Part shown: positions 1-64,000 of the stretch, piece by piece
Numbering within the stretch: position 1 is the stretch's first letter
How the letters are laid out: every line of letters begins with the position of its first letter
Assembly (NCBI RefSeq): GCF_010730355.1
Contig: NZ_AP022576.1
Coordinates: 2,604,001-2,668,000 of the forward strand
DNA: 64,000 nucleotides
Direction: 5' to 3'
From: Mycobacterium florentinum
GTDB taxonomy: Bacteria > Actinomycetota > Actinomycetes > Mycobacteriales > Mycobacteriaceae
The notes under the pieces: model-generated
The model's database searches: none
What the model was told of the DNA's origin: nothing
The model's input: the letters and a program-made list of their open reading frames with translations, nothing else
Made by a program: the position numbers and the translations under genes

Positions 1-657
1 ACTCCACGGCTTGTCCTTTTTCGCCCGGGCCATCGGATAGAAGCAGAGGCCGATGAGGATCGACGTGAAGTGACCGATCGCGGTGAAGTTCAGCCCGTGT
101 TTGGTCATGGTGATCAGCGGAAAACCGAAGATGACCAGCAGCACGCCGAGGTAGAGCCAGCGCCATGGCCGCGCGATGCGATAGGCCAGCACGGCCATGA
201 TGCCGACGAGGAAATAGCTCACCCCGATATCGCGTGAGCGAACCAACCGTTCCGATGCGTCGTGTTCCTCGATCGCGAAGTACAGGATGCCTTCGCTGAT
301 GTAGGTGGAAAGGATGTGGCTGGTCAACCCCACGGTGAGCCAATTCAGGTGGCCGAGCCAATGTTCGGCCGGGGCGAGAAACAGGGTGAACAGCAGCAGG
401 TAGGGTTCCAGGCTTTTGCCGTCGATCCACAGCAGGCTGGAGAACAGCACGGAGAGCGGGTCGGTGCCCAACTCGTGAATGTTGGTGGAGCGGTGCAGCA
501 GTACCGAGTGCAGTTGCCGCCCGGACATTTGGTTCTGGATGACCGTCGTGATCATCAACACGAATAGCCAGCCGTACGTTAGCGGCGCGCCGCTGACGAA
601 ATGCCAGACTCCCAGCGCCAGGCTGCGTAGACGCGCCCCCACCGATCCTTCCGCCAC
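1..657 (-). CDS. Rhomboid-like membrane protein (3' end outside window)
   Basis: The reading frame stays open from a GTG at 657 to the window edge (219 codons seen). It encodes a polytopic membrane protein with about five hydrophobic segments. Segment order and small motifs recall rhomboids: a His/Glu-rich second segment (APAEHWLGHLNWL), a segment with GVSYFLVGI where a rhomboid carries its catalytic serine, and a later AIGHFTSILIG with a histidine where the partner His sits. The canonical GxSG is not exact, so protease activity is uncertain. The GTG at 657 is preferred over an in-frame GTG at 666 because AAGGTGG lies just upstream of it. It follows a DUF4436 gene in the same direction with a 39-base gap. 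By position it may correspond to the Rv3434c-type membrane protein. Confidence 0.6.
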   Translation of the reverse strand, partial: MAEGSVGARLRSLALGVWHFVSGAPLTYGWLFVLMITTVIQNQMSGRQLHSVLLHRSTNIHELGTDPLSVLFSSLLWIDGKSLEPYLLLFTLFLAPAEHWLGHLNWLTVGLTSHILSTYISEGILYFAIEEHDASERLVRSRDIGVSYFLVGIMAVLAYRIARPWRWLYLGVLLVIFGFPLITMTKHGLNFTAIGHFTSILIGLCFYPMARAKKDKPWS

Positions 658-696
658 GGCGTCCACCTTTGCATGCCCGGCGGCTTGGGCAAACTG

Positions 697-1572
697 TTAT
701 GCCGCCTTTTCGGGTTCGGGTCGTAGATGCCGCCACCAGCAATAGACATAGAGCACCATCGACATCACCAAGGCGACGATGACCCAGAGCGTGACCGTCA
801 CGTCAACCCAGGACCCGATCGGGGGCGCGTCGGGCAGAGCATTTCGCAGTGGTATCACCGCGAAGAGCATTGCCGCGTACCACGTTGTCATCGGTGGCTG
901 GAATTTTCGCTTATCGCGCGCCGTCTGAATCGCGACGAATGCGCCCACTCCGGCCACCGCGAGCATCACCACAATGATGACGGCGGCGAACAACGCGATG
1001 CTGGGCGACCGGCGCAGTTCGACTCGGTACGGCGACTGCGGATTACCGTCACCAGCAACGGAGAGCCGCCAGCCGGAGACACGGTCGACGAATTTCACCG
1101 GCAACTGTTCGGGTCTCTCGCTGCCATAGATGAGGTCGACGGTGATCGGCCCCGATTGATACTTATCCAAGGGCCACACCGACGGATCTCCGCTAATCGT
1201 CAGCGGGACAGGGTATTCGCCCGGAAGCATTCCCTTCGTCCACGCGCGCTTGCTGGGCGTGACCGCGGAGTGCACCACGACGGCGAAGTCTTGGTTGAGG
1301 CCGCGCGTTCCCGGATCCAGCAGCCCGGGCCCGGGGGTAACGGTCACGTTGGTATGAACCGCGCCCTTCATCGACTGGAGCTCGAGGAAGTCGATCGTCA
1401 CCGTGGTCCCGTCGGCCTCGGGCTTGCCTTGGGTCAGTTGCAGCGGGCAGCCGCAACCGGACCTGGCGTAGAGCGAGACCGTGGTGATGTAGGCGCCGAT
1501 GAAGAAAATGACCAGAGCCATGATCGAAAACTTCATGAACCGAGTGCCTCTGGCGAAACCGTTCGATGCCAA
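697..1572 (-). CDS. DUF4436-family membrane protein, copy 1
   Basis: 291-residue protein of the mycobacterial DUF4436 type (Rv3435c-like); function unknown. It has one N-terminal transmembrane helix (about residues 14-36), a long extracytoplasmic region with the family segments PGPGLLDP, TPSKRAW and WPLDKYQSGP, and three C-terminal membrane helices ending in the conserved CWWRHLRPEPE. The start is a TTG with GGGGAGG five bases upstream. It is the last of three tandem copies downstream of glmS on the same strand and the most diverged at its N-terminus, which has a CGC cluster. It probably arose by duplication of the gene next to glmS. Confidence 0.8.
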   Translation of the reverse strand: MASNGFARGTRFMKFSIMALVIFFIGAYITTVSLYARSGCGCPLQLTQGKPEADGTTVTIDFLELQSMKGAVHTNVTVTPGPGLLDPGTRGLNQDFAVVVHSAVTPSKRAWTKGMLPGEYPVPLTISGDPSVWPLDKYQSGPITVDLIYGSERPEQLPVKFVDRVSGWRLSVAGDGNPQSPYRVELRRSPSIALFAAVIIVVMLAVAGVGAFVAIQTARDKRKFQPPMTTWYAAMLFAVIPLRNALPDAPPIGSWVDVTVTLWVIVALVMSMVLYVYCWWRHLRPEPEKAA

Positions 1573-1647
1573 GGTTGCCTCCCCGCTGACCGGGCTGTCC
1601 TGAGATGGGGTCCCGGCGAGAAATACTAGGCCCGCTGCCCGCCGCAG

Positions 1648-2546
1648 CTACGGCCCGCCACTCGAGACGGACGCCAGCTCATCGGGTCCGGGCCGCAAAT
1701 GCCGCCACCAGCAAGAGATGTAGAGCACCATCGAGATCACCAGCACGACAATCACCCAGAGCACGATCGTGACGTCAATCCAGCTTCCGAATGGTGGCGA
1801 GTCGGGTAGTGCAGTTCGCAGCGGCATCACCGCAAAGAGCATCGCCGCGTACCACGTTGTCATCGGCGGCTGGAACTTTCGTCGGTTCCGCACCGTCTGG
1901 ACCGCAACGAACAGGCCCAGGCCGGCAAGGGAAAGGTACACACCGACGATGACCACACCGAACGCCACGGTGCTCGACGTCCGGGAGAAATCCAATCGAT
2001 ATGGCGGGGCATCTCGCCTTTGCCGACCTCAGTCGCGCCGACCTGCCAGCCCAGCAGGCGGTCGACGAATGTCACCGTCGCCCGTTGCGGCACTGCGGCG
2101 GGGCCGCGGTCGAGTTCGATTGCGATGGGCTTCGTACGGTAGTGATCGAAGGGCCAATCCCCGACGTCGCCGGAAAGGATCAGCGATACCGGGAAGACAT
2201 CGGGCAGTGTGCCCTTCGACCAGGCACGCTTGCTCGGCGTGACCACCGATGAGACGTCGACATCGAGGTCTTCCTTGAGTTTGTGGGTCGCCGGATCCAG
2301 CAGCGCGGGTCCGGGTGTAATGGTGACGTTGCCGACCAGCACACTGTTGTTCGACCGGATGTCTTCGAGATCGACGGTCACCGTGGTCCCGTCAGTGTCG
2401 GACTCACTTTCGGTCACTTGATGTGGGTGGCTCATGCCACTGGTGACATACAGCAGGAGCGAGGCGAGATACGCCGCGATGAAGACGACGACGCCAATGA
2501 TCCCCCACTTCATAAGCACTGGCTTGGCGTATAGGGATTCATTCAC
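1648..2546 (-). pseudogene. DUF4436-family membrane protein, copy 2 (frameshifted)
   Basis: Two overlapping frames together make one DUF4436 protein. The N-terminal part runs from a GTG at 2546 (GGAGGGG ten bases upstream) through TPSKRAWSKGTLPDVF and FVDRLLGWQV to about position 2010. There the frame departs from its paralogues, and the C-terminal part (YRLDFSRTSSTVAF to WWRHLRPGPDEL) continues in another frame to 1648. Comparison with copy 3 (GPYQVDLVRSTSTVAF) shows that one base is missing within about 2005-2018, next to a CCCC run. The rest of both halves is well conserved, so the break is recent or a sequencing error. If real, the product loses its three C-terminal membrane helices. Confidence 0.75.
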
Positions 2547-2676
2547 GGACAAGAATGCCCCTCCATTCACTAGCTGTAAGGATGCGGTCTTGCCCGGAGA
2601 TGCTACGCGGAGAAACCGCGCGAAGGCCTCACGACCGAAGACTCCCGCCGTGCGCAGCTAGTCGCGTTCTGCCTGA

Positions 2677-2840
2677 TTACTCAACAGTGACTGGGCTGAA
2701 GCGGGCTGCTCGACAGCAGCGGCTGCAAAAGGGTTGATACCAACGGGATTTCGATCAAATGATCGGCGTAGGGGCGCACGTTGTCGTCGCCCTGTTCGGC
2801 GATCACGATGGTCACCGGGCCCCGCCTCTGAATCTCGCCG
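2677..2840 (-). pseudogene. Relic of the glmS 3' end
   Basis: Read in the glmS frame, this stretch encodes about 45 residues nearly identical to the GlmS C-terminal region: RGPVTIVIAEQGDDNVRPYA followed by DHLIEIPLVSTLLQPLLSS, and after an internal deletion of about 60 bases the terminal VTVE and a TAA stop. The intact glmS has the same words at 3732-3965. The relic has no N-terminal portion and no start. It lies directly beside the 3' end of DUF4436 copy 3 and upstream of copy 2. It therefore marks an old tandem duplication of a [glmS 3' part + DUF4436] unit. Not expected to be translated into a functional product. Confidence 0.85.
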
Positions 2841-2857
2841 GCGTAGCAAAACCTTCG

Positions 2858-3739
2858 CTACACCCGGCCACTCGAGAAGGAGGCCAGCTCATCGGGTTCG
2901 GGCCGCAGATGCCGCCACCAGCAAGAGATGTAGAGCCCCATCGAGATCACCAGGATGACGGTCACCCAGAGCACGATCGTGACATCGATGAGGACTCCAA
3001 TTGGCGGCGAATCGGGAAGCGCATTTCGCAGCGGCACCACCGCGAACAACATTGCCGCGTACCACGTTGCCATCGGCGGCTGGAACTTTCGTTTGTCCCG
3101 CACCGTCTGCACCGCGACAAAGAAGGCAAAGAACGCAAGGGCGATCAGCACGCCGAGGATGACGACCGCGAACGCCACGGTGCTCGTCGACCGGACCAAG
3201 TCGACTTGGTAGGGGCCGACCAGATCTTCATCGTTGATGCGATCCGTAATGACATCCCAGCCCAGTAGGCGGTCGACCATCGTCACCACCGCCGGCACGC
3301 GGGTGGGGCTGGAGCCGGATACGAGCTGGGCGACGACGGGCCCCGAATGGTATTCATCGAAGGGCCACGCGGCGACTTCACCGTCGAGGGCCAGCGAAAT
3401 GCGAAACACGTCGGGTAGCGTGCCTTTCGGCCAGGTGCGCTTGCTGGCGCTCACCGCGGAGGAGACCGAAATGGTGAGATCGTCCTTGAGATTGTGGGTC
3501 TGCGGGTCCAGCAGCCCGGGTCCCGGATAGACGTTGACGCTGGCAACAACCAGGCTGTTGGCCGACTGAACTTCTTGTACGTCAATGGTCACCCGGGTCG
3601 CGTCGGGCACCGGCTCGCCCCGAACGACGACATTGGGATGACCCATTCCACCGTCGACGTACAGCCACACCGAGATGGCATAGGCGGCGACAAACAACAC
3701 GACACCGACGATGCCGAGTATCGCGCGCCGGCTACTCAA
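2858..3739 (-). CDS. DUF4436-family membrane protein, copy 3 (next to glmS)
   Basis: Membrane protein of unknown function with the same layout as copies 1 and 2: an N-terminal helix (ILGIVGVVLFVAAYAISVWL), an extracytoplasmic domain with PGPGLLDPQTHNLKDDL, and three C-terminal helices ending in CWWRHLRPEPDEL. The open frame extends into glmS, but family similarity begins around SSRRAILGIVG. I chose the TTG at 3739, which overlaps the glmS TAG stop (TTGAGTAG), giving a basic N-terminus before the first helix and suggesting translational coupling to glmS. It occupies the Rv3435c position and is probably the ancestral copy. A GTG further inside is the alternative start. Confidence 0.75.
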   Translation of the reverse strand: MSSRRAILGIVGVVLFVAAYAISVWLYVDGGMGHPNVVVRGEPVPDATRVTIDVQEVQSANSLVVASVNVYPGPGLLDPQTHNLKDDLTISVSSAVSASKRTWPKGTLPDVFRISLALDGEVAAWPFDEYHSGPVVAQLVSGSSPTRVPAVVTMVDRLLGWDVITDRINDEDLVGPYQVDLVRSTSTVAFAVVILGVLIALAFFAFFVAVQTVRDKRKFQPPMATWYAAMLFAVVPLRNALPDSPPIGVLIDVTIVLWVTVILVISMGLYISCWWRHLRPEPDELASFSSGRV

Positions 3740-5597
3740 CGGTGACGGACTTCGCCAGATTTCGCGGTTTGTCGACGTCGTAGCCGCGCGCCTGCGCCAC
3801 CGACGCCGCAAACACCTGCAGCGGAATGGTCGACAGCAGCGGCTGCAAAAGCGTTGACACCGAAGGGATTTCGATCAAATGATCGGCATAGGGACGCACC
3901 GTGTCGTCACCTTCCTCGGCGATGACGATGGTCACCGCGCCACGGGTCTGAATCTCGCGGATATTGGACATCAGCTTTGCGTGCAGCGTAGCCGATCCCT
4001 TGGGTGACGGCATCACGACGATGACCGGCAGGTTGTCCTCGATCAGCGCGATCGGGCCGTGCTTGAGCTCGCCCGCTGCGAAGCCCTCCGCGTGCATGTA
4101 GGCGAGCTCTTTGAGTTTCAGCGCGCCTTCCAGCGCCACCGGGTAGCCGACATGTCGACCCAGGAACAGCACGGTCGAGGATTGGGCAAACCGATAGGCC
4201 AGGGCCACAACGGGTTCGATCGTCGCGAGCACCCGCGACACGATTTCCGGCATCGCTTCCAGCTCGCGGTATTCGCGTTCGACCTCATCAGGATATTTGG
4301 TGCCGCGGGCCTGCGCCAGCGCCAGGCCGACCAGGTAGTTGGCGGTGATCTGCGCCAGGAAGGTCTTCGTCGAGGCCACACCGATTTCCGGTCCGGCGCG
4401 GGTGTAGAGCACCGCGTCGCACTCGCGCGGGATCTGCGAGCCGTTGGTGTTGCAGATCGCCAATACCTTGGCCTTCTGCGCCTTGGCGTGCCGAACAGCT
4501 TCCAGGGTGTCCGCGGTTTCACCGGACTGTGAGATGGCCACCACCAGGGTGCTGCGGTCCAAAACCGGGTCCCTATACCGGAATTCGCTGGCGAGCTCGA
4601 CTTCCACCGGCAGACGCGTCCAGTGCTCGATCGCATACTTGGCCAGCAGCCCGGAGTGATATGCCGTGCCGCACGCGACGACGAATACCTTGTCGACCTC
4701 GCGCAGTTCCTGATCCGACAGCCGCTGTTCGTCGAGCACGATGCGGCCGTTCACGAAATGGCCGAGCAGCGTGTCGGCGACCGCGGTGGGCTGCTCGGCG
4801 ATCTCCTTGAGCATGAAGTACTCGTAGCCGCCCTTTTCCGCGGCGGCCAGGTCCCAATCAATGTGGAACTCGCGGTATTCGACGTCTTCGTTGCCGTCGA
4901 AGTCGGTGATCCGGTAGCCGTCGGCGGTGAGCACCACGCACTGGTCCTGGCCGAGTTCGACGGCGTTGCGGGTGTGCGGAATGAAGGCGGCGACGTCGGA
5001 GCCGACGAACATCTCGCCGTCGCCGACGCCGACCACCAGCGGTGTCGACCGGCGGGCGGCCACGATGGTGCCGGGCTCGTCGGCGTTGGCGAACACGAGA
5101 GTGAAGTGGCCCTCTAGCCGTCGCAGCACCGTGAGCACCGAAGCGGCGAACTCGCCGGCCGTCTCGCCCTCGCGGTAGGCCTGGGCGACCAGGTGCACGG
5201 CGACCTCGGTGTCGGTGTCGCTGGCGAACTCGACGCCGGCCGACTCCAGCTCCTGACGCAGGGTCGCGAAGTTCTCGATGATCCCGTTGTGGACGACGGC
5301 GATCTTGCCGGCGGCGTCGCGGTGCGGGTGAGCGTTGCGGTCGGTCGGGCGGCCGTGGGTGGCCCACCGGGTGTGGCCCAGGCCGGTGGTGGCGCGCAGG
5401 TCGTCCGGCGGCATTTCGGCGACGGCCTTGTCCAGGTTTTCCAGCCGGCCGGCCCGGCGGCGCACGGTGAGTTTGCCCGTGCCGTCGACCAGCGCGACGC
5501 CCGACGAGTCGTAGCCGCGGTACTCCATGCGGCGAAGTGCGTCCATGACGACTTGGCAGGCAGGGGCCTGCCCCACGTAGCCGACGATTCCGCACAT
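3732..5597 (-). CDS. glmS: Glutamine-fructose-6-phosphate aminotransferase (isomerizing)
   Basis: Converts fructose-6-phosphate and glutamine to glucosamine-6-phosphate, the first committed step to UDP-GlcNAc for peptidoglycan and linker synthesis; cytoplasmic. The 621-residue protein begins MCGIVGYVG, with Cys2 the N-terminal nucleophile of the glutamine amidotransferase domain (EYRGYDSSG, HTRWATHG, DTDTEV follow). The C-terminal half has two SIS domains (ISQSGETADT, ASTKTFLAQ) and ends with the conserved PRNLAKSVTVE. The open frame continues 161 codons upstream, but only the ATG at 5597 leaves Cys2 exposed. It heads a run with the DUF4436 gene, whose start overlaps the glmS stop. glmM lies 5.5 kb away. 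Confidence 0.97.
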   Translation of the reverse strand: MCGIVGYVGQAPACQVVMDALRRMEYRGYDSSGVALVDGTGKLTVRRRAGRLENLDKAVAEMPPDDLRATTGLGHTRWATHGRPTDRNAHPHRDAAGKIAVVHNGIIENFATLRQELESAGVEFASDTDTEVAVHLVAQAYREGETAGEFAASVLTVLRRLEGHFTLVFANADEPGTIVAARRSTPLVVGVGDGEMFVGSDVAAFIPHTRNAVELGQDQCVVLTADGYRITDFDGNEDVEYREFHIDWDLAAAEKGGYEYFMLKEIAEQPTAVADTLLGHFVNGRIVLDEQRLSDQELREVDKVFVVACGTAYHSGLLAKYAIEHWTRLPVEVELASEFRYRDPVLDRSTLVVAISQSGETADTLEAVRHAKAQKAKVLAICNTNGSQIPRECDAVLYTRAGPEIGVASTKTFLAQITANYLVGLALAQARGTKYPDEVEREYRELEAMPEIVSRVLATIEPVVALAYRFAQSSTVLFLGRHVGYPVALEGALKLKELAYMHAEGFAAGELKHGPIALIEDNLPVIVVMPSPKGSATLHAKLMSNIREIQTRGAVTIVIAEEGDDTVRPYADHLIEIPSVSTLLQPLLSTIPLQVFAASVAQARGYDVDKPRNLAKSVTVE

Positions 5598-5874
5598 TCT
5601 GACCAGAATAATGCAGCCGTGCCGGCGGGCCGGCCTGTCGCGGGCCGCCGGGGCGCTGTCGAGCGCGCTAAGGACCACGTCGAACGCGCTCAGGGCGGTT
5701 TTCGGCCCGACGTGGCCCCAACCCACGTCGAGTGCGCGCTCAGGGCGGTTTTCGGCCCGAATTGTCGCCCTGAGCGCACACTCAATGCCCTGACGCAACA
5801 CTCGACGAGCGAGAGGCGCCGTCGGCGCCACCCGACGGTATCGTTGGGCCGCCCACCTGCGCGAAAGGCCTGTT
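5598..5874. repeat. Divergent intergenic region with direct and inverted repeats
   Basis: This 277-base gap between glmS and the divergent DUF2510 gene holds a repeat cluster. The word gcgctcagggcggttttcgg (followed by cccga) occurs at 5686-5710 and 5736-5760. An inverted version of its first part, cgccctgagcgcacactc, follows at about 5766-5783, and the short word cgtcgag or cgtcgaa recurs around them. The arms can pair as a stem. It must also hold the promoters for both flanking genes. I see no open frame with support. It may be a member of a dispersed mycobacterial intergenic repeat family. Confidence 0.6.
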
Positions 5875-6339
5875 TTGACCGACCCGTACCGCCGCTTCTC
5901 CGTCAGGCTCCACGAGCACACCGGGGTGCTGATTCTGTGGGTCCAGCGCAGCTTCACCTTCACCGGCACGCTCGAGCAGTGTGAGAAGGCATACCGCGAT
6001 CCGCAGCTGCATTGCCTGGTCACCGGCTGGTGGGGCCTGGTGTCGCTGTTCCTGCTGAACCGGATAGCGCTGATCTCCAACTACACGGCGATCCGCCGGG
6101 TGCGTGCCCTGGCCACGCAGGCCCCGACGCCCCACGCCGGGGCGCGTTATCCGCCGACCGGCCGGGCCCCTCCCGCCGGCTCAGCAGCCCCACCCGGCCC
6201 GGCCGTCGCGCCTCGCCAAGCCCCGCCGCGCCGCCCGGCCGGGCCGCCGCCGCCGCCGGGGTGGTACCCCAACCCGGGCGGGCCGGGGCAGCGGTACTGG
6301 GACGGTGTCACGTGGACTCATTGGACCCATCCCCGCTAA
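5875..6339 (+). CDS. Membrane-anchored DUF2510 protein (Rv3437-like)
   Basis: 154-residue protein of unknown function. The N-terminal half has one probable membrane segment (WWGLVSLFLLNRIALISNY), the middle is a flexible Ala/Pro-rich linker, and the C-terminus is a compact DUF2510 motif (GWYPNPGGPGQRYWDGVTW), common in actinobacterial membrane proteins. The start is TTG with GAAAGG about eight bases upstream. It is transcribed divergently from glmS and is followed nine bases later by the Rv3438-like gene, so the two are probably co-transcribed. Confidence 0.75.
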   Translation: MTDPYRRFSVRLHEHTGVLILWVQRSFTFTGTLEQCEKAYRDPQLHCLVTGWWGLVSLFLLNRIALISNYTAIRRVRALATQAPTPHAGARYPPTGRAPPAGSAAPPGPAVAPRQAPPRRPAGPPPPPGWYPNPGGPGQRYWDGVTWTHWTHPR

Positions 6340-6348
6340 CGTCAACGC

Positions 6349-7188
6349 GTGGCCCGCATCCGCAAGCTCGTCACCTCCCTCAGCCGCCGTGGCCCGCACA
6401 AGGTTTTGCGTGGTGACCTGGCTTTTGCCGGTCTGCCGGGCGTGGTCTACACCCCCGAGTCCGGTCTGAACCTCCCCGGCATCGCGTTCGGTCACGACTG
6501 GCTCACCGCCACTACCCGCTATTCGGGTCTGCTGGAGCATCTCGCGTCGTGGGGCATCGTGGCCGGCGCTCCCGACACCGAGCGAGGTCTGGTGCCTTCG
6601 GTACTCAATTTGGCCTCCGATCTCGGCACCGCGCTCGACATCGTCGCGGGCGTGCGGCTGGGGCCGGGCGACATCAGCGTGCATCCCGCAAAGCTCGGGG
6701 TGGTGGGCCATGGTTTTGGGGCCTCGGCCGCCGTGTTCGCCGCGGCCGGAATGCCCGGCGCACTGGCGGCGACGGTCGCGGTCTTCCCGACCGTCACGAC
6801 TCCCCCGGCCGAGCAGCCGGCCACGTCGCTGACGGTCCCGGGCCTGATCCTGACCGCACCCGGAGCCCCAAAGACGTTGAACTCCAACGCGCTGGCGCTT
6901 TCCAGCGCCTGGAGTTCGGCCACGCTACGCATCGTCAGCAAGGCCGAGCCCGCTGGGTTGTGTGAGGGCCGACGACTGGCGTCGGTGGTCGGGCTGCCCG
7001 GTTCTAACCGCCGCACCCAGCGATCGGTTCGAGCCCTGCTGACCGGATATCTGCTCGCGACGCTGGCCGGCGACAAAACCTATCGCGACTTCGCTGATCC
7101 AGATATGGTGCTGCCCAAGACAACTCCGCTCGACCCCGAGGCAGAACCGATCGCCCTGGAAGAGAAGATCGTCGCGCTGCTGAAGTGA
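6349..7188 (+). CDS. Alpha/beta-hydrolase-like protein lacking the nucleophile serine (Rv3438-like)
   Basis: 279-residue protein with the fold signature of a dienelactone hydrolase or lipase-type alpha/beta hydrolase: AFGHDWL near residue 48 (oxyanion-loop region), a strand-turn-helix LGVVGHGFGASAAVFAA at 116-132, and a C-terminal helical part. At the nucleophile elbow the expected G-x-S-x-G reads G120-H-G122-F-G124, so glycine replaces the catalytic serine. The protein may be a non-catalytic binding or scaffold member, or use another residue. The start is GTG nine bases after the previous gene. Confidence 0.75.
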   Translation: MARIRKLVTSLSRRGPHKVLRGDLAFAGLPGVVYTPESGLNLPGIAFGHDWLTATTRYSGLLEHLASWGIVAGAPDTERGLVPSVLNLASDLGTALDIVAGVRLGPGDISVHPAKLGVVGHGFGASAAVFAAAGMPGALAATVAVFPTVTTPPAEQPATSLTVPGLILTAPGAPKTLNSNALALSSAWSSATLRIVSKAEPAGLCEGRRLASVVGLPGSNRRTQRSVRALLTGYLLATLAGDKTYRDFADPDMVLPKTTPLDPEAEPIALEEKIVALLK

Positions 7189-7198
7189 TCGGGCCGCG

Positions 7199-7777
7199 TT
7201 ATGCGGGCCAGCGCGACGTCAACTCGCGAGGTGTCCACGCCGGCCACGTGGGTGTCCCGTCCAGCTGGCCGAAACTCATTTGGGCGACGATGCGAGGGCC
7301 CTTGAGCGCACTGTTGTCGTAGACGGTGGCGGAGTCGCAGCGTGCGATGGCGGTGGCAACCAGTGTCCAAAGACGTTGGTAGCGTTGACGAATCTTGTCT
7401 TCGGGTACGGCATGTCCGCCGGTGGCAACCCGATGCTTGACCCGCTCCACGGCCAGCTTCTCGGGTATGAGCAGCACGTGCAGCACAATGGTGTAGGACG
7501 CCGCGTGTGCGCTGTCGGTCAGCTCGAGTTTGGACGGGTGAGAAAACACCGTTTCGGCGATGAACGATCGGCGCAGTTCGATGAGCCTCGCCCTGGTATC
7601 GGCCGCAATCCGCGCGGCCTCGTAGGAATGGGCGGCAGCGTCGGCAGGCCAGCGCTGTCTGGCGATTTCGTCGGCGTTGACGAAGACGCTCGTCGGCAAC
7701 AGCGGCGCGAGCGTGAATTCGACGAAGGTTGATTTACCGGCTCCGTTGGGCCCGACAACAAGGTCGAGACGGTTCAT
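7199..7777 (-). CDS. Zeta-toxin-family P-loop kinase (toxin of a TA pair)
   Basis: 192-residue protein with a Walker A motif at its N-terminus (GPNGAGKST, residues 9-17), then NADEIARQRW and ETVFSHPSK, the order seen in small zeta-toxin family kinases; known zeta toxins phosphorylate UDP-GlcNAc-type or related small molecules. The substrate here is not known. The start codon overlaps the stop of the upstream antitoxin-like gene by four bases (ATGA), so the pair is one translational unit. It lies between homologues of Rv3438 and Rv3439c, where M. tuberculosis as I recall it has no such gene, so it looks like an insertion. Its base composition resembles its neighbours. Confidence 0.8.
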   Translation of the reverse strand: MNRLDLVVGPNGAGKSTFVEFTLAPLLPTSVFVNADEIARQRWPADAAAHSYEAARIAADTRARLIELRRSFIAETVFSHPSKLELTDSAHAASYTIVLHVLLIPEKLAVERVKHRVATGGHAVPEDKIRQRYQRLWTLVATAIARCDSATVYDNSALKGPRIVAQMSFGQLDGTPTWPAWTPRELTSRWPA

Positions 7778-8202
7778 CGGGCCCCGGCGTTCACCTTCTT
7801 GCGCCGTATGGGTCGCGAGTTCGCCGTCAACACGGTCGAACTGCCATCGGGCCGGTATTCGACGATCTCGCCGGCCTCGTTAAGGGCAACGGTGGTGACG
7901 CCACGCTTGGCCAGCAGCTTGCCGTAGTTGGCCTGGTTGAGGTTTTCCTGGATCGCCGCGGCGATTTCGGCGTTGAAGACGACACCTTCCTCGACACTCA
8001 GCTCGCCCAGTTCCAAATCCCCGGCCAGCGCCGCCTCCACCCGGCGACGTGCAGCGGAGTGCTGGCTCGACACCGCGCGCCCGACCCGCGCCCAGTGATC
8101 CAGCTGCTGCTTGGCCGATCGGCTCTGCCGCGCACCCTCGGCCTTCGCACTGTCGACGAGGTCGGCGGCGAACCGGGTAACTCGATCCACGCTCTCAGCC
8201 AT
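7774..8202 (-). CDS. ParD-like antitoxin
   Basis: 142-residue partner of the zeta-type kinase. The N-terminal half resembles ParD-like antitoxins (DRVTRFAADLVDSAKAEGAR, then SAKQQLDHWARVGRA), a helical DNA-binding or dimerisation region. The C-terminal half (TTVALNEAGEIVEYRPDGSS) is a small beta-rich part followed by a basic tail and could contact the toxin. The start is ATG with GAGGAGA directly upstream. The promoter side holds a palindrome at 8234-8252, fitting autoregulation. Family assignment is from memory of the motif pattern. Confidence 0.65.
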   Translation of the reverse strand: MAESVDRVTRFAADLVDSAKAEGARQSRSAKQQLDHWARVGRAVSSQHSAARRRVEAALAGDLELGELSVEEGVVFNAEIAAAIQENLNQANYGKLLAKRGVTTVALNEAGEIVEYRPDGSSTVLTANSRPIRRKKVNAGAR

Positions 8203-8215
8203 TTCTCCTCAAATC

Positions 8216-8252
8216 TGTAGCATTCTGTAACCAGTGTAGCAATCAGCTACAC
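8216..8252. promoter_or_regulatory. Probable operator of the toxin-antitoxin operon
   Basis: A perfect inverted repeat, GTGTAGC-5-GCTACAC, lies at 8234-8252, and the word TGTAGCA occurs twice (8216-8222 and 8235-8241), all within 50 bases upstream of the antitoxin start. Autorepression through such repeats is the usual mode for toxin-antitoxin operons. Which half-sites are bound is inference. Confidence 0.55.
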
Positions 8253-8318
8253 GCGCTGCGAACTCATCAAGAGCACCGCGCTGCGGGCCGCCGGGCGCGG
8301 CGTGATTAAGTGTCGTTC

Positions 8319-9362
8319 ATGCGAATCGGAATCGCGCTGGACTATTCGGGCGGCTTCCACGAAGCCGTCGACCGCATCGTCGAACTCGAAAAGGCCGGCA
8401 TCGACATCGCCGTAGTGGCCGAGGCGTATTCGTTCGACGCCGTCAGCCAACTCGGATATCTGGCCGCCAAGACGAACACCGTCGAACTGGCCTCGGGAGT
8501 ATTTCCTATCTACATCCGCACGCCGTCGCTGCTGGCGATGACCGCCGCGGGTCTGGACTTCGTGTCCGACGGTCGCTTCCGCTTGGGCATCGGCACGTCC
8601 GGGCCGCAGGTGATGGAGGGTTTCCACGGCGTCGAGTTCGACGCTCCGATCGGCCGCACCCGCGAGATCGTGGAGATCTGCCGGCAGGTGTGGCGCCGCG
8701 AGCGGGTGCAGTACGACGGCAAGTACTACCAGCTGCCGCTGCCCGCCGACCGAGGGACGGGCCTGGGCAAACCGCTGCAGCTCATCAATCACCCCGTGCG
8801 CGAACGTATTCCGGTTACCATCGCGGCGCTGGGCCCGAAGAATGTCGAACTCACCGCCGAGATCGCCGAGGGCTGGCAGCCGGTTTTCTACCTGCCGGAG
8901 AAGGCCAACACCGTCTGGGGTGAGGCGCTGGCCGCCGGCAACGCCAAGCGGGATCCGGCCCTCGGACCGCTGGACATCATGGTGCACGCATCGACGGCCA
9001 TCGGCGACAACGTCGAGGAACGGCTGGCCTGGGTCAAGCCGCAACTGGCCCTCTACATCGGTGGCATGGGCGCCAAGGGCCGCAATTTCTATCACAACCT
9101 GGCGACGCGTTACGGCTACGGAGAGGTCGCGGACAAGATCCAGGAGCTGTACCTGTCCGGCCGCAAGAGCGAGGCGATCGACCTGGTGCCCGACGAGCTG
9201 GTGCGCAGCATGTCGCTGATCGGTCCGCGCGGTTTCATCACAGAGCGCATCGCCGCCTTCGCCGAGGCCGGTGTGACGACGCTGTTGGTAAGCCCGGCCG
9301 CGAGCGACCCGAAGGAAGCCGTGCGCTTCGTCGAGGAAGTGCTGGAGCTGCGCGGCGCCTGA
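8319..9362 (+). CDS. LLM-class F420-dependent oxidoreductase
   Basis: About 347-residue luciferase-like monooxygenase family protein. It opens MRIGIALDYSGGF and contains EAYSFDAVSQLGYLAAKT, ASGVFPIYIRTPSLLAMTAA and RFRLGIGTSGPQVMEGFHG, the typical TIM-barrel strands and loops of F420-dependent mycobacterial enzymes; it ends with VTTLLVSPAASDP. Most relatives are thought to use reduced F420 as hydride donor; the substrate here is unknown. I start at the ATG (8319) where family similarity begins; an in-frame GTG lies at 8310. There is no clear ribosome-binding site. It stands alone between the TA pair and the minus-strand Rv3439c-like gene. Confidence 0.85.
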   Translation: MRIGIALDYSGGFHEAVDRIVELEKAGIDIAVVAEAYSFDAVSQLGYLAAKTNTVELASGVFPIYIRTPSLLAMTAAGLDFVSDGRFRLGIGTSGPQVMEGFHGVEFDAPIGRTREIVEICRQVWRRERVQYDGKYYQLPLPADRGTGLGKPLQLINHPVRERIPVTIAALGPKNVELTAEIAEGWQPVFYLPEKANTVWGEALAAGNAKRDPALGPLDIMVHASTAIGDNVEERLAWVKPQLALYIGGMGAKGRNFYHNLATRYGYGEVADKIQELYLSGRKSEAIDLVPDELVRSMSLIGPRGFITERIAAFAEAGVTTLLVSPAASDPKEAVRFVEEVLELRGA

Positions 9363-9366
9363 CGCG

Positions 9367-10776
9367 TCATTGCCCGGCCTGCGGAACCTGGTCCGCGGCA
9401 ATCTCACACGGCGTCGAACCATCGGTCGGCGGCGCGGCCGCGGGAGCGGGCGCTGTGGCCGGAGTGGGCGGCGCGGCCGCGGGAACGGGAGTTGCCGCCG
9501 GAGTGGGCGCGCTGGCGGGTGGTTGCTCGCCAACCGGTAGTGGCGGCGTCCCGGCAGGCGGGTCAACTGGTTGAGCCTGCGCGGCTTCCTTTGGCGCAGC
9601 AGCCTTTTCGGCGTCGACGTTCTCAGGGTCTTTGTCAGCGTCGTCATGCACGTCGTCGGGGTGAAACGGATCCTCGTCGGAGGTGTCGTCGTCGAAGGGG
9701 TCTTTGCCCAACGGATCCGACGGATCGCCAAGCCCGTCCGTCGCCGAACCCAGCAGACCACCTATCGCATCGACAATTTGGCCTGCCAACCCGCTGAGGC
9801 CGCCCAGACCGCCGGCTCCCCCACCCAGATCGCCCAGTCCTCCGGCACCCGTGGGGAGGGCGGAAGCATTACCTAGCCCGGCGCCCAAGTCCGACAGTGG
9901 AGTCGCGAGGTCCGATAGCGGTGGTGCGGGGGGTGCCGGAGGCGTGGGAATCGCGGCGGGGGCGGAAGCCGGCGTTGCGGGTGCCGGGTCCGCCGCACCG
10001 CTGGGAACCACGGCCGCGGGCGCGGTCGCCACTGGCGGCGGTACCGGCTGAGGAGCTACCGGCGGGGACGGTTGAAAACCGGGCCCGAGGTCGCCGGGCG
10101 TATCGAAGTACGCTGCGGGCGCGGCACGCATCCGGTCGTTCACCATGTCGTAGGCGGTCCCGAATGCAGACAACGACGAGCGCATGGCCGTCAACCAGTC
10201 GTTGCGAATGTCGTTGTCCACGTATGGCGTTATCTGCCCATGGACGACCTGCTCGGCCGTCGACCGCTCCGCCGACCCGGCCGTCACCACCGCGGCGGCG
10301 GCCAACCACGCCGACCGATGCGCCTGACTGCGATCGTCGATCGCGATAGCGGTCCCGACCTTGGAGTCGAGCAGATGCCACAAATTGTCGCGCAGCGATT
10401 CACACCGCTGCGCGGCCGCCCGCACCTCGTTGGCAACCATGGTCGCGGCATCGCAATGCCGTTGCAGGAACGCAACCGCGGCGTCGCTTCCCACCCCCGT
10501 CCATGCCGCGGAGAGCTCGCCAACCTGGTCGTGCTGAATACGTATGCCTTCGGCAACCGCGGCGCCGGCTGCCCGCAGCCGCGCGCAGTCCCGGTCAAGG
10601 ACATACAAATCGAGGCCGTCTTCGCTGCCGAACCAATCGCGGATCTGGGACGGGTGCGACGTCAAGTCCGGATGCTCGTATCCCAGTGTCTGGCAAGCCC
10701 GTACGTAGGCCTGGGTGTGCTCGACAGCGACCCGGCCCTCCGCGAGGCGCTCGGCGACGTCCAACCGATCGGCCAT
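9367..10776 (-). CDS. Ala/Pro-rich ESX-4-linked protein (Rv3439c-like)
   Basis: 469-residue protein with two parts. Residues about 1-230 are helical and contain WTGVGSDAAVAFLQRH, a WxG-type turn like those in ESX-secreted proteins. The rest is a low-complexity tail, Pro/Ala-rich, then Gly/Leu-rich (GGLGDLGGGAGGLGGLSGLA), then an acidic stretch. This fits a secreted or ESX-associated protein. The ATG at 10776 was chosen because it follows two bases after the stop of the preceding gene and family similarity begins at MADRLDVAERL. It forms a pair with the gene at 10779 and lies on the ESX-4 side of glmM. Function unknown. Confidence 0.75.
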   Translation of the reverse strand: MADRLDVAERLAEGRVAVEHTQAYVRACQTLGYEHPDLTSHPSQIRDWFGSEDGLDLYVLDRDCARLRAAGAAVAEGIRIQHDQVGELSAAWTGVGSDAAVAFLQRHCDAATMVANEVRAAAQRCESLRDNLWHLLDSKVGTAIAIDDRSQAHRSAWLAAAAVVTAGSAERSTAEQVVHGQITPYVDNDIRNDWLTAMRSSLSAFGTAYDMVNDRMRAAPAAYFDTPGDLGPGFQPSPPVAPQPVPPPVATAPAAVVPSGAADPAPATPASAPAAIPTPPAPPAPPLSDLATPLSDLGAGLGNASALPTGAGGLGDLGGGAGGLGGLSGLAGQIVDAIGGLLGSATDGLGDPSDPLGKDPFDDDTSDEDPFHPDDVHDDADKDPENVDAEKAAAPKEAAQAQPVDPPAGTPPLPVGEQPPASAPTPAATPVPAAAPPTPATAPAPAAAPPTDGSTPCEIAADQVPQAGQ

Positions 10777-10778
10777 GC

Positions 10779-11096
10779 TCAGGCGATTCGCGCCGCGGCA
10801 TACAGCTCGGCGTCGGCGTAGCGCTGCGCCCCGGACCGCAGCGCGACGGCGATCGCGACCGACGCCCGCGACCACTGCGACAGCTGCGTCGTCAAACGCT
10901 CCAGCTCGGCTCGCAGCGCATCGCCGCGCGCCGTATACGCCCGGCCGGCCGTCGCGCCGCTAAAACCCAACGCCGCCAGGTGATCACAGACAGCGCTGTC
11001 GATCAGTTCGGCGGCGGCCCGCAGTTGATCGGCGACCCGGTGTACCGCCGCGACGTCAATTCCAGTGCGGTCGAAAGTGGCGTGTCGTATTCCCAT
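10779..11096 (-). CDS. EspC/WXG-like small protein (Rv3440c-like)
   Basis: 105-residue helical protein with a helix-turn-helix hairpin pattern: AAELIDSAVCDHLAALGFSGATAG in the first half and LRAELERLTTQLSQWSRASVAIA in the second. Size and pattern resemble type VII secretion target proteins of the EspC kind. It is followed immediately by the Rv3439c-like gene (stop and start two bases apart), so the two are translated together and may interact. Target status for ESX-4 is inference from location. Confidence 0.7.
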   Translation of the reverse strand: MGIRHATFDRTGIDVAAVHRVADQLRAAAELIDSAVCDHLAALGFSGATAGRAYTARGDALRAELERLTTQLSQWSRASVAIAVALRSGAQRYADAELYAAARIA

Positions 11097-11143
11097 GCCT
11101 AGTCCGACGCCGGACTCCCCGTTGGGGTTCCAAGGCGCTCGAA

Positions 11144-12481
11144 CTAACGCTGATCGCTGACCGCTTCGGCGACGCGGGCGGCCACCCGCTGCGCGGTGTC
11201 TTCTTCGGGCGCTTCTACCATGACCCGGATCATCGGCTCAGTTCCCGAGGGGCGCAACAGGATTCGACCGGTGTCGCCGAGTTCGGCCTCGGCCTCGTCG
11301 ACCGCGCTGCGCACCGAGGGCGCGGTGGCCGCGGTGGTCTTGTCGGCGACTTCGACGTTGATCAGCACCTGCGGGAACGTCTGCATCGACGCGGCAAGAT
11401 CGGCCAGCGACGAGCCGGTCTGCACCATGCGGGTCATCAGGCGCAGTCCGGTGACGATGCCGTCGCCGGTGGAGCCGTGCGCGGGCATCACGATGTGGCC
11501 GGATTGTTCGCCGCCCAGGCTGTATTCGCCGGACCGCAGCTCCTCGAGGACGTAGCGGTCGCCGACGCCGGTCGTGCGGACCGTGACGCCCGCCGAACGC
11601 ATGGCCTGGTGCAGCCCGAGGTTGCTCATCACGGTGGTGACCAAGGTGTTGGACGCCAGCTCGCCGGCTTCCTGCATGGCCAGCGCGAGCACCACCATGA
11701 TGGCGTCGCCGTCGACAAGCTCGCCGCTGGCGTCCAGCGCCAGGCAGCGGTCGGCATCGCCGTCATGTGCCAGACCCAGGTCGGCACCGTGCGCGAGCAC
11801 CGCGGCGCGCAGCGAATCCAGGTGCGTCGATCCGCAGCGATCGTTGATGTTGAGGCCGTTGGGCTCGGCGTTGATCGCGATCACCCGAGCCCCGGCGGCG
11901 CGGTAGGCGCGCGGTGCGGCCGACGACGCCGCGCCGTGGGCGCAGTCGACGACCACGGTCAGGCCGTCGAGCGGCAGCGTGCTGGCCTTGCCGACGTGGC
12001 GTAGGTAGCGATCGGCGGCGTCCTCGGCGTCGATGACGCGCCCGATCGCGGAACCGACCGGGCGCAAGCCCGGGCCGGCCGCGACCAGCTCTTCGATCTG
12101 GTCTTCGGTGTCGTCGTCCAGCTTGCGGCCGCCGGGGCCGAAGATCTTGATGCCGTTGTCGGGCATCGGGTTGTGCGACGCCGAGATCATCACGCCGAAG
12201 TCGGCGTCATAGGCGCCGGTCAGGTAGGCCACCGCGGGGGTCGGAAGGATCCCGACGCGCAGCGCGTCGACGCCCTGGCTGGTCAGGCCGGCGATCACGG
12301 CGGCTTCGAGCATCTCGCCGCTGGCGCGCGGATCGCGGCCGATCACGGCGACGTGCCGGCCCGGTTTCCCGGGGCTCGCCAGGCGTCGCGCGGCCGCGCT
12401 GCCCAGCGATAGTGCCAGCTCAGCGGTCAATTCGCGATTGGCGACTCCGCGAACACCGTCGGTGCCGAATAGTCGACCCAT
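11144..12481 (-). CDS. glmM: Phosphoglucosamine mutase
   Basis: Interconverts glucosamine-6-phosphate and glucosamine-1-phosphate, the step after GlmS toward UDP-GlcNAc. The 445-residue protein opens [12 protein letters not shown], carries the phosphoserine loop [14 protein letters not shown] (about residue 100), the metal-binding loop DGDADR (about 240), the substrate loop GGEQSGH (about 325) and the phosphate-binding [12 protein letters not shown] near the C-terminus, all expected for GlmM. The ATG has GAGAGG seven bases upstream. It is downstream of rplM-rpsI on the same strand, separated by 146 bases, so it can have its own promoter. Confidence 0.97.
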
Positions 12482-12627
12482 CGGACAAACCTCTCACAGT
12501 GACGTCATGCGCACAAAGTGCACTTACTTTTGTGACCGCAACCGCGCAGGTTTACGCGACGACACGCCGAAGACGGCGGACAAAAGACGCACAAGATGCG
12601 CGGTCGCGGCCAGAAAGTGATCGCTGA
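12482..12627 (-). promoter_or_regulatory. glmM upstream region with a palindrome
   Basis: The gap between rpsI and glmM contains a perfect 10-base palindrome, AAGTGCACTT (12516-12525), nested inside looser arms CACAAA (12512-12517) and TTTGTG (12528-12533). This could be an operator or promoter-proximal element for glmM. No consensus promoter can be assigned with confidence. Confidence 0.35.
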
Positions 12628-13155
12628 TCAGCGCTTGCTGTACTGAGGAGCCTTACGGGCCTTCTTCAGGCCGTACTTCTTGCGCTCGGTGGCGCGCGGG
12701 TCACGGGTGAGGAAGCCGGCCTTCTTCAGCGGGGGCCGGTCCTCGGGCTGGGCCAAGATCAGCGCCCGGGCGATGCCCAGACGCAGCGCACCGGCCTGAC
12801 CCGACGGGCCACCGCCGTGCAGCAGCGCGTAGACGTCGAAGGTCTCCACCCGATCCACGGTGACCAGCGGGGCCTTGATCAGCTGCTGGTGCACCTTGTT
12901 CGGGAAGTAGGCCTCCAGGCTGCGACCGTTCAGGTCGAACTTGCCGGTGCCGGGCACCAGACGCACCCGCACCACGGCCTCCTTGCGGCGGCCGACGGTC
13001 TGGATGGGCCGGTCGAGCACGATCGGCGCACTGGGCTGGGCCGCGGGAGCCTCAGCGGTGGGCTCGGCAGCGGTCTCGGCCGGGGTCTGTTCGGCGGTCA
13101 CCTCGACGACGACCTCGACGGTCTCCTCGGGTGCTGCCTCGTTGGTCTCGGTCAC
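12628..13155 (-). CDS. rpsI: Ribosomal protein S9
   Basis: Component of the small ribosomal subunit. The 175-residue protein has an acidic, Glu/Val/Ala-rich N-terminal extension of about 45 residues typical of mycobacterial S9, followed by the core ([39 protein letters not shown]) and the basic C-terminus ending YSKR that reaches the P site. The GTG start overlaps the rplM stop by four bases (GTGA), so the two are translationally coupled. Confidence 0.97.
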
Positions 13156-13595
13156 TGGGCCACCTGCTTGATCTCGAACGGAACCGGCTGCTGCGCGGCA
13201 TGCGGGTGCTGCGGGCCGGCGTAGACGTGGAGTTTTTTCTGGATCTGACGGCTGAGCTTGTTGTGCGGAAGCATGCCGACGATCGCGTTCTCGACGACGC
13301 GGGTGGGGTGCTTTTCCAGCAGCTCGCCGATGGTGCGTGAGCGCAGACCGCCGGGATACCCCGAGTGGCTGTAGGCCAGCTTGCTCTGCAGTTTGTCGCC
13401 GGACAGGGCGACCTTGTCGGCGTTGATGACGATGACGTAATCGCCGCCATCGACATTGGGGGCGAACGTCGGCTTGTGCTTACCGCGCAACAGGGTGGCT
13501 GCCGCGACGGCAAGGCGTCCAAGCACTACGTCCGTGGCGTCGATGACGTACCACGACCGCGTGGTGTCACCCGCCTTTGGCGCGTAGGTGGGCAC
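13152..13595 (-). CDS. rplM: Ribosomal protein L13
   Basis: Large-subunit protein, 147 residues from a GTG at 13595, with AAGAAGG upstream; sequence [20 protein letters not shown] and [19 protein letters not shown] are diagnostic, and it ends [11 protein letters not shown]. The open frame extends 31 codons further upstream, but 147 residues is the normal mycobacterial length. Paired with rpsI as in most bacteria. Confidence 0.96.
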
Positions 13596-13818
13596 AGCGC
13601 TTACCTTCTTTTCTCTCGGGTGGATCCCGGTTCGAGCCGGGTGCCGGTCAGGCGTCCACGGTTGGGGTTTGGTCTCGGCGACCGACATTGACCCGAGTCC
13701 CCGGCGTACCGCACGCCAACGGAGCAGCTTACCGACCTACATCCCCGCAGGTCAAAATGACTGTGTGGTCCCGACGGCTCTCCTTCCGCCGGGACCACAC
13801 AGTGGCTCATGATCGCGG
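13596..13818 (-). promoter_or_regulatory. rplM-rpsI leader and promoter region
   Basis: This 223-base gap between esxT and rplM must hold the rplM-rpsI promoter. Besides the large hairpin described separately, it contains a small stem CCCGG-6-CCGGG at about 13626-13641 close to the rplM start, which could shape the mRNA leader. No RNA gene is recognisable. Confidence 0.4.
13761..13802 (-). terminator. Long hairpin downstream of esxU-esxT
   Basis: Two 17-base arms, 13761-13777 and 13786-13802, are complementary with a single mismatch and flank an 8-base loop. In the minus-strand direction of esxU-esxT the stem is followed by TCATTTTGACC, a weak T-rich stretch, so it can act as a terminator isolating ESX-4 transcription from rplM-rpsI. 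The near-perfect dyad could alternatively be an operator. Confidence 0.6.
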
Positions 13819-14115
13819 CTACCTTGCCCACAAGCCGGCTGCGCGGCGGTCGGCTTGTGCGACCTCGTCCGCGCCGTCGCGCACCGCGTTGCCAAGGTCG
13901 ACCAGGATCTCGTTCAACGCGGTCGCCGCTTGGTGCCACTTGAGCTGCTCGGCCTGATAGGCCGACGCCGCCTCGCGGGTCCAGAGCTGCTGCAACGGGG
14001 CAATTTGGGAGCGCAGTTCGTCAAGCGCGGCGTTGAGGCGAGCCGACGTGGAGTGGATCTCCTGGCGCACCGAGTGTTCGATTTCGCCGAAGTTATAGGA
14101 CAGCACTGGGTCCAC
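13819..14115 (-). CDS. esxT: WXG100-family ESX-4 protein EsxT
   Basis: 98-residue helical-hairpin protein of the ESAT-6/CFP-10 superfamily. The first helix is rich in polar residues (IEHSVRQEIHSTSARLNAALDEL), the turn contains LQQLWTREAASAY, where the WxG tripeptide is degenerate (WTR), and the second helix follows. It pairs with EsxU as the ESX-4 substrate heterodimer. The GTG start has GAGAGGA eight bases upstream; homologues begin a residue or two earlier. It follows esxU with a 12-base gap and is followed by a long hairpin. Confidence 0.92.
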   Translation of the reverse strand: MDPVLSYNFGEIEHSVRQEIHSTSARLNAALDELRSQIAPLQQLWTREAASAYQAEQLKWHQAATALNEILVDLGNAVRDGADEVAQADRRAAGLWAR

Positions 14116-14127
14116 CGCAATGTCCTC

Positions 14128-14454
14128 TCACAGATCTCCACCGGCGGCGCCGATGTGATGGGCATGGCTCTGACCGGCAGCCTGCAGCGCGGCCTCGTTC
14201 TGCCGAATGGTGTCGGCGATCGCGTGCAGCACGTGATGAAGCCGCAACGACTCGGCATTCCAGCGATCCACCACGTCCTTGAATCGCGCGGCCGCCAGCC
14301 CACCCCACACCGACGGCGGCACGCTACTCATCCGGCCGATGAATGCCTGCAGCATCGCGCGGATCTCCTCGTTGCGAGCGTCCGTCGTACCCGCGACCGA
14401 GCGCATCAGATCAAAATCGGTGCTCAGCGTGTTCGCACCCGGCGGTGTAGTCAC
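14128..14454 (-). CDS. esxU: WXG100-family ESX-4 protein EsxU
   Basis: 108-residue WXG100 protein, partner of EsxT. The hairpin turn carries [14 protein letters not shown] with an intact W-x-G. The longer open frame upstream is not used: the GTG at 14454 has an AAGGAGAAGG ribosome-binding site directly upstream and gives the family length. An ECF-like promoter can be drawn at 14482-14510. The protein ends [10 protein letters not shown]. First gene of the esxU-esxT pair, downstream of the Rv3446c-like gene. Confidence 0.93.
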
Positions 14455-14481
14455 CCTTCTCCTTCCTTCTCCGATACCCAG

Positions 14482-14510
14482 TACGACCACGCGCGCTGGT
14501 GTTCGGTTCC
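14482..14510 (-). promoter_or_regulatory. ECF-type promoter candidate for esxU-esxT
   Basis: On the minus strand GGAAC (14510-14506) is followed after 18 bases by GTCGTA (14487-14482), about 30 bases before the esxU start. GGAAC is a common ECF -35 core, and in M. tuberculosis I recall ESX-4 small genes being linked to SigM (GGAAC and CGTC-type elements). The -10 match is imperfect. Confidence 0.4.
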
Positions 14511-14539
14511 ATCCCGATTTCCCAGCCGCGTCGCGGAGC

Positions 14540-15775
14540 TCATCCGATCGCGTGAGCCGACCGCACCGCCTCGTCACAGGCGTCGCGCACGGCATCTTCT
14601 TCACCGGGCCGGCTCTGGCATCCGACACTGATCCGAACCGATCCATCAACCAACACCGTCCAACGGACGTGATGGCTGGCGCGGACTTCGCGGTAGGTCA
14701 CGGCGGCCCGTCCGGCCGTGACCCCGGACGGGTTGAAGTCGACAAACAAACCCGCGGGCTCGCTGTCGATCGCATGCTTCAACCGGTCCGCAGTGGCGCT
14801 GAGCGTCTCCTCTGGAATCGGCGATTGTGTGATGTGCAATGCCACCTCAGAATCTGACGGCGACGTGACCTGCACCCGTGCCGACCCCGGCCCGGCGACC
14901 ACTCGTCGCGTCGCCCAGTTCGCGGGCACGGTCAATGCAACCCGGCCTTCAACCAGAAACGTCGTCGACGGCGCGTTCCCGGGCGCGACGCCGCGATGGC
15001 CGCCCGCCGCGAGCGCCGGCACCGTTGCTACCAGTGCGACTGCCGCGGCGGCCAGACCGCCAAACATCCGGACGCGCGATCGGGCACAACGGGCATCGAC
15101 TCCCGGCCGCACCACCTCACGCTGGCCCGTGCGAGACGCCGGAAGCTCCAGCCGTGCTAGCCGGGCGTCGTCGATCCGCACTATTCGCCGGCCACTTGTG
15201 CGCAAGCCGCGGGCGATCAGCGTCGCAAGCGCCTGCGCCCCGGTAATGCTGCCGGGCACATCGATCAGCACGGTAGTGGTTGTGCCACAAACTATTTCAC
15301 CGATGCGACCCGCGACCCGCTCGGCCACGGACTGCGGCTCTCCCGTGCGTGCAACGGCGACGACGTCCTCGCCCGTGACCGCTACCAATCGCTCCGCGAT
15401 CTCCACCACCACCGCTGCTTCCGCACTCGCCGCCTGCCTGAGCAACCACGACCGCGGCCGCACCGCCACATCATCGAATACGGTCTCCGCTGCCGAGGTA
15501 ACTACATTGAGCCGCGGCGACGGCCACCACGACGGATGCACTACCTGAATTGTTTTCTGCGCGTGCGGATTACCGCAGTCCAATGAACGCAGTCCACTGC
15601 GCCACAACGAATCAACCGGGACCGGCAGCCCGTCGACCAGCGCCACTTGATCGTCAATAGCGTCCAGAGCCGCGCGGAGCATCTCCGATGTCTCATCAGC
15701 GACTGCGCCTGGGGCGCAACATAACCGGCGAACCGTTCCCGGGCCGGTCGCAATGATCGCGCGATGCGCGTTCAC
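14540..15775 (-). CDS. Type VII secretion-associated membrane protein (Rv3446c-like)
   Basis: 411-residue protein of the T7SS-associated family. The N-terminal 200 residues look like a nucleotide-binding-type fold remnant ([21 protein letters not shown]), a single membrane helix follows at about 235-258 ([21 protein letters not shown]), and the C-terminal extracytoplasmic domain has [20 protein letters not shown] and [17 protein letters not shown]. Its start overlaps the eccC4 stop by four bases, so it is translated with eccC4. Topology suggests a membrane-linked accessory of the ESX-4 machine; the exact role is unknown. Confidence 0.75.
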
Positions 15776-18700
15776 GGGGTCGGGCTCCAGCCCACCTGGA
15801 TTACTTCTTCGTCGCCGCCATCAGTCAGCCAGACGCCGCGCCCCGCCGGCAATCGCTCCGGACGTCTCGCACCCAATAGCGAGCCGTCATCGGGACGCGC
15901 ACTCATCATCAATCCCATGCACCCGACCTCACGCAGGCCCGCCAGTAGCGGCTCGAACAGTCCGCGCGCGGCGCCCCCGCTGCGGCGTGCCGCCACGACG
16001 TGCAGTCCCAGATCCCGTGCATGCGGCAGGTATTCGAGCAGGGCTAGCAGCGGGTTGCCGGTCGGCGTCGCGACCAGGTCATAATCGTCGACGACGATGT
16101 AGATATCCGGGCCGGACCACCAGGACCTGTCCCGTAGCTGCGCCTGAGTCACCTCCGGCGGGGGCATCCGATCCCGCAGCAGATCGACCACGTCCGGCAT
16201 CAGCCCTCCCAGCGCAGCCGGCGACAGCGCATAGCCGCCGAGATGCTGCGACTGCACGACGCCGAGCAGGGTGCGGCGAAAGTCGACGATCAATAGCCGT
16301 GCCTGCCCAGCCGTCTTCGTCCGAACAATTTCGCGGCACAGGGCCCGCAGCGTGCTGGTCTTTCCGCATTCGCGCTCGCCGAGCACCAGTAGATGTGAAT
16401 TCCGCTCGAAATCGACTGCGACCGGGTGTAATCGACGCTCCTCGAGACCGAGAAGTATGCGCGCTTCACCTTCGCCGCCCGCCAGGTCGAGGACGACGTG
16501 GTAGTCGACGTGCGTGGGCAGCAACGGTATGGGCGGGGCGGATGGCCCACCGTGGCGGCATCGCAACTCGTTCGCCTCGAGCGGCCGGGAAATGGCCGTG
16601 TGCAGACCGTCGTGGGACAGACCACGACCCGGTCGGTCACGGGGCACCTCGCGCGCCCGTTTTCGATCGAGCTCGGAATCGGCGGGATCGCCCAGCCGCA
16701 ATTCGATCCGGGTGCCAATCTGATCCCGCAACGAGGGTCTGACCTCCGCCCAACGCGAAGCCGAGAGCACCACATGCACCCTGGACGAAAGTCCCTGAGC
16801 AGCAATAGCAGTAATCGGTTCCTCGACCGCCGTGAACTCTTTGCACAGGTTCGCCCAACCGTCGATCACGAGGAAGACGTCAGCGACATCGACGCCCCGC
16901 TCGTCAGGGGCGCCCTCCCGCGAGCGCATGATCGACTCGATCTCGGCGACCATGCGTGCCACGAGCCGAGGCTCGGATCTGGTTGCGATCGCGCCGACGT
17001 GCGGCAGTGCGCGCAGCGACGCCAGCGTCCCGCCGCCGAAGTCCAGGCAGTAGAAGTGCACCCGGCTCGGATCATGTGTGGCGGCCAACGCGGTGATCAG
17101 CGTCAGCAGAACGGTCGACTTGCCCGACCGGGGAGCGCCCACGACCGCGACATTGCCTGCAGCTCCTGATAAGTCGACCATCATCGGTGTCCGGCACTGT
17201 TCGAAGGGGCGGTCGACGATGCCGATGGGCACGGTCAGGCGTTCCGATCCCGCATCGGGCAGCACCTCGTCCAGCGGCGGCGCCGCGCCCAGCGGGGGCA
17301 GCCACACTCGGTGCGCGGCCGGCCCGTGTCCGGCTAGTCGGTCCAGCGCGGTGCGCAGCAGGGTGGGTGCGGGCAACCCGTCCGACTCGGCGACGCGAGC
17401 GACCGGCCCGACGGCTTGCGCGGTGAACCCGTGGACCGATGTCAGGTTCGTGTGGTCTGCGCGCACGGTGTCACGGGCCGGCCCTCCGGCCCGTAGCGGT
17501 CCGGACACGAAGACGGTTTGGAAGCGCATCAGCTCGCCGCTTCCGGAACGCAGAAAGCCGGCCCCGGGTGTGTTCGGCAGCTCGTAGGCGTCGGGTGTTC
17601 CCAAGACTATTCGTGATTCGCTGGCGGACAGCGTCTTCAAGCACAGGCGATAAGACAGGTGGGCTTCCAGCCCGCGCAGCCGGCCCTCGTCAAGTCGCTG
17701 ACTGGCAAGCAACAGGTGCATACCCAAGGACCGGCCGAGTCGACCGATCGCGACGAACATGTCGGCGAAATCCGGGTGCTGGCTCAGTAGTTCGGAAAAC
17801 TCATCGACGATGATGAACAGTACCGGCAGCGCGGTCAATTCGGCGCCCGCCCGACGGGCCTGCTCGTACGCCGCCACACTGGCGCACCCCGCCGTCCGCA
17901 GCAATTGTTGCCGGCGGTTCATTTCACCGGCCAGTGCGTCCTGCATCCGCGCAACCAGCGCCGCTTCCTCGGCGAGGTTGGTGATGACCGCGGCGACATG
18001 CGGAGCCTGCGCCAAATCGAGAAAGGTTGCGCCGCCTTTAAAGTCGATGAGCAGTAGATTCAGTACTTCGGGCGAGTTCAGCGCCATCATGCCGAGTGCG
18101 ACGGTGCGCAGCAGCTCCGACTTCCCCGAACCCGTTGCGCCCACGCAGAGCCCGTGCGGCCCCATGCCGTTTTCGGCGGGCTCTTTGATGTCAAGCTCGA
18201 GTGGCACCCCGTCGATCGTGTTTCCGATCGGAGCGCGAAGTCGAGCGTGCTGATCTCGGCTGCGCCACAGCGCAATCGGGTCGAAACCGGCGACATCGTC
18301 AACCCCGACCAGGCCCGGCCAGCCTGAATCATCCCCGGGGCAGGACGCCGCGCGGACGTGGTATGCGGCAAGCCGACGCGCGCAGATCACCGCGTCTAGC
18401 AGATCCATCCGGTCGGGGTGCGACAACGCTTGAGTCAGACCGCCATGGTGGATCGTCAACGGCGAGCCGGTGCGGCAGGGGCCGGCCTCGAGGATGGTCA
18501 TACCTGCGACGGCGCCATCGAACTCGCTGCGCCCCGGTAGATCGCGGATCACCACCACGCGCGGCGGCAGTCCGATACCGGCCAGTTTGCTTTGCGCCTG
18601 CGCCGCGCTTTGATACAGCATTCGTGCAGTGCCCACCGAATCCCGGGCGACCGGATGCTGGTTGTGCGGCAACCACTTCAACCAATCCCAGTCGGCCCGA

Positions 18701-19458
18701 TTCCGGCCCTCGACCACACCGACAATGAGCAGTTGGTCCGGAGGGTGCAGCACGGCCAGCTGGCAGATCATCGCACGCAGCAGTCCGCGTGCCTCGGCCG
18801 AATCGCCATCGACAGTGACTGCGGCCGTTGCCGTCAAGTCAATGGCGATCGGCACGTCGCCGACCGTCGCGTGGGTGTGGATGAAGCGGTGGACGGCCGC
18901 GGTGGTAACGGGATCCGTCCGCTCGGCGGCGTGGATTTCGGGGGCTACCAGCCGGGTCGAAAGCGGCTGACTACCAATGCCGACACGAACCGAGCAGAAG
19001 TCGGCGTCGGTCGCCCGTCGTTCCCACATCCGCGCGCCACCGATCAATGTCCACAGCGTGGCTGGGTCGGGATGGCTCCGACAGAGTGAGACTTGCTGCG
19101 CCGCAGCGGTTTCAGCTACCGACTGACGCAGCCGAGTCAGGTATCCCAAATAGTCGGCCCGGCTCGCGGCGATCTCGCCACCGTGCCCACGGCCACGTTG
19201 GCTGATCGTCGCCAGGACCATCGAAACCAGCATCATCACCGGGAAGACCAGAAATGCGGGGTTGCGCGTAGACGTCGAGCCGGAGACGAAGGCCAGCGCC
19301 ATCACGCCCAGGGTGACGACGGACATCCCGATCGGCAGCACGCGCATCAGCGGACTTGTCGTCGACTGCGGCAACTCCGGCGGCGCGGCAACGACGATCT
19401 CCGCGGTCACGACTCCCGGCGGCGGCTCCCGCAATCCAGGCACGAACGCCTCAGTCAT
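15772..19458 (-). CDS. eccC4: ESX-4 FtsK/SpoIIIE-type ATPase EccC4
   Basis: Motor ATPase of the ESX-4 secretion machine, 1228 residues. Two N-terminal membrane helices (about 40-85) are followed by three P-loop domains. The first has Walker A GATGSGKS (440-447) and Walker B FIIVDEF (about 548-554). The second has GAPRSGKS (774-781) with LVIDGW, lacking the catalytic Glu. The third has GERECGKT (1027-1034) with IYIVVDDYD. In related systems only the first domain is an efficient ATPase and the last binds substrate tails. The gene is a single polypeptide, unlike the split EccCa/EccCb of ESX-1. It is divergent from eccD4, with a 125- to 131-base promoter region between them. Confidence 0.95.
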
Positions 19459-19583
19459 CCCGGCCCCTCCCAGCGTGCGACGACGGTAAGCAGTGAGCGA
19501 AGCGCCCGCAACTCGCCTGTGGACAAGTGCGTACCCGGGTTCCGAAAGTGCTTTAGCGTCTGACCCATCCGAATCTGAAGAGG

Positions 19584-20957
19584 TTGACGTTGTCCATATC
19601 CGATCCGGGGCTTCGCCGTGTGTCCGTGTATGCCGACACTGCGGTCGTCGACTTGGCCCTGCCGTCCGGCATGCCCATTGCCACGCTGCTCCCGCCGATC
19701 GTCGACGCCCTCAAAGCCCACGGCGTCAGCGATCCGAACACGACGCGGTATCGGCTGTCGATCCTCGGCTCGGCCACGCTGGATTCATCTACGACCCTGG
19801 CGCAGTGCGGAATCCAGGACGGTGATGTCCTCGTCCTGAACCGCTCCGCGACGCCGCCACCCGCGGTTCGATACGACGACGTCGCAGAAGCGGTGTCGGA
19901 CACGCTTGGTGACCGGGCCCGGAGCCCGTCCCGGACCTCCCGGGCAACACGGCTCAGCGCCGCGCTGGGGGCCGGATGCCTGACCGGCATAGGGTGCCTT
20001 GCGCTGGCTCGAAACACCTTCACCCCCAACGCCGTACCTGACTTCGATACCACGACGGGAATCGCTGCGCTTATCGCCTTCGCGGCCCTGATGTTGGCGG
20101 CGCTCGCGAATCGCGCATACCAGGACGCCATGGCCGGCCTCACACTGAACCTGGTCGCCACGGCATTCGCCGCGGTCGCCGGCTTTCTCGCCGTACCCGG
20201 CGGCCCGGGTCTCCCCAACATGCTTCTGGCGGCTGCTGCGGCGGCGGTCGCCGCCGGGCTGGCGGCGCGTGTATCCGATTGCGGTGCTACCACATTGACC
20301 GCGGTGTCGTGTTTCGCGACCGTCGTCGCCGTCGCGGCGTTCGGGGGTGTGGTCACCGGCGTCCGGTTGCAGGTCATCGGTGCCGCCTCGGCACTGGTAT
20401 CGCTCGGTCTGCTCGGCGTATCGGCACGCGTGGCGATCGTCCTGGCCGGGTTGTCGCCCAAGACGGTCCATACGGCCCCTGATGATCTGGCCGCCCGCGC
20501 TATTCGCGCGGATGCCTGGTTGGCCAGTCTGCTGGCCGCGTTCTCGTCCTCCGCGGCCACCGGCGCCATCGTCACCGTAATAGCGGGCACACCGCGGCTC
20601 GCCTGCACGGCGCTTGGCCTTGCCACCGGCGGGCTACTGCTGCTGCGCACCGATTCGGTTGCCGGGAGAAGAATACTGACGGGCGTCATCGGCGCTGTGG
20701 CCACCATCGGAACAACATTCGGAGCTGCCGCGCTCAGAGCACCAGAGCACGGCGCGTGGGTTGCTGCAGCGACGGCGTTGTTGGTCGCCGGTGCGCTCTA
20801 CCTCGGGTTCGTGGCTCCCGCGACGTCGCTGTCACCCATGACGCGCAAGAGCGTCGAACTGTTGGAGTGTTTGGTCCTCATCGCGATGGTGCCGCTGACC
20901 TGTTGGGTATGCGGCTTCTACGGCGCCGCCCGCGACCTGCATCTGACATGGACTTGA
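19584..20957 (+). CDS. eccD4: ESX-4 membrane channel component EccD4
   Basis: 457-residue protein with an N-terminal ubiquitin-like domain ([20 protein letters not shown], about residues 10-90) and about 11 membrane helices from residue 125 onward, the standard EccD layout; it forms the membrane vestibule of the ESX complex. Two TTG codons can start it: 19584 or 19590. GAAGAGG ends at 19583, which gives good spacing only for 19590, so the protein may be two residues shorter. The stop overlaps the mycP4 start by ten bases. Confidence 0.92.
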
Positions 20958-22258
20958 CTGCCTCGCGTATCGTGCGGTTGGTGGCGGTATCGGCATTGAC
21001 GGCATTGACGAACTTGGGAATTCCATTAGCACAAGCAGTTTCGCCGCCGGAGATTGACGACAGGTTACTACCGAAGCCGGCGTTGCCGGCCCCGGGGAGG
21101 CCTACCGTGCAACGCGAGGTATGCACGATGGTGAACGGGAACCCAGGGCCGGGGCGAAACCAGTTCGCAGACCTCGATTTACCACGGGTGTGGCGGCTCA
21201 CCCGCGGTGCGGGCCAACGGGTAGCGGTTATCGACACCGGCGTCTCGCGACACCGACGGTTACCCGACGTGGTGGCGGGAGGCGACTATGTGTTCACCGG
21301 CGACGGCACCCAGGATTGCGACGCGCACGGGACGTTGGTCGCCGGAATCCTAGCCGCCGCAGCCGATTCCAAGACCGACAATTTCAGCGGCCTGGCGCCC
21401 GATGTCACTTTGATCAGCATCCGGCAGTCCAGCTCGAAATTCGCACCCACGAGCGACCCGTCGAACTCCGGCATCGGTGATGTAGACACCATGGCGCGAG
21501 CGGTCAGAACTGCCGCCGACCTGGGCGCGTCGGTGATCAACATCTCGTCGGTGGCGTGCGTTCCGGTCACCTCACCGCTCGACGACCGGGCGCTGGGGGC
21601 CGCGCTGGCCTACGCGGTCGACGTCAAGAATGCCGTCGTGGTGGCCGCGGCCGGAAACACCGGTGGCGGCGGACAATGTCCGCCGCAGCGCCCGGATGCA
21701 AGTTGGCAGAACATCTCGGTCGCCGTCAGCCCGGCCTGGTACGACGACTATGTCCTGACGGTCGGTTCGGTTGACTTCGCCGGGGTGCCGTCGACATTCA
21801 CGCTGGCCGGACCCTGGGTCGACGTCGCCGCAACCGGCGAGGCGGTGACGTCATTGAGCTCTGCACCGTTGTCCGGAACCAGTTACGCCGCACCAGTTGT
21901 CAGCGGAGTTGCCGCGCTGATCCGGGCCCGGTTCCCGGCGCTGACGGCGCGACAGGTGATGCAGCGCATCGAGTCGACAGCGCATCATCCGTCGGCGGGA
22001 TGGAATCCGTTGGTAGGCAATGGGACAGTCGACGTCCTTGCCGCGGTGAGCACCGACTCGAGCATGACCGCGACCGCGAAACCACCTCCGGCGCGCGTCC
22101 CGATCGGCGCCCCGGCGCCCGGGCCGACGAATTCTCGTGCGCGCGATACCGCGTTGCACGGCGCGGCCATCTGCCTGGTCGCTCTGATCTGCGCGCTGAT
22201 CATCGGCGCGGCCAAGCGACGGCTACGGGGGTCCCGCGATGACGTCGCGGGCGACTGA
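20948..22258 (+). CDS. mycP4: Mycosin MycP4, subtilisin-like protease of ESX-4
   Basis: 436-residue membrane-anchored serine protease. A signal sequence (IVRLVAVSALTALTNLGIPL) is followed by the catalytic Asp (VAVIDTGVS), His (DAHGTLVAG), oxyanion Asn (AAAGNTGGGG) and Ser (SGTSYAAPVVSG), then a Pro-rich linker and a C-terminal helix (ICLVALICALIIGA) with basic tail. The ATG at 20948 overlaps the end of eccD4, giving coupling; the longer open frame upstream lies inside eccD4 and lacks a signal peptide at its start. Its 3' end overlaps the convergent eccB4 by 36 bases. Confidence 0.95.
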   Translation: MDLTASRIVRLVAVSALTALTNLGIPLAQAVSPPEIDDRLLPKPALPAPGRPTVQREVCTMVNGNPGPGRNQFADLDLPRVWRLTRGAGQRVAVIDTGVSRHRRLPDVVAGGDYVFTGDGTQDCDAHGTLVAGILAAAADSKTDNFSGLAPDVTLISIRQSSSKFAPTSDPSNSGIGDVDTMARAVRTAADLGASVINISSVACVPVTSPLDDRALGAALAYAVDVKNAVVVAAAGNTGGGGQCPPQRPDASWQNISVAVSPAWYDDYVLTVGSVDFAGVPSTFTLAGPWVDVAATGEAVTSLSSAPLSGTSYAAPVVSGVAALIRARFPALTARQVMQRIESTAHHPSAGWNPLVGNGTVDVLAAVSTDSSMTATAKPPPARVPIGAPAPGPTNSRARDTALHGAAICLVALICALIIGAAKRRLRGSRDDVAGD

Positions 22259-23605
22259 CGCGTTCGCCCTGCTCAGTTCGGGCCCGGATGGCAACACCAC
22301 GAGCATCGGCCACGGCGCCGGGACAGCATCAATGCCCAGACCGAGGTCATGGGCGGCATCGTCGTCGTGAATCGCGAAGCGCACGCCGGTGTCGGTGACG
22401 AGGTAGCGGGTGCGGGCCCCACGCACGTAGGCGTTGCGGCCGGGTGGCAGGTAGACGGCATCGAGCGCGGGACCGCGACCGTCGGCTTGTGACAACGGCA
22501 CCGAAGCCTGACCGGCCGGGAGTGGCAGGCCGCTCGCCGTCAGGAATGCGGCATCGGGATGGCCGGAGGCCGCGGGCCCCGAACTCGCACACACGGTGGT
22601 GCCGCCGCTCATCCCCCGGTCCCCGGGTGCACGTTCGGGGAACGTCCCCACCGGCAGCGTGTCGACGATTTGGGCGCCGCGGATCACGTCCGGTGCCACC
22701 GCGATGATGTTGGCGGCGCCCCGCGAGTCGCTGAAACGCAACAAGTCCGCCGCGACCTGACCGACGCGCTGGACCCCGGTGCTCAGGACGGCGTAATACT
22801 CGTCACCATCGCCGCGCGTGACGCGCAACACACTGCCGACCGGAAAGTCGGGAAGCCCGGCTGCCTTGCCGCCCGCGCCCCGAATTCGAGGAACCGTGAT
22901 CGGTGGAGCCTCCGGGACCGCGTTCAGCAATGCTTGCGAGACGACGAGCGGCGCGTGACCCTCCAATCGCAACGCGCGCACGACCGCGGTGTCCGCAAGA
23001 TCCACGACAGCCCGCTCGCCGTTGTACAGCAGGTACGCGGGCGGTCCCGGACCCGGTGCGACCAGCAGCGCCTGATCGCGGGTCAGACGATGGACCGACG
23101 GTCCCCCGGTCGGCCCGACGACCACCGTCGTGGCCGTTCCACCATCGGTGTCGCAGATCGTCCAGATCGCATCGTCGCCGGACAGCGGCGGCCCGAGAAG
23201 CTGCGGTGCACCCGGAATCCCCAGCAACGGGCCACGTTTGGTGCGGCGCAATTCGGACTCGGCAACCGGCTGCGGATTGGCATCGGTCGCCGCGACCAGC
23301 CGCGCTGAAGCCAGGTTCAGCACCGGGTGCCAGGTATCGCCCACCCGCACATACAGTGCTCCGGTCTCCTTGTCCATCACGATCTGCGCGCGATCCAGCC
23401 GCGCCTGGGGCACCAGCATTCCAAGAAATGCACATCCCGCCACCGTGATGGCCGCCAGCACGCAGCCGACCGTCAGGGGCCCCGGGCGCGCCCGCAGCGG
23501 TTCGCCGGACGCGCCCGTATCGCCGCTCAGCAATGCGCGCTCGAGGCGGCGTAGCAGGAATCGGTAACCGCTGACGTGCGCCCAGGTCGTCGGTTGGTGG
23601 GGCAC
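22223..23605 (-). CDS. eccB4: ESX-4 core component EccB4
   Basis: 460-residue EccB protein. A short cytoplasmic N-terminus (TTWAHVSGYRFLLRRLERAL) leads to one membrane helix (TVGCVLAAITVAGCAFLGML, about residues 45-64), and a large periplasmic domain with the repeat-like EccB segments PVLNLASARLVA and GIPGAPQLLGPPL, ending LPSGPELSRANASVARD. The GTG at 23605 has GGGAGGT a few bases upstream and matches the usual N-terminus; GTG at 23638 is an alternative. It is convergent with mycP4 and divergent from the first cutinase gene. Confidence 0.92.
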   Translation of the reverse strand: MPHQPTTWAHVSGYRFLLRRLERALLSGDTGASGEPLRARPGPLTVGCVLAAITVAGCAFLGMLVPQARLDRAQIVMDKETGALYVRVGDTWHPVLNLASARLVAATDANPQPVAESELRRTKRGPLLGIPGAPQLLGPPLSGDDAIWTICDTDGGTATTVVVGPTGGPSVHRLTRDQALLVAPGPGPPAYLLYNGERAVVDLADTAVVRALRLEGHAPLVVSQALLNAVPEAPPITVPRIRGAGGKAAGLPDFPVGSVLRVTRGDGDEYYAVLSTGVQRVGQVAADLLRFSDSRGAANIIAVAPDVIRGAQIVDTLPVGTFPERAPGDRGMSGGTTVCASSGPAASGHPDAAFLTASGLPLPAGQASVPLSQADGRGPALDAVYLPPGRNAYVRGARTRYLVTDTGVRFAIHDDDAAHDLGLGIDAVPAPWPMLVVLPSGPELSRANASVARDVIAGPP

Positions 23606-23710
23606 TGACCTCCCAAAGTCGGCGAATCCGCTGGTCACGTTAACCGGCTCCGGACGCCGCTGCCCCCGGTTATCCACAGGCGGACAGGTTTGGCCGGGTC
23701 TCAATTTGGG

Positions 23711-23722
23711 TAAAATTGACCG
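23711..23722 (+). promoter_or_regulatory. Leaderless -10 element of the first cutinase gene
   Basis: TAAAAT (23711-23716) lies six bases before the GTG start at 23723. This matches the mycobacterial TANNNT -10 placed so that transcription begins at or next to the start codon. No ribosome-binding site precedes the GTG. Confidence 0.5.
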
Positions 23723-24640
23723 GTGATTTCACACCGCATCCATACCCGTCGGGCGGGCAGCGTGCGGTTAGCCGGTCGCCTGGTCGGCCTGGGGTTCGCC
23801 GCCCTGGTCACGGCCGCGGGCCTGCTCGCCACGCCGAGTGCCCCCGTGGCGCACGCGTTCGACTGCCCCGACGTCGAGGTCATCTTTGCCCGTGGCACCA
23901 ACGAGCCGCCCGGCCTGGGCCGCGTCGGCGACGCCTTCGTCGACACGCTGCGCCAGCAGACCGGATTGAACATCCTGCCCTACGGGGTGAACTACGCCGC
24001 CAGCAAGCTGCAGCTGCACGGCGGCGACGGCGCCAACGACACCATCGACCGCGTCAAGAAGAGCGTGGAAACCTGCCCGAACACCAAGATCGTGCTCGGC
24101 GGCTACTCGCAGGGCGCATCGGTGATGGACATCGTGGCCGGCGTCCCGATCGGCGGCATCAGCTGGGGCAGCTCGCTGCCGCCGCAGTACGCCAACAACA
24201 TCTACGCCGTGGCCACCTTCGGTGACGTGGCCGACCGCGCCGGCGGCACCCTGCCCAGCCAGAGCGCGCTGCTGGGCTCCAAGGCCATCGACCTGTGCAA
24301 CCCCAACGACCCGATCTGCCACGCCGGCCCCGGCAACGAGTGGAGCGGGCACACCGAGGGTTATGTCCCCGTTTACACCACCCAGGCCGCCGCGTTCGTC
24401 GCGGCCAAGCTGATGGGTGGCACGGGCCAGTCGGTGCCGGGATACGGCCCGTCGGTCCCGGGCACCGGCCCGCAAACCCCCGGCTACGGCCCGCAGAGTC
24501 CCGGGCAAGCACCCGGCCCCCTCCCGCAGAGCCCGCAGGCTCCCGGCCCGCTGACACCGAGCTACGCCCCGCAGTCGCCCACCCCGCCGGTCCCCGCGTC
24601 GCCCACGCCGCAGACCGACGTGGTTGCCGCGGTCCACTGA
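23723..24640 (+). CDS. cut3: Secreted cutinase-family serine esterase, copy 1
   Basis: 305-residue exported lipid esterase. A basic N-terminus and hydrophobic core end at a signal cleavage site near AHA-FDC. The mature enzyme has [10 protein letters not shown] (oxyanion region), the nucleophile GGYSQGA, Asp in NPNDPICHA and His in WSGHTEGY, plus paired cysteines. Residues about 235-305 form a Pro/Gly/Gln repeat tail (GYGP, SPGQ units) absent from the next two genes, perhaps a wall-spanning linker. It is the first of three tandem cutinases beside ESX-4, in the place of Rv3451. Symbol by position. Confidence 0.88.
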
Positions 24641-24658
24641 CAAACAGTCAATAGTCTG

Positions 24659-24670
24659 TACCATCGCGGC
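24659..24670 (+). promoter_or_regulatory. Leaderless -10 element of the second cutinase gene
   Basis: TACCAT (24659-24664) stands six bases before the ATG at 24671, the same arrangement as upstream of the first and third cutinase genes. This suggests separate leaderless transcripts rather than one operon. Confidence 0.5.
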
Positions 24671-25333
24671 ATGACCTTTGCCGCGAAAAGGCCACGCGCG
24701 CACCGTTATGCCAGCGTTACGGCCGCCGCATTCCTCGCCGCGACCGCAATGCTGTTGGGGTTCCCGGCGGTCCCCCGCGCCTTAGCTGCGTGCCCGGCCG
24801 TCGAAGTGGTGTTCGCCCGCGGAACCAACGAGCCACCCGGCGTCGGGAAGGTGGGCGGGGCCTTCATCAACTCGCTGCGCCAGCAGACCCAGCGAAATGT
24901 CGGCGCCTACGGAGTCAACTACCCCGCTAACGACGACTTCCTGGCCGCCACCGACGGCGCGAACGACGCCAGCGCCCACATCCAGCACATGGCCGACAAC
25001 TGCCCCAACACCAAACTGGTGCTCGGCGGCTACTCGCAGGGCGCCGCCGTCATGGACATCGTCACCGCGGCACCGTTGCCCGCCCTCGGCTTTCGCGACC
25101 CGCTACCGACCGACGCCGCCGATCACGTCGCCGCGGTCGCCCTGTTCGGGAACCCGTCGGGCCGGGCCGGCAATCTGATGACGGCGCTCAGCCCGGATTT
25201 CGGCGGCAAGATCCTCAACCTGTGCAACCCGGGCGACCCGATCTGCTCCGACGGCAACTCGTGGCAGGCCCACCTCAGCTACGTGCCCGGATTGACGAAC
25301 AAGGCCGCACATTTCGTCGCCGCCAAGATCTAG
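24671..25333 (+). CDS. cut4: Secreted cutinase-family serine esterase, copy 2
   Basis: 220-residue cutinase. The signal peptide (AAAFLAATAMLLGFPAVPRAL) is followed by [18 protein letters not shown], the nucleophile GGYSQGAAVMD, Asp in NPGDPICSD and His in AHLSYVPG. No C-terminal linker is present. Cutinases of this group hydrolyse esters or phospholipids at the cell surface. The GYSQG and RGTNEPPG motifs are intact, so it is probably active. In the place of Rv3452. Symbol by position. Confidence 0.88.
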   Translation: MTFAAKRPRAHRYASVTAAAFLAATAMLLGFPAVPRALAACPAVEVVFARGTNEPPGVGKVGGAFINSLRQQTQRNVGAYGVNYPANDDFLAATDGANDASAHIQHMADNCPNTKLVLGGYSQGAAVMDIVTAAPLPALGFRDPLPTDAADHVAAVALFGNPSGRAGNLMTALSPDFGGKILNLCNPGDPICSDGNSWQAHLSYVPGLTNKAAHFVAAKI

Positions 25334-25405
25334 CGGCACAAAGATCCGGTAACGCCCAAGTCGCGGAGTGATCACGGCCGTTCACTGATGCCGGCCGAAA
25401 ATGCG

Positions 25406-25417
25406 TACCATCGGCTC
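25406..25417 (+). promoter_or_regulatory. Leaderless -10 element of the third cutinase gene
   Basis: TACCAT (25406-25411) lies six bases before the ATG at 25418. It supports that ATG as the start rather than the in-frame ATG at 25388. Confidence 0.5.
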
Positions 25418-26062
25418 ATGGGGGTTAGACGGATTCGCAATGCATTGCTGGCGGCGTTCATGGTCGTCGGTTCCGTGGTGGCTTTGGCTCCGGTGGCCTC
25501 GGCGGGCCCGCCGTGTCCGGGCGCCGAAGTGGTGTTCGCCCGGGGCCGTGAGGAACCGCCCGGCGCCGGCCTGGTCGGCGATGCGTTCGTCAACTCGCTG
25601 CGGTCCAAGACGCAGCTGCCGCTCGGCGTCTACGGGGTCAACTACCCCGCCGACGTGGATCCCGCCAAGGGCGCCAACGACATGAGCAGCCACGTCCAGT
25701 ACATGGCCAAACATTGCCCCAACACCCGCGAGGTGCTCGGTGGCTACTCGCTCGGCGCCGTCTCGACCGATCTGGTGATCGCGGTGACCCAGCCGTCGTT
25801 CGGCTTCAAGAACCCGCTGCCGCCGGGCATCGATGAACACGTCGCGGCGGTCGCGCTGTTCGGCAACGGCACCCAGCGAGTGCTGGGCCCCGTCCCCGGC
25901 TTCAGCCCTGCCTTCGCCGGCAAGACGATCGAGGAGTGCGCCCCCGGCGACCCGATCTGCAACGGCAACGGCAAGGCGGTGTGGGCGTCGCATCTGCAGC
26001 CGTCCTACATCGACTCCGGACTGGTGGATCAGGCCGCCGCCTTCGCCGCCGGCAAGCTGTAG
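25418..26062 (+). CDS. Secreted cutinase-like protein with altered oxyanion motif, copy 3
   Basis: 214-residue cutinase relative with a signal peptide ending near ASA-GPP. It keeps the elbow serine (GGYSLGA, Ser111), the Asp (APGDPICNG) and His (WASHLQPSY). The motif that is RGTNEPPG in the two upstream paralogues reads RGREEPPG, so the Thr that supplies an oxyanion-hole contact is Arg44, and the Gln after the nucleophile is Leu. Substrate or activity may therefore have changed. The start at 25418 rests on the leaderless -10 and alignment with the paralogues. I do not recall this third copy at the locus in M. tuberculosis. Confidence 0.8.
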   Translation: MGVRRIRNALLAAFMVVGSVVALAPVASAGPPCPGAEVVFARGREEPPGAGLVGDAFVNSLRSKTQLPLGVYGVNYPADVDPAKGANDMSSHVQYMAKHCPNTREVLGGYSLGAVSTDLVIAVTQPSFGFKNPLPPGIDEHVAAVALFGNGTQRVLGPVPGFSPAFAGKTIEECAPGDPICNGNGKAVWASHLQPSYIDSGLVDQAAAFAAGKL

Positions 26063-26131
26063 CCGTATTCCACAGGCGCACAGGCAGTTGCCAGGCGCTT
26101 CAAGTGGCGGGAGCCATCGCGCCACCGGACA

Positions 26132-27769
26132 ATGCAGAACGTGACGTCCACCGCCGCAACCGACAAATCGCCCGCTGCCCGGGAAACGCTCGAGGACTAC
26201 ACATTGCGCTTTGCGCCGCGCAGCTACCGCAGGTGGTCCACCGCGGTGGTGGGGATCTCGGCACTCGGCGGTATCGCGTATCTGGCCGACTTCGCGATCG
26301 GCGCTAACCTCGGCATCACCTACGGCACCGCAAATGCGTTGTGCGGCATCGGGATTTTCGCGCTGGTGATCGTCGCGACCGGACTACCCCTGGCCTATTA
26401 CGCGGCGCGTTACAACATCGATCTGGATCTGATCACCCGCGGCAGCGGCTTCGGCTATTACGGCTCCGTGGTGACCAACGTGATCTTTGCGACGTTCACG
26501 TTCATCTTCTTCGCGCTCGAAGGCTCGATCATGGCGCAGGGCCTCAAGCTGGGCCTGCACGTTCCGCTGTGGATCGGCTACGCCTGCTCCACGCTGATCA
26601 TCTTCCCGCTGGTGATCTACGGCATGAAAGTGCTTTCGCAGCTGCAACTTTGGACCACGCCGCTGTGGCTGATCCTGATGGTCGCGCCGTTCATCTATCT
26701 GGTGACCAGCCATCCCGAGTCGGTCGGCGAGTTCTTCTCCTACACCGGCAAGCAGGGCCACGGCGGGGTCGACGCCGGCTCGGCGTTGCTGGCCGCGGGG
26801 GTTTGCCTGGCGCTGATCGCCCAGATCGCCGAGCAGATCGACTATTTGCGGTTCATGCCGCCGAAGACTCCGCAAAACTCGCGCAGCTGGTGGACCTGGG
26901 TGCTGTTGGCCGGTCCCGGTTGGGTGCTGTTCGGCGCGATCAAGCAGATCGTCGGGCTGTTCCTGGCCGCCTATCTGGTCTTCCACCTGGCGGGATCGCT
27001 GTCGATCGCGAACCAGCCGGTGCACCAATTCGACGAGATCTATGCGAACTTCATGCCGGAGTGGCTGGCGCTGACGCTGGCGGTGATCCTGGTGGTGCTC
27101 AGCCAGGTCAAAATCAATGTGACGAACGCCTATTCGGGTTCGCTGGCCTGGACCAACTCGTTCACCCGCGTCACCAAGCACTACCCCGGCCGCGTCGTGT
27201 TTCTCGCCGTGAACCTCACCATCGCGCTGATCCTGATGGAAGCCAACATGTTTGACTTCCTGAACACCATCCTGGGCTTCTACGCCAACTGCGGCATGGC
27301 GTGGGTGGTGGCGGTGGCCTCCGACATCGTGTTCAACAAGTACCTGCTGGGCCTCTCGCCCAAGGCGCCCGAATTTCGCCGTGGCATGTTGTATCCCGTC
27401 AACCCGGTCGGTTTCGGCTCGATGCTGCTGGCAGCGGGGCTGTCGATCGTCGCGTTCTTCGGCGGCCTCGGCGAAACGCTAAGGCCCTATTCGCCGTTGG
27501 TGGCGATCGTGGTCGCGCTGGTGATGCCCCCGATCCTGGCGATCGCGACCCGCGGCAACTACTACCTGCGGCGCACGCACGACGGCATCGATCTGCCGAT
27601 GTACGACGAGCACGGCAATCCGGTCGGCGACCAGTTGACCTGCCACGCCTGCAATCACGACTTCGAGCGCCCCGACATGCTGGCCTGCGTGGCCCATGCC
27701 GCGCACATCTGCTCGCTCTGCCTGTCCACCGACAAGCGCGCCGAGCACCTGCTGGACGCCCAGGCCTAG
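26132..27769 (+). CDS. NCS1-type (purine-cytosine permease family) transporter with Cys-rich tail
   Basis: 545-residue membrane transporter with about 12 helices from residue 37 to 470. The early segment [28 protein letters not shown] and the later SLAWTNSF and SGFGYYGSV fit the nucleobase:cation symporter-1 or purine-cytosine permease family. Substrate is unknown. After the last helix a cytoplasmic tail carries CHACNHDF then [12 protein letters not shown], a CxxC-CxxC pattern that could bind zinc or an iron-sulfur cluster. The gene stands alone after the cutinases; its TAG stop shares the bases CTAG with the convergent truA stop. Confidence 0.8.
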
Positions 27770-28626
27770 CGGGTGCGCAGGTCCCGGGTGATCAGGATGC
27801 GCGACGCGAGCTCGTCATCGGGCGGATAGTCCACACCGACCAGCGTGAGGCCCTGCGCAGGTGCGGCCGCGAAATCGCTGGATCGTGCCGTCGCGCTGAG
27901 TAATTCACGACACCACTCTCGCGTGCGCCGACGCTCGCCGACGGCCAGCAGCGCCCCGACCAGCGAGCGCACCATCTGCCAACAGAACGCATCGGCGCTC
28001 ACGTGCGCGGTGATCAGATCGCCGTCGCGCGACCAGTCCAGCCGCTGCAGGTCGCGAATCGTGGTGGCACCGCTGCGATAACGGCAGAAGGCCGCAAAGT
28101 CGTTCAACCCCAGCAGATCCTGTGACGCCTCGCTCATCGCATCCACGTCCAGGTCGCGCGGCCAGGCGGTGATGTAGCGCGCCCGCTGCGGCTCCACCCC
28201 GTAGGCCGCCGTCGACAGCCGGTACTCGTAGTGTCGCCGCAGCGCCGAGAACCGCGCGTCGAAACCCGCTGGGGCGCGGATGATTCCGAGCACCCGAACG
28301 TCGGCGGGCAGGAACCGGCCCAACCGGCGCAGCAGCGGCAGGAATTCCGGATCGCCGGTGCGCGGCGAACGCGGATAGGCATTCGGCAAGGCGGCGGCGG
28401 GCACGTCGACGTGGGCCACCTGTCCGGTGGCGTGTACTCCCGTGTCGGTGCGCCCGGCCGCCCACAGCCGTACCGGCGTGCGGAAAACCGTCGTCAGCGC
28501 GTCGTCGATAACGCCGGCGACAGTGCGCTGCCCGGCCTGAGTTGCCCAGCCCGCGAAATCAGTTCCGTCGTAGGCGATATCGAGCCGCAGACGGACGTCT
28601 TCGCTACTTGTCGTCTGACTCGTCAC
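27766..28626 (-). CDS. truA: tRNA pseudouridine(38-40) synthase
   Basis: Converts uridines 38-40 of tRNA anticodon arms to pseudouridine. About 286 residues, with [19 protein letters not shown] at the N-terminus, the catalytic Asp in [11 protein letters not shown], then RRHYEYRLS and [16 protein letters not shown]. The open frame extends into rplQ; I chose the GTG at 28626, which overlaps the end of rplQ by 23 bases. Last gene of the ribosomal cluster. Confidence 0.94.
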
Positions 28627-29209
28627 CCTCGTCGGCGGCCTCAGCCTCGGGCTCCGCAGGCGCTTCGGCCTCGGCGGCCGGCTCGGCCGCTTCGGTCGTC
28701 GTCTCCTCCGAGGCGGCTTCCTCGGTTGCAACCTCTTCGGTTGCAACCTCTTCGGCCTCAGCCTCTTCGGCCGGTGCCGCCGCGGCGGCGGGCGCCTCAG
28801 ACTTCTTCGAAGCCTTCACCCGACGCGCGCGGTCGGCCTCGGACGTGACGGTCTTTTCCTGCACCAGCTCGATCACGGCCATCGGGGCGTTGTCGCCCTT
28901 GCGTGCCTCGACCTTGATGATGCGGGTGTATCCACCGTCGCGGTCGGCGAAGAACGGCCCGATCTCCTCGAACAGCTTGTGCACGACGTCCTTGTCGCGG
29001 ATCTTCTTCAGAACCTCTCGACGGTTGTGCAGCGTGCCCTTCTTGGCGTGGGTGATCAGCTTCTCCGCGTAGGGGCGCAATGCCCGCGCCTTCGGCTCGG
29101 TCGTCTTGATCCGGTCGTGCTCGAACAACGACGTGGCCAGGTTGGCCAGCAGAGCCTTCTGGTGCGAAGACGACCCGCCGAGGCGAGGGCCCTTGGTGGG
29201 CTTGGGCAT
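28604..29209 (-). CDS. rplQ: Ribosomal protein L17
   Basis: Large-subunit protein with the conserved core [20 protein letters not shown] and [20 protein letters not shown] (residues 1-120), followed by an acidic Glu/Ala-rich tail of about 75 residues ending DEGDESDDK. Such tails are usual in mycobacterial L17. It follows rpoA with a 60-base gap. Confidence 0.96.
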
Positions 29210-29269
29210 TGCGCTATCTCCTAATTGGGGCCGACCCCCGTATCAGGTAGGGCCGGGACGGAATGGGCG

Positions 29270-30340
<1,071 letters not shown>

Positions 30341-30361
30341 CTATTTGATGCCGTTAGGGTT

Positions 30362-30388
30362 TTCTCTCGGGCGGGATGCCCGAGAGAA
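30362..30388 (-). terminator. Perfect hairpin between rpsD and rpoA
   Basis: TTCTCTCGGGC (30362-30372) and its exact complement (30378-30388) form an 11-base stem with a 5-base loop. It lies inside the ribosomal operon, between rpsD and rpoA. There is no T-tract after it in the direction of transcription, so partial termination, RNA processing or mRNA stabilisation are all possible. Confidence 0.5.
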
Positions 30389-30399
30389 GTCTGGGCCCG

Positions 30400-31005
30400 T
30401 TACTTCGAGTAGTACTCGACGATCAGCTGCTCGGTGAGTGGCACGTCGATCTGTGCCCGCTCGGGCAGCTGGTGGATCAGGATGCGCTGACGCTCCCCCA
30501 CCACCTGCAGCCAGCTCGGGATCGGACGGTCGCCCGCCGTCTCCCGCGCGATCTGGAAAGGCACGGTGTTCAGCGACCCGTCCCGCACGTCGATGATGTC
30601 GTACTGCGACACCCGGTAGCTGGGGACGTTGACGTGCACGCCGTTGACGCTGAAGTGCCCGTGGCTGACCAGCTGGCGGGCCATCCGGCGGGTCCGCGCC
30701 AGCCCGGCGCGGTACACGACGTTGTCCAGCCGGCTCTCGAGGATCTTGAGCAGCTCCTCACCGGTCTTGCCGGTCTGCCGCACGGCCTCTTCGTAGTAGC
30801 GACGGAACTGCTTCTCCATCACGCCGTAGGTGAAGCGAGCCTTCTGCTTCTCCTGGAGCTGCAGCAGGTATTCGCTTTCCTTGATGCGCGCGCGGCCGTG
30901 CTGGCCGGGCGGGTAGGGACGCTTCTCGAAGGCCTGGTCGCCACCGACGAGGTCGGTGCGCAGCCGGCGCGACTTGCGAGTGATGGGTCCGGTGTAACGA
31001 GCCAT
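30400..31005 (-). CDS. rpsD: Ribosomal protein S4
   Basis: 201-residue small-subunit assembly protein: MARYTGPITRKSRRL at the start, the S4 RNA-binding domain around ESRLDNVVYRAGLARTRRMA and SHGHFSVNGVHVNVPSY, ending EYYSK. No CxxC zinc motif is present at the N-terminus, as in the zinc-independent form. The ATG has GGAGGA upstream, inside the gap after rpsK. Confidence 0.97.
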   Translation of the reverse strand: MARYTGPITRKSRRLRTDLVGGDQAFEKRPYPPGQHGRARIKESEYLLQLQEKQKARFTYGVMEKQFRRYYEEAVRQTGKTGEELLKILESRLDNVVYRAGLARTRRMARQLVSHGHFSVNGVHVNVPSYRVSQYDIIDVRDGSLNTVPFQIARETAGDRPIPSWLQVVGERQRILIHQLPERAQIDVPLTEQLIVEYYSK

Positions 31006-31015
31006 GATTGTCCTC

Positions 31016-31435
31016 CTAGACCCTGCGTCGCTTGGGCGGGCGGCAGCCGTTGTGCGGCTGGGGGGTGACGTCGGAGATCGCGCCGACCTCCAGGCCCGCG
31101 GCCTGCAGCGAACGGATCGCGGTCTCCCGGCCCGAGCCCGGGCCCTTCACGAACACGTCGACCTTGCGCACGCCGTGCTCCTGGGCCTTGCGCGCCGCGT
31201 TCTCGGCGGCGAGCTGCGCGGCGAACGGGGTCGATTTCCGCGAGCCCTTGAAACCGACGTGGCCCGACGACGCCCAGGCAATGACGTTGCCCTGCGGGTC
31301 GGTGATGCTCACGATCGTGTTGTTGAAGGTGCTCTTGATGTGCGCGGCGCCGTGCGGGATGTTCTTCTTTTCGCGCTTGCGGGTCTTCTGCCCCTTCTTG
31401 GGCGCGGCGGCTGCTGCCTTCTTGGCGGGTGGCAT
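31016..31435 (-). CDS. rpsK: Ribosomal protein S11
   Basis: 139-residue small-subunit platform protein: a Lys/Ala-rich N-terminus, then [39 protein letters not shown], and the C-terminal [20 protein letters not shown]. Between rpsM and rpsD in conserved order; the rpsM stop lies three bases upstream of its start. Confidence 0.97.
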
Positions 31436-31438
31436 GGG

Positions 31439-31813
31439 TTACCTGGCCTTCTTCTTGCCGGCGATGGTGCGCTTGGGGCCCTTGCGGGTACGCGCGTTGG
31501 TCTTGGTGCGCTGGCCACGCACCGGAAGGCCGCGGCGGTGCCGCAGACCCTGGTAGCAGCCGATCTCGATCTTGCGGCGGATGTCTGCCTGGACCTCGCG
31601 GCGCAGGTCACCCTCGACCTTGAGGTTGGCCTCGATGTAGTCGCGCAGGTGGGTCAGCTGGTCGTCGGTGAGGTCTCTGGTGCGCAGATTCCGGTCGATG
31701 CCGGTCGCTTCCAGGATCTCGTTGGAGCGGGTTCGGCCAATGCCGAAGATGTACGTCAGCGCGATCTCCATCCGCTTGTCACGCGGCAGATCGACGCCTA
31801 CTAGTCGAGCCAT
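31439..31813 (-). CDS. rpsM: Ribosomal protein S13
   Basis: 124-residue small-subunit head protein: [20 protein letters not shown], then [20 protein letters not shown] and the basic tail [13 protein letters not shown] that contacts tRNA and S19. First gene after a 200-base gap downstream of rpmJ. Confidence 0.97.
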
Positions 31814-32013
31814 AGGTGGCGTTTCCTCTTTTTCTAGGCGGAGGTCTGTTCCCAGGCCGTTCCCGGTGTGATCGGGGCCCGGCCTCCGACCGGGCGTGGA
31901 TGAGCGGCGTACCCGCTCAGTGGTGCTGGGAGGTCATCATTTAGTTGTCAGTGGGCTGCGGGGTCCATGGCGGCGACCCGCTACGCCCGGCTACGCCGCG
32001 CTGGCGATCGCCG
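31814..32013 (-). other. Intergenic region rpmJ-rpsM
   Basis: This 200-base gap is unusual, since rpmJ and rpsM are usually closely linked. No gene is visible. It contains a stem GCCCGG-7-CCGGGC (31877-31895) and another possible stem at gagcgg-cgtac-ccgctc near 31900-31920. It may hold an internal promoter or terminator. Confidence 0.4.
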
Positions 32014-32127
32014 CTAGCCCTGGCGCTGCTTGTGGCGCGGATCTGAGCAGATCACCATGACCCGCCCATGCCGACGGATCACCCTGCACTTGTCGCAAAT
32101 CGGCTTCACGCTGGGGTTGACCTTCAC
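32014..32127 (-). CDS. rpmJ: Ribosomal protein L36
   Basis: A 37-residue frame starting at GTG 32127: [20 protein letters not shown], then [17 protein letters not shown]. The C-x2-C-x12-C-x4-H pattern is the zinc-binding motif of L36 (C+ form). It is too short for many gene callers. It lies 33 bases downstream of infA. Confidence 0.95.
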
Positions 32128-32160
32128 GGCTTTTCGATCCTGTTCTCGTCTGTTGGTTGG

Positions 32161-32382
32161 TTACTTGTACCGGTACACGATGCGGCCCCGGGACAGGTCG
32201 TAGGGAGACAGCTCCACCACCACCCGGTCCTCGGGCAGGATGCGGATGTAGTGCTGCCGCATCTTGCCGCTGATGTGGGCAAGCACCTTGTGACCGTTCT
32301 CTAGCTCAATGCGGAACATCGCATTGGGCAGCGGCTCGACCACCCGGCCCTCGACCTCGATGGCGCCGTCCTTCTTGGCCAT
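32161..32382 (-). CDS. infA: Translation initiation factor IF-1
   Basis: 73-residue S1-fold protein beginning [20 protein letters not shown] and ending [13 protein letters not shown]. It binds the ribosomal A site during initiation. First gene of the minus-strand cluster infA-rpmJ-rpsM-rpsK-rpsD-rpoA-rplQ-truA. Confidence 0.97.
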
Positions 32383-32641
32383 AACTACTCGTCAAATCCT
32401 CGTCGTTTAGTTTCGTTGTCTGCTGCGCCAACAACGGCACAGCATTCACACCGACTTTCCGAACGTGAGCCGGTGACAGGAAATTCCTAGGGAACGGACA
32501 CACAAAAAAGCCGGCGCGAAAGATGCACCGTCGGTCCATGGTACCCGTTTGTACGGCGTGGCCAAAATCCGTGATCGAAGCGCTCCCGGGCGGCCACCTC
32601 GACCCGCCACACCGCACCTGACAAGCGCATACTTGACCCCA
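32383..32641. promoter_or_regulatory. Divergent promoter region infA / response-regulator gene
   Basis: A 259-base gap that must drive the ribosomal cluster leftward and the two-component genes rightward. On the plus side CATACT lies eight bases before the ATG at 32642, a possible leaderless -10. No clear consensus could be assigned for infA. An open frame into the gap has no ribosome-binding site or conservation evidence. Confidence 0.4.
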
Positions 32642-34324
32642 ATGACAAACCCCCCACGTCACCTTGATGGTGCCGCGCAGTCCCGCAAACCGGTGATACT
32701 GACCGTCGACGACGATCCCGCGGTATCCCGCGCTGTGGCCCGGGACCTGCGGCGCAAATACGGCGAGGATCACCGCATCGTGCGCGCGGAGTCGGGTCCC
32801 GAGGCGTTGGAAACTCTCAAGCAGCTCAAACTGCGCGGCGAAACGGTCGCGACGATCGTCGCCGACTACCGGATGCCGCAGATGACGGGCATCGAATTCC
32901 TCGAGCAGGCGATGGACCTGTACCCAGTGGCCCGCCGGATCCTGCTGACCGCCTACGCCGACACGCACGCCGCGATCGACGCGATCAACGTCGTCGACCT
33001 CGACCACTACCTGCTCAAGCCGTGGGATCCCCCGGAGGAGAAGCTCTACCCCGTCATCGACGCGCTGCTGGAAGCCTGGCGCGCGGCGCCCGAACACGCC
33101 ATTCCGCACACCAAGGTCATCGGGCACCGCTGGTCGGCGCGGTCCTGGGAGGTTCGTGACTTCCTGGCCCGCAACGGGCTTCACTACAACTGGTTCATGG
33201 CCGACGAACCCGTGGGCGAGCAGCTGCTCAAGGCCGCCGGCGAGGACGGACTACGGCTGCCGGTCGTCATCACCCAACACGGCGACCCGCTGGTGGAGCC
33301 CTCCGACGCCGAACTGGCCGACACACTGGGCCTGTCCACCCAGCTGTCCCAGGACTTCTACGACCTGATCGTGATCGGCGGCGGGCCCGCAGGCCTGGCG
33401 GCCGCCGTCTACGGCGCCTCCGAGGGGCTGCGCACGGTGCTCATCGAAAGCACCGCGACCGGCGGCCAGGCCGGCCAAAGCTCCCGGATCGAGAACTACC
33501 TCGGTTTCCCGGACGGGGTGTCGGGTGGCCAGCTCGCCCAGCGGGCGCGCCTGCAGGCCGAGAAGTTCGGCGCCGAGCTGATCACCGCCCGCACGGCGAC
33601 CGCGCTGGAGATCAACGGGCCGAAGCGCACGGTGCGGTTCGCCGACGGCGGTTCGGTCGACGCGCACGCGGTCATCCTGGCCACCGGTGTGTCCTACCGG
33701 CAGCTGGACGCGACCGGCTGCACCGAGCTGACCGGCCGCGGCGTCTACTACGGCGCCACGACCTTCGCCTCGGACTGCGAAGACGAAGAGATCTACGTGA
33801 TCGGCGGGGCCAACTCGGCCGGCCAGGCGGCCATGCACCTGTCGAAGACGGCCAAATCGGTGACCATCTTGGTGCGCGCTCCGTCGCTGGAGGCGTCGAT
33901 GTCGTACTACCTGATCCAGCAGATCGAGCGGAACCCCAAGATCACCGTCCGCACCTGCACGGAAGTCGAGTGCGCCATCGGCGACGAGCACCTCGAGAAG
34001 CTGACCCTGCTCGACAACCGAACCGGCGAGAGCGAAGACGTCAGCTGCGCGCGGATGTTCATCTTCATCGGGGCCGCCCCGCGCACCGACTGGCTGGACG
34101 GAGTGGTCGCCCGCGACGACCACGGATTCATCCTCACCGGCCCGGACCTGCGCAACGTGTGCGGCTGGACGCTGGACCGGCCGCCGCATCACCTGGAAAC
34201 CAGCGTGCCGGGGGTGTTCGCCACCGGCGACGTCCGCTCCACCTCCGCCAAGCGGGTCGCGGCCGCCGTCGGCGAGGGGTCGATGGCCGTGATGCTGGTC
34301 CACCGCTACCTTGCCGAGTCGTAG
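32642..34324 (+). CDS. Response regulator fused to thioredoxin-reductase-like flavoprotein
   Basis: 560-residue fusion. Residues about 16-140 are a receiver domain: acidic pocket VDDD, phospho-acceptor Asp75 in IVADYRMPQMTG, conserved Thr in LLTAYAD and Lys in LLKPW. About 155-225 resembles a glutaredoxin-like fold (VIGHRWSARSWEVRDFLARN) without CxxC. From about 240 on is a thioredoxin-reductase-like part with FAD site (GGGPAGLAAAVYGAS) and NAD(P)H site (GGANSAGQAAMHLS). The redox CxxC is replaced by ASDC, so only one Cys remains and classic thioredoxin reduction is unlikely. The ATG at 32642 begins just before the receiver. The kinase gene follows 14 bases downstream. The output may be flavoprotein activity controlled by phosphorylation. 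Confidence 0.85.
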   Translation: MTNPPRHLDGAAQSRKPVILTVDDDPAVSRAVARDLRRKYGEDHRIVRAESGPEALETLKQLKLRGETVATIVADYRMPQMTGIEFLEQAMDLYPVARRILLTAYADTHAAIDAINVVDLDHYLLKPWDPPEEKLYPVIDALLEAWRAAPEHAIPHTKVIGHRWSARSWEVRDFLARNGLHYNWFMADEPVGEQLLKAAGEDGLRLPVVITQHGDPLVEPSDAELADTLGLSTQLSQDFYDLIVIGGGPAGLAAAVYGASEGLRTVLIESTATGGQAGQSSRIENYLGFPDGVSGGQLAQRARLQAEKFGAELITARTATALEINGPKRTVRFADGGSVDAHAVILATGVSYRQLDATGCTELTGRGVYYGATTFASDCEDEEIYVIGGANSAGQAAMHLSKTAKSVTILVRAPSLEASMSYYLIQQIERNPKITVRTCTEVECAIGDEHLEKLTLLDNRTGESEDVSCARMFIFIGAAPRTDWLDGVVARDDHGFILTGPDLRNVCGWTLDRPPHHLETSVPGVFATGDVRSTSAKRVAAAVGEGSMAVMLVHRYLAES

Positions 34325-34338
34325 AAGGGTCGCACATC

Positions 34339-35865
34339 ATGACCGCCAAAACGCCGTGTGAGCCCGACGAGCTGCGCAGCCTGTTCCTGTTCGAGGCCCT
34401 GACCGACGATCAGCTCGCGGTGTTGTGCGCCAACGGCCACATCGAGAACTATCAGCCGCAACCGATCTGCGTCGAAGGCGAACCGGCGACCTGCTTCTAC
34501 GTGCTGATCGAGGGCGAGCTGACGATGTCCAAGCTTTCCGGCGGTCAGGACATCGAAACCAACCGCACCTCGCAGCGCGGCGTGTATTGCGGCGCCTGGC
34601 GGGCGTTCACCGGTGGGAAGCAGAAGACCTACGACGCCTCGGTCCACGTGACCAAGCCGTCGCGCTTCTTCGTGATGGACGCGCCCATCTTCGCCCAGTT
34701 CATGCGCGACCAGTTCCCGATGGCGGTGCACCTGCTCGACGGCATCGCCGTCGGTACCGACCGGACCCGCCGGATCATCGACAACCGGGAGAAGCTGCTG
34801 GCCCTGGGCCGGCTGTCGGCGGGGCTGACCCACCAGCTCAACAACCCGGCCGCGGCGATCTCGCGGGCCGCGGCGGATCTGCGTGAACGCGTGGCCAACA
34901 TGCGCCACAAGCTGGCGATGCTCGCCGACGGCACCATCACGCCCGAGGCGTTGAGCGCCCTGGTCAAGCTGCAGGAGCGGGTCGCCGAGCAGGTCGCCAA
35001 GTCGTCGACGCAGCACCTCACCGCACTCGAGACCTCCGACCGCGAGGACGCCGTCGGCGACTGGCTGGAGGACCACGGCATCGAGGGCGGGTGGGACATC
35101 GCGCCGACCTTCGTCGAGGGTGGCATCGATACCGATGCGCTGGAACGGATTTCGGCGGTCGCCGAGGAGCTCGAGACGGCCTCGCTGGAGCAGGCGATCC
35201 GATGGATCAACTACACCATCGAGAGCGAGCTGTTGATGAACCAGATTCTGGAAGCCAGCAAACGGATTTCGGCGCTGGTCGCCGATGCCAAGCAGTACTC
35301 GCAAATGGATCGGGCGCCATTCCAGGTGGCCAACGTGCACGACTTGCTCTACAGCACCCTGGTGATGTTTGCCGACCGGTTGACCAAGGACGCGGGCAAG
35401 GACGCCAGCAAGGACGCCAAAGCGATTACCGTGGTGAAGGACTTCGACAAGTCGCTTCCCGAAATCCCTTGCTACCCAGCCGATCTCAACCAGGTGTGGA
35501 CCAACATCATCGACAATGCGATCGCCGCGATGCGCGATACGGGTGGCACCCTGACCGTGCGCACCTGCCGGTACGGCGAGAACATGGCCCGGATCGAAAT
35601 CTGCGACACCGGGCCGGGCGTTCCCGCGGATATCCGCGAGCACATCTTCGAGCCGTTCTTCACCACCAAACCGTTCGGGGAAGGCACCGGCCTCGGGCTG
35701 GATCTCGCGTTCAACATCGTCGTCAAGAAGCATCGCGGGGATCTGCGGGTGGAATCGGTCCCCGGCGACACCCGGTTCATCGTGCTGCTGCCCCTGGAGA
35801 AACCGCCCGTCGCCGACGTCGCCGCCGTCGATGACGACGAAGTGGACGACGCCGACCCGGAATAG
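34339..35865 (+). CDS. Histidine kinase with cNMP-binding-like sensor domain
   Basis: 508-residue cytoplasmic kinase with no membrane helix. Residues about 12-135 have the cyclic-nucleotide-binding fold (LFLFEALTDDQLAVL, CVEGEPATCFYVLIEGELTM), but the phosphate-binding cassette is not canonical, so another ligand is possible. His165 in RLSAGLTHQLNNPAAAI is the phospho-acceptor H-box. The ATPase domain has the N-box NQVWTNIIDNAIAAM, G1 DTGPGVP and G2 GEGTGLGLDL. It is encoded 14 bases after the receiver-flavoprotein fusion, its obvious partner. Chosen start is ATG 34339; the longer open frame runs inside the upstream gene. Confidence 0.88.
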   Translation: MTAKTPCEPDELRSLFLFEALTDDQLAVLCANGHIENYQPQPICVEGEPATCFYVLIEGELTMSKLSGGQDIETNRTSQRGVYCGAWRAFTGGKQKTYDASVHVTKPSRFFVMDAPIFAQFMRDQFPMAVHLLDGIAVGTDRTRRIIDNREKLLALGRLSAGLTHQLNNPAAAISRAAADLRERVANMRHKLAMLADGTITPEALSALVKLQERVAEQVAKSSTQHLTALETSDREDAVGDWLEDHGIEGGWDIAPTFVEGGIDTDALERISAVAEELETASLEQAIRWINYTIESELLMNQILEASKRISALVADAKQYSQMDRAPFQVANVHDLLYSTLVMFADRLTKDAGKDASKDAKAITVVKDFDKSLPEIPCYPADLNQVWTNIIDNAIAAMRDTGGTLTVRTCRYGENMARIEICDTGPGVPADIREHIFEPFFTTKPFGEGTGLGLDLAFNIVVKKHRGDLRVESVPGDTRFIVLLPLEKPPVADVAAVDDDEVDDADPE

Positions 35866-35893
35866 CGCCACCGGCGGCCGGGTTAGAGACGGC

Positions 35894-36745
35894 ATGACCG
35901 ATGCAGCTGCAAGCAAGCCCAATCTTGGCCGGTTCGGAGTGTTCGGACGCGGCGTAACGCCCCGGCAAGCCAAAGAAATCGAGTCACTCGGCTACGGCGC
36001 CGTGTGGGTGGGTGGTTCCCCGCCCGCCGAGCTGGCGTGGGTGGAGCCAATCCTGGAAGCGACGACCACCTTGCAGGTCGCCACCGGGATCGTGAACATC
36101 TGGACCGCGCCGGCCAAGGACGTGGCCGAGTCGTTCCACCGGATCGACAAGGCCTACCCGAACCGCTTCCTGCTCGGGATCGGCGTTGGCCACCGCGAGA
36201 TGATCACCGATTACCGCAAGCCCTACGACGCGCTCGTCGAGTACCTCGACGCACTCGACGAGTACGGCGTGCCGGCCCATCGCCGGGTGGCGGCGGCCCT
36301 GGGCCCGCGGGTGCTGGGACTCTCGGCGCAACGCAGCGCGGGTGCGCACCCGTATCTGACTACTCCAGAACACACCGCGCACGCCCGCGAGCTGATCGGC
36401 CCCTCGGCGTTTTTGGCGCCCGAGCACAAGGTGGTGCTGACCACCGACGCCGAGCAGGCCCGCGCCGTCGGACGCCAGGCCCTGGACATCTACTTCAACC
36501 TGGCGAACTACCGCAACAACTGGAAGCGGTCGGGTTTCGCCGACGACGAGGTCGTCCGGCCGGGCAGCGACCGCCTGGTCGACGCGGTGGTGGCCTATGG
36601 CACTGTGGACCAGATCGCGGCGCGGCTGAACGAGCACCTCGCCGCCGGTGCCGACCATGTGCCCGTGCAGGTCCTCACCAAAGATGAAAACCTGGTGTCG
36701 GCGCTGGCTGAACTGGCGGGCCCGCTTGGACTGAACCGCTCGTAA
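35894..36745 (+). CDS. LLM-class F420-dependent oxidoreductase (Rv3463-like), copy A
   Basis: 283-residue TIM-barrel flavin/F420 enzyme: KEIESLGYGAVWVGGSPPAE, LQVATGIVNIWTAPAKDVAE, RFLLGIGVGHREMITDYRKP and AQRSAGAHPYLTTPEHT. Reduced F420 is the probable cofactor; substrate unknown. Start ATG 35894. A near-identical paralogue follows 22 bases later, so the two form a tandem pair, probably co-transcribed, upstream of rmlB. Confidence 0.85.
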   Translation: MTDAAASKPNLGRFGVFGRGVTPRQAKEIESLGYGAVWVGGSPPAELAWVEPILEATTTLQVATGIVNIWTAPAKDVAESFHRIDKAYPNRFLLGIGVGHREMITDYRKPYDALVEYLDALDEYGVPAHRRVAAALGPRVLGLSAQRSAGAHPYLTTPEHTAHARELIGPSAFLAPEHKVVLTTDAEQARAVGRQALDIYFNLANYRNNWKRSGFADDEVVRPGSDRLVDAVVAYGTVDQIAARLNEHLAAGADHVPVQVLTKDENLVSALAELAGPLGLNRS

Positions 36746-36767
36746 CCAACCGCGGAGGGGAACCTCG

Positions 36768-37634
36768 TTGAACGACGCCGCATCACTGAAGCCCAACCTC
36801 GGCCGCTACGGCGCCTGGCTGCCCACCCGCTCCGTCACACCCGAACTGGCTGCCGGGATCGAAGCACTCGGATATCCCGCCGCCTGGATCGGCGGATCGC
36901 CGGACGCCGATCTGGCCTGGGTGGAGCCGGCCTTGGCGCAGACCGGCTCGCTGCAGCTGGCCACCGGGATCGTCAACATCTGGACGGCGGCGGCCGCACC
37001 CGTCGCCGAGTCGTTCAAGCGCATCGAAAGTGCTTACCCCGGACGGTTTTTGCTCGGTATCGGAGTGGGCCACCCCGAACACACCCAGGAGTACCTCAAG
37101 CCCTACGCCGCGCTGGTCGGCTACCTCGACGCGCTGGACGACGCTCTGGTGCCGACCAGCCGGCGGGTGCTCGCGGCGCTCGGTCCCAAGGTGTTGGCGC
37201 TGTCCGCGGAACGCAGCGCCGGCGCGCACCCGTACCTGACCACGCCGGAGCACACGGCCCAGGCGCGCGAACAGCTCGGCAACTCGGTGTTCTTGGCCCC
37301 GGAGCACAAGGTGGTGCTGACCACCGACCGCGACAAGGCGCGCGAGGCCGGCCGCCAGCTCGTCCAGCATTACCTGGGGCTGAGCAACTACGTGAACAAC
37401 TGGCGGCGGCTGGGGTTCACCGAGGACGACGTGCGCGCGCCCGGCAGCGACAGGCTGATCGACGCGGTGGTGGCCTACGGCACCCCGGAGGCCATCGTGC
37501 AGCGCCTCAACGAGCACCTCGACGCCGGCGCCGACCACGTAGGCATCCAGGTGCTGGGCGGCTACAACGAGGAGACGCTGCTGCCCTCGCTGCGCGAACT
37601 GGCCGGGCCGCTTGGGCTAACCCCCGCAAGCTGA
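36768..37634 (+). CDS. LLM-class F420-dependent oxidoreductase, copy B
   Basis: 288-residue paralogue of the preceding gene, with the same blocks (GYPAAWIGGSPDADLAWVEP, RFLLGIGVGHPEHTQEYLKP, AERSAGAHPYLTTPEHT) and a longer C-terminus. It starts at TTG, supported by GGAGGGG ten bases upstream. The pair looks like a tandem duplication. A role in envelope metabolism is only suggested by the neighbour rmlB. Confidence 0.85.
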   Translation: MNDAASLKPNLGRYGAWLPTRSVTPELAAGIEALGYPAAWIGGSPDADLAWVEPALAQTGSLQLATGIVNIWTAAAAPVAESFKRIESAYPGRFLLGIGVGHPEHTQEYLKPYAALVGYLDALDDALVPTSRRVLAALGPKVLALSAERSAGAHPYLTTPEHTAQAREQLGNSVFLAPEHKVVLTTDRDKAREAGRQLVQHYLGLSNYVNNWRRLGFTEDDVRAPGSDRLIDAVVAYGTPEAIVQRLNEHLDAGADHVGIQVLGGYNEETLLPSLRELAGPLGLTPAS

Positions 37635-37648
37635 CCGCGGCCCTCGGT

Positions 37649-38656
<1,008 letters not shown>

Positions 38657-38657
38657 G

Positions 38658-39269
38658 ATGGAAGTTCGCGAACTCAAAGTCCCCGGCGCCTGGGAGATCA
38701 CCCCGAAAAAGCACGGCGATTCCCGCGGCATGTTCTTCGAATGGTTCACCGACCACGGCTTCCGGGATTTCGCCGGTCATGCGTTGAATGTCCAACAGGC
38801 CAACTGCTCGGTGTCGGCCGCCGGCGTGCTGCGCGGGCTGCACTTTGCCCAGCTACCGCCCAGCCAGGCCAAATACGTGACCTGCGTGCGGGGCGCGGTG
38901 TTCGACGTCGTGGTCGACATTCGGGTCGGCTCACCGACCTTCGGCCAGTGGGATTCGGTGCTGCTCGACGACGAGGATCGCCGGACGATCTACATCTCCG
39001 AAGGCCTCGGCCACGGTTTTCTTGCACTGCAAGACAATTCGACGGTGATGTACTTGTGCTCGGCGGAATACAGCCCGCAGCGTGAGCACACCATCTGTGC
39101 CACCGACCCGGCCCTGGGCATCGACTGGCCGCTGGTCGACGGCGTCGCCCCGAGTTTGTCCGACCGCGACGCCGCCGCCCCCGGCTTCGACGACGTGCGC
39201 GCGGCCGGTCTGCTGCCCACCTGGGAAGAGGCGCAAAAGTTCCTGGTGGAGCTGCGCAGCGAGGCGTGA
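38658..39269 (+). CDS. rmlC: dTDP-4-dehydrorhamnose 3,5-epimerase
   Basis: 203-residue cupin-type epimerase, third step of dTDP-L-rhamnose synthesis. Markers are ITPKKHGDSRGMFFEWF, the catalytic His in RGLHFAQLPPSQAKYVTC, VDIRVGSPTFGQW and GLGHGFLALQDNSTVMYLCS. Directly coupled to rmlB. Confidence 0.96.
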   Translation: MEVRELKVPGAWEITPKKHGDSRGMFFEWFTDHGFRDFAGHALNVQQANCSVSAAGVLRGLHFAQLPPSQAKYVTCVRGAVFDVVVDIRVGSPTFGQWDSVLLDDEDRRTIYISEGLGHGFLALQDNSTVMYLCSAEYSPQREHTICATDPALGIDWPLVDGVAPSLSDRDAAAPGFDDVRAAGLLPTWEEAQKFLVELRSEA

Positions 39270-39391
39270 CCGATGTCGTCGCGACTAAAGTGGCGCAGGT
39301 CACCGGGGATGTCCGGCCGCTCGGCATGGCCACCTGCCGGTAGCAAAGCGGCAACGTCGGGTTGGCACTAAACCCACGTTTGTCCGAGGTT

Positions 39392-39408
39392 CATCGACTA
39401 CCTTGGGC
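39392..39408 (+). promoter_or_regulatory. Promoter block upstream of acyltransferase 1
   Basis: catcgactaccttgggc contains a TACCTT -10-like hexamer (39399-39404). The same 17-base block with one change recurs at 40631-40647 upstream of acyltransferase 2. The rest of the 199-base gap after rmlC shows no gene. Confidence 0.45.
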
Positions 39409-39468
39409 ATTCCGCGCGGAATCTCTGGCCGGCCGCGCGGGGAGGACAACAGATACGGATTAGCGCGC

Positions 39469-40596
39469 ATGAAGTTAGCGGAGGTGTTCGACCCTCGATG
39501 TAACGCATTGAACCTGTTTCGGCTGGGGCTGGCCGCCGAGGTCATGCTGTTTCACTCCTGGCCGATCACGGGCCACATGCCGCCACAAGCGCTGCTGCAA
39601 CTCCTCTTTTCGGTGGGCGTCGACGGGTTCTTTGCGATCTCGGGATTCCTGATCACCGCAAGTTGGCTCCGCGACCCGAAAGTCCGTGACTACCTCACCG
39701 CACGAGCACTGCGCATCCTGCCCGGGCTCTACGTCTGCCTGATCGTCACCGCGTTCGCGTTCGCCCCGGTCAGCGTGGCGGTTCAGGGCGGTTCGGCCGC
39801 GAAACTGCTGCAGTCCAGCGCGCCGTACGAATATGTCCTGAAGAACGCCACGCTGATCTCGGTGCTCCAGTTTGACGTCGCCGGCACACCGCGCAACGTT
39901 CCCTCCCCCGGCGCCTGGAACGCTTCGCTGTGGTCTCTGATCTGGGAAGTGCTGTGCTACATCGCCATTGCTGTGATCGGCATCATCGGCCTCGCGAATC
40001 GCCGCTGGCTTTCGCCAGTGATCCTGGTGGCCGCGGTGATCGCCGCGGCAATGTTGCCGCCGCTGACGTTCCCCGGCGCATGGACCATCCCCCAGCTCGC
40101 CGCGCGCTCCGCCATCATGTTCGCGGCGGGTGCCGTGATGTTTCAGTGGAAGGACGTGATTCCCGCGCGATGGTCACTTGTCGCGGCCAGCGTGGTCATC
40201 GTCGTCGCGTCCGCCGCCGTGCTCCCCGATTACCGGGTGGCCGCGGCGCTTCCGCTGGCCTATGCCGTGATCGTTTCGGGTGCCCTGATCCGCCACAAGC
40301 GCACGACATTGCGGACGGATCTGTCCTACGGCGTCTACATCTACGCATTCCCGATTCAGCAGATGCTGGCCGTCCTGGGGCTGACCGGCCTGCATCCGGC
40401 GCTGTTCTTCGTTATCGCGTTCCTCTCCACCCTGCCACTGGCGGCGATGAGCTGGTTCTGGATCGAGAAGCCCGCGATGGCGCTGAAGTCCCGACTCAAA
40501 CGGAAGTGGGCCGCGCCGGCGCAGCCCAAAACCGAAGGCACGGCTGCAGACTCCGTCGCCGAGCAGCCGACGCCGGGCGTGCACGGCACGGTGTAG
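39469..40596 (+). CDS. Acyltransferase 3 family membrane protein, copy 1
   Basis: 375-residue polytopic enzyme, about 10 membrane helices, of the family that transfers acetyl or other acyl groups to sugars or lipids. N-terminal NALNLFRLGLAAEVMLFHSW carries the conserved His; FFAISGFLITASW and RALRILPGLYVCL follow. Start ATG 39469 by alignment with the two downstream paralogues (all begin M/V-K-L-x-x-VFDP). A hydrophilic tail of about 30 residues follows the last helix. First of three tandem copies after rmlC, so acylation of rhamnose-containing glycolipids or polysaccharide is a reasonable guess. Confidence 0.82.
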   Translation: MKLAEVFDPRCNALNLFRLGLAAEVMLFHSWPITGHMPPQALLQLLFSVGVDGFFAISGFLITASWLRDPKVRDYLTARALRILPGLYVCLIVTAFAFAPVSVAVQGGSAAKLLQSSAPYEYVLKNATLISVLQFDVAGTPRNVPSPGAWNASLWSLIWEVLCYIAIAVIGIIGLANRRWLSPVILVAAVIAAAMLPPLTFPGAWTIPQLAARSAIMFAAGAVMFQWKDVIPARWSLVAASVVIVVASAAVLPDYRVAAALPLAYAVIVSGALIRHKRTTLRTDLSYGVYIYAFPIQQMLAVLGLTGLHPALFFVIAFLSTLPLAAMSWFWIEKPAMALKSRLKRKWAAPAQPKTEGTAADSVAEQPTPGVHGTV

Positions 40597-40630
40597 GCGG
40601 CCGGCCTTCGGCCCGCTCGATCGCGGCGTG

Positions 40631-40651
40631 CATCGACTATCTTGGGCGTAG
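40631..40651 (+). promoter_or_regulatory. Promoter block of acyltransferase 2 (leaderless candidate)
   Basis: catcgactatcttgggc (40631-40647) repeats the block upstream of copy 1; its TATCTT hexamer (40638-40643) lies eight bases before the GTG start at 40652, so the transcript would begin at the start codon. Confidence 0.5.
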
Positions 40652-41728
40652 GTGAAACTCGCGCAGGTCTTCGATCCCCGAAACAACGCCCTGAATCTTT
40701 TTCGGCTCATGCTCGCCGCCGAGGTCATGCTGTTCCACTCCTGGCCGGTCACCGGCCGCACCCCGCCACGCGTGCTGCTTCAACTGCTGTTCTCGGTAGG
40801 CGTGGACGGATTCTTTGCGATCTCAGGATTCCTGATCACCGCGAGTTGGCTCAACGAACCGAAACTGCGTGACTTCCTCGCCGCTCGCGCGCTGCGCATC
40901 CTGCCCGGGCTCTACGCCTGCCTGATCGTCACGGCGTTCGTGTTCGCCCCGCTCAACGTGGCAATCGCGGGTGGTTCGGCCACAAAGCTGCTGACGTCCT
41001 TCGCGCCGGTCAAGTTCGTCCTGAAAAACAGCGGGGTGGCCTACATCCAGCACTTCGTGGGCGGAACACCGTTCGGCGTCCCCTTTCCCGAGGGCGGCTG
41101 GAACGCTTCGCTGTGGTCGCTGATCTGGGAGCTGATGTGCTACCTGGCCGTCGCCGGCATCGGGCTGGCCGGGCTGGCCAATCACCGCTGGGTTTCGCCA
41201 GTACTGCTGGGGGTTGCCGTAATTGGCGCTACCCTGGTGCCGCCGCTCGAATTCCCGGGGGTATGGACGGTTTGGCAGCTCGTGGTGCGCTCCACGATCA
41301 TGTTCGCGGCCGGGGCGCTGCTGTATCAGTGGCGCGACGTGATTCCCGCCCGGTGGTGGCTGGTCGCGGTGAGCGTGGTCATCGTCGTCGCCGCGGCCGC
41401 CCTGCTGCCCGATTACCGGGTGGTGGCGGCCCTTCCGCTGGCGTATGCGGTCATCGTGTCGGCGATCAAGATTCATATCAAACGCATGAGATTGCGTACG
41501 GATTTGTCCTACGGCGTCTACATTTACGCATTCCCGACACAACAACTGCTGGCAAGCTGCGGGCTTGCGAAGCTGAATCCGATAGTGTTCGCTGGACTTT
41601 CGACGACGGCCGTCCTACCCTTGGCCGCGCTAAGCTGGTTCGTGGTCGAAAAGCCCGCGCAGTCACTCAAATTTCGGCTAAAACGGAAGTGGTACGGGGA
41701 AGAGCTCTCCGAAGCGGGCCGGGCATGA
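40652..41728 (+). CDS. Acyltransferase 3 family membrane protein, copy 2
   Basis: 358-residue paralogue with GTG start: KLAQVFDPRNNALNLFRLML, conserved EVMLFHSWPVTG, FFAISGFLITASW, RALRILPGLYACL and, near the end, LSYGVYIYAFPTQQLLASCG. It keeps the family's His and Arg residues. Donor and acceptor unknown. The upstream 17-base block shared with copy 1 suggests that the promoter was duplicated with the gene. Confidence 0.82.
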   Translation: MKLAQVFDPRNNALNLFRLMLAAEVMLFHSWPVTGRTPPRVLLQLLFSVGVDGFFAISGFLITASWLNEPKLRDFLAARALRILPGLYACLIVTAFVFAPLNVAIAGGSATKLLTSFAPVKFVLKNSGVAYIQHFVGGTPFGVPFPEGGWNASLWSLIWELMCYLAVAGIGLAGLANHRWVSPVLLGVAVIGATLVPPLEFPGVWTVWQLVVRSTIMFAAGALLYQWRDVIPARWWLVAVSVVIVVAAAALLPDYRVVAALPLAYAVIVSAIKIHIKRMRLRTDLSYGVYIYAFPTQQLLASCGLAKLNPIVFAGLSTTAVLPLAALSWFVVEKPAQSLKFRLKRKWYGEELSEAGRA

Positions 41729-41844
41729 CACCACTGGGGTGGCAAACCGCGTTGGCAGAACCGGTTTGGCGATGCGAAGAAGGGGCGGATCGATTAGATG
41801 CACAGACGGGATAACCCGACAGCGGGGGCCACTGGTAGCAGCGC

Positions 41845-42918
41845 ATGAAACTCGGGCAGGTATTTGATCCGCAGAGTAATGCGCTGAACGCGTTGCGGCT
41901 CGCCATGGCCACCGAGGTGATCCTCTGGCACTCCTTCGCCGTCACGGGTGGCGTCCTGCCGTCCGCGCACGCACGACAGTTGTTGTTCGGGGTCGGCGTC
42001 GACGGGTTCTTTGCGATCTCGGGATTCCTCATCACCGCGAGCTGGGTCAACAACCCAAAGCTGCGTGACTATATCGTCGCTCGGGCACTTCGTATTCTCC
42101 CCGGGCTCTACGTCTGCCTGGCGGTGACGGCATTTGTCATCGCACCGATCGGCGTGGCGATTCAGGGCGGAGCGGCCGCAAAGCTGCTCTTGTCCAGCGC
42201 GCCGTTCGAGTACGTGCTTAAAAACAGCGCAGTAGCGGTGCTCCAATTCGATGTCGGCGGAACGCCAACCGGTGTCCCATTTCCCGGCATGTGGAACGGA
42301 TCGCTGTGGACCCTTATCTACGAGGTGCTGTGCTATGTCGGTGTCGCCCTCCTCGGATTGGCGGGACTGACACATCGTCGATGGACTTCGGCGGTGGTAC
42401 TGGTGCTGGCGGTGTGTTTGGCCGCGTACCTGCCGCCCATGACATTTCCCGGTGTGTGGAGCAACGAGCAGTGCATTGCGCGGTTTGCCATCGTGTTTGC
42501 CGCCGGCGCCCTGGTGTATCAATGGAAAGACGCAATTCCCGCTCGATGGTCACTCGTCGCGGCGAGCGTGGTCATCGTTCTCGTGACCGGGTTACTGCCC
42601 GACTACCGCCTTGTCGGCGCCATTCCGCTGGCGTACGCCGTCATCGTTTCCGGCGCGTTGATCCACAACAGGTACTTGAGGTTGCCGACGGATCTGTCCT
42701 ACGGCGTCTACATTTACGCTTTCCCCGTACAGCAGTTGCTGGTTATCTGCGGGCTGGTTCATCTGAATCCCTTCGTGTTCGCGGTCATTGCGACGATCGC
42801 TACCCTGCCGCTGGCCGCGCTGAGCTGGTTCCTGATCGAGAAGCCCGCACAGTCCTTCAAGTCTCGACTCAGGAAGAGGCGGGCTGGCGCCGAGCTCCCC
42901 GAAGCCAGCCGAACCTGA
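41845..42918 (+). CDS. Acyltransferase 3 family membrane protein, copy 3
   Basis: 357-residue paralogue: MKLGQVFDPQSNALNALRLA, EVILWHSFAVTG, FFAISGFLITASW, RALRILPGLYVCL. More diverged than copies 1 and 2, and without their shared promoter block. The 116-base gap before it has no gene. Its 3' end overlaps the convergent membrane-protein gene by 50 bases. Confidence 0.82.
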   Translation: MKLGQVFDPQSNALNALRLAMATEVILWHSFAVTGGVLPSAHARQLLFGVGVDGFFAISGFLITASWVNNPKLRDYIVARALRILPGLYVCLAVTAFVIAPIGVAIQGGAAAKLLLSSAPFEYVLKNSAVAVLQFDVGGTPTGVPFPGMWNGSLWTLIYEVLCYVGVALLGLAGLTHRRWTSAVVLVLAVCLAAYLPPMTFPGVWSNEQCIARFAIVFAAGALVYQWKDAIPARWSLVAASVVIVLVTGLLPDYRLVGAIPLAYAVIVSGALIHNRYLRLPTDLSYGVYIYAFPVQQLLVICGLVHLNPFVFAVIATIATLPLAALSWFLIEKPAQSFKSRLRKRRAGAELPEASRT

Positions 42919-43276
42919 CGCCATCGGGGTAACCGGAAACCATCCACAACAGCACGGTCAGCGCTTCGGCTGCCACGCTGATCGCGGCGTACGGCGAGGG
43001 ATCCCAACCGTGCTCGGCAAAGCCGAAAAGCCCAGCGGTTCGGGACAATGCAAAGGCGACCAGCGATCCGCCGGCGATCGCCGCCGCGGCCCAGCGCAGC
43101 CACCACGGACCGCCGAGCAGGATCAGCAAGCCGACCGCGAACGACGCGCTGGCCTGGACCAAAAACCCCGTGCCGATCGTCGGAATGTGCTGGTAACCGT
43201 GGACATAGAGATAGGCGTGGCTGGCGGCGCTGCCGAGCAACGACGCGGCGAAGCCGATCCGGACCAGGATATTCAT
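42869..43276 (-). CDS. Small four-helix membrane protein
   Basis: 135-residue protein with about four hydrophobic helices (IGFAASLLGSAASHAYL, SASFAVGLLILLGGPWWL, AAAIAGGSLVAFALS, AAEALTVLLWMVSGY) and a basic C-terminus. I do not recognise a family with certainty; a DoxX-like arrangement is possible. The ATG overlaps the stop of the upstream metallophosphoesterase by four bases, making it the fifth gene of the sigma-Rieske operon. Confidence 0.7.
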   Translation of the reverse strand: MNILVRIGFAASLLGSAASHAYLYVHGYQHIPTIGTGFLVQASASFAVGLLILLGGPWWLRWAAAAIAGGSLVAFALSRTAGLFGFAEHGWDPSPYAAISVAAEALTVLLWMVSGYPDGVRFGWLRGARRQPASS

Positions 43277-44202
43277 TGCAGCCTCTGTTCTTTCAAAGCG
43301 AGGGCGGTCTCGCCCTTGGTGTAACTGACCTCGCGGATGCCCAGCGCGTCGTGCAGCTTTGCGGCCGGCAACGTGATCGGCTTGGGCGCCGGCCCATCGC
43401 CGGGATGCGGCAGCGGGTAGGCGGTCGTCGTCCCGCTGTAGAACGACACGTTGCCCTCCATCTTGGAAAACAATTGGTGCACATGCCCGTTGATGCATGT
43501 CACCGAAGCAAACCGGCGCAGGTAGCTGAGTGCCTGGGTGGCGTCGTCGGTGCCCCAGCCCCAATCCGGATACATCGCGAACAACGGGATGTGGCTGAAG
43601 ACGACGATCGGGGTATCGCTGGAGAGCCCCGCGACGTCCTTTTCGACGAACTCCAGCTGGTCGACACCCAGATGCCCGAGCTTGCGCAGGTTCAACGTGT
43701 TGACCAGCGCGATCACGTGGACGCCGGCGGTGTCGAAGCTGTACCAACCGTCGCCCACCGATCCGGCGCCGAACACCTTGCGGTACTTCTGTCCCGCGTC
43801 GTCGACCGAATCGTGTTCCCCCGGCACGGTGAACACGTGCGGCGTCTTCAGCCCGCTCATCATTTGCTTCACCTGGTCGAACTGCTCGGGAGTGGACAAG
43901 TGGGTGAGGTCGCCGGTGTGAATGACGAAATCCGGTGTGTAGCCGAGGTTGTTGATCTGATCGATCGCGTGCCCGAACGAGCCGGACACGTCCGGGTTGG
44001 GTGCGCCGGTGAAGCCGATGTGACTGTCACTGACCTGAGCGAAGCGCAGCGCCGGCTTGAGTTTTGCGCGCTCGGCCGCGGCGGCCCCGGCGACATGCGA
44101 GATCACCTCGCCGCCGGCCACGGCGAACCCGACCGCCGCCCCGAACCATGCCCCGTGCCGGAGCAGCTGGCGGCGATTCATCGTGCGCGGGTCATCGCTC
44201 AT
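43273..44202 (-). CDS. Tat-exported metallophosphoesterase
   Basis: 309-residue exported enzyme of the calcineurin-like phosphoesterase family. The N-terminus has a Tat-like motif (NRRQLLRHG) and hydrophobic segment. Metal-site motifs are VSDSH (Asp59, His61), HTGDL (Asp98), GEHD (129-131, where Asn is usual), FSHIPL and NGHVHQ. An Asn-to-Glu change in the third motif is unusual and may alter metal or substrate choice. Overlaps the cupredoxin gene by four bases. Substrate unknown. Confidence 0.82.
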   Translation of the reverse strand: MSDDPRTMNRRQLLRHGAWFGAAVGFAVAGGEVISHVAGAAAAERAKLKPALRFAQVSDSHIGFTGAPNPDVSGSFGHAIDQINNLGYTPDFVIHTGDLTHLSTPEQFDQVKQMMSGLKTPHVFTVPGEHDSVDDAGQKYRKVFGAGSVGDGWYSFDTAGVHVIALVNTLNLRKLGHLGVDQLEFVEKDVAGLSSDTPIVVFSHIPLFAMYPDWGWGTDDATQALSYLRRFASVTCINGHVHQLFSKMEGNVSFYSGTTTAYPLPHPGDGPAPKPITLPAAKLHDALGIREVSYTKGETALALKEQRLQ

Positions 44203-44609
44203 GGCGTCACCACCACGGTGCCGTGCATCATCGGGTGAATCGAGCAGACATAGTCGAAAGTCCCTGCGGTGGAGAAGGTGTGGGTGAAGCTGGCCCCCGT
44301 CCCCATGCCGGGCGAATGAAATGAACCGTCGTTTGCGGCAACCGTGTGAGGTTCTTCGTCACGATTGATCCAGGTGACCGTGGTGCCCGCGCGGACCGTC
44401 AGCGTCGCGGGTGCGAACGCGAAGCCGTCGATGGCGACCTGGTTACCGCTCGACGGTGCCGAAGGTGCGGTGATCGATGGCATCGCACCGGAATCCGGCC
44501 TCATCGTGACCGGGGCGTGCGCATCGGGCCGCGAAGCGGAGCATCCGGCCAGCAAGAGCACCCCCGCCACAAGCAACGCCGAAGGTTTTCGATACAAGAT
44601 GGCTGTCAT
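44199..44609 (-). CDS. Cupredoxin-domain lipoprotein
   Basis: 136-residue exported lipoprotein: lipobox LLAGC with Cys23, a Pro/Ser/Ala linker, and a plastocyanin-type domain. Copper ligands fit His88 (EEPHTV), Cys122, His125 and Met127 or 128 in DYVCSIHPMMHG. It should carry electrons or buffer copper outside the membrane. Third gene of the operon, 30 bases after the Rieske gene. An 11-base motif shared with the sigma-gene upstream region lies in that gap. Confidence 0.85.
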   Translation of the reverse strand: MTAILYRKPSALLVAGVLLLAGCSASRPDAHAPVTMRPDSGAMPSITAPSAPSSGNQVAIDGFAFAPATLTVRAGTTVTWINRDEEPHTVAANDGSFHSPGMGTGASFTHTFSTAGTFDYVCSIHPMMHGTVVVTP

Positions 44610-44628
44610 GCCAACAGATAGGAGGGGT

Positions 44629-44639
44629 GGTTACACCGG
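44629..44639 (-). promoter_or_regulatory. Shared motif CCGGTGTAACC upstream of the cupredoxin gene
   Basis: On the minus strand this 11-base word precedes the cupredoxin gene; the identical word occurs at 45911-45921 upstream of the sigma gene. TGTAACC resembles an ECF -35 element. No matching -10 could be aligned between the two sites. Confidence 0.4.
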
Positions 44640-45341
44640 TTAGGCCGGCCGTTCGGGGTACGGGGGTGGTGCAAGCACCTCGACGACGCCGTTGACCTCA
44701 CGAATCATCAATGTAGACAGCGGCTTTGGGGCGATCGGTAGTTGATGGGTGAGCACTTCCCCCGCGGGTGAGAACGACGTCGAGTGGCAGGGGCAGCGTA
44801 ACCTGTCGTCGGGCGCGTCGAACCACAACTTGCACCCCTGATGCGTGCACACCCCGGATACCGCCTCGACTTTGCCATCGACGCGGCGAACGAATCCGCT
44901 GACCGACCCGAGGTCGAACGCATGCATGCGGCCGTCCGGCACATCCGAACTCGCCGCGACACGCTGCCAGGTCCCGTCATTGGGCGTGAGTTGTCCTGCG
45001 ACCGCGGGGCCTTCGGTGATGCCTCCGGTCACGGCGCGATCGATGGAAACCGCGGTGACCGCGGCGGCCGCCGCGGCGGACGTGCCGACGATCACCTGGC
45101 GGCGCGTGGTGTTCTGCTTGGGTGTGGGTTGCGCGGGCGGTGCGCCGGCCATTTGTTCGGCGAGACGGCGGTGCAGATCGGTGAGAAATTCCTGGCGCGG
45201 GGCGGCGTCACCCTGCCCGGCAGCGCGCAGCTCGATCGCCGTACGGATCTGAGCAGCCTCAAAGTCATCGGGCGCAAACGGTTTTGGCCGGCGGCCCCGC
45301 AGCAGATCGTCGACATAGCGACGCAACCCTCGCGCGTTCAT
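44640..45341 (-). CDS. Membrane-anchored Rieske [2Fe-2S] protein
   Basis: 233-residue protein. Residues 1-78 are soluble and charged (DDFEAAQIRTAIELRAAGQ, LHRRLAEQM); 80-103 form a Tat-like or membrane anchor (RRQVIVGTSAAAAAAVTAVS); 115-228 form a Rieske domain with C165-T-H167 and C183-P-C-H186 plus Cys170 for the disulfide. It overlaps the ECF sigma gene by four bases, in the place an anti-sigma factor normally holds. A cytoplasmic arm, membrane span and extracytoplasmic redox domain would suit redox sensing. That role is inference; an electron carrier to the cupredoxin is the alternative. Confidence 0.85.
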   Translation of the reverse strand: MNARGLRRYVDDLLRGRRPKPFAPDDFEAAQIRTAIELRAAGQGDAAPRQEFLTDLHRRLAEQMAGAPPAQPTPKQNTTRRQVIVGTSAAAAAAVTAVSIDRAVTGGITEGPAVAGQLTPNDGTWQRVAASSDVPDGRMHAFDLGSVSGFVRRVDGKVEAVSGVCTHQGCKLWFDAPDDRLRCPCHSTSFSPAGEVLTHQLPIAPKPLSTLMIREVNGVVEVLAPPPYPERPA

Positions 45342-45880
45342 GACTGGCCCCCATCGTTGACCTGTGCCGCCAGCCGCAGCGCACGATGTTGAAGCACCTT
45401 GGCGTTGGCAACGCTGATTCCGAGTTCCGCGGCTGACTCCTTGATCGAATTCTTTTGCAGGAAGCGTAATTCCAGGATCTGGCGATAGCGGTCGGGCAAA
45501 TTCTCGAGAACCTGGGCGACGCGCGCCGGTGCGGTGCTGATCGCCTCCTGGCTATCGGGTGGTTGCTCGATGTCCTCCTCGATCGAGGTTATCTCGCGGC
45601 CCAGCGTCTCGCGCCAGTGCGCGGCAAGCACCGTTCGCGCCGTGGCACGCAGGTATGCGCGCACCTCACCGACGCTCGCGGTCAGCCGCAGCGGCCGCAG
45701 CGCGGCGAGGAACACCTCGGCGGTGAGGTCCTCGGCGTCCGCCCGGTTGCCAACCCGGGCGAACAGCGTGCGGTACACCCAGTCCGCGTTGTCCTGGTAC
45801 ACGGCTTCCCAGTCGGTATAGCCGTCGTTGGGCACCGCGCGCAGGGGACGCGGGCCCGCGGGTTCGTGGTGTGGGGTCAC
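45338..45880 (-). CDS. ECF-type RNA polymerase sigma factor
   Basis: About 180 residues, with sigma region 2 (WVYRTLFARVGNRADAEDLT, AEVFLAALRPL) and region 4 (LENLPDRYRQILELRFLQKN, then SIKESAAELGISVANAKVLQ), the helix-turn-helix that reads -35 elements. GTG at 45880 is preceded by GAGGAGG; the open frame reaches 26 codons further. It heads a five-gene operon with the Rieske, cupredoxin, phosphoesterase and membrane-protein genes. No classic zinc anti-sigma factor (HxxxCxxC) is encoded nearby. Confidence 0.85.
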   Translation of the reverse strand: MTPHHEPAGPRPLRAVPNDGYTDWEAVYQDNADWVYRTLFARVGNRADAEDLTAEVFLAALRPLRLTASVGEVRAYLRATARTVLAAHWRETLGREITSIEEDIEQPPDSQEAISTAPARVAQVLENLPDRYRQILELRFLQKNSIKESAAELGISVANAKVLQHRALRLAAQVNDGGQS

Positions 45881-45910
45881 GTGCCTCCTCACCCGATCAA
45901 TATCTTCTCG

Positions 45911-45921
45911 GGTTACACCGG
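45911..45921 (-). promoter_or_regulatory. Shared motif CCGGTGTAACC upstream of the ECF sigma gene
   Basis: Identical to the 11-base word at 44629-44639, about 31 bases before the sigma-gene start. Suggests autoregulation by the sigma factor. The -10 element is not defined. Confidence 0.4.
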
Positions 45922-46043
45922 GGGTCGGGATCTGGCAAGCAAGCCGTTTTCTATGCATCGTCTAGCAAAAGCGTCTTACTCCTGCGCGAAGCCGCCGGTG
46001 GGCCTATCGTGCTTGGTCAACCGCCCGACGCCGGGAGGCCTAG

Positions 46044-46718
46044 GTGAACATTTCCGCCACGGCAGCGCACAGGCTGGTGTTCGGCGTGACGATGGCTCGG
46101 CTGCCGTTCGCGATCGCATTTTTCTTGTGCTCGTATGTCCCGGACGGCCGCGCGCGATGGGCGATGGTCGCGCTCGGTCTGCTCGTGGAGGCCAGCGACC
46201 TTCTCGACGGCTACCTCGCTCGCCGGCTGGGGGTGACGACACCCGTCGGGGCGATGATGGACAGCACGGTCGACCATGTGGTGCGGACAACCGAGGCAGT
46301 GACCCTGCTCGCGGTCGGCGTCCTTCCCGCGCCCGTGCTGGTGGTGATGATCGGGCGCGACGCCGCGGTCTCGGCGATACGGCAACTCTCGCTGCGCCGG
46401 TCGGGCCACGACGGAGGAACGAGGCGCAGCGGCAAACTGAAGGGCATCGCTCAGGGCATCTGCCTGGTGACGCTGACGACCTCGTATGCCGTCGGCCCAG
46501 CGCCGGCCCTGTGCTGGCGCACGCTGAACTCCGTTGTGGTCGGCGTGGCGTTGCTCGTCACCGTGCTCTCACTGCTCGACTATTCGATCGCATACTGGCG
46601 ATCGGCGAGACCCCTGCTCCCGCCAAAGCGGGACGCCGGCGACGTACTTCGCCCACAGAGCAAATCCACCCGCTCTTCAAACTCGATGCCAACGGCAACC
46701 TCGTCAACCACCAATTAA
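46044..46718 (+). CDS. CDP-alcohol phosphatidyltransferase family protein
   Basis: 224-residue membrane enzyme of phospholipid synthesis. It carries the signature D-x2-D-G-x2-A-R-x9-G-x3-D-x3-D as DLLDGYLARRLGVTTPVGAM followed by MDSTVDHV, with several hydrophobic helices around it. The alcohol acceptor cannot be told from sequence. The C-terminal 30 residues are polar and Ser/Thr-rich, perhaps a read into non-conserved sequence. Divergent from the ECF sigma operon; GTG start with a weak AGGCCTAG upstream. Confidence 0.8.
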   Translation: MNISATAAHRLVFGVTMARLPFAIAFFLCSYVPDGRARWAMVALGLLVEASDLLDGYLARRLGVTTPVGAMMDSTVDHVVRTTEAVTLLAVGVLPAPVLVVMIGRDAAVSAIRQLSLRRSGHDGGTRRSGKLKGIAQGICLVTLTTSYAVGPAPALCWRTLNSVVVGVALLVTVLSLLDYSIAYWRSARPLLPPKRDAGDVLRPQSKSTRSSNSMPTATSSTTN

Positions 46719-46917
46719 CCGGCGCCACAAGGTAAATACGATCATCTTGACCTCGCCGACGCTACGACGCGATCGCGCATGGCGCCTGCTGCCCCGTATC
46801 CCGCTCGGCAGATGCTCGCCGTCCGCGGGCTTGCCGGCCTGAATATGTTGGCGTTCTTTGCCCTTGGGGTGATCACCACGTTGCCGCGGCGCCGATCCCC
46901 GAACTCCCGAGTACCAC
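46719..46917. other. Convergent intergenic region
   Basis: A 199-base gap between convergent genes. Short frames here (one with a hydrophobic stretch, LAGLNMLAFFALGVITTL) have no ribosome-binding site and run into the flavoprotein gene antisense. Could be a decayed gene; nothing firm is visible. Confidence 0.3.
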
Positions 46918-48333
46918 CTAGTCGCCTTGCGCGGCGAGCGAAGCGACGACGAGTTCGTCGAGCTTCGAGGCGGTGGCGGACAGCACCGTCTTCGCCACGC
47001 CCAGGATCCGCTCACGCACCCGCGGCTTGGCCGAGGCCGGCGGCAGCAACTGCCCCACCAGATGACCGAAGAGATCCAGGCGCGAGCCCGACAGCCAGGC
47101 CGTCAGGTCGGGGTCGTCGAACCAGCGCAGTTGATTGGCATAGTCGGCCAGCGCGATGCGTAACCAGTCCAGATCGGTATCGGGATGCGGCAACGGCACG
47201 CACAACTCGTTTCTGGTGGCGTCGTCCGGATAAGCCGCCTCCACATGGGCGATCAGCGAGGCGCTGAAAATCTGCTGGCAGCCGCGCACGCTTTGCAGCG
47301 TGATGCGGCCCGGCTCGAAAATCGCAGTGGCCGGCCGCTTTTCGGCACCGTCGGCGGTGCAGTCGATATAGAGCGCGCGCCCGTCCATCGCCACGTCACC
47401 GCCCTCGAGGATCATCTTGTCGTTCTCGATGGCCAGCAGGTGGCCCTTGCGCACCACATCGCCGATGCGGCGCAGCTGGCCCAGTTCGGCCTGGGTCACG
47501 GTCGCGCAGCGATACATCGTGGGCGGCACCGCCGCGTCTATCCGCAGCAGGGTGCCGGCGTCCTCGAGGCGGGCGAACAGATCATCGGGCGACGTGGCGT
47601 CCCGGATCGCACGCAGCTGCGCGATGAAACCGGCTTTGATCCGGTCGGCGAAGGTCTCCCCGGGCTGCATCATCGCGCGATCCAGGAGCCAGGAGTCGCG
47701 GGGCATGATCCAGGTCAGCCGGTCCGGTGCGACGCCATGGCCGAGCAGCCACAGGCAGGTGTCGATGCCGGTCTTGCCGGCCCCGACGACCACATAGCGC
47801 TCGTGCGCGCCGCGCCCCGGCAGATCGTTGGGTGGCACGCAGTCGATACCCGGCGCGACGCGATACGACGGCGGGCGCATCGCGGGCACCATCACCCGCA
47901 TGTAGGTGGCGTCGACGATCCGGCGGGCCACGTCAACGGTGTATTCGGCGCCGGCCAGCGTAACGAAGCGGCCCGCGCCGCGGTATTCGCTCATCGGGAA
48001 ATAGCGGACCCGCTCGGTCGGCACCAGCCGCTGGCGCATGACGTGGTCGTAATAGGCGCAGACTTCTCCGGCCGTCGCCAACTCGTAAAGCCCTTTGTTC
48101 CAGCCGGCCTGATCGATGCTGTCGCGGCCGAGCCGAAGCGAGTTGACACCGTAGAACACCGACGGCTGATGCAGCCGGACGAACGGGTACGCGGCCGTCC
48201 AATGCCCGCCGGGCGCGTCGTTACGGTCCACCACCACGACGCTGGCGTCCGTCTCAGAGACCAGCGTGTCCAGGAACGCCATCCCCATGGCGCCCGCGCC
48301 GACGACCAGGTAATCGGCCTCAATCGTGTGCAT
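46918..48333 (-). CDS. FAD-dependent oxidoreductase
   Basis: 471-residue flavoprotein. N-terminal dinucleotide site YLVVGAGAMGMAFLD, then VVVVDRNDAPGGHWTAAYPF typical of FAD-binding monooxygenase-like enzymes, and a second nucleotide site YVVVGAGKTGIDTCLWLL near residue 205. The C-terminal third is helical and unique. Start ATG 48333 just before the FAD motif; the open frame upstream is not conserved-looking. Substrate unknown. Divergent from mmsA with a 121-base gap. Confidence 0.75.
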   Translation of the reverse strand: MHTIEADYLVVGAGAMGMAFLDTLVSETDASVVVVDRNDAPGGHWTAAYPFVRLHQPSVFYGVNSLRLGRDSIDQAGWNKGLYELATAGEVCAYYDHVMRQRLVPTERVRYFPMSEYRGAGRFVTLAGAEYTVDVARRIVDATYMRVMVPAMRPPSYRVAPGIDCVPPNDLPGRGAHERYVVVGAGKTGIDTCLWLLGHGVAPDRLTWIMPRDSWLLDRAMMQPGETFADRIKAGFIAQLRAIRDATSPDDLFARLEDAGTLLRIDAAVPPTMYRCATVTQAELGQLRRIGDVVRKGHLLAIENDKMILEGGDVAMDGRALYIDCTADGAEKRPATAIFEPGRITLQSVRGCQQIFSASLIAHVEAAYPDDATRNELCVPLPHPDTDLDWLRIALADYANQLRWFDDPDLTAWLSGSRLDLFGHLVGQLLPPASAKPRVRERILGVAKTVLSATASKLDELVVASLAAQGD

Positions 48334-48454
48334 ACCGGGCTCAACGCTAGCCCGCACGACCGCGGCTGGTAACCCGCCTTGCCAAGGCCAGAACCCGGTT
48401 ACTAGGATATGCAAGTATCCGCTCACTCACGCGAACGACACCCAAGGGCACCCC

Positions 48455-49975
48455 ATGACCACACAGATCCCGCACTTCATCGACGGGAAGCGCGTCGCCG
48501 GCCAGTCCACCCGCACCGCCGACGTCTTCAACCCCAGCACCGGCGAGGTGCAGGCAAAAGTCCCGTTGGCGTCGGCGGCCGACATCGATGCCGCGGTCGC
48601 CTCCGCAGTTGAGGCCCAAAAGGGCTGGGCCGCAACGAATCCGCAGCGACGCGCGCGGGTGATGATGAAGTTCATCGAGCTGGTCAACAAGAACACCGAT
48701 GAGCTGGCCGAGCTGCTGTCTATCGAGCACGGCAAGACGGTTCCCGACGCGCGCGGCGACATCCAGCGCGGCATCGAGGTGATCGAGTTCTGCATCGGGA
48801 TCCCGCACCTGCTCAAGGGCGACTACAGCGAGGGCGCCGGCCCCGGCATCGACGTCTACTCGCTGCGCCAGCCGCTGGGCGTGGTCGCGGGCATCACCCC
48901 GTTCAACTTCCCGGCGATGATCCCGTTGTGGAAAGCCGGACCCGCGCTGGCCTGTGGAAACGCATTCGTGCTCAAGCCAAGTGAACGCGACCCGTCGGTG
49001 CCGGTGCGCCTGGCCGAACTGTTCCTCGAGGCCGGCCTGCCGCCGGGGGCGTTCCAGGTGGTCCATGGCGACAAGGAAGCCGTCGACGCGATCCTGCACC
49101 ACCGGAACATCAAGGCGGTCGGCTTCGTCGGCAGCTCCGACATCGCGCACTACATCTACTCGACGGCCGCGGCCAACGACAAGCGGTCGCAGTGCTTCGG
49201 CGGCGCCAAGAACCACATGATCGTGATGCCCGACGCCGACCTCGACCAGGCCGTCGACGCGCTGATCGGTGCCGGATACGGCAGCGCCGGCGAGCGCTGC
49301 ATGGCGATCAGCGTCGCGGTGCCCGTCGGCGAGCAGACCGCGGATCGGTTGCGCGCCAGGCTGGTTGAGCGGGTCAACCAGCTGCGGGTCGGCCACAGCC
49401 TGGACCCCAAGGCCGACTACGGCCCGCTGGTCACCGAGGCCGCCGTCGCCCGGGTGCGCAACTACATCGATCAGGGTGTGGAAGCCGGCGCCGAAATCGT
49501 GATCGACGGGCGCGACCGGCGCAGCGACGACCTGACCTTCGGCGACGCCAACCTCGAAGGCGGCTTCTTCATCGGGCCGACCCTGTTCGACCACGTCACC
49601 ACCGACATGTCCATCTACACCGACGAGATCTTCGGGCCGGTGCTGTGCATCGTGCGGGCCCACGACTACGAGGAGGCGTTGCGGCTGCCGTCCGAGCACG
49701 AATACGGCAACGGTGTCGCGATCTTCACCCGTGACGGCGACGCCGCGCGCGATTTCGTGTCACGTGTGGAGGTGGGCATGGTCGGTGTCAACGTGCCCAT
49801 CCCGGTGCCGGTGGCCTACCATACCTTCGGCGGCTGGAAGCGCTCCGGCTTCGGCGACCTCAACCAGCACGGTCCGCAGTCGATCCAGTTCTACACCAAG
49901 ACCAAGACCGTGACATCACGGTGGCCGTCCGGCATCAAGGATGGCGCCGAATTCGTCATCCCGACAATGGATTAG
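48455..49975 (+). CDS. mmsA: Methylmalonate-semialdehyde dehydrogenase (CoA-acylating)
   Basis: 506-residue aldehyde dehydrogenase of valine (and pyrimidine) catabolism that makes propionyl-CoA from methylmalonate semialdehyde. Markers: PHFIDGKRVAGQS, TPFNFPAMIPLW, GSSDIAHYIY, catalytic Cys in GSAGERCMAISVAV, and FTRDGDAARDF with PVPVAYHTFGGWKRS near the end. Start ATG 48455. The acyl-CoA dehydrogenase gene starts four bases after its stop, so they are one operon. Confidence 0.95.
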   Translation: MTTQIPHFIDGKRVAGQSTRTADVFNPSTGEVQAKVPLASAADIDAAVASAVEAQKGWAATNPQRRARVMMKFIELVNKNTDELAELLSIEHGKTVPDARGDIQRGIEVIEFCIGIPHLLKGDYSEGAGPGIDVYSLRQPLGVVAGITPFNFPAMIPLWKAGPALACGNAFVLKPSERDPSVPVRLAELFLEAGLPPGAFQVVHGDKEAVDAILHHRNIKAVGFVGSSDIAHYIYSTAAANDKRSQCFGGAKNHMIVMPDADLDQAVDALIGAGYGSAGERCMAISVAVPVGEQTADRLRARLVERVNQLRVGHSLDPKADYGPLVTEAAVARVRNYIDQGVEAGAEIVIDGRDRRSDDLTFGDANLEGGFFIGPTLFDHVTTDMSIYTDEIFGPVLCIVRAHDYEEALRLPSEHEYGNGVAIFTRDGDAARDFVSRVEVGMVGVNVPIPVPVAYHTFGGWKRSGFGDLNQHGPQSIQFYTKTKTVTSRWPSGIKDGAEFVIPTMD

Positions 49976-49979
49976 TGCC

Positions 49980-51140
49980 ATGTTCGCCCTGAACGACGAC
50001 GAGCGGGTCATCACCGAGACGGCGGCCGCCTTCGCCGCCAAGCGCATTGCGCCGTACGCCCTGGAATGGGAAGCAGCTCAACACTTCCCGACCGACGTGT
50101 TGCGCGAGGCCGCCGAGCTCGGCATGGCGGCGATCTACTGCCGCGATGACGTCGGCGGCAGCGGGCTGCGCCGCCTCGACGGGGTGCGGATCTTCGAGCA
50201 GTTGGCCATCGCCGACCCCACAACCGCCGCGTTCCTGTCCATCCACAACATGTGCGCGTGGATGATCGACAGCTTCGGCACCGACGAACAACGCAAGGAA
50301 TGGATTCCGCGGTTGGCGCCGATGGATGTCATCGCCAGCTACTGCCTCACCGAGCCGGGCGCGGGATCCGATGCCAGCGCGTTGAGCACCCGTGCGGTCA
50401 AGCAGGGCGGCGACTACGTGCTCGACGGCGTCAAGCAGTTCATCTCCGGGGCGGGCGCTTCGGACGTGTACGTGGTGATGGCCCGCACCGGCGGCGAGGG
50501 ACCGCGCGGCATTTCGGCCTTCATCATCGAAAAGGGCACGCCGGGAATGAGTTTCGGTTCGCCCGAGGAGAAGATGGGCTGGCACGCCCAACCGACCGCA
50601 CAGGTGATCCTGGAGGGAGTGCGGATCCCCGCCGACGCCATGCTCGGCGGCGCCGACGGCGAGGGCGCCGGGTTCGGCATCGCGATGAACGGCCTCAACG
50701 GCGGCCGGCTCAACATCGCGGCGTGTTCGCTCGGCGGTGCGCAGTCGGCCTTCGACAAGGCGGGGGCCTATGTGCGGGATCGGGAGGCGTTCGGCTCCGC
50801 ACTGCTCGACGAGCCCACCATTCGCTTCACCCTGGCCGACATGGCGACGGGGCTGGAGACCTCGCGAATGATGTTGTGGCGGGCGGCAAGTGCGTTGGAC
50901 ACCGGCGATCCCAACAAGGTCGAGCTGTGCGCGATGGCCAAACGCTATGTCACCGACACCTGCTTCGACGTCGCGGACAAGGCGCTGCAACTCCATGGGG
51001 GCTACGGCTATCTGCGCGAGTATGGTCTGGAAAAAATCGTCCGCGATCTCCGGGTGCACCGAATCCTCGAGGGCACCAACGAAATCATGCGGGTGGTCAT
51101 CGGCCGCGCGGAGGCCGGCCGATTTCGCGCTACCGCTTAG
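49980..51140 (+). CDS. fadE9: Acyl-CoA dehydrogenase (isobutyryl-CoA type)
   Basis: 386-residue FAD enzyme: ASYCLTEPGAGSDASALSTR, MGWHAQPTAQVILEGVRIP, ALQLHGGYGYLREYGLEKIV and the catalytic Glu in HRILEGTNEIMRVVIGRA. Position between mmsA and mmsB implies oxidation of isobutyryl-CoA in the valine pathway. Symbol follows the M. tuberculosis gene at this place. Confidence 0.9.
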   Translation: MFALNDDERVITETAAAFAAKRIAPYALEWEAAQHFPTDVLREAAELGMAAIYCRDDVGGSGLRRLDGVRIFEQLAIADPTTAAFLSIHNMCAWMIDSFGTDEQRKEWIPRLAPMDVIASYCLTEPGAGSDASALSTRAVKQGGDYVLDGVKQFISGAGASDVYVVMARTGGEGPRGISAFIIEKGTPGMSFGSPEEKMGWHAQPTAQVILEGVRIPADAMLGGADGEGAGFGIAMNGLNGGRLNIAACSLGGAQSAFDKAGAYVRDREAFGSALLDEPTIRFTLADMATGLETSRMMLWRAASALDTGDPNKVELCAMAKRYVTDTCFDVADKALQLHGGYGYLREYGLEKIVRDLRVHRILEGTNEIMRVVIGRAEAGRFRATA

Positions 51141-51150
51141 AAAGGCAGCA

Positions 51151-52032
51151 ATGACAGAGCCTTTGAAGATCGCCTTCTTAGGGCTGGGGAACATGGGCGC
51201 GCCGATGTCGGCGAACCTGCTGGGCGCGGGCCATGCGGTGCGCGGGTTCGACCCGGTGCCCGCGGCGGCCGCGGCCGCGACCGAAGGCGGCGTCGAGGTG
51301 TTCGACAGCGCCGCCGATGCGGTGGCCGGGGCCGACGTGGTGATCACGATGCTGCCCAACGGGGACATCGTCAAACGCTGCTACGCCGAGGTGCTGCCGG
51401 TCGCGCGCGAAGGTGCGCTGTTCATCGACAGCTCCACGATCTCGGTGACCGACGCCCGCGAGGTGCACTCGCAGGCCCAGGCGCACGGGGTTGCACAGCT
51501 GGACGCACCGGTCTCCGGTGGGGTCAAGGGCGCCGTCGCCGGGACGCTGGCATTCATGGTCGGGGGCGACGAGTCCGCGGTGCAACGGGCACGGCCGGTG
51601 CTGGAACCCATGGCGGGCAAGGTTATTCACTGCGGTGCCGCCGGGGCGGGACAGGCCGCCAAGGTATGCAACAACATGGTGCTGGCGGTGCAGCAGATCG
51701 CGGTCGGCGAGGCCTTCGTACTGGCCGAGAAGCTCGGGCTGTCGGCGCAGTCGCTGTTCGACGTGATCACCGGCGCGACCGGCAACTGCTGGGCGGTGCA
51801 CACCAATTGCCCGGTGCCGGGCCCGGTTCCGACATCGCCGGCCAACAACGATTTCAAACCCGGCTTCGCTACGGCGCTGATGAACAAGGACCTCGGGTTG
51901 GCGATGGACGCGGTGACGTCGACCGGTTCGGCCGCGCCGCTGGGCACACATGCCGCCGAGATCTACGCGAAGTTCGCAGCCGACCATGCCGACAAGGACT
52001 TCAGCGCCGTCATAGAAATGCTGCGCGGCTGA
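51151..52032 (+). CDS. mmsB: 3-hydroxyisobutyrate dehydrogenase
   Basis: 293-residue NAD-dependent beta-hydroxyacid dehydrogenase: IAFLGLGNMGAPMSANLLGA (NAD site and family signature), DAPVSGGVKGAVAGTLAFMV (substrate loop), and the catalytic Lys in GAGQAAKVCNNMVLAVQQI; FATALMNKDLGLAMD near the end. Supplies methylmalonate semialdehyde for MmsA. ATG with AAAGG upstream, 10 bases after the acyl-CoA dehydrogenase stop. Confidence 0.95.
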   Translation: MTEPLKIAFLGLGNMGAPMSANLLGAGHAVRGFDPVPAAAAAATEGGVEVFDSAADAVAGADVVITMLPNGDIVKRCYAEVLPVAREGALFIDSSTISVTDAREVHSQAQAHGVAQLDAPVSGGVKGAVAGTLAFMVGGDESAVQRARPVLEPMAGKVIHCGAAGAGQAAKVCNNMVLAVQQIAVGEAFVLAEKLGLSAQSLFDVITGATGNCWAVHTNCPVPGPVPTSPANNDFKPGFATALMNKDLGLAMDAVTSTGSAAPLGTHAAEIYAKFAADHADKDFSAVIEMLRG

Positions 52033-52071
52033 CGACCTTCCGCAATGCGGTTGTCTCCGAAGGAGTATTCG

Positions 52072-52440
52072 ATGATCGAAATACTGGATGACATGCCGGC
52101 GGGAGTTACCGGCATCCGGGTATCGGGCCGGTTGAACGCCGAAGATCTGCGCACCGTCAAGCCCGCCATGGAAGGGCTCGTGCAGGGCGGCGAGATCAGG
52201 ATCGTGGAGGTCATCGCGTCCGATTACCAGGGCTTCGGACCCGGCGGGTTGGTCGAGGATCTGAAGTTGGGTCTGGGCTCCGTATTCAAGCATCATTCGG
52301 CGTTCAAGCGAATCGCGGTCGTGTCCGACAAGGAATGGGTCCGCCATACCCTGCACGCGCTGGCATGGATGGTCCCCGGCGAGCTCGCCGTGTTCGGGCT
52401 CGACGAACTCGACCGCGCCACACGGTGGGCCGCCGGTTAG
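52072..52440 (+). CDS. SpoIIAA-like protein
   Basis: 122-residue protein of the SpoIIAA-like (STAS-type) family: MIEILDDMPAGVTGIRVSGR, WVRHTLHALAWMVPGELAVF. Function unknown; relatives are small stress-linked proteins. The ATG with AGGAG upstream is preferred to an earlier frame start. It is last in the mmsA operon direction and its stop overlaps the convergent MarR gene by four bases. Confidence 0.7.
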   Translation: MIEILDDMPAGVTGIRVSGRLNAEDLRTVKPAMEGLVQGGEIRIVEVIASDYQGFGPGGLVEDLKLGLGSVFKHHSAFKRIAVVSDKEWVRHTLHALAWMVPGELAVFGLDELDRATRWAAG

Positions 52441-52937
52441 AAGTCACCGGCGTTGCGGCGCAACGTTTCAATCGAGGACACCAGCGCCTGCGACTCGGCG
52501 GTTTCCATGCCGATATCGGCGAACACCTGCTCGTTGAGCGTGACGGTGGCGTCCTCCACCGTCGACCGGCCAAGCTCGGTGATCTGCACCAGTGTCGTGC
52601 GGCCATCGGTGGGGTGCGGGACCCGCTGAACCAGCCCGTCGGACTCCAGCCGGCGGATCGCGTGCGTGACGCTGGTGACGTGCACCTGTAGCCGGTCGGA
52701 CGCCTTGGTGATGGGCAACGCCCCGGTCCGGCTGAACGCGAGCAACCGCAGCAATTCGTAGCGTGAGAAGCTCAGGTCATAGGGCCGTAGCGCCGTCTCG
52801 ACACGGGCCAGCAGGATCTGATGCGCACGCATCACCGAGGTCACCGCGACCATGCCCTGCGAGACATCCCCCCAGCCCGCACGCTCCCAGTTGGTGCGTG
52901 CCGCGGCGATCGGGTCGCGCTTCTTATCGGGGGCCAC
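52437..52937 (-). CDS. MarR-family transcriptional regulator
   Basis: 166-residue winged-helix regulator: ALRPYDLSFSRYELLRLLAF (helix 2-3), ITKASDRLQVHVTSVTHAIR (recognition helix region), GLVQRVPHPTDGRTTLVQIT (wing). It corresponds in place to Rv0737. A palindrome lies immediately upstream of the start, so autoregulation is likely. It follows the aminotransferase gene of the four-gene operon, same strand, with a 58-base gap, and may control it or respond to its product. Confidence 0.85.
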   Translation of the reverse strand: MAPDKKRDPIAAARTNWERAGWGDVSQGMVAVTSVMRAHQILLARVETALRPYDLSFSRYELLRLLAFSRTGALPITKASDRLQVHVTSVTHAIRRLESDGLVQRVPHPTDGRTTLVQITELGRSTVEDATVTLNEQVFADIGMETAESQALVSSIETLRRNAGDF

Positions 52938-52945
52938 GCCTTTTC

Positions 52946-52963
52946 TTACCGCACTTGCGGCAA
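52946..52963. promoter_or_regulatory. Palindromic operator upstream of the MarR gene
   Basis: ttaccgcacttgcggcaa has half-sites TTACCGCA and TGCGGCAA around a 2-base centre, with one mismatched pair, ending nine bases before the MarR ATG. Size and place suit a MarR dimer site blocking translation or transcription start. Confidence 0.6.
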
Positions 52964-52995
52964 AAGCGGGTCAACTGGCGCGATTCAGCCGGTGC

Positions 52996-54033
52996 TTACT
53001 TGCCGACCGCGGACAACACCGCCAGGGTGGATGCGCGGCTGCCCACGGTGATCCGCGCGCCGCCGTCCGGGTAGCAGCGCACCCGAAGCCCGCTGTCGGC
53101 GAACACCTCACTCCACGGCCGGCCCTGCGCACTCTTCGACGGCAGGTACATGAAGTTCGCGTGCGCGTCGGTGGTGTATATCCCCAGCGCGGACAGGCGC
53201 ATCCGCAGATACCGCCGCTCGGAGGTGATCATCCGGATCCGTTGCAGCAGTTCGTCTTCAGCGTTGTAGGACGCCGTGACCGCGGGCAGGCTGGTCATCG
53301 CGATGCCGAACGGCAGCTGGTGTGACCACATCGTCGCCGCCAGCTCGGGTGCCGCCACCCCATAGCCGATCCGCAGCCCGGCCAGCCCGTAAGCCTTGGA
53401 AAACGTCCGCACCACCACGACATTGGGGAATCGCCGCGCCAGTGCCGAAACCTCGACCCGGTGTTCGGGTGCGGTGAATTCGATGTACGCCTCGTCGAGC
53501 AGGACGATGGTTTCGCTGCGCACGCGGCGCAGGAACCGGAACAGGTGCGACGTCGGCTCCAGCGTCCCGGTGGGGTTGTGCGGCCGGCACACCACGACGA
53601 CGCGCGCGTTCGCGGCCGCGTCGGCCAGCCGGTCGAGGTCATTATGACCACCCTTGTCCAGCGGCACCGTCACCAAGTTCAGCCGCGCCATCTGCGCGAT
53701 GATCGGGTAACCGTCGAAGGTGGGCGTCGACGTGACCATCGTGTCGCCCGCAATGGTCAGCGCCTGCAGGGTCTGCAGCACCACTCCCGTCGCGCCGGCG
53801 CCCAGCACCACCTGCTCCGAACCGACCCCGATGCGACCCGCTATCAGGTTGCGCAGCCGCTCGGGCAGGAATTCCGGATACCGGTTGGCCGCATCGATGG
53901 ACTTGATCAACACCGACCGGACCGCGGGCAGCGGCGGGAACGGATTCTCGTTGAGCGACAAGGCCAGTGGATCAATTGCATCCGGGACGGAGTCATCGAT
54001 CTCGGCGATGGCAGAACTTGCGACGGGTTGCAT
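52996..54033 (-). CDS. PLP-dependent aminotransferase (HisC-like)
   Basis: 345-residue fold-type I aminotransferase. Markers: LSLNENPFPPLPAV (N-terminal substrate loop), VVCRPHNPTGTLEP (Asn contacting PLP), LLDEAYIEF (Asp/Tyr), PLP Lys in RTFSKAYGLAG and the C-terminal Arg region GARITVGSR. It resembles histidinol-phosphate or aromatic aminotransferases. The ATG overlaps the KAS III-like gene stop by one base (TGATG). Last gene of the four-gene operon. It probably adds an amino group to a keto product or supplies an alpha-keto acid. Confidence 0.85.
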   Translation of the reverse strand: MQPVASSAIAEIDDSVPDAIDPLALSLNENPFPPLPAVRSVLIKSIDAANRYPEFLPERLRNLIAGRIGVGSEQVVLGAGATGVVLQTLQALTIAGDTMVTSTPTFDGYPIIAQMARLNLVTVPLDKGGHNDLDRLADAAANARVVVVCRPHNPTGTLEPTSHLFRFLRRVRSETIVLLDEAYIEFTAPEHRVEVSALARRFPNVVVVRTFSKAYGLAGLRIGYGVAAPELAATMWSHQLPFGIAMTSLPAVTASYNAEDELLQRIRMITSERRYLRMRLSALGIYTTDAHANFMYLPSKSAQGRPWSEVFADSGLRVRCYPDGGARITVGSRASTLAVLSAVGK

Positions 54034-55052
54034 CAGTCTCGCCCGCCCCAGCGCACCGCCGCCGCACCGGCGAAGTCGCCGGCGTGGGCGAAGCCCGCCA
54101 TCAGCACCACGTCGCCGGCCTTGAGCTGACCGTCGGAGATCGCACGATCCAGATTGACCGGGATCCCGGCACCGAACAGGTTGCCGCATTCCTCAAAGGT
54201 GTCCCGGTGACGTTCGGGCGGCAACTCCAGCGCGTCGCGCCAGTTGCGCAGAAACGCGCGGTTGGGCTGGTTGGTGACCATCAGATCGATATCCTTGGTG
54301 GACAATCCGATTCGGTCGCATACCGCGTACGCCACCTCGGGAACCTGCCGGTTGCCGCGGGCCAGCACCTTGGTGATCTTGCTTTCGGTGAAGCCGATGC
54401 TGCCCTCGCCGGGCCCCGCCTCCCACCACTTGCGCGGCGGATCGAAGGAGAGCGTCATCTCCCCGGCGTATTCACCGAAGGTGCGGCACTCGACATCCAG
54501 AATGGGCGACTTGTCGCTCACGGCGACCAATCCGACCGCGGCGCCGTCACCGGGCACCGCGGACTGTGCCTTGCGGCGAATCGTCGGCTGGTCGAAGAAT
54601 TGGCCGGCCGCGTTCTGCGCGATCGCGATCAGCGCGGTCTGGCCTTCGCCGGACGACAGCAGTTTGCGGGCCACGTTGAGCGCCAACACAAATGCCGCAC
54701 ATCCACCGTTGTTCAGGTCGAGCACCCACGACGGTCGCAGACCAAGCCGGTGCGCGATGCCGCCACCTTGCCCGTAGAACGCCATGTCGGGTACCTGAGT
54801 GTGGGTGATCAGCACGTCGACGCCTTCGACGACGTCGTGGCCGTGCCGCTCGATCAGTCCTTGCACCGCGCGCTCGATCATGTCGATGGAACTCTCGTCC
54901 CGCGCAACGTGATGGCGAAACTTCGGAGCCCGGAACATGACGTTCTCACGGAGCTCGTCGGACTCGGCGAACTGCGCGTAGTACTCGGCGGGGATCGGCT
55001 CGCCGGGAAGATAGGTGGAGACGTCGATCAGGCTGACGTTTGGTTTACCCAT
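54033..55052 (-). CDS. KAS III-like (thiolase-fold) enzyme with altered active site
   Basis: 339-residue ketoacyl-ACP-synthase-III-like protein: nucleophile Cys118 in LDLNNGGCAAFVLAL, and GNLFGAGIPVNL with Asn291. In KAS III the second active-site residue is His in a HQAN-type motif; here the motif reads N261-Q-P-N, so Asn replaces His. Decarboxylative condensation normally needs that His, so acyl transfer or condensation without decarboxylation is more likely. It could join an acyl group to a product of the neighbouring ThDP enzyme. Start ATG 55052; stop overlaps the aminotransferase start. Confidence 0.85.
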   Translation of the reverse strand: MGKPNVSLIDVSTYLPGEPIPAEYYAQFAESDELRENVMFRAPKFRHHVARDESSIDMIERAVQGLIERHGHDVVEGVDVLITHTQVPDMAFYGQGGGIAHRLGLRPSWVLDLNNGGCAAFVLALNVARKLLSSGEGQTALIAIAQNAAGQFFDQPTIRRKAQSAVPGDGAAVGLVAVSDKSPILDVECRTFGEYAGEMTLSFDPPRKWWEAGPGEGSIGFTESKITKVLARGNRQVPEVAYAVCDRIGLSTKDIDLMVTNQPNRAFLRNWRDALELPPERHRDTFEECGNLFGAGIPVNLDRAISDGQLKAGDVVLMAGFAHAGDFAGAAAVRWGGRD

Positions 55053-55058
55053 GGTTGC

Positions 55059-55706
55059 TCATCTCATCCATTCGGGGGTCACCGGTAGGCCATTGCGGTG
55101 GCGGTACTCGGCGATTGCCTTGAGGTTCTTCATTTCCAGCAGGTGGCCGGCGCCGAACATGTCCCAGAAGTCGCCGACCCACACCGGGCGCTGCGCCGGC
55201 GCGGTCTCCGGATACGGGTTGTGGTCGTAGAACGGGTGATGGCAATTCGTCCACAGCACAACCGAACCCGGCTTGTCGAGAACCACCTGCGCGTCGATGA
55301 CCCGCATCAGATAGATCATCCACAGGTGCTTGCCCTGATCCCACGCGCAGTGGTAGTCGACGGTGCGAGCCTGCTCGTTGGCGACGGTGCGCGTATAGAT
55401 CTCGGTCTCCGAGCCGAGCCTGTCGTAGGCCAGCCACAAGCCGGGCTCGTCGGTCGGGGTGAAACCGCGCAGACTGTATGTCCACTCTTCGAGGCTGCGG
55501 GTGTCGGACAGGTACTCGAAAAGCTCGTCCGGCGGGCAGTCGACGTAATCGTTGACGGTGCAGTAATCCCCGAACACCTGATCGTGCGGGTATACCGATC
55601 GCATCATGTCCATGATGATCGGAGTGGCCTGCTCCCTAGGACTGGTTTCGATGCGAGTGACCCCATCGATAAGGTCGGGAATATCTTCAAGCGCTGGCAG
55701 CGACAT
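55059..55706 (-). CDS. SRPBCC/polyketide-cyclase-like protein
   Basis: 215-residue protein with a START/SRPBCC-type sequence pattern (DYVDCPPDELFEYLSDTRSL, WTYSLRGFTPTDEPGLWLAY). Such proteins bind hydrophobic ligands and include cyclases and aromatases. Unusually polar and rich in Tyr/His/Trp (WTNCHHPFYDHNPYPETAP). Start ATG 55706, overlapping the end of the ThDP gene by 20 bases; seven bases before the KAS III-like gene. Its role is inferred from the operon. Confidence 0.65.
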   Translation of the reverse strand: MSLPALEDIPDLIDGVTRIETSPREQATPIIMDMMRSVYPHDQVFGDYCTVNDYVDCPPDELFEYLSDTRSLEEWTYSLRGFTPTDEPGLWLAYDRLGSETEIYTRTVANEQARTVDYHCAWDQGKHLWMIYLMRVIDAQVVLDKPGSVVLWTNCHHPFYDHNPYPETAPAQRPVWVGDFWDMFGAGHLLEMKNLKAIAEYRHRNGLPVTPEWMR

Positions 55707-57429
55707 TGGGGCATTTCTCCTTAACAGTCGGAATCTCGTCGATAGCAATGGTTTCGGTCTTCGCCGCGGTCAGGAATGGCGCGAAGGGCGGGATCTCGTC
55801 GGCGGCGCACTCCACGCTGACCACCGCCGGGCCGTCGATGCCGAGCGCGGTGCCCATCGCCGCGGCGAGTCCTGCTGCGTCGCTGACGTCGATCGACGTC
55901 AGGCCCGGAAACATGGCCGCCAGCCCGGCGCCGAGCTGGCTGGGCCGAAATCGGTTGTAGCTGTAGAGGTTGTCGTAGAACAGCTGCTCGCGAGTCACAC
56001 ACATCGCGTGCGCATTGTTGTTGAACAACACGAAGGTCACCGGCAACCGGTATTGCACCGCGGTGTGAACTTCCATGCCGTGCATGAAAAACGCTCCGTC
56101 ACCGGCGATCACCACGGTGCGCCCGGGCGGCCGTCCGCTATTGGCCCGCCCGAAAGCCATTCCGATGCCGGCCCCGAAGCTATAGCCCATGCCGCCCATG
56201 CCCAGTGCGACCGTGAATCTGCCGCCCCGCCGGGCCGGCAGGTAATGCACCGCCGACGCGCCGGTGTTGCCCGCGTCGACCACGATGTCGGCGCGGTCGG
56301 GCAGGACGCGGTCGAGCACGGCCATCGCGTCGCGGTAGCGTAGGCCCTCGCCAACCCATGACGGGGGCTTCAATTCGGAGCGAGACACCGCATCGGGCAC
56401 CCGCACGCCCGTCGGACGCCCGCTGCCGGACAGGGCATTAGTCAGCATCCGCAGCGAGCTACGCAGGTCGTCGGTGTGTACGTGCGTGCACGGAACATAA
56501 GGCCGCGCAGAGCCGATCGAGACGGTGCGCACCGCCGACAGGGCGTCGTCGAGCCCGGCGCGGGCCGTGACCGACAGTCGGGTACCGACCACAAGGCACA
56601 CGGCGCTGGCGGCCACCGCTTCGGCGACACCCGGGTGGCCCATCACGCCGGTTACCCCCAGCGCGGACGACGACCCGAATCCCGGTGTGCCGGAGGCATC
56701 TTTGGCGTCCGGCACGGTGGCCACCCGGGCCCGCAACAGTGCGCGCAGCTCCTCGAGCTCGGCACGGGCGTTGTCACGAGCCACCTGCTCGCCGGCGATG
56801 ATGGTGATCGGTCCGTCGACATTGCGCAGCACCGGAATGATCGGCTGCGGGTTTCCGATCGGCCGCGGGTCGTTAGCGATACCGCGGGATCGATCGGCGT
56901 AGACGAAGGCCTGCTGAATGTCCTTGGGCAGCAACAGCACTGCCGGTCCCCCGGTGCGCGCCGCGGCGATGGCCCGCGACATTGCCGCACCGATATCGGC
57001 CGGCCGCAGCACCCGCTCGCAGAACACCGACACCGTGGAGAAAACCGCTTCGGCGTTCAGCGATCCGTTGTTGCCGCTGGTGTCCTGAAAGCTGCCGCGG
57101 CCATCCATCGTCGTCGGTGCCTGGCCGACCAGCGCCAGCACCGGAACCCGGCTCGTCAGCGACTCCCCAAGGCCCGCTACAAGATTCAGCGCGCCGCCAC
57201 CCGACGTCGCGGCCACCACACCGAGCCCGCCGCCGCTGCGGCTGTATCCGTCGGCCATCGTTGCGGCGGAGAACTCGTGCTTGGCCAGGACGCCGGTGAT
57301 GTCGGACCGGAAATGTGCGGCGTCGTAAAGGTCTTCGATGTTGGCGCCGTCCACACCGAAGATGTGGTCGACGCCGACCGAGGCCAGACTTTCGACGATG
57401 TGGTCGACAACGCGGTGCTTCCGAGGCAT
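55687..57429 (-). CDS. Thiamine-diphosphate-dependent enzyme (acetolactate-synthase-like)
   Basis: 580-residue enzyme of the acetolactate synthase/decarboxylase superfamily. N-terminal domain: DHIFGVDGANIEDLYDA and catalytic Glu52 in AKHEFSAATMADGYSR. C-terminal domain: ThDP motif IAGDGAFFMHGMEVHTAVQ followed by LFNNNAHAM. Typically it decarboxylates or ligates 2-keto acids; the substrate here is unknown. First gene of the four-gene operon (ThDP enzyme, SRPBCC, KAS III-like, aminotransferase). ATG with AGGTGAG upstream, and a SigL-like promoter 36-63 bases before the start. Confidence 0.85.
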   Translation of the reverse strand: MPRKHRVVDHIVESLASVGVDHIFGVDGANIEDLYDAAHFRSDITGVLAKHEFSAATMADGYSRSGGGLGVVAATSGGGALNLVAGLGESLTSRVPVLALVGQAPTTMDGRGSFQDTSGNNGSLNAEAVFSTVSVFCERVLRPADIGAAMSRAIAAARTGGPAVLLLPKDIQQAFVYADRSRGIANDPRPIGNPQPIIPVLRNVDGPITIIAGEQVARDNARAELEELRALLRARVATVPDAKDASGTPGFGSSSALGVTGVMGHPGVAEAVAASAVCLVVGTRLSVTARAGLDDALSAVRTVSIGSARPYVPCTHVHTDDLRSSLRMLTNALSGSGRPTGVRVPDAVSRSELKPPSWVGEGLRYRDAMAVLDRVLPDRADIVVDAGNTGASAVHYLPARRGGRFTVALGMGGMGYSFGAGIGMAFGRANSGRPPGRTVVIAGDGAFFMHGMEVHTAVQYRLPVTFVLFNNNAHAMCVTREQLFYDNLYSYNRFRPSQLGAGLAAMFPGLTSIDVSDAAGLAAAMGTALGIDGPAVVSVECAADEIPPFAPFLTAAKTETIAIDEIPTVKEKCPNVAASA

Positions 57430-57464
57430 CTGCTCACCTAAAGTTCGATTGAGACGATGCCTAA

Positions 57465-57492
57465 GGCACGAGTCAGGTGAGCCGCCGGTTCA
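57465..57492 (-). promoter_or_regulatory. SigL-like promoter of the ThDP-enzyme operon
   Basis: On the minus strand TGAACC (57492-57487), 16 bases, then CGTGCC (57470-57465). This matches the SigL-type consensus as I recall it (TGAACC, 16-18 bases, CGTG) and the element before sigL in this window. The start codon lies 36 bases from the -10. Confidence 0.65.
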
Positions 57493-57498
57493 CCTGAC
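57472..57498 (-). terminator. Dyad overlapping the SigL-like promoter, downstream of rslA
   Basis: GTCAGGTGA (57472-57480) and TCACCTGAC (57490-57498) are perfectly complementary around a 9-base loop. It begins six bases beyond the rslA stop and covers the -35 and spacer of the operon promoter. It may end the sigL-rslA transcript, act as an operator, or both. There is no T-tract. Confidence 0.5.
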
Positions 57499-57503
57499 GG
57501 GTT

Positions 57504-58265
57504 CTACAGCGAGCGCTGCAACAAAACCTGCCCACTATCGGCGGCCACCACTTGCACGGCGGCGATCTGTTCGATCGGTGTCGAGATGCTCGCGGCGGGC
57601 GTCGCGGTGTGGCCGGGTTCGGCCACCCAGGTCGCCAACCGGGTCTGGCTGCCGTCACGACCGACCACAACCATCGCCAGCGTGTCATGGTGCGCGTACG
57701 GCGGAGCCAGGCAGACGCACTTCAAGTTGATGGCCGTCCCCCAGTGCTGGCTGGAAATCTGCACCGTCGACGTCAGCAGGTTGGTGCCCACTTGCGCCAT
57801 CTCCGACGACGCGGCCACCGACTGGACAGGCGCCGCCGGCGTGGTGTGACCCTGGACGCCGACGAACACGCCGACCGCCAGCACCGCGGCCGCAGCCGAC
57901 GAGGCCACCCAGGTGATCGCCCGGGTGCGGCGGCGGCGCCAGGCCACCTTCGCCAGCAACGACGGCAGCAGCTCGGGCGAGGGCTCCGGGGTAACCGGTG
58001 GGATGCCGCCGGACTGCGCGATCGCGGCGGCTTCTTCACTATCAAGCTGCGAAAGCAGGGCCGGCACGCCACTGAGCTCAGCGACGGCCTCCCGGCACGC
58101 CGCGCAGTGGACCATGTGCCCTTCGAATTCCCGGCGGTCGACCGACGACAGCGACCCCAGCACGTATGCGGCATCCCACATCGCGTAGCGGTGATTGTCA
58201 CCCATGATCAAACCAAAGACCTCGTTGTCGCCGGGCGGGCCTACACCTCGGATCGGCGTCTTCAT
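57504..58265 (-). CDS. rslA: Anti-sigma factor RslA
   Basis: 253-residue membrane anti-sigma factor of SigL. The cytoplasmic N-terminal domain has HMVHCAACREAV, the zinc anti-sigma HxxxCxxC; one membrane helix follows (AITWVASSAAAAVLAVGVFV, about residue 135); the extracytoplasmic domain (WGTAINLKCVCLAPPY) may sense redox through its CxC pair. ATG 58265 is chosen since AGGAG lies eight bases upstream; ATG 58274 overlaps that site. sigL lies 67 bases upstream on the same strand. Confidence 0.92.
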   Translation of the reverse strand: MKTPIRGVGPPGDNEVFGLIMGDNHRYAMWDAAYVLGSLSSVDRREFEGHMVHCAACREAVAELSGVPALLSQLDSEEAAAIAQSGGIPPVTPEPSPELLPSLLAKVAWRRRRTRAITWVASSAAAAVLAVGVFVGVQGHTTPAAPVQSVAASSEMAQVGTNLLTSTVQISSQHWGTAINLKCVCLAPPYAHHDTLAMVVVGRDGSQTRLATWVAEPGHTATPAASISTPIEQIAAVQVVAADSGQVLLQRSL

Positions 58266-58332
58266 TTCATCCATCTCCTGTCACCCTTCAAGCATTCGGA
58301 GCCGATGACCACACGGATTGGTGGTTGGGCTG

Positions 58333-58866
58333 TCATCGAGTAACTCCGAGTTCCTGCAGAGTGAGCCGCAAAGCCCGCACGGCATAGTGTAGTCGCGACT
58401 TCACGGTTCCTTCGGCAATGTCAAGGTCTCCAGCAATCTGCGCGGTGGTCCAGCCGCGGTAGTACGAACGTTCGATGACGGCGCGGTGTTCCGCGGACAG
58501 TTGCGTCATCGCATCGGCGATCAACAGCCGGTCCAGGGCGGCGTTGACCTCGTCGGGCGTGGCCTGCTCGGGCGCTCCGTCTTCGTCGAGCGAGCCGACC
58601 ACGTTGCGATACCGGGCGCTGCGCCGATCGTCGATGATCATGTTCCGGGCAACGGTGAACAACCAGGCACGCGCCGACCGCTCGGTGTCGCCGACGACCT
58701 CCGGATGTTGCCAGGCTCGCAGCAGCGTTTCCTGAACGACGTCCTCGGCATGGGCGGCGTCGCCGGTCAGCCGCAGCGCGTAACGCCACAGCACGGCAGC
58801 GTGCTCGTCGTAGAGCGCCTTCATCAACGCAGCTTCTGCCGCCGCGGTACCAGCGCCCCGGGCCAC
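58333..58866 (-). CDS. sigL: ECF sigma factor SigL
   Basis: 177-residue ECF sigma factor, near-identical in length and sequence pattern to SigL of M. tuberculosis: region 2 (YDEHAAVLWRYALRLTGDAA, AEDVVQETLLRAWQHPEV), region 4 (LSAEHRAVIERSYYRGWTTA, IAEGTVKSRLHYAVRALRL). GTG 58866 has AGGAGGTGAT upstream. Held inactive by RslA until a signal, likely redox. Known SigL targets in M. tuberculosis include itself and lipid/polyketide genes. Confidence 0.95.
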   Translation of the reverse strand: MARGAGTAAAEAALMKALYDEHAAVLWRYALRLTGDAAHAEDVVQETLLRAWQHPEVVGDTERSARAWLFTVARNMIIDDRRSARYRNVVGSLDEDGAPEQATPDEVNAALDRLLIADAMTQLSAEHRAVIERSYYRGWTTAQIAGDLDIAEGTVKSRLHYAVRALRLTLQELGVTR

Positions 58867-58886
58867 TCGATCACCTCCTGCCAATT

Positions 58887-58914
58887 GACACGAGTGGAGT
58901 AGGTGTTTGGTTCG
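58887..58914 (-). promoter_or_regulatory. Autoregulatory SigL promoter of sigL-rslA
   Basis: CGAACC (58914-58909), 16 bases, then CGTGTC (58892-58887) on the minus strand, 20 bases before the sigL start. It matches the recalled SigL consensus with one change in the -35. Confidence 0.7.
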
Positions 58915-58918
58915 AGGT

Positions 58919-59719
58919 TCAGCTCAAGGTGAGAATGCGGGGCCCGTCGTCAGTGACCGCCACGGTGTGCTCCCAGTGCGCCGCACGCGATCCGTCGGTC
59001 GTGGTGACCGTCCAGTCGTCGTCGAGCACCCGCGTTTTGCCTGTTCCAAGCGTCAGCATCGGCTCGATGGCCAGCACCGAACCGGGGGCCAGCAGCGGTC
59101 CGCGGCCCGGGGATCCCTCGTTGGGCAGGAACGGGTCCATGTGCATCTGCCGGCCGATGCCGTGGCCGCCGTAGCCCTCCACGATGCCGAACGCGCGGCC
59201 GTGGCGAACCTCGGCGGCACGCGTCCCCATCTCGATGGCGTGCGCGACGTCGGTCAACCGGTTACCGGGGATCATTGCCGCGATTCCGGCTTCCAGCGAC
59301 TCTCGGGTCGCCACGGACAGTGCTTCGTCGCTGGGGTCGAGCGCCCCGACGCCGAACGTGATCGCCGCGTCGCCGTGCCAGCCCTGCAGAATCGCGCCGC
59401 AGTCGATGGACACCAGGTCACCGGGGGCCAGTATTTCCGCCGCGGAGGGGATGCCGTGCACCACCCGGTCGTTCACCGACGCGCAGATCGACGCCGGGTA
59501 GCCGTGATAGCCCAGGAACGACGGCGTCGCCCCCGCCTCCCGGATCGCCGACTCGGCGATTTGGTCCAGACTCAGCGTGGAAACCCCGGCGACCGCGGCC
59601 GCGTGCACCGCCTGCAGCGCGGCGGCAACCACGGCACCTGCCGCGGCCATCGCGTCGAGTTCGCCGGCGCTGCGCTGCGGCACTACCTTGCGACTGCGCA
59701 GCCGCGCCAGCGCGCGCAT
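58919..59719 (-). CDS. map: Methionine aminopeptidase, type I
   Basis: 266-residue metalloprotease that removes initiator Met. Metal-site residues lie in [20 protein letters not shown] (Asp pair), [12 protein letters not shown] (His) and IEPMLTLG plus HWEHTVAV (Glu). ATG 59719 with adk three bases upstream. The length equals the mycobacterial MapA form. Confidence 0.95.
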
Positions 59720-59721
59720 CG

Positions 59722-60267
59722 TTACTTGCCCAGCGCTCGCAGCGCGCGGGCGAATACCTCGTCCAACGATCCGATCGCGTCGACGGTCTTCAATTGGTCG
59801 TGGTAGTACTCCAGCAGCGGAGCGGTTTCGTCGCGATAGACCTTGAATCGGTTGAGGATGACGTCCTCGGTGTCGTCGGCGCGGCCGCGGCCCTTCAGCC
59901 GTTGCAACAGTTCGTCCTCCGACACCCGGAATTCCAGGACCGCGTCGATGTCGGTGCCCCGGCGTCCCAGCATTTCGTGCAGCGCCTTGGCCTGTTCGAT
60001 CGAGCGGGGGTAGCCGTCCAAAATGAAGCCGCCGGCCGTGTCCGGGTCGTTCAGCCGGTCGTCGACGAGCTGGTTGGTCAGCTCGGAGGGCACCAGGTCG
60101 CCGGCATCCAGGTAGCGCTTGGCCTCCAGGCCCAGCTTGGTGCCCTGCCCGATGTTGCTCCGGAACAGATCCCCGGTGGAGATCTGCGGGATCCCGAGCT
60201 TTTCGCTGAGTTTCTCCGACTGTGTACCTTTACCCGCCCCCGGTGGCCCCAGCAAAACGACTCTCAC
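59722..60267 (-). CDS. adk: Adenylate kinase
   Basis: 181-residue short-form adenylate kinase: P-loop [15 protein letters not shown] site [19 protein letters not shown] and the short lid ([19 protein letters not shown]) without zinc Cys. GTG start overlaps the secY stop (GTGA), so translation is coupled. Confidence 0.97.
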
Positions 60268-61589
60268 TTGAGGAACCCTTCGTAGTTGCGCTGCATCAGC
60301 TGACTCTCGATCTGTTTGACCGTATCCAACCCGACGCCAATCATGATCAGAACCGCCGTACCACCGAATGGCAGGTTCTGCACCGCCCCCGCGTTTCCGA
60401 TCTGCAGGAACAGGTTGGGCAGCACTGCGATCGCACCGAGGTAGATCGAGCCCGGCAGTGTGATCCGGCTCAGCACGAAGCGCAAATAGTCGGCGGTGGG
60501 CTTGCCCGGCCGGATACCGGGGATGAAGCCGCCGAACTTCTTCATTTCGTCAGCGCGCTCGTCGGGGTTGAACGTGATCGACACATAGAAGTACGTGAAG
60601 AAGATGATGAGCCCGAAGTAGATGCCGATGTAGACCGGATCGCTCGGGTCGGACAGGTACGTGCCGACGAACTTGTCCCACCAGCTGTTGCCCACGCCTC
60701 CGCTGCCACTGCGGATCAACTGGGTGATCAGGTGCGGAATGTAGATCAGCGACGACGCGAAGATGACCGGGATAACACCGGCCTGGTTCACCTTGAGCGG
60801 CAGATACGTCGAGGTCCCGCCGTACATGCGCCGGCCCACCATGCGCTTGGCGTACTGCACCGGGATACGGCGCTGGCCCTGCTCGACGAACACCACGCCG
60901 ACGATGATGAGCAGCGCGGCGAGCAGAACGGCGGTGAAGATCATGCCGCCGCGGCTGTCCAGGATCGTCTTGCCTTCCGACGGTATGCGGGCGGCGATGC
61001 CGACGAAGATCAGCAGCGACATGCCATTGCCGATGCCGCGCTCGGTGATCAGCTCGCCCATCCACATCACCAGCGCCGCGCCGCTCGTCATCACCAGCAC
61101 GATGACGACCAGGGTGAAGATGCTCTGGTCGGCGATGATGTCCAGCGAGCAGCCCTGCAGCAGACCTCCGTTGGCCGCCAGCGCCACGATGCTGGTGGCC
61201 TGCAGAATCGCCAGGGCGATCGCCAGATAGCGCGTGTACTGCGTCATCTTGGCCTGGCCGGACTGGCCTTCCTTACGCAATTCCTCGAAGCGTGGAATCA
61301 CCACGGTGAGCAGCTGCACGATGATGCTGGCGGTGATGTAGGGCATTACGCCCACCGCGAACACGGTTAGCTTGAGCAGCGCACCGCCGGAGAACAGGTT
61401 GATCAGCGAGTAAATCTGTCCCGCTTCACCACCGCTGGCCTCTTTGATGCACTGCTGGACGTTCGGAAAGTTGACGCCGGGCGACGGCAGCGCCGCACCC
61501 ACGCGATACAGCACGACAATGCCAAGCGTGAAGAGGATCTTCCGTCTCAAGTCGACTGTTCGCAGCGACGAGATGAAAGCCGAAAGCAC
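60264..61589 (-). CDS. secY: Preprotein translocase subunit SecY
   Basis: 441-residue channel of the Sec translocon with 10 membrane helices. Markers: [18 protein letters not shown], the plug region after [16 protein letters not shown] and [23 protein letters not shown] with GGAGGATAG upstream. First gene of secY-adk-map; the divergent methyltransferase array starts 255 bases away. Confidence 0.97.
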
Positions 61590-61844
61590 TTCTATCCTCC
61601 TGCGCGGCCGGGGTTATCCTGCGTTACGCGCGCTCAACACCCGCAGGCCAGGACGTACGGCGTCACGCGTCGAATCGTGTACGAGACTAACAGCTGGTCG
61701 GACCGGATCCTCAAAAGGGCGTCATGGAGCCGTGCCAAATGGGCTCAAAAAATTCAGGAAGCGGACAGCCTCGAGGCGTAGAGTTTTGTCAGCTCGTTGC
61801 ATTTGCTAAGTATCAAAGCTGGCTGTCGACGATTGAGGAGCACC
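61590..61844. promoter_or_regulatory. Divergent region secY / methyltransferase array
   Basis: A 255-base gap with promoters for secY (leftward) and the first methyltransferase (rightward). TTGTCA near 61786 and TAAGTAT near 61807 could be weak promoter parts for the latter. No gene or repeat is visible. Confidence 0.35.
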
Positions 61845-62756
61845 ATGACACGCACCGACCAAGACAGTTGGGATCTGGCCTCCAGCGTCGGCGCGACGGC
61901 CACGATGGTCGCCGCGGCCCGCGCGGTGGCCAGCAATGAGGACAACCCGATCATCAACGACCCCTTCGCGGGGCCGTTGGTGCGAGCGGTCGGGCTGGAT
62001 TTCTTCACCCGGGTGGTCGACGGCGAGCTGACCGCCGCCGAAACACCCGAGGGCGGCCTGGGCGACCTGCAGGTCGAGACCGACTCGATCGCGGTGCGCA
62101 CTCGCTTCTTCGACGATTTCTTCCTCAACGCCGCGCGCGACGGGATCCGCCAGGCGGTGATTCTGGCCGCCGGCCTCGACGCGCGCGCCTACCGGCTGTC
62201 CTGGCCGAAGGGCAGCGTGGTCTACGAGGTCGATCAGCCCCAAGTCATCGAGTTCAAGACCACCGCGATGTCGAGCCTGGGCGCGGCACCGTCCGCCGAG
62301 CGGCGCACCGTCAGCATCGATCTTCGCGACGACTGGCCGGCGGCCCTGCGCAGCAGCGGGTTTGACGTGACCCAGCCGACGTCGTGGAGCGCCGAGGGGT
62401 TGCTGATGTATCTGCCGCCGGAGGCGCAGGACCGGCTGTTCGACAACATCACCTCGCTGTCCGCGCCTTCAAGCGTGCTGGCGACCGAGTTTCATCCGCC
62501 GTCCGAGACGACGATGTCGGAGCGGGCTCAGGAATTCAACCAGCGGTGGCTCAATCTGGGCTGCGACATCGACCTGTCGGGATTGTTCTTCGACGGCGAG
62601 CGCAGTGACGTCGTCGAGTATCTGAGCGGCCATGGCTGGCAGGTGAGCTCGCGGCCGCGTCGCGAACTGTTCGCCGACTACGGCCGCGACTTCCACGACA
62701 GCGAGGCGCTGTCCCAACTTCGCAACATCGTCTCTGTTACCGCAACTCTTCGTTAG
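61845..62756 (+). CDS. Class I SAM-dependent methyltransferase, copy 1
   Basis: 303-residue member of the mycobacterial leucine-carboxyl-methyltransferase-like family (PPM1/LCMT-type): [23 protein letters not shown]-binding AVILAAGLDARAYRL, acidic [12 protein letters not shown] and DLRDDWPAAL, then SAEGLLMYLPPEAQDRL. The longer frame upstream is rejected; ATG 61845 has GAGGAG five bases upstream. Substrate unknown. First of three tandem copies. Confidence 0.88.
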   Translation: MTRTDQDSWDLASSVGATATMVAAARAVASNEDNPIINDPFAGPLVRAVGLDFFTRVVDGELTAAETPEGGLGDLQVETDSIAVRTRFFDDFFLNAARDGIRQAVILAAGLDARAYRLSWPKGSVVYEVDQPQVIEFKTTAMSSLGAAPSAERRTVSIDLRDDWPAALRSSGFDVTQPTSWSAEGLLMYLPPEAQDRLFDNITSLSAPSSVLATEFHPPSETTMSERAQEFNQRWLNLGCDIDLSGLFFDGERSDVVEYLSGHGWQVSSRPRRELFADYGRDFHDSEALSQLRNIVSVTATLR

Positions 62757-62765
62757 GAGCGCCGC

Positions 62766-63689
62766 ATGACGAACACCGACAGCAAGCGATTTGACGGCGA
62801 CAGTTGGGATTTGGCGTCCAGCGTGGGAGCCACCGCCACCGCGGTGGCGGCCCGCCGGGCGATGGCGTCCAAGGGACCGAACCCGCTGATCGACGATCCC
62901 TTCGCCGAGCCGCTGGTCAACGCCGTCGGCGTCGACGCCTTCATCCGGATGATGAACGGCCAGGTCGAGGTGTCCGAGGACGATCCCGCCTTCACCCCGC
63001 AGCGGCTCAGCGAAGGCATGGCGGTACGCACCCGCTACTTCGACGCCTTCTTTCTGGAGGCCGCCGAGGCCGGCGTGCGCCAGGGCGTCATTCTCGCGTC
63101 CGGGCTGGACACCCGTGCCTACCGGTTGCCATGGCCGGACGGCACCGTGCTCTACGAGATCGACCAGCCGCAGGTGATCGAGTTCAAGACCCGCACCCTG
63201 GCCGATCTCGGCGCGACCCCGACCGTCGATCGCCGGACGGTCGCGATCGACCTGCGTGACGACTGGGTAGGCGCGTTGCGCGGCAACGGATTCGACTCGA
63301 CCCAGCCGACGGCCTGGATCGCCGAAGGACTGCTCGGGTACCTACCGCCGGACGCCCAGGATCGCCTGTTCGACAACATCACCGCGCTGTCGGCTCCCGG
63401 CAGCCGCATCGGCACCGGCTACGTCCCGGACATGCGCGACCGCGTCGAAAAGCGGGGCCGCGAGATGAGCGAACGCTGGCGCCGGATGGGGCTGGATCTC
63501 AACTGGTCCGAACTGGTCTACACCGGTGAGCGCAACGACGTGGCGTCTTACCTTGGCGAACGAGGCTGGCAGACGACGGTGCGCAGCACCCCGGAGATGT
63601 ACGCGCACAACGGATTTGAGTTCCCCACCGAACCGTCCATGGTCGCCTTCGGCGACATCAAATACCTATCGGCGACCTTAGGAGGCTGA
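62766..63689 (+). CDS. Class I SAM-dependent methyltransferase, copy 2
   Basis: 307-residue paralogue of copy 1: [78 protein letters not shown] with AGGAG upstream that overlaps the stop of copy 1 region, so coupled. Substrate unknown. Confidence 0.88.
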
Positions 63690-63691
63690 GC

Positions 63692-64000
63692 ATGACGCGT
63701 ACCGACCAAGACACCTGGGACCTGGCCTCGAGCGTGGGGGCAACCGCGACCTGGGTCGCCGCCTGCCGCGCTCTTGCCGGCAAGCAAGCGGGCGCCCTGA
63801 TCGACGATCCATTCGCCGATCCGTTGGTTCGCGCGGTGGGTGCGGACTTCTTCATCAAAGTGCTTGACGGCGAAATCACCGATGAGACCGGCGGCCTCGA
63901 CCCCGACGCGGACCCCGACGAGGAGTTCAACCTGCAGCGGATGGTCAACATGATGGCCGTGCGCACCCGGTATTTCGACGACTTCTTCACCGACGCGACC
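63692..64000 (+). CDS. Class I SAM-dependent methyltransferase, copy 3 (cut by window end)
   Basis: 103 codons seen, from ATG 63692 (AGGAGG lies in the last codons of copy 2). [39 protein letters not shown] and [15 protein letters not shown] align with copies 1 and 2. N-terminus closest to copy 1. The rest lies beyond the window. Confidence 0.85.

Follow-up and report, generated by a model that had tools for sequence, protein, structure and literature searches.

A SigL-linked operon of mycobacteria that probably directs the synthesis of a carbazole-type metabolite

The window analysed here is a stretch of 64,000 nucleotides from Mycobacterium florentinum. On its minus strand, four genes lie between rslA and an Rv0737-like MarR gene. 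They encode a ThDP-dependent carboligase (CqsB3/NzsH-like; 55687..57429; 580 aa; TPP_enzyme N, M and C domains), an SRPBCC protein resembling carbazole synthases (CqsB2/NzsI-like; 55059..55706; 215 aa), a KAS III-like acyltransferase (CqsB1/NzsJ-like; 54033..55052; 339 aa; KAS III Pfam domains) and a PLP aminotransferase (HisC2/Pat-like; 52996..54033; 345 aa; Aminotran_1_2, E 2e-45). The ThDP and SRPBCC genes overlap by 20 bases, the SRPBCC and KAS III genes are separated by 6 bases, and the KAS III and aminotransferase genes share one base (TGATG), exactly the tight coupling described in the initial annotation. With 74 bases ahead of the ThDP gene, 58 beyond the aminotransferase gene and no internal room, the quartet fills the interval from rslA to the MarR gene, and neither a dedicated acyl carrier protein (ACP) nor a FabH-type KAS III nor a prenyltransferase is present in the operon.

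The conserved block is closed by the MarR regulator (52437..52937, minus strand; MarR, E 5e-9). On the other side, rslA (57504..58274, minus strand) encodes a zinc-type anti-sigma factor, recognised by the Pfam zf-HC2 domain (E 6e-5) and by an HxxxCxxC motif found by eye (HMVHCAAC), although its NCBIfam antisigma score falls under the model cut-off. The ECF sigma factor gene sigL follows (58333..58884, minus strand; longest frame, with the TTG at 58884 as candidate start), with a PRK09645 match at E 4e-83 and Sigma70_r2/r4 domains in Pfam and NCBIfam. Compared over the aligned part with the loci of M. genavense and M. triplex, it shows 99-100% identity. The zinc and redox behaviour of RslA is described in the available part of PMC2877774, and according to the accessible text of PMC13002591, Rv0737 and Ms_1492 bind and activate the sigL-rslA promoter region.

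The SRPBCC protein has no Pfam match at E 1e-3, and its sole convincing PDB match is CqsB2 (6ipv/6ipw; phmmer, E 8e-49 over residues 30-205), with which it shares 46% identity over 175 residues. Among the five proposed catalytic residues of CqsB2, four are identical, Y144, Y172, H206 and E209 aligning with Y132, Y160, H188 and E191, while the fifth, E105, is replaced by Asp95 (Asp in 93 of 94 aligned sequences). The ThDP enzyme has BbmA as its best PDB match (E 5e-50); its Glu52 is found in 88 of 93 aligned sequences (4 gaps, 1 Asp) and its GDG motif in all 93. In the KAS III-like enzyme, Cys118 (94/94) and Asn291 (93/94) are conserved, and the canonical Cys-His-Asn triad is incomplete because the catalytic His is replaced by Asn261 in 92 of 94 sequences. 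A canonical-type locus, L134, retains this His, and its SRPBCC protein is 71% identical to CqsB2. The ThDP and KAS III proteins of the window are only 35% and 28% identical to their L134 counterparts, so their substrates may differ. The lysine of the aminotransferase (Lys213) is conserved in 86 of 87 aligned rows, with one gap.

An aminotransferase, a ThDP enzyme, a KAS III and an SRPBCC protein also make up the core of the clusters cqs, nzs and chlCz. Carquinostatin (cqsB1, B2, B3, B7) and neocarazostatin (nzsH, I, J) of Streptomyces are made with the same four enzyme types, and we propose the same reaction logic here. The pathway is therefore matched to a described one, contrary to the initial annotation, which had also placed amination after ring closure; the known route opens with the transamination of tryptophan to indole-3-pyruvate, and ring closure by the SRPBCC protein is its final step. 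The mycobacterial operon differs from these two systems by the His to Asn change in the KAS III, by the Asp at the E105 position of the cyclase, by the lack of a dedicated ACP, FabH, prenyltransferase and IPP isomerase, by its SigL promoter and by the occurrence of its SRPBCC gene in 214 of the 296 genus genomes sampled. The match to a characterised cluster of known product, which the initial annotation had set against its own proposal, thus holds for the core enzymes characterised in Streptomyces but not for the KAS III active site, and the mycobacterial product is only predicted.

A third relative is the carbazomycin/chlocarbazomycin cluster (chlCz) of Streptomyces, which the available part of PMC10100901 describes as having a HisC-like aminotransferase, a ThDP enzyme, a KAS III and an SRPBCC carbazole synthase. 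The same text proposes a non-beta-hydroxy acyl donor and reports an ACP and oxidases, unlike the mycobacterial operon; the likeness drawn here is one of described gene content. Canonical CqsB1 and CqsB2 accept beta-hydroxy acyl donors only. A plain alkyl chain would depart from this type of donor, which counts against the proposed pathway, as do the changed KAS III His and the lack of a dedicated ACP, FabH and prenyltransferase in the operon.

By homology, the aminotransferase would convert tryptophan to indole-3-pyruvate, as CqsB7 does, and the ThDP enzyme would join it to pyruvate, as in the CqsB/Nzs core pathway. The KAS III-like enzyme would then add an acyl chain, releasing CO2, and the SRPBCC protein would fold the unstable product and close the aromatic ring. 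Enzyme families, cyclase residues, conservation beside sigL and the promoter, all compared at the sequence level, together with the published co-induction of presumed orthologues with SigL targets, support the view that the quartet is a SigL-driven operon making a carbazole-type, i.e. indole-derived tricyclic, metabolite, which we consider probable.

A different building block is the most serious alternative, although we judge it unlikely. The ThDP enzyme would use phenylpyruvate or 4-hydroxyphenylpyruvate, or would join a different pair of keto acids, and the action of the KAS III-like and SRPBCC proteins would end in a furanolide, or in some other lactone or aromatic compound, rather than in a carbazole. 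The best PDB match of the aminotransferase is a putative phenylalanine aminotransferase (4r2n, E 1e-50), and this nearest solved relative, not being a tryptophan enzyme, counts against tryptophan as the substrate. The loss of the KAS III His also fits this alternative, and cyanobacterin, with the ThDP enzyme CybE and the furanolide synthase CybF, provides a precedent for acyloin formation plus decarboxylative O-acylation (available text of PMC13288894). That text names no SRPBCC cyclase for the pathway. The SRPBCC protein of the window keeps the four CqsB2 residues proposed to close the ring onto indole. More generally, scytonemin (ScyA/ScyC) and cyanobacterin resemble the pathway proposed for the quartet in that a ThDP enzyme forms an acyloin from aromatic keto acids, but the parts of the sources consulted describe other ring-forming enzymes and products and name no SRPBCC-KAS III pair. 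The likeness of the SRPBCC protein to the scytonemin cyclase ScyC is weak (NCBIfam, E 4e-4).

We then considered the control of the operon. SigL promoters have the consensus TGAACC, N16-17, CGTgtc. The element TGAACC-N16-CGTGCC (57465..57492, minus strand) lies 63 bases ahead of the ThDP ATG. Within this genome alone, TGAACC-N16/17-CGTG gives 25 matches and the reversed control 14, so the single-genome count proves little; the promoter is convincing because it is conserved across species, which supports the SigL-like element of the initial annotation. The pattern TGAACN-N16/17-CGT[AG] was found ahead of the operon in 61 of 67 sigL-linked loci, and in 28 of the 30 with less than 85% ThDP identity, while its reversed version was found in none of the 67. 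The six non-matching loci have TGAACC-N16-CGTT, and the spacer is 16 in all 67. No locus carries the motif upstream of rslA or of the SRPBCC, KAS III or aminotransferase genes (0/67 each), and same-locus controls upstream of six other genes gave no forward match and one reversed match, upstream of the aminotransferase gene. The element is retained in 16 loci where rslA and the operon lie over 3 kb apart, and is also found in two loci of another genus (L137 and L140). The strict motif stands ahead of sigL itself in just 16 of the 67 loci.

Published expression data point in the same direction. In M. avium paratuberculosis arrays, MAP4208-4211 rose 6.2-7.4-fold after treatment with rhodanine D157070, together with sigL, rslA, mpt53 and pks genes (PMC2806251). 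We take these genes to be the quartet because their order and annotation agree with it and with loci of the M. avium complex. The M. tuberculosis SigL regulon (sigL-rslA, pks10, mpt53) has the same sigma/anti-sigma pair and redox logic but lacks the quartet at this site. It is improbable that the operon makes a carbazole while its SigL link is merely positional, transcription depending on another sigma factor or regulator (e.g. MarR) and TGAAC-N16-CGT being incidental. The near-background motif counts of a single genome fit such a link, the arrays did not come from a sigL mutant, and the 6.7-10-fold lower expression of MAP4208-4211 in a furA deletant (RNA-seq; PMC4319475) indicates other inputs. 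Against it stand the 16-base spacing fixed across divergent genomes, the nearly empty same-locus controls, the persistence of the element far from rslA and in another genus, and the co-induction with known SigL targets. SigL control of the quartet is well supported, and the operon likely has the place in the SigL redox/envelope response that had been suggested for it.

The quartet is widespread in the genus. From the 80 loci kept, 67 have it in the same stretch as sigL, which agrees with the proposed conservation as a block beside sigL-rslA, and the MarR gene lies at most 400 bases past it in 64 of these 67. Among 47 genomes with both positions given, quartet and sigL are not within 12 kb of each other in 11, nine of which have them on different contigs. 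Conversely, many genomes have sigL but no quartet (56 of the 80 quartet-less ones examined, at E 1e-60); the quartet is thus not the sole SigL output. In 15 of the 20 genomes examined that lack the SRPBCC gene, sigL-rslA runs directly into the MarR gene. This is also the order in M. tuberculosis, where, in the accessible text of PMC13002591, rv0737 directly follows sigL-rslA and the quartet is absent at the site; in a published table, MAP4209 and MAP4210 have no counterpart listed for M. tuberculosis. Since so many members of the genus share the quartet arrangement, M. tuberculosis more likely lost the genes, and the initial wording of an "inserted" block is not supported.

The KAS III gene was found in none of 80 SRPBCC-less genomes, against 17 of 20 SRPBCC-positive controls (the other three lacking it), which indicates that the set is dispensable. 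Moonlighting or duplicated primary metabolism, i.e. acetolactate synthase, FabH and HisC supplying branched-chain amino acids, fatty acids and histidine to stressed cells, is suggested by database names, by the gene names ilvB, fabH and pat (PMC2806251) and by the counting of MAP4208 and MAP4211 as branched-chain and histidine synthesis (available part of PMC3416667), but is very improbable given this joint absence, the SRPBCC cyclase inside the operon, the lost KAS III His and the low model scores. The ThDP enzyme reaches at most 190 bits where the listed acetolactate synthase models have cut-offs of at least 510, and the scores for FabH (TIGR00747; 97 against 292) and HisC (TIGR01141; 230 against 277) also fall below their cut-offs.

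Returning to the carbazole pathway, oxidative or envelope stress would strip RslA of zinc and free SigL, which would transcribe the operon from the TGAAC-N16-CGT promoter. The predicted product is an alkylated, redox-active carbazole, probably an ortho-quinone or a phenol. Its acyl chain is probably fatty, because some sister clusters carry a fatty acyl-AMP ligase next to the KAS III gene (L069, L082, L145) or MmpL genes (L069, L073, L145). The literature searched yielded no compound made by the quartet genes. The product may act as a membrane antioxidant or redox carrier, like the lipocarbazoles of Tsukamurella pseudospumae and the carbazoquinocins of Streptomyces violaceus, antioxidant 1-alkyl-2-methyl-carbazoles in the available text of PMC7466098 and PMC11350554. 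The SRPBCC protein of a Tsukamurella sp. is 80% identical to that of L143, itself 73% identical to that of the window; our searches found no lipocarbazole gene cluster. More speculatively, and rather less likely than not, many mycobacteria but not M. tuberculosis might use a lipidic, redox-active carbazole from this RslA-SigL-run operon to protect the membrane from oxidation or to carry electrons, a role so far overlooked, with its quinone oxidising RslA in a feedback and the KAS III Asn reflecting a non-canonical acylation.

Few outputs of the sigma factor SigL are known. If the carbazole pathway is confirmed, SigL would gain a concrete chemical product, and a large share of Mycobacterium would possess a carbazole pathway whose genes have gone unnoticed because they are annotated as acetolactate synthase, FabH and histidinol-phosphate aminotransferase. 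The published stress transcriptome that counts two quartet genes as amino-acid synthesis would have to be reread. The question would also arise why M. tuberculosis keeps the switch yet not the operon; on the more speculative reading, the tuberculosis lineage would have dropped a carbazole defence and retained its regulator. A direct test would be feasible, the four enzymes having known assay chemistry.

Finally, a 9-bp perfect inverted repeat (GTCAGGTGA / TCACCTGAC; 57472..57498, minus strand) lies just past the rslA stop and overlaps the -35 element. Over 56 nt, the RNA fold reaches -23 kcal/mol (z -2.8), and when 33 sequences including the window were tested, 9 folded better at this site than 95% of shuffles. 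This repeat is possibly an rslA terminator, though not a general one.

The mycobacterial quartet is a variant of the known carbazole core: an Asn-type cassette, common in mycobacteria and linked to SigL. The carbazole chemistry of the operon is likely but unproven. In the window, whose host genome is a single contig of 6.22 Mb, the four genes lie on the minus strand with rslA on one side and the MarR gene on the other, and encode a ThDP enzyme (57429-55687), an SRPBCC protein (55706-55059), a KAS III-like enzyme (55052-54033) and an aminotransferase (54033-52996). The genes, joins and neighbours described in the initial annotation were all recovered, and Pfam and NCBIfam agree with the enzyme families. 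Paralogues of primary metabolism were rejected, as NCBIfam scores fell far under the curated cut-offs. Among the loci matched, the SRPBCC gene has its nearest named relatives in M. genavense and M. triplex (96%), which would place the window's strain with slow growers close to the M. simiae group.

When the window SRPBCC protein was compared with all PDB sequences, the sole convincing match was CqsB2 (6ipv/6ipw; E 8e-49), a carbazole synthase of Streptomyces, with 46% identity across 175 residues. In the carquinostatin (Cqs) and neocarazostatin (Nzs) pathways, the aminotransferase CqsB7 provides indole-3-pyruvate, CqsB3/NzsH, a ThDP enzyme, couples this keto acid with pyruvate, and the KAS III-like CqsB1/NzsJ condenses the resulting product with an acyl thioester (PMC7466098). 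CqsB2/NzsI then closes the ring to give a catechol, which oxidises to an ortho-quinone (PMC7466098, Kobayashi and Kuzuyama review). Each of these steps has one gene in the window operon, which holds no further genes, and the same four enzyme types are described for the chlCz cluster (PMC10100901). Literature searches among open-licence papers found no carbazole pathway in mycobacteria, which does not establish its absence from print.

The active-site residues named for CqsB2 (Glu105, Tyr144, Tyr172, His206 and Glu209; PMC7466098) correspond to Asp95, Tyr132, Tyr160, His188 and Glu191 in the window protein. In the SRPBCC alignment, Tyr132 is present in all 94 rows, and Tyr160, His188 and Glu191 in 93 each, one row being truncated. 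Asp95 is found in 93 of the 94, and a Glu occupies this site in a single locus, L134. In the KAS III-like enzyme, Cys118 (94/94) and Asn291 (93/94) are conserved, and Asn261 replaces the FabH-type catalytic His in 92 of 94 rows; the exceptions are L134, which has the His, and L025, whose row deviates at the second Asn too. The ThDP and PLP motifs are, from the aligned rows, largely intact (ThDP Glu52, 88/93; GDG motif, 93/93; PLP Lys213, 86/87). The SRPBCC protein of L134 is 71% identical to CqsB2, so its cluster is of the canonical type. That of L133 shares 44% identity with CqsB2 and 71% with the window protein, and is 100% identical to a protein named Streptomyces piniterrae. By these residue patterns and identities, the quartet of mycobacteria forms a sister type that bears a marker of its own, and is not a slightly diverged copy of known clusters. 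The KAS III tree comprised 43 of the 94 sequences (every third linked row), with SH-aLRT support only and long branches. L133 and L134 belong to the same genome (G512), which by identity is Streptomyces piniterrae, and lie on the same contig, about 142 kb apart; canonical (His) and mycobacterial-type (Asn) carbazole cassettes are found together in this genome.

Then, we examined the distribution of the quartet. The initial annotation had presented the operon as inserted between rslA and the MarR gene, a claim that was not borne out: the SRPBCC gene was detected in 214 of the 296 genomes sampled within the genus (E 1e-20 or better), and sigL, rslA and the MarR gene are directly joined in 15 of 20 genomes examined that lack it. 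In M. tuberculosis, rv0737 is located directly 3' of sigL-rslA (PMC13002591). A recent insertion or horizontal gain in M. florentinum was rejected, the quartet being widespread in the genus and conserved with sigL-rslA. Of the 80 loci retained (the best 80 of 495), 67 have sigL in the same stretch, a figure that leans towards linked loci because the retained loci are those nearest to the window. Four others reach contig ends first (L021, L025, L052 and L060), and nine hold the quartet, or only part of it in L082, with no sigL in the stretch. The MarR gene lies at most 400 bases after the aminotransferase gene in 64 of the 67 linked loci; it is 6.7 kb away in one of the remaining three and was not found in two. 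The sigL and SRPBCC genes are within 12 kb of each other in 36 of the 47 genomes with both positions listed, a sample drawn from 80 genomes searched for sigL with the SRPBCC position among the matches listed, which is fairer and still leans towards linkage.

Among the 82 genomes without the SRPBCC gene, 20 were examined at the sigL locus, and sigL, rslA and the MarR gene are consecutive in 15. In these 15, the sigL match ends 725-877 bases ahead of the MarR match, which leaves space for rslA only; in the other five, no sigL or rslA match was found in the 3.5 kb examined in each. The KAS III gene was found in none of 80 of these 82 genomes versus 17 of 20 SRPBCC-positive genomes used as a positive control, so the quartet was gained or lost mostly as a unit. 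In the three positive genomes without a KAS III gene at E 1e-60 (G067, G103 and G148), the SRPBCC match is weak (E 4e-40 to 6e-24) and may be a remnant or belong to a different relative. At E 1e-60, sigL was detected in 74 of 80 SRPBCC-positive genomes versus 56 of 80 SRPBCC-negative ones (58 at E 1e-45, minus two above 1e-60; Fisher p 4e-4, kinship uncorrected). In each of two SRPBCC-negative genomes (G078, contig C33; G092, contig C12), a pair of sigL-like genes is separated by about 2.2 kb. In a close relative (G027, C1:2899852-2900496), the SRPBCC match contains one internal TAA stop, and this copy is possibly decaying. Across the class Actinomycetes, SRPBCC matches (E 1e-10) were found in 29 of 393 genomes and 6 of 122 genera, one match being a fragment of 45 residues. 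Holders identified by name are, among others, Rhodococcus, Gordonia, Nocardia, Williamsia, Tsukamurella, Streptomyces and Burkholderia.

We searched the 130 bases 5' of the ThDP gene for TGAACN-N16/17-CGT[AG], a pattern of the SigL promoter type; a literature search for a SigL consensus gave nothing usable. This pattern is present in 61 of the 67 linked loci, with a spacer of 16 bases in all 61, and in 28 of the 30 representatives whose ThDP identity is under 85%. The six misses read TGAACC-N16-CGTT, a widening to CGTT set after viewing them and without shuffled control. The reversed pattern was found 5' of the ThDP gene in 0/67 linked loci. The forward pattern was likewise missing upstream of rslA and of the SRPBCC, KAS III and aminotransferase genes (0/67 each), the MarR gene (0/65) and map (0/66). 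In these same-locus controls the reversed pattern was seen once, 5' of an aminotransferase gene. Upstream of sigL itself, the forward pattern occurs in 16 of 67 loci. Twelve loci with no sigL in the stretch, among them the four cut off by contig ends (L021, L025, L052 and L060), were set apart in this test; eight of the twelve had enough upstream DNA, and the motif precedes the ThDP gene in two of them (L073 and L078). In L082, the ninth unlinked locus, no ThDP match was found.

The site starts 34 bases 5' of the ATG in 23 of the 61 matches and 63 bases in the window; the 34-base distance would suggest leaderless transcripts. The gap between rslA and the operon exceeds 3 kb in 16 of the 67 linked loci, for example at about 5.7 kb in L005 and L012, and the element is retained. 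In L005 (2559-8278), this gap holds genes for a DUF4389 protein and an FtsX/ABC transporter, divergent from the ThDP gene. The element is also present in L137 and L140, from another genus of the family; L137 also has sigL-rslA at a distance of about 2.7 kb. It was not found 5' of nine other non-mycobacterial loci (L133-L136, L138, L139, L141-L143) or of the unlinked mycobacterial L145. In the window's genome alone, the motif counts were near background (25 vs. 14) and were rejected as proof of a regulon.

Published expression data are available for putative orthologues in M. avium paratuberculosis, matched to the quartet by order, names and near relatives. MAP4201-4211 are given as sigL, rslA, an oxidoreductase, a hypothetical protein, UbiE, LolC, LolD, "ilvB", a "transcriptional regulator" (MAP4209), "fabH" and "pat" (PMC2806251), an order in keeping with that of L005 and other M. 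avium-complex loci (DUF4389, FtsX permease, ABC ATPase, quartet). After one day of rhodanine D157070, MAP4208-4211 rose 6.93, 7.41, 7.04 and 6.19-fold together with sigL, rslA, mpt53 and pks genes, a response for which the authors proposed sigma-L-related control (PMC2806251). Conservation and published co-expression together give the SigL link good support. Genes named like those of the L005 insert also rise with SigL on these arrays (PMC2806251). In a furA deletion mutant, expression of MAP4208-4211 was 6.71, 6.73, 10.00 and 8.75-fold lower, and ahpC and ahpD were raised (PMC4319475). MAP4208 was up in acid-nitrosative stress and classed under branched-chain amino acid synthesis, and MAP4211 was down in THP-1 cells and classed under histidine synthesis (PMC3416667). 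Published stress transcriptomes label such genes acetolactate synthase, FabH and histidinol-phosphate aminotransferase (PMC2806251, PMC3416667). By dual RNA-seq of M. avium paratuberculosis, other SigL targets were raised in THP-1 cells; the terms searched in that paper did not retrieve MAP4208-4211 (PMC9469519).

RslA is a zinc anti-sigma factor whose oxidation leads to loss of zinc and of affinity for SigL (PMC2877774), and Rv0737, the MarR protein, is an activator that binds sigL-rslA (PMC13002591). The furA deletant might contain less oxidant and hence less free SigL, which would lower quartet expression, and a quinone product could conceivably feed back on RslA. Directly after the rslA stop, the window has a perfect 9-bp inverted repeat (57472-57498) whose 5' arm contains the start of the -35 element. 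At that place, long hairpins with a different sequence occur in some relatives and no hairpin in others. As folding better than that of 95% of shuffles was seen in only 9 of the 33 sequences tested, the repeat was rejected as a general operator over the -35; it is possibly an rslA terminator varying by clade.

Finally, we looked for indications of the product. No ACP, FabH or prenyltransferase gene was found within the operon. A fatty acyl-AMP ligase adjoins KAS III in L069, L082 and L145 (scores of 416-444 against an NCBIfam cut-off of 600), MmpL is found in L069, L073 and L145, an O-methyltransferase and a P450 in L073 and L145, an ABC-2 exporter pair in L137 and L140, and an MFS transporter in L138. 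These sister clusters suggest a fatty chain and export. L069, L073, L082 and L145 are unlinked mycobacterial copies resembling a fuller lipid-carbazole gene cluster. CqsB1 and CqsB2 accept 3-hydroxymyristoyl-CoA, but beta-hydroxy acyl donors only, and the carbazoquinocin enzymes are thought to take plain acyl donors (PMC7466098). Tsukamurella pseudospumae produces lipocarbazoles, which are antioxidants built on a 1-alkyl-2-methylcarbazole frame (PMC7466098, PMC11350554). From the ligase and export genes, these acyl-donor precedents and the lipocarbazoles, we predict an alkylated carbazole, which would carry a fatty acyl chain, would be made by the window's strain and may act as an antioxidant or redox carrier. 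The SRPBCC protein of a Tsukamurella sp. is 80% identical to that of L143, itself 73% identical to the window protein.
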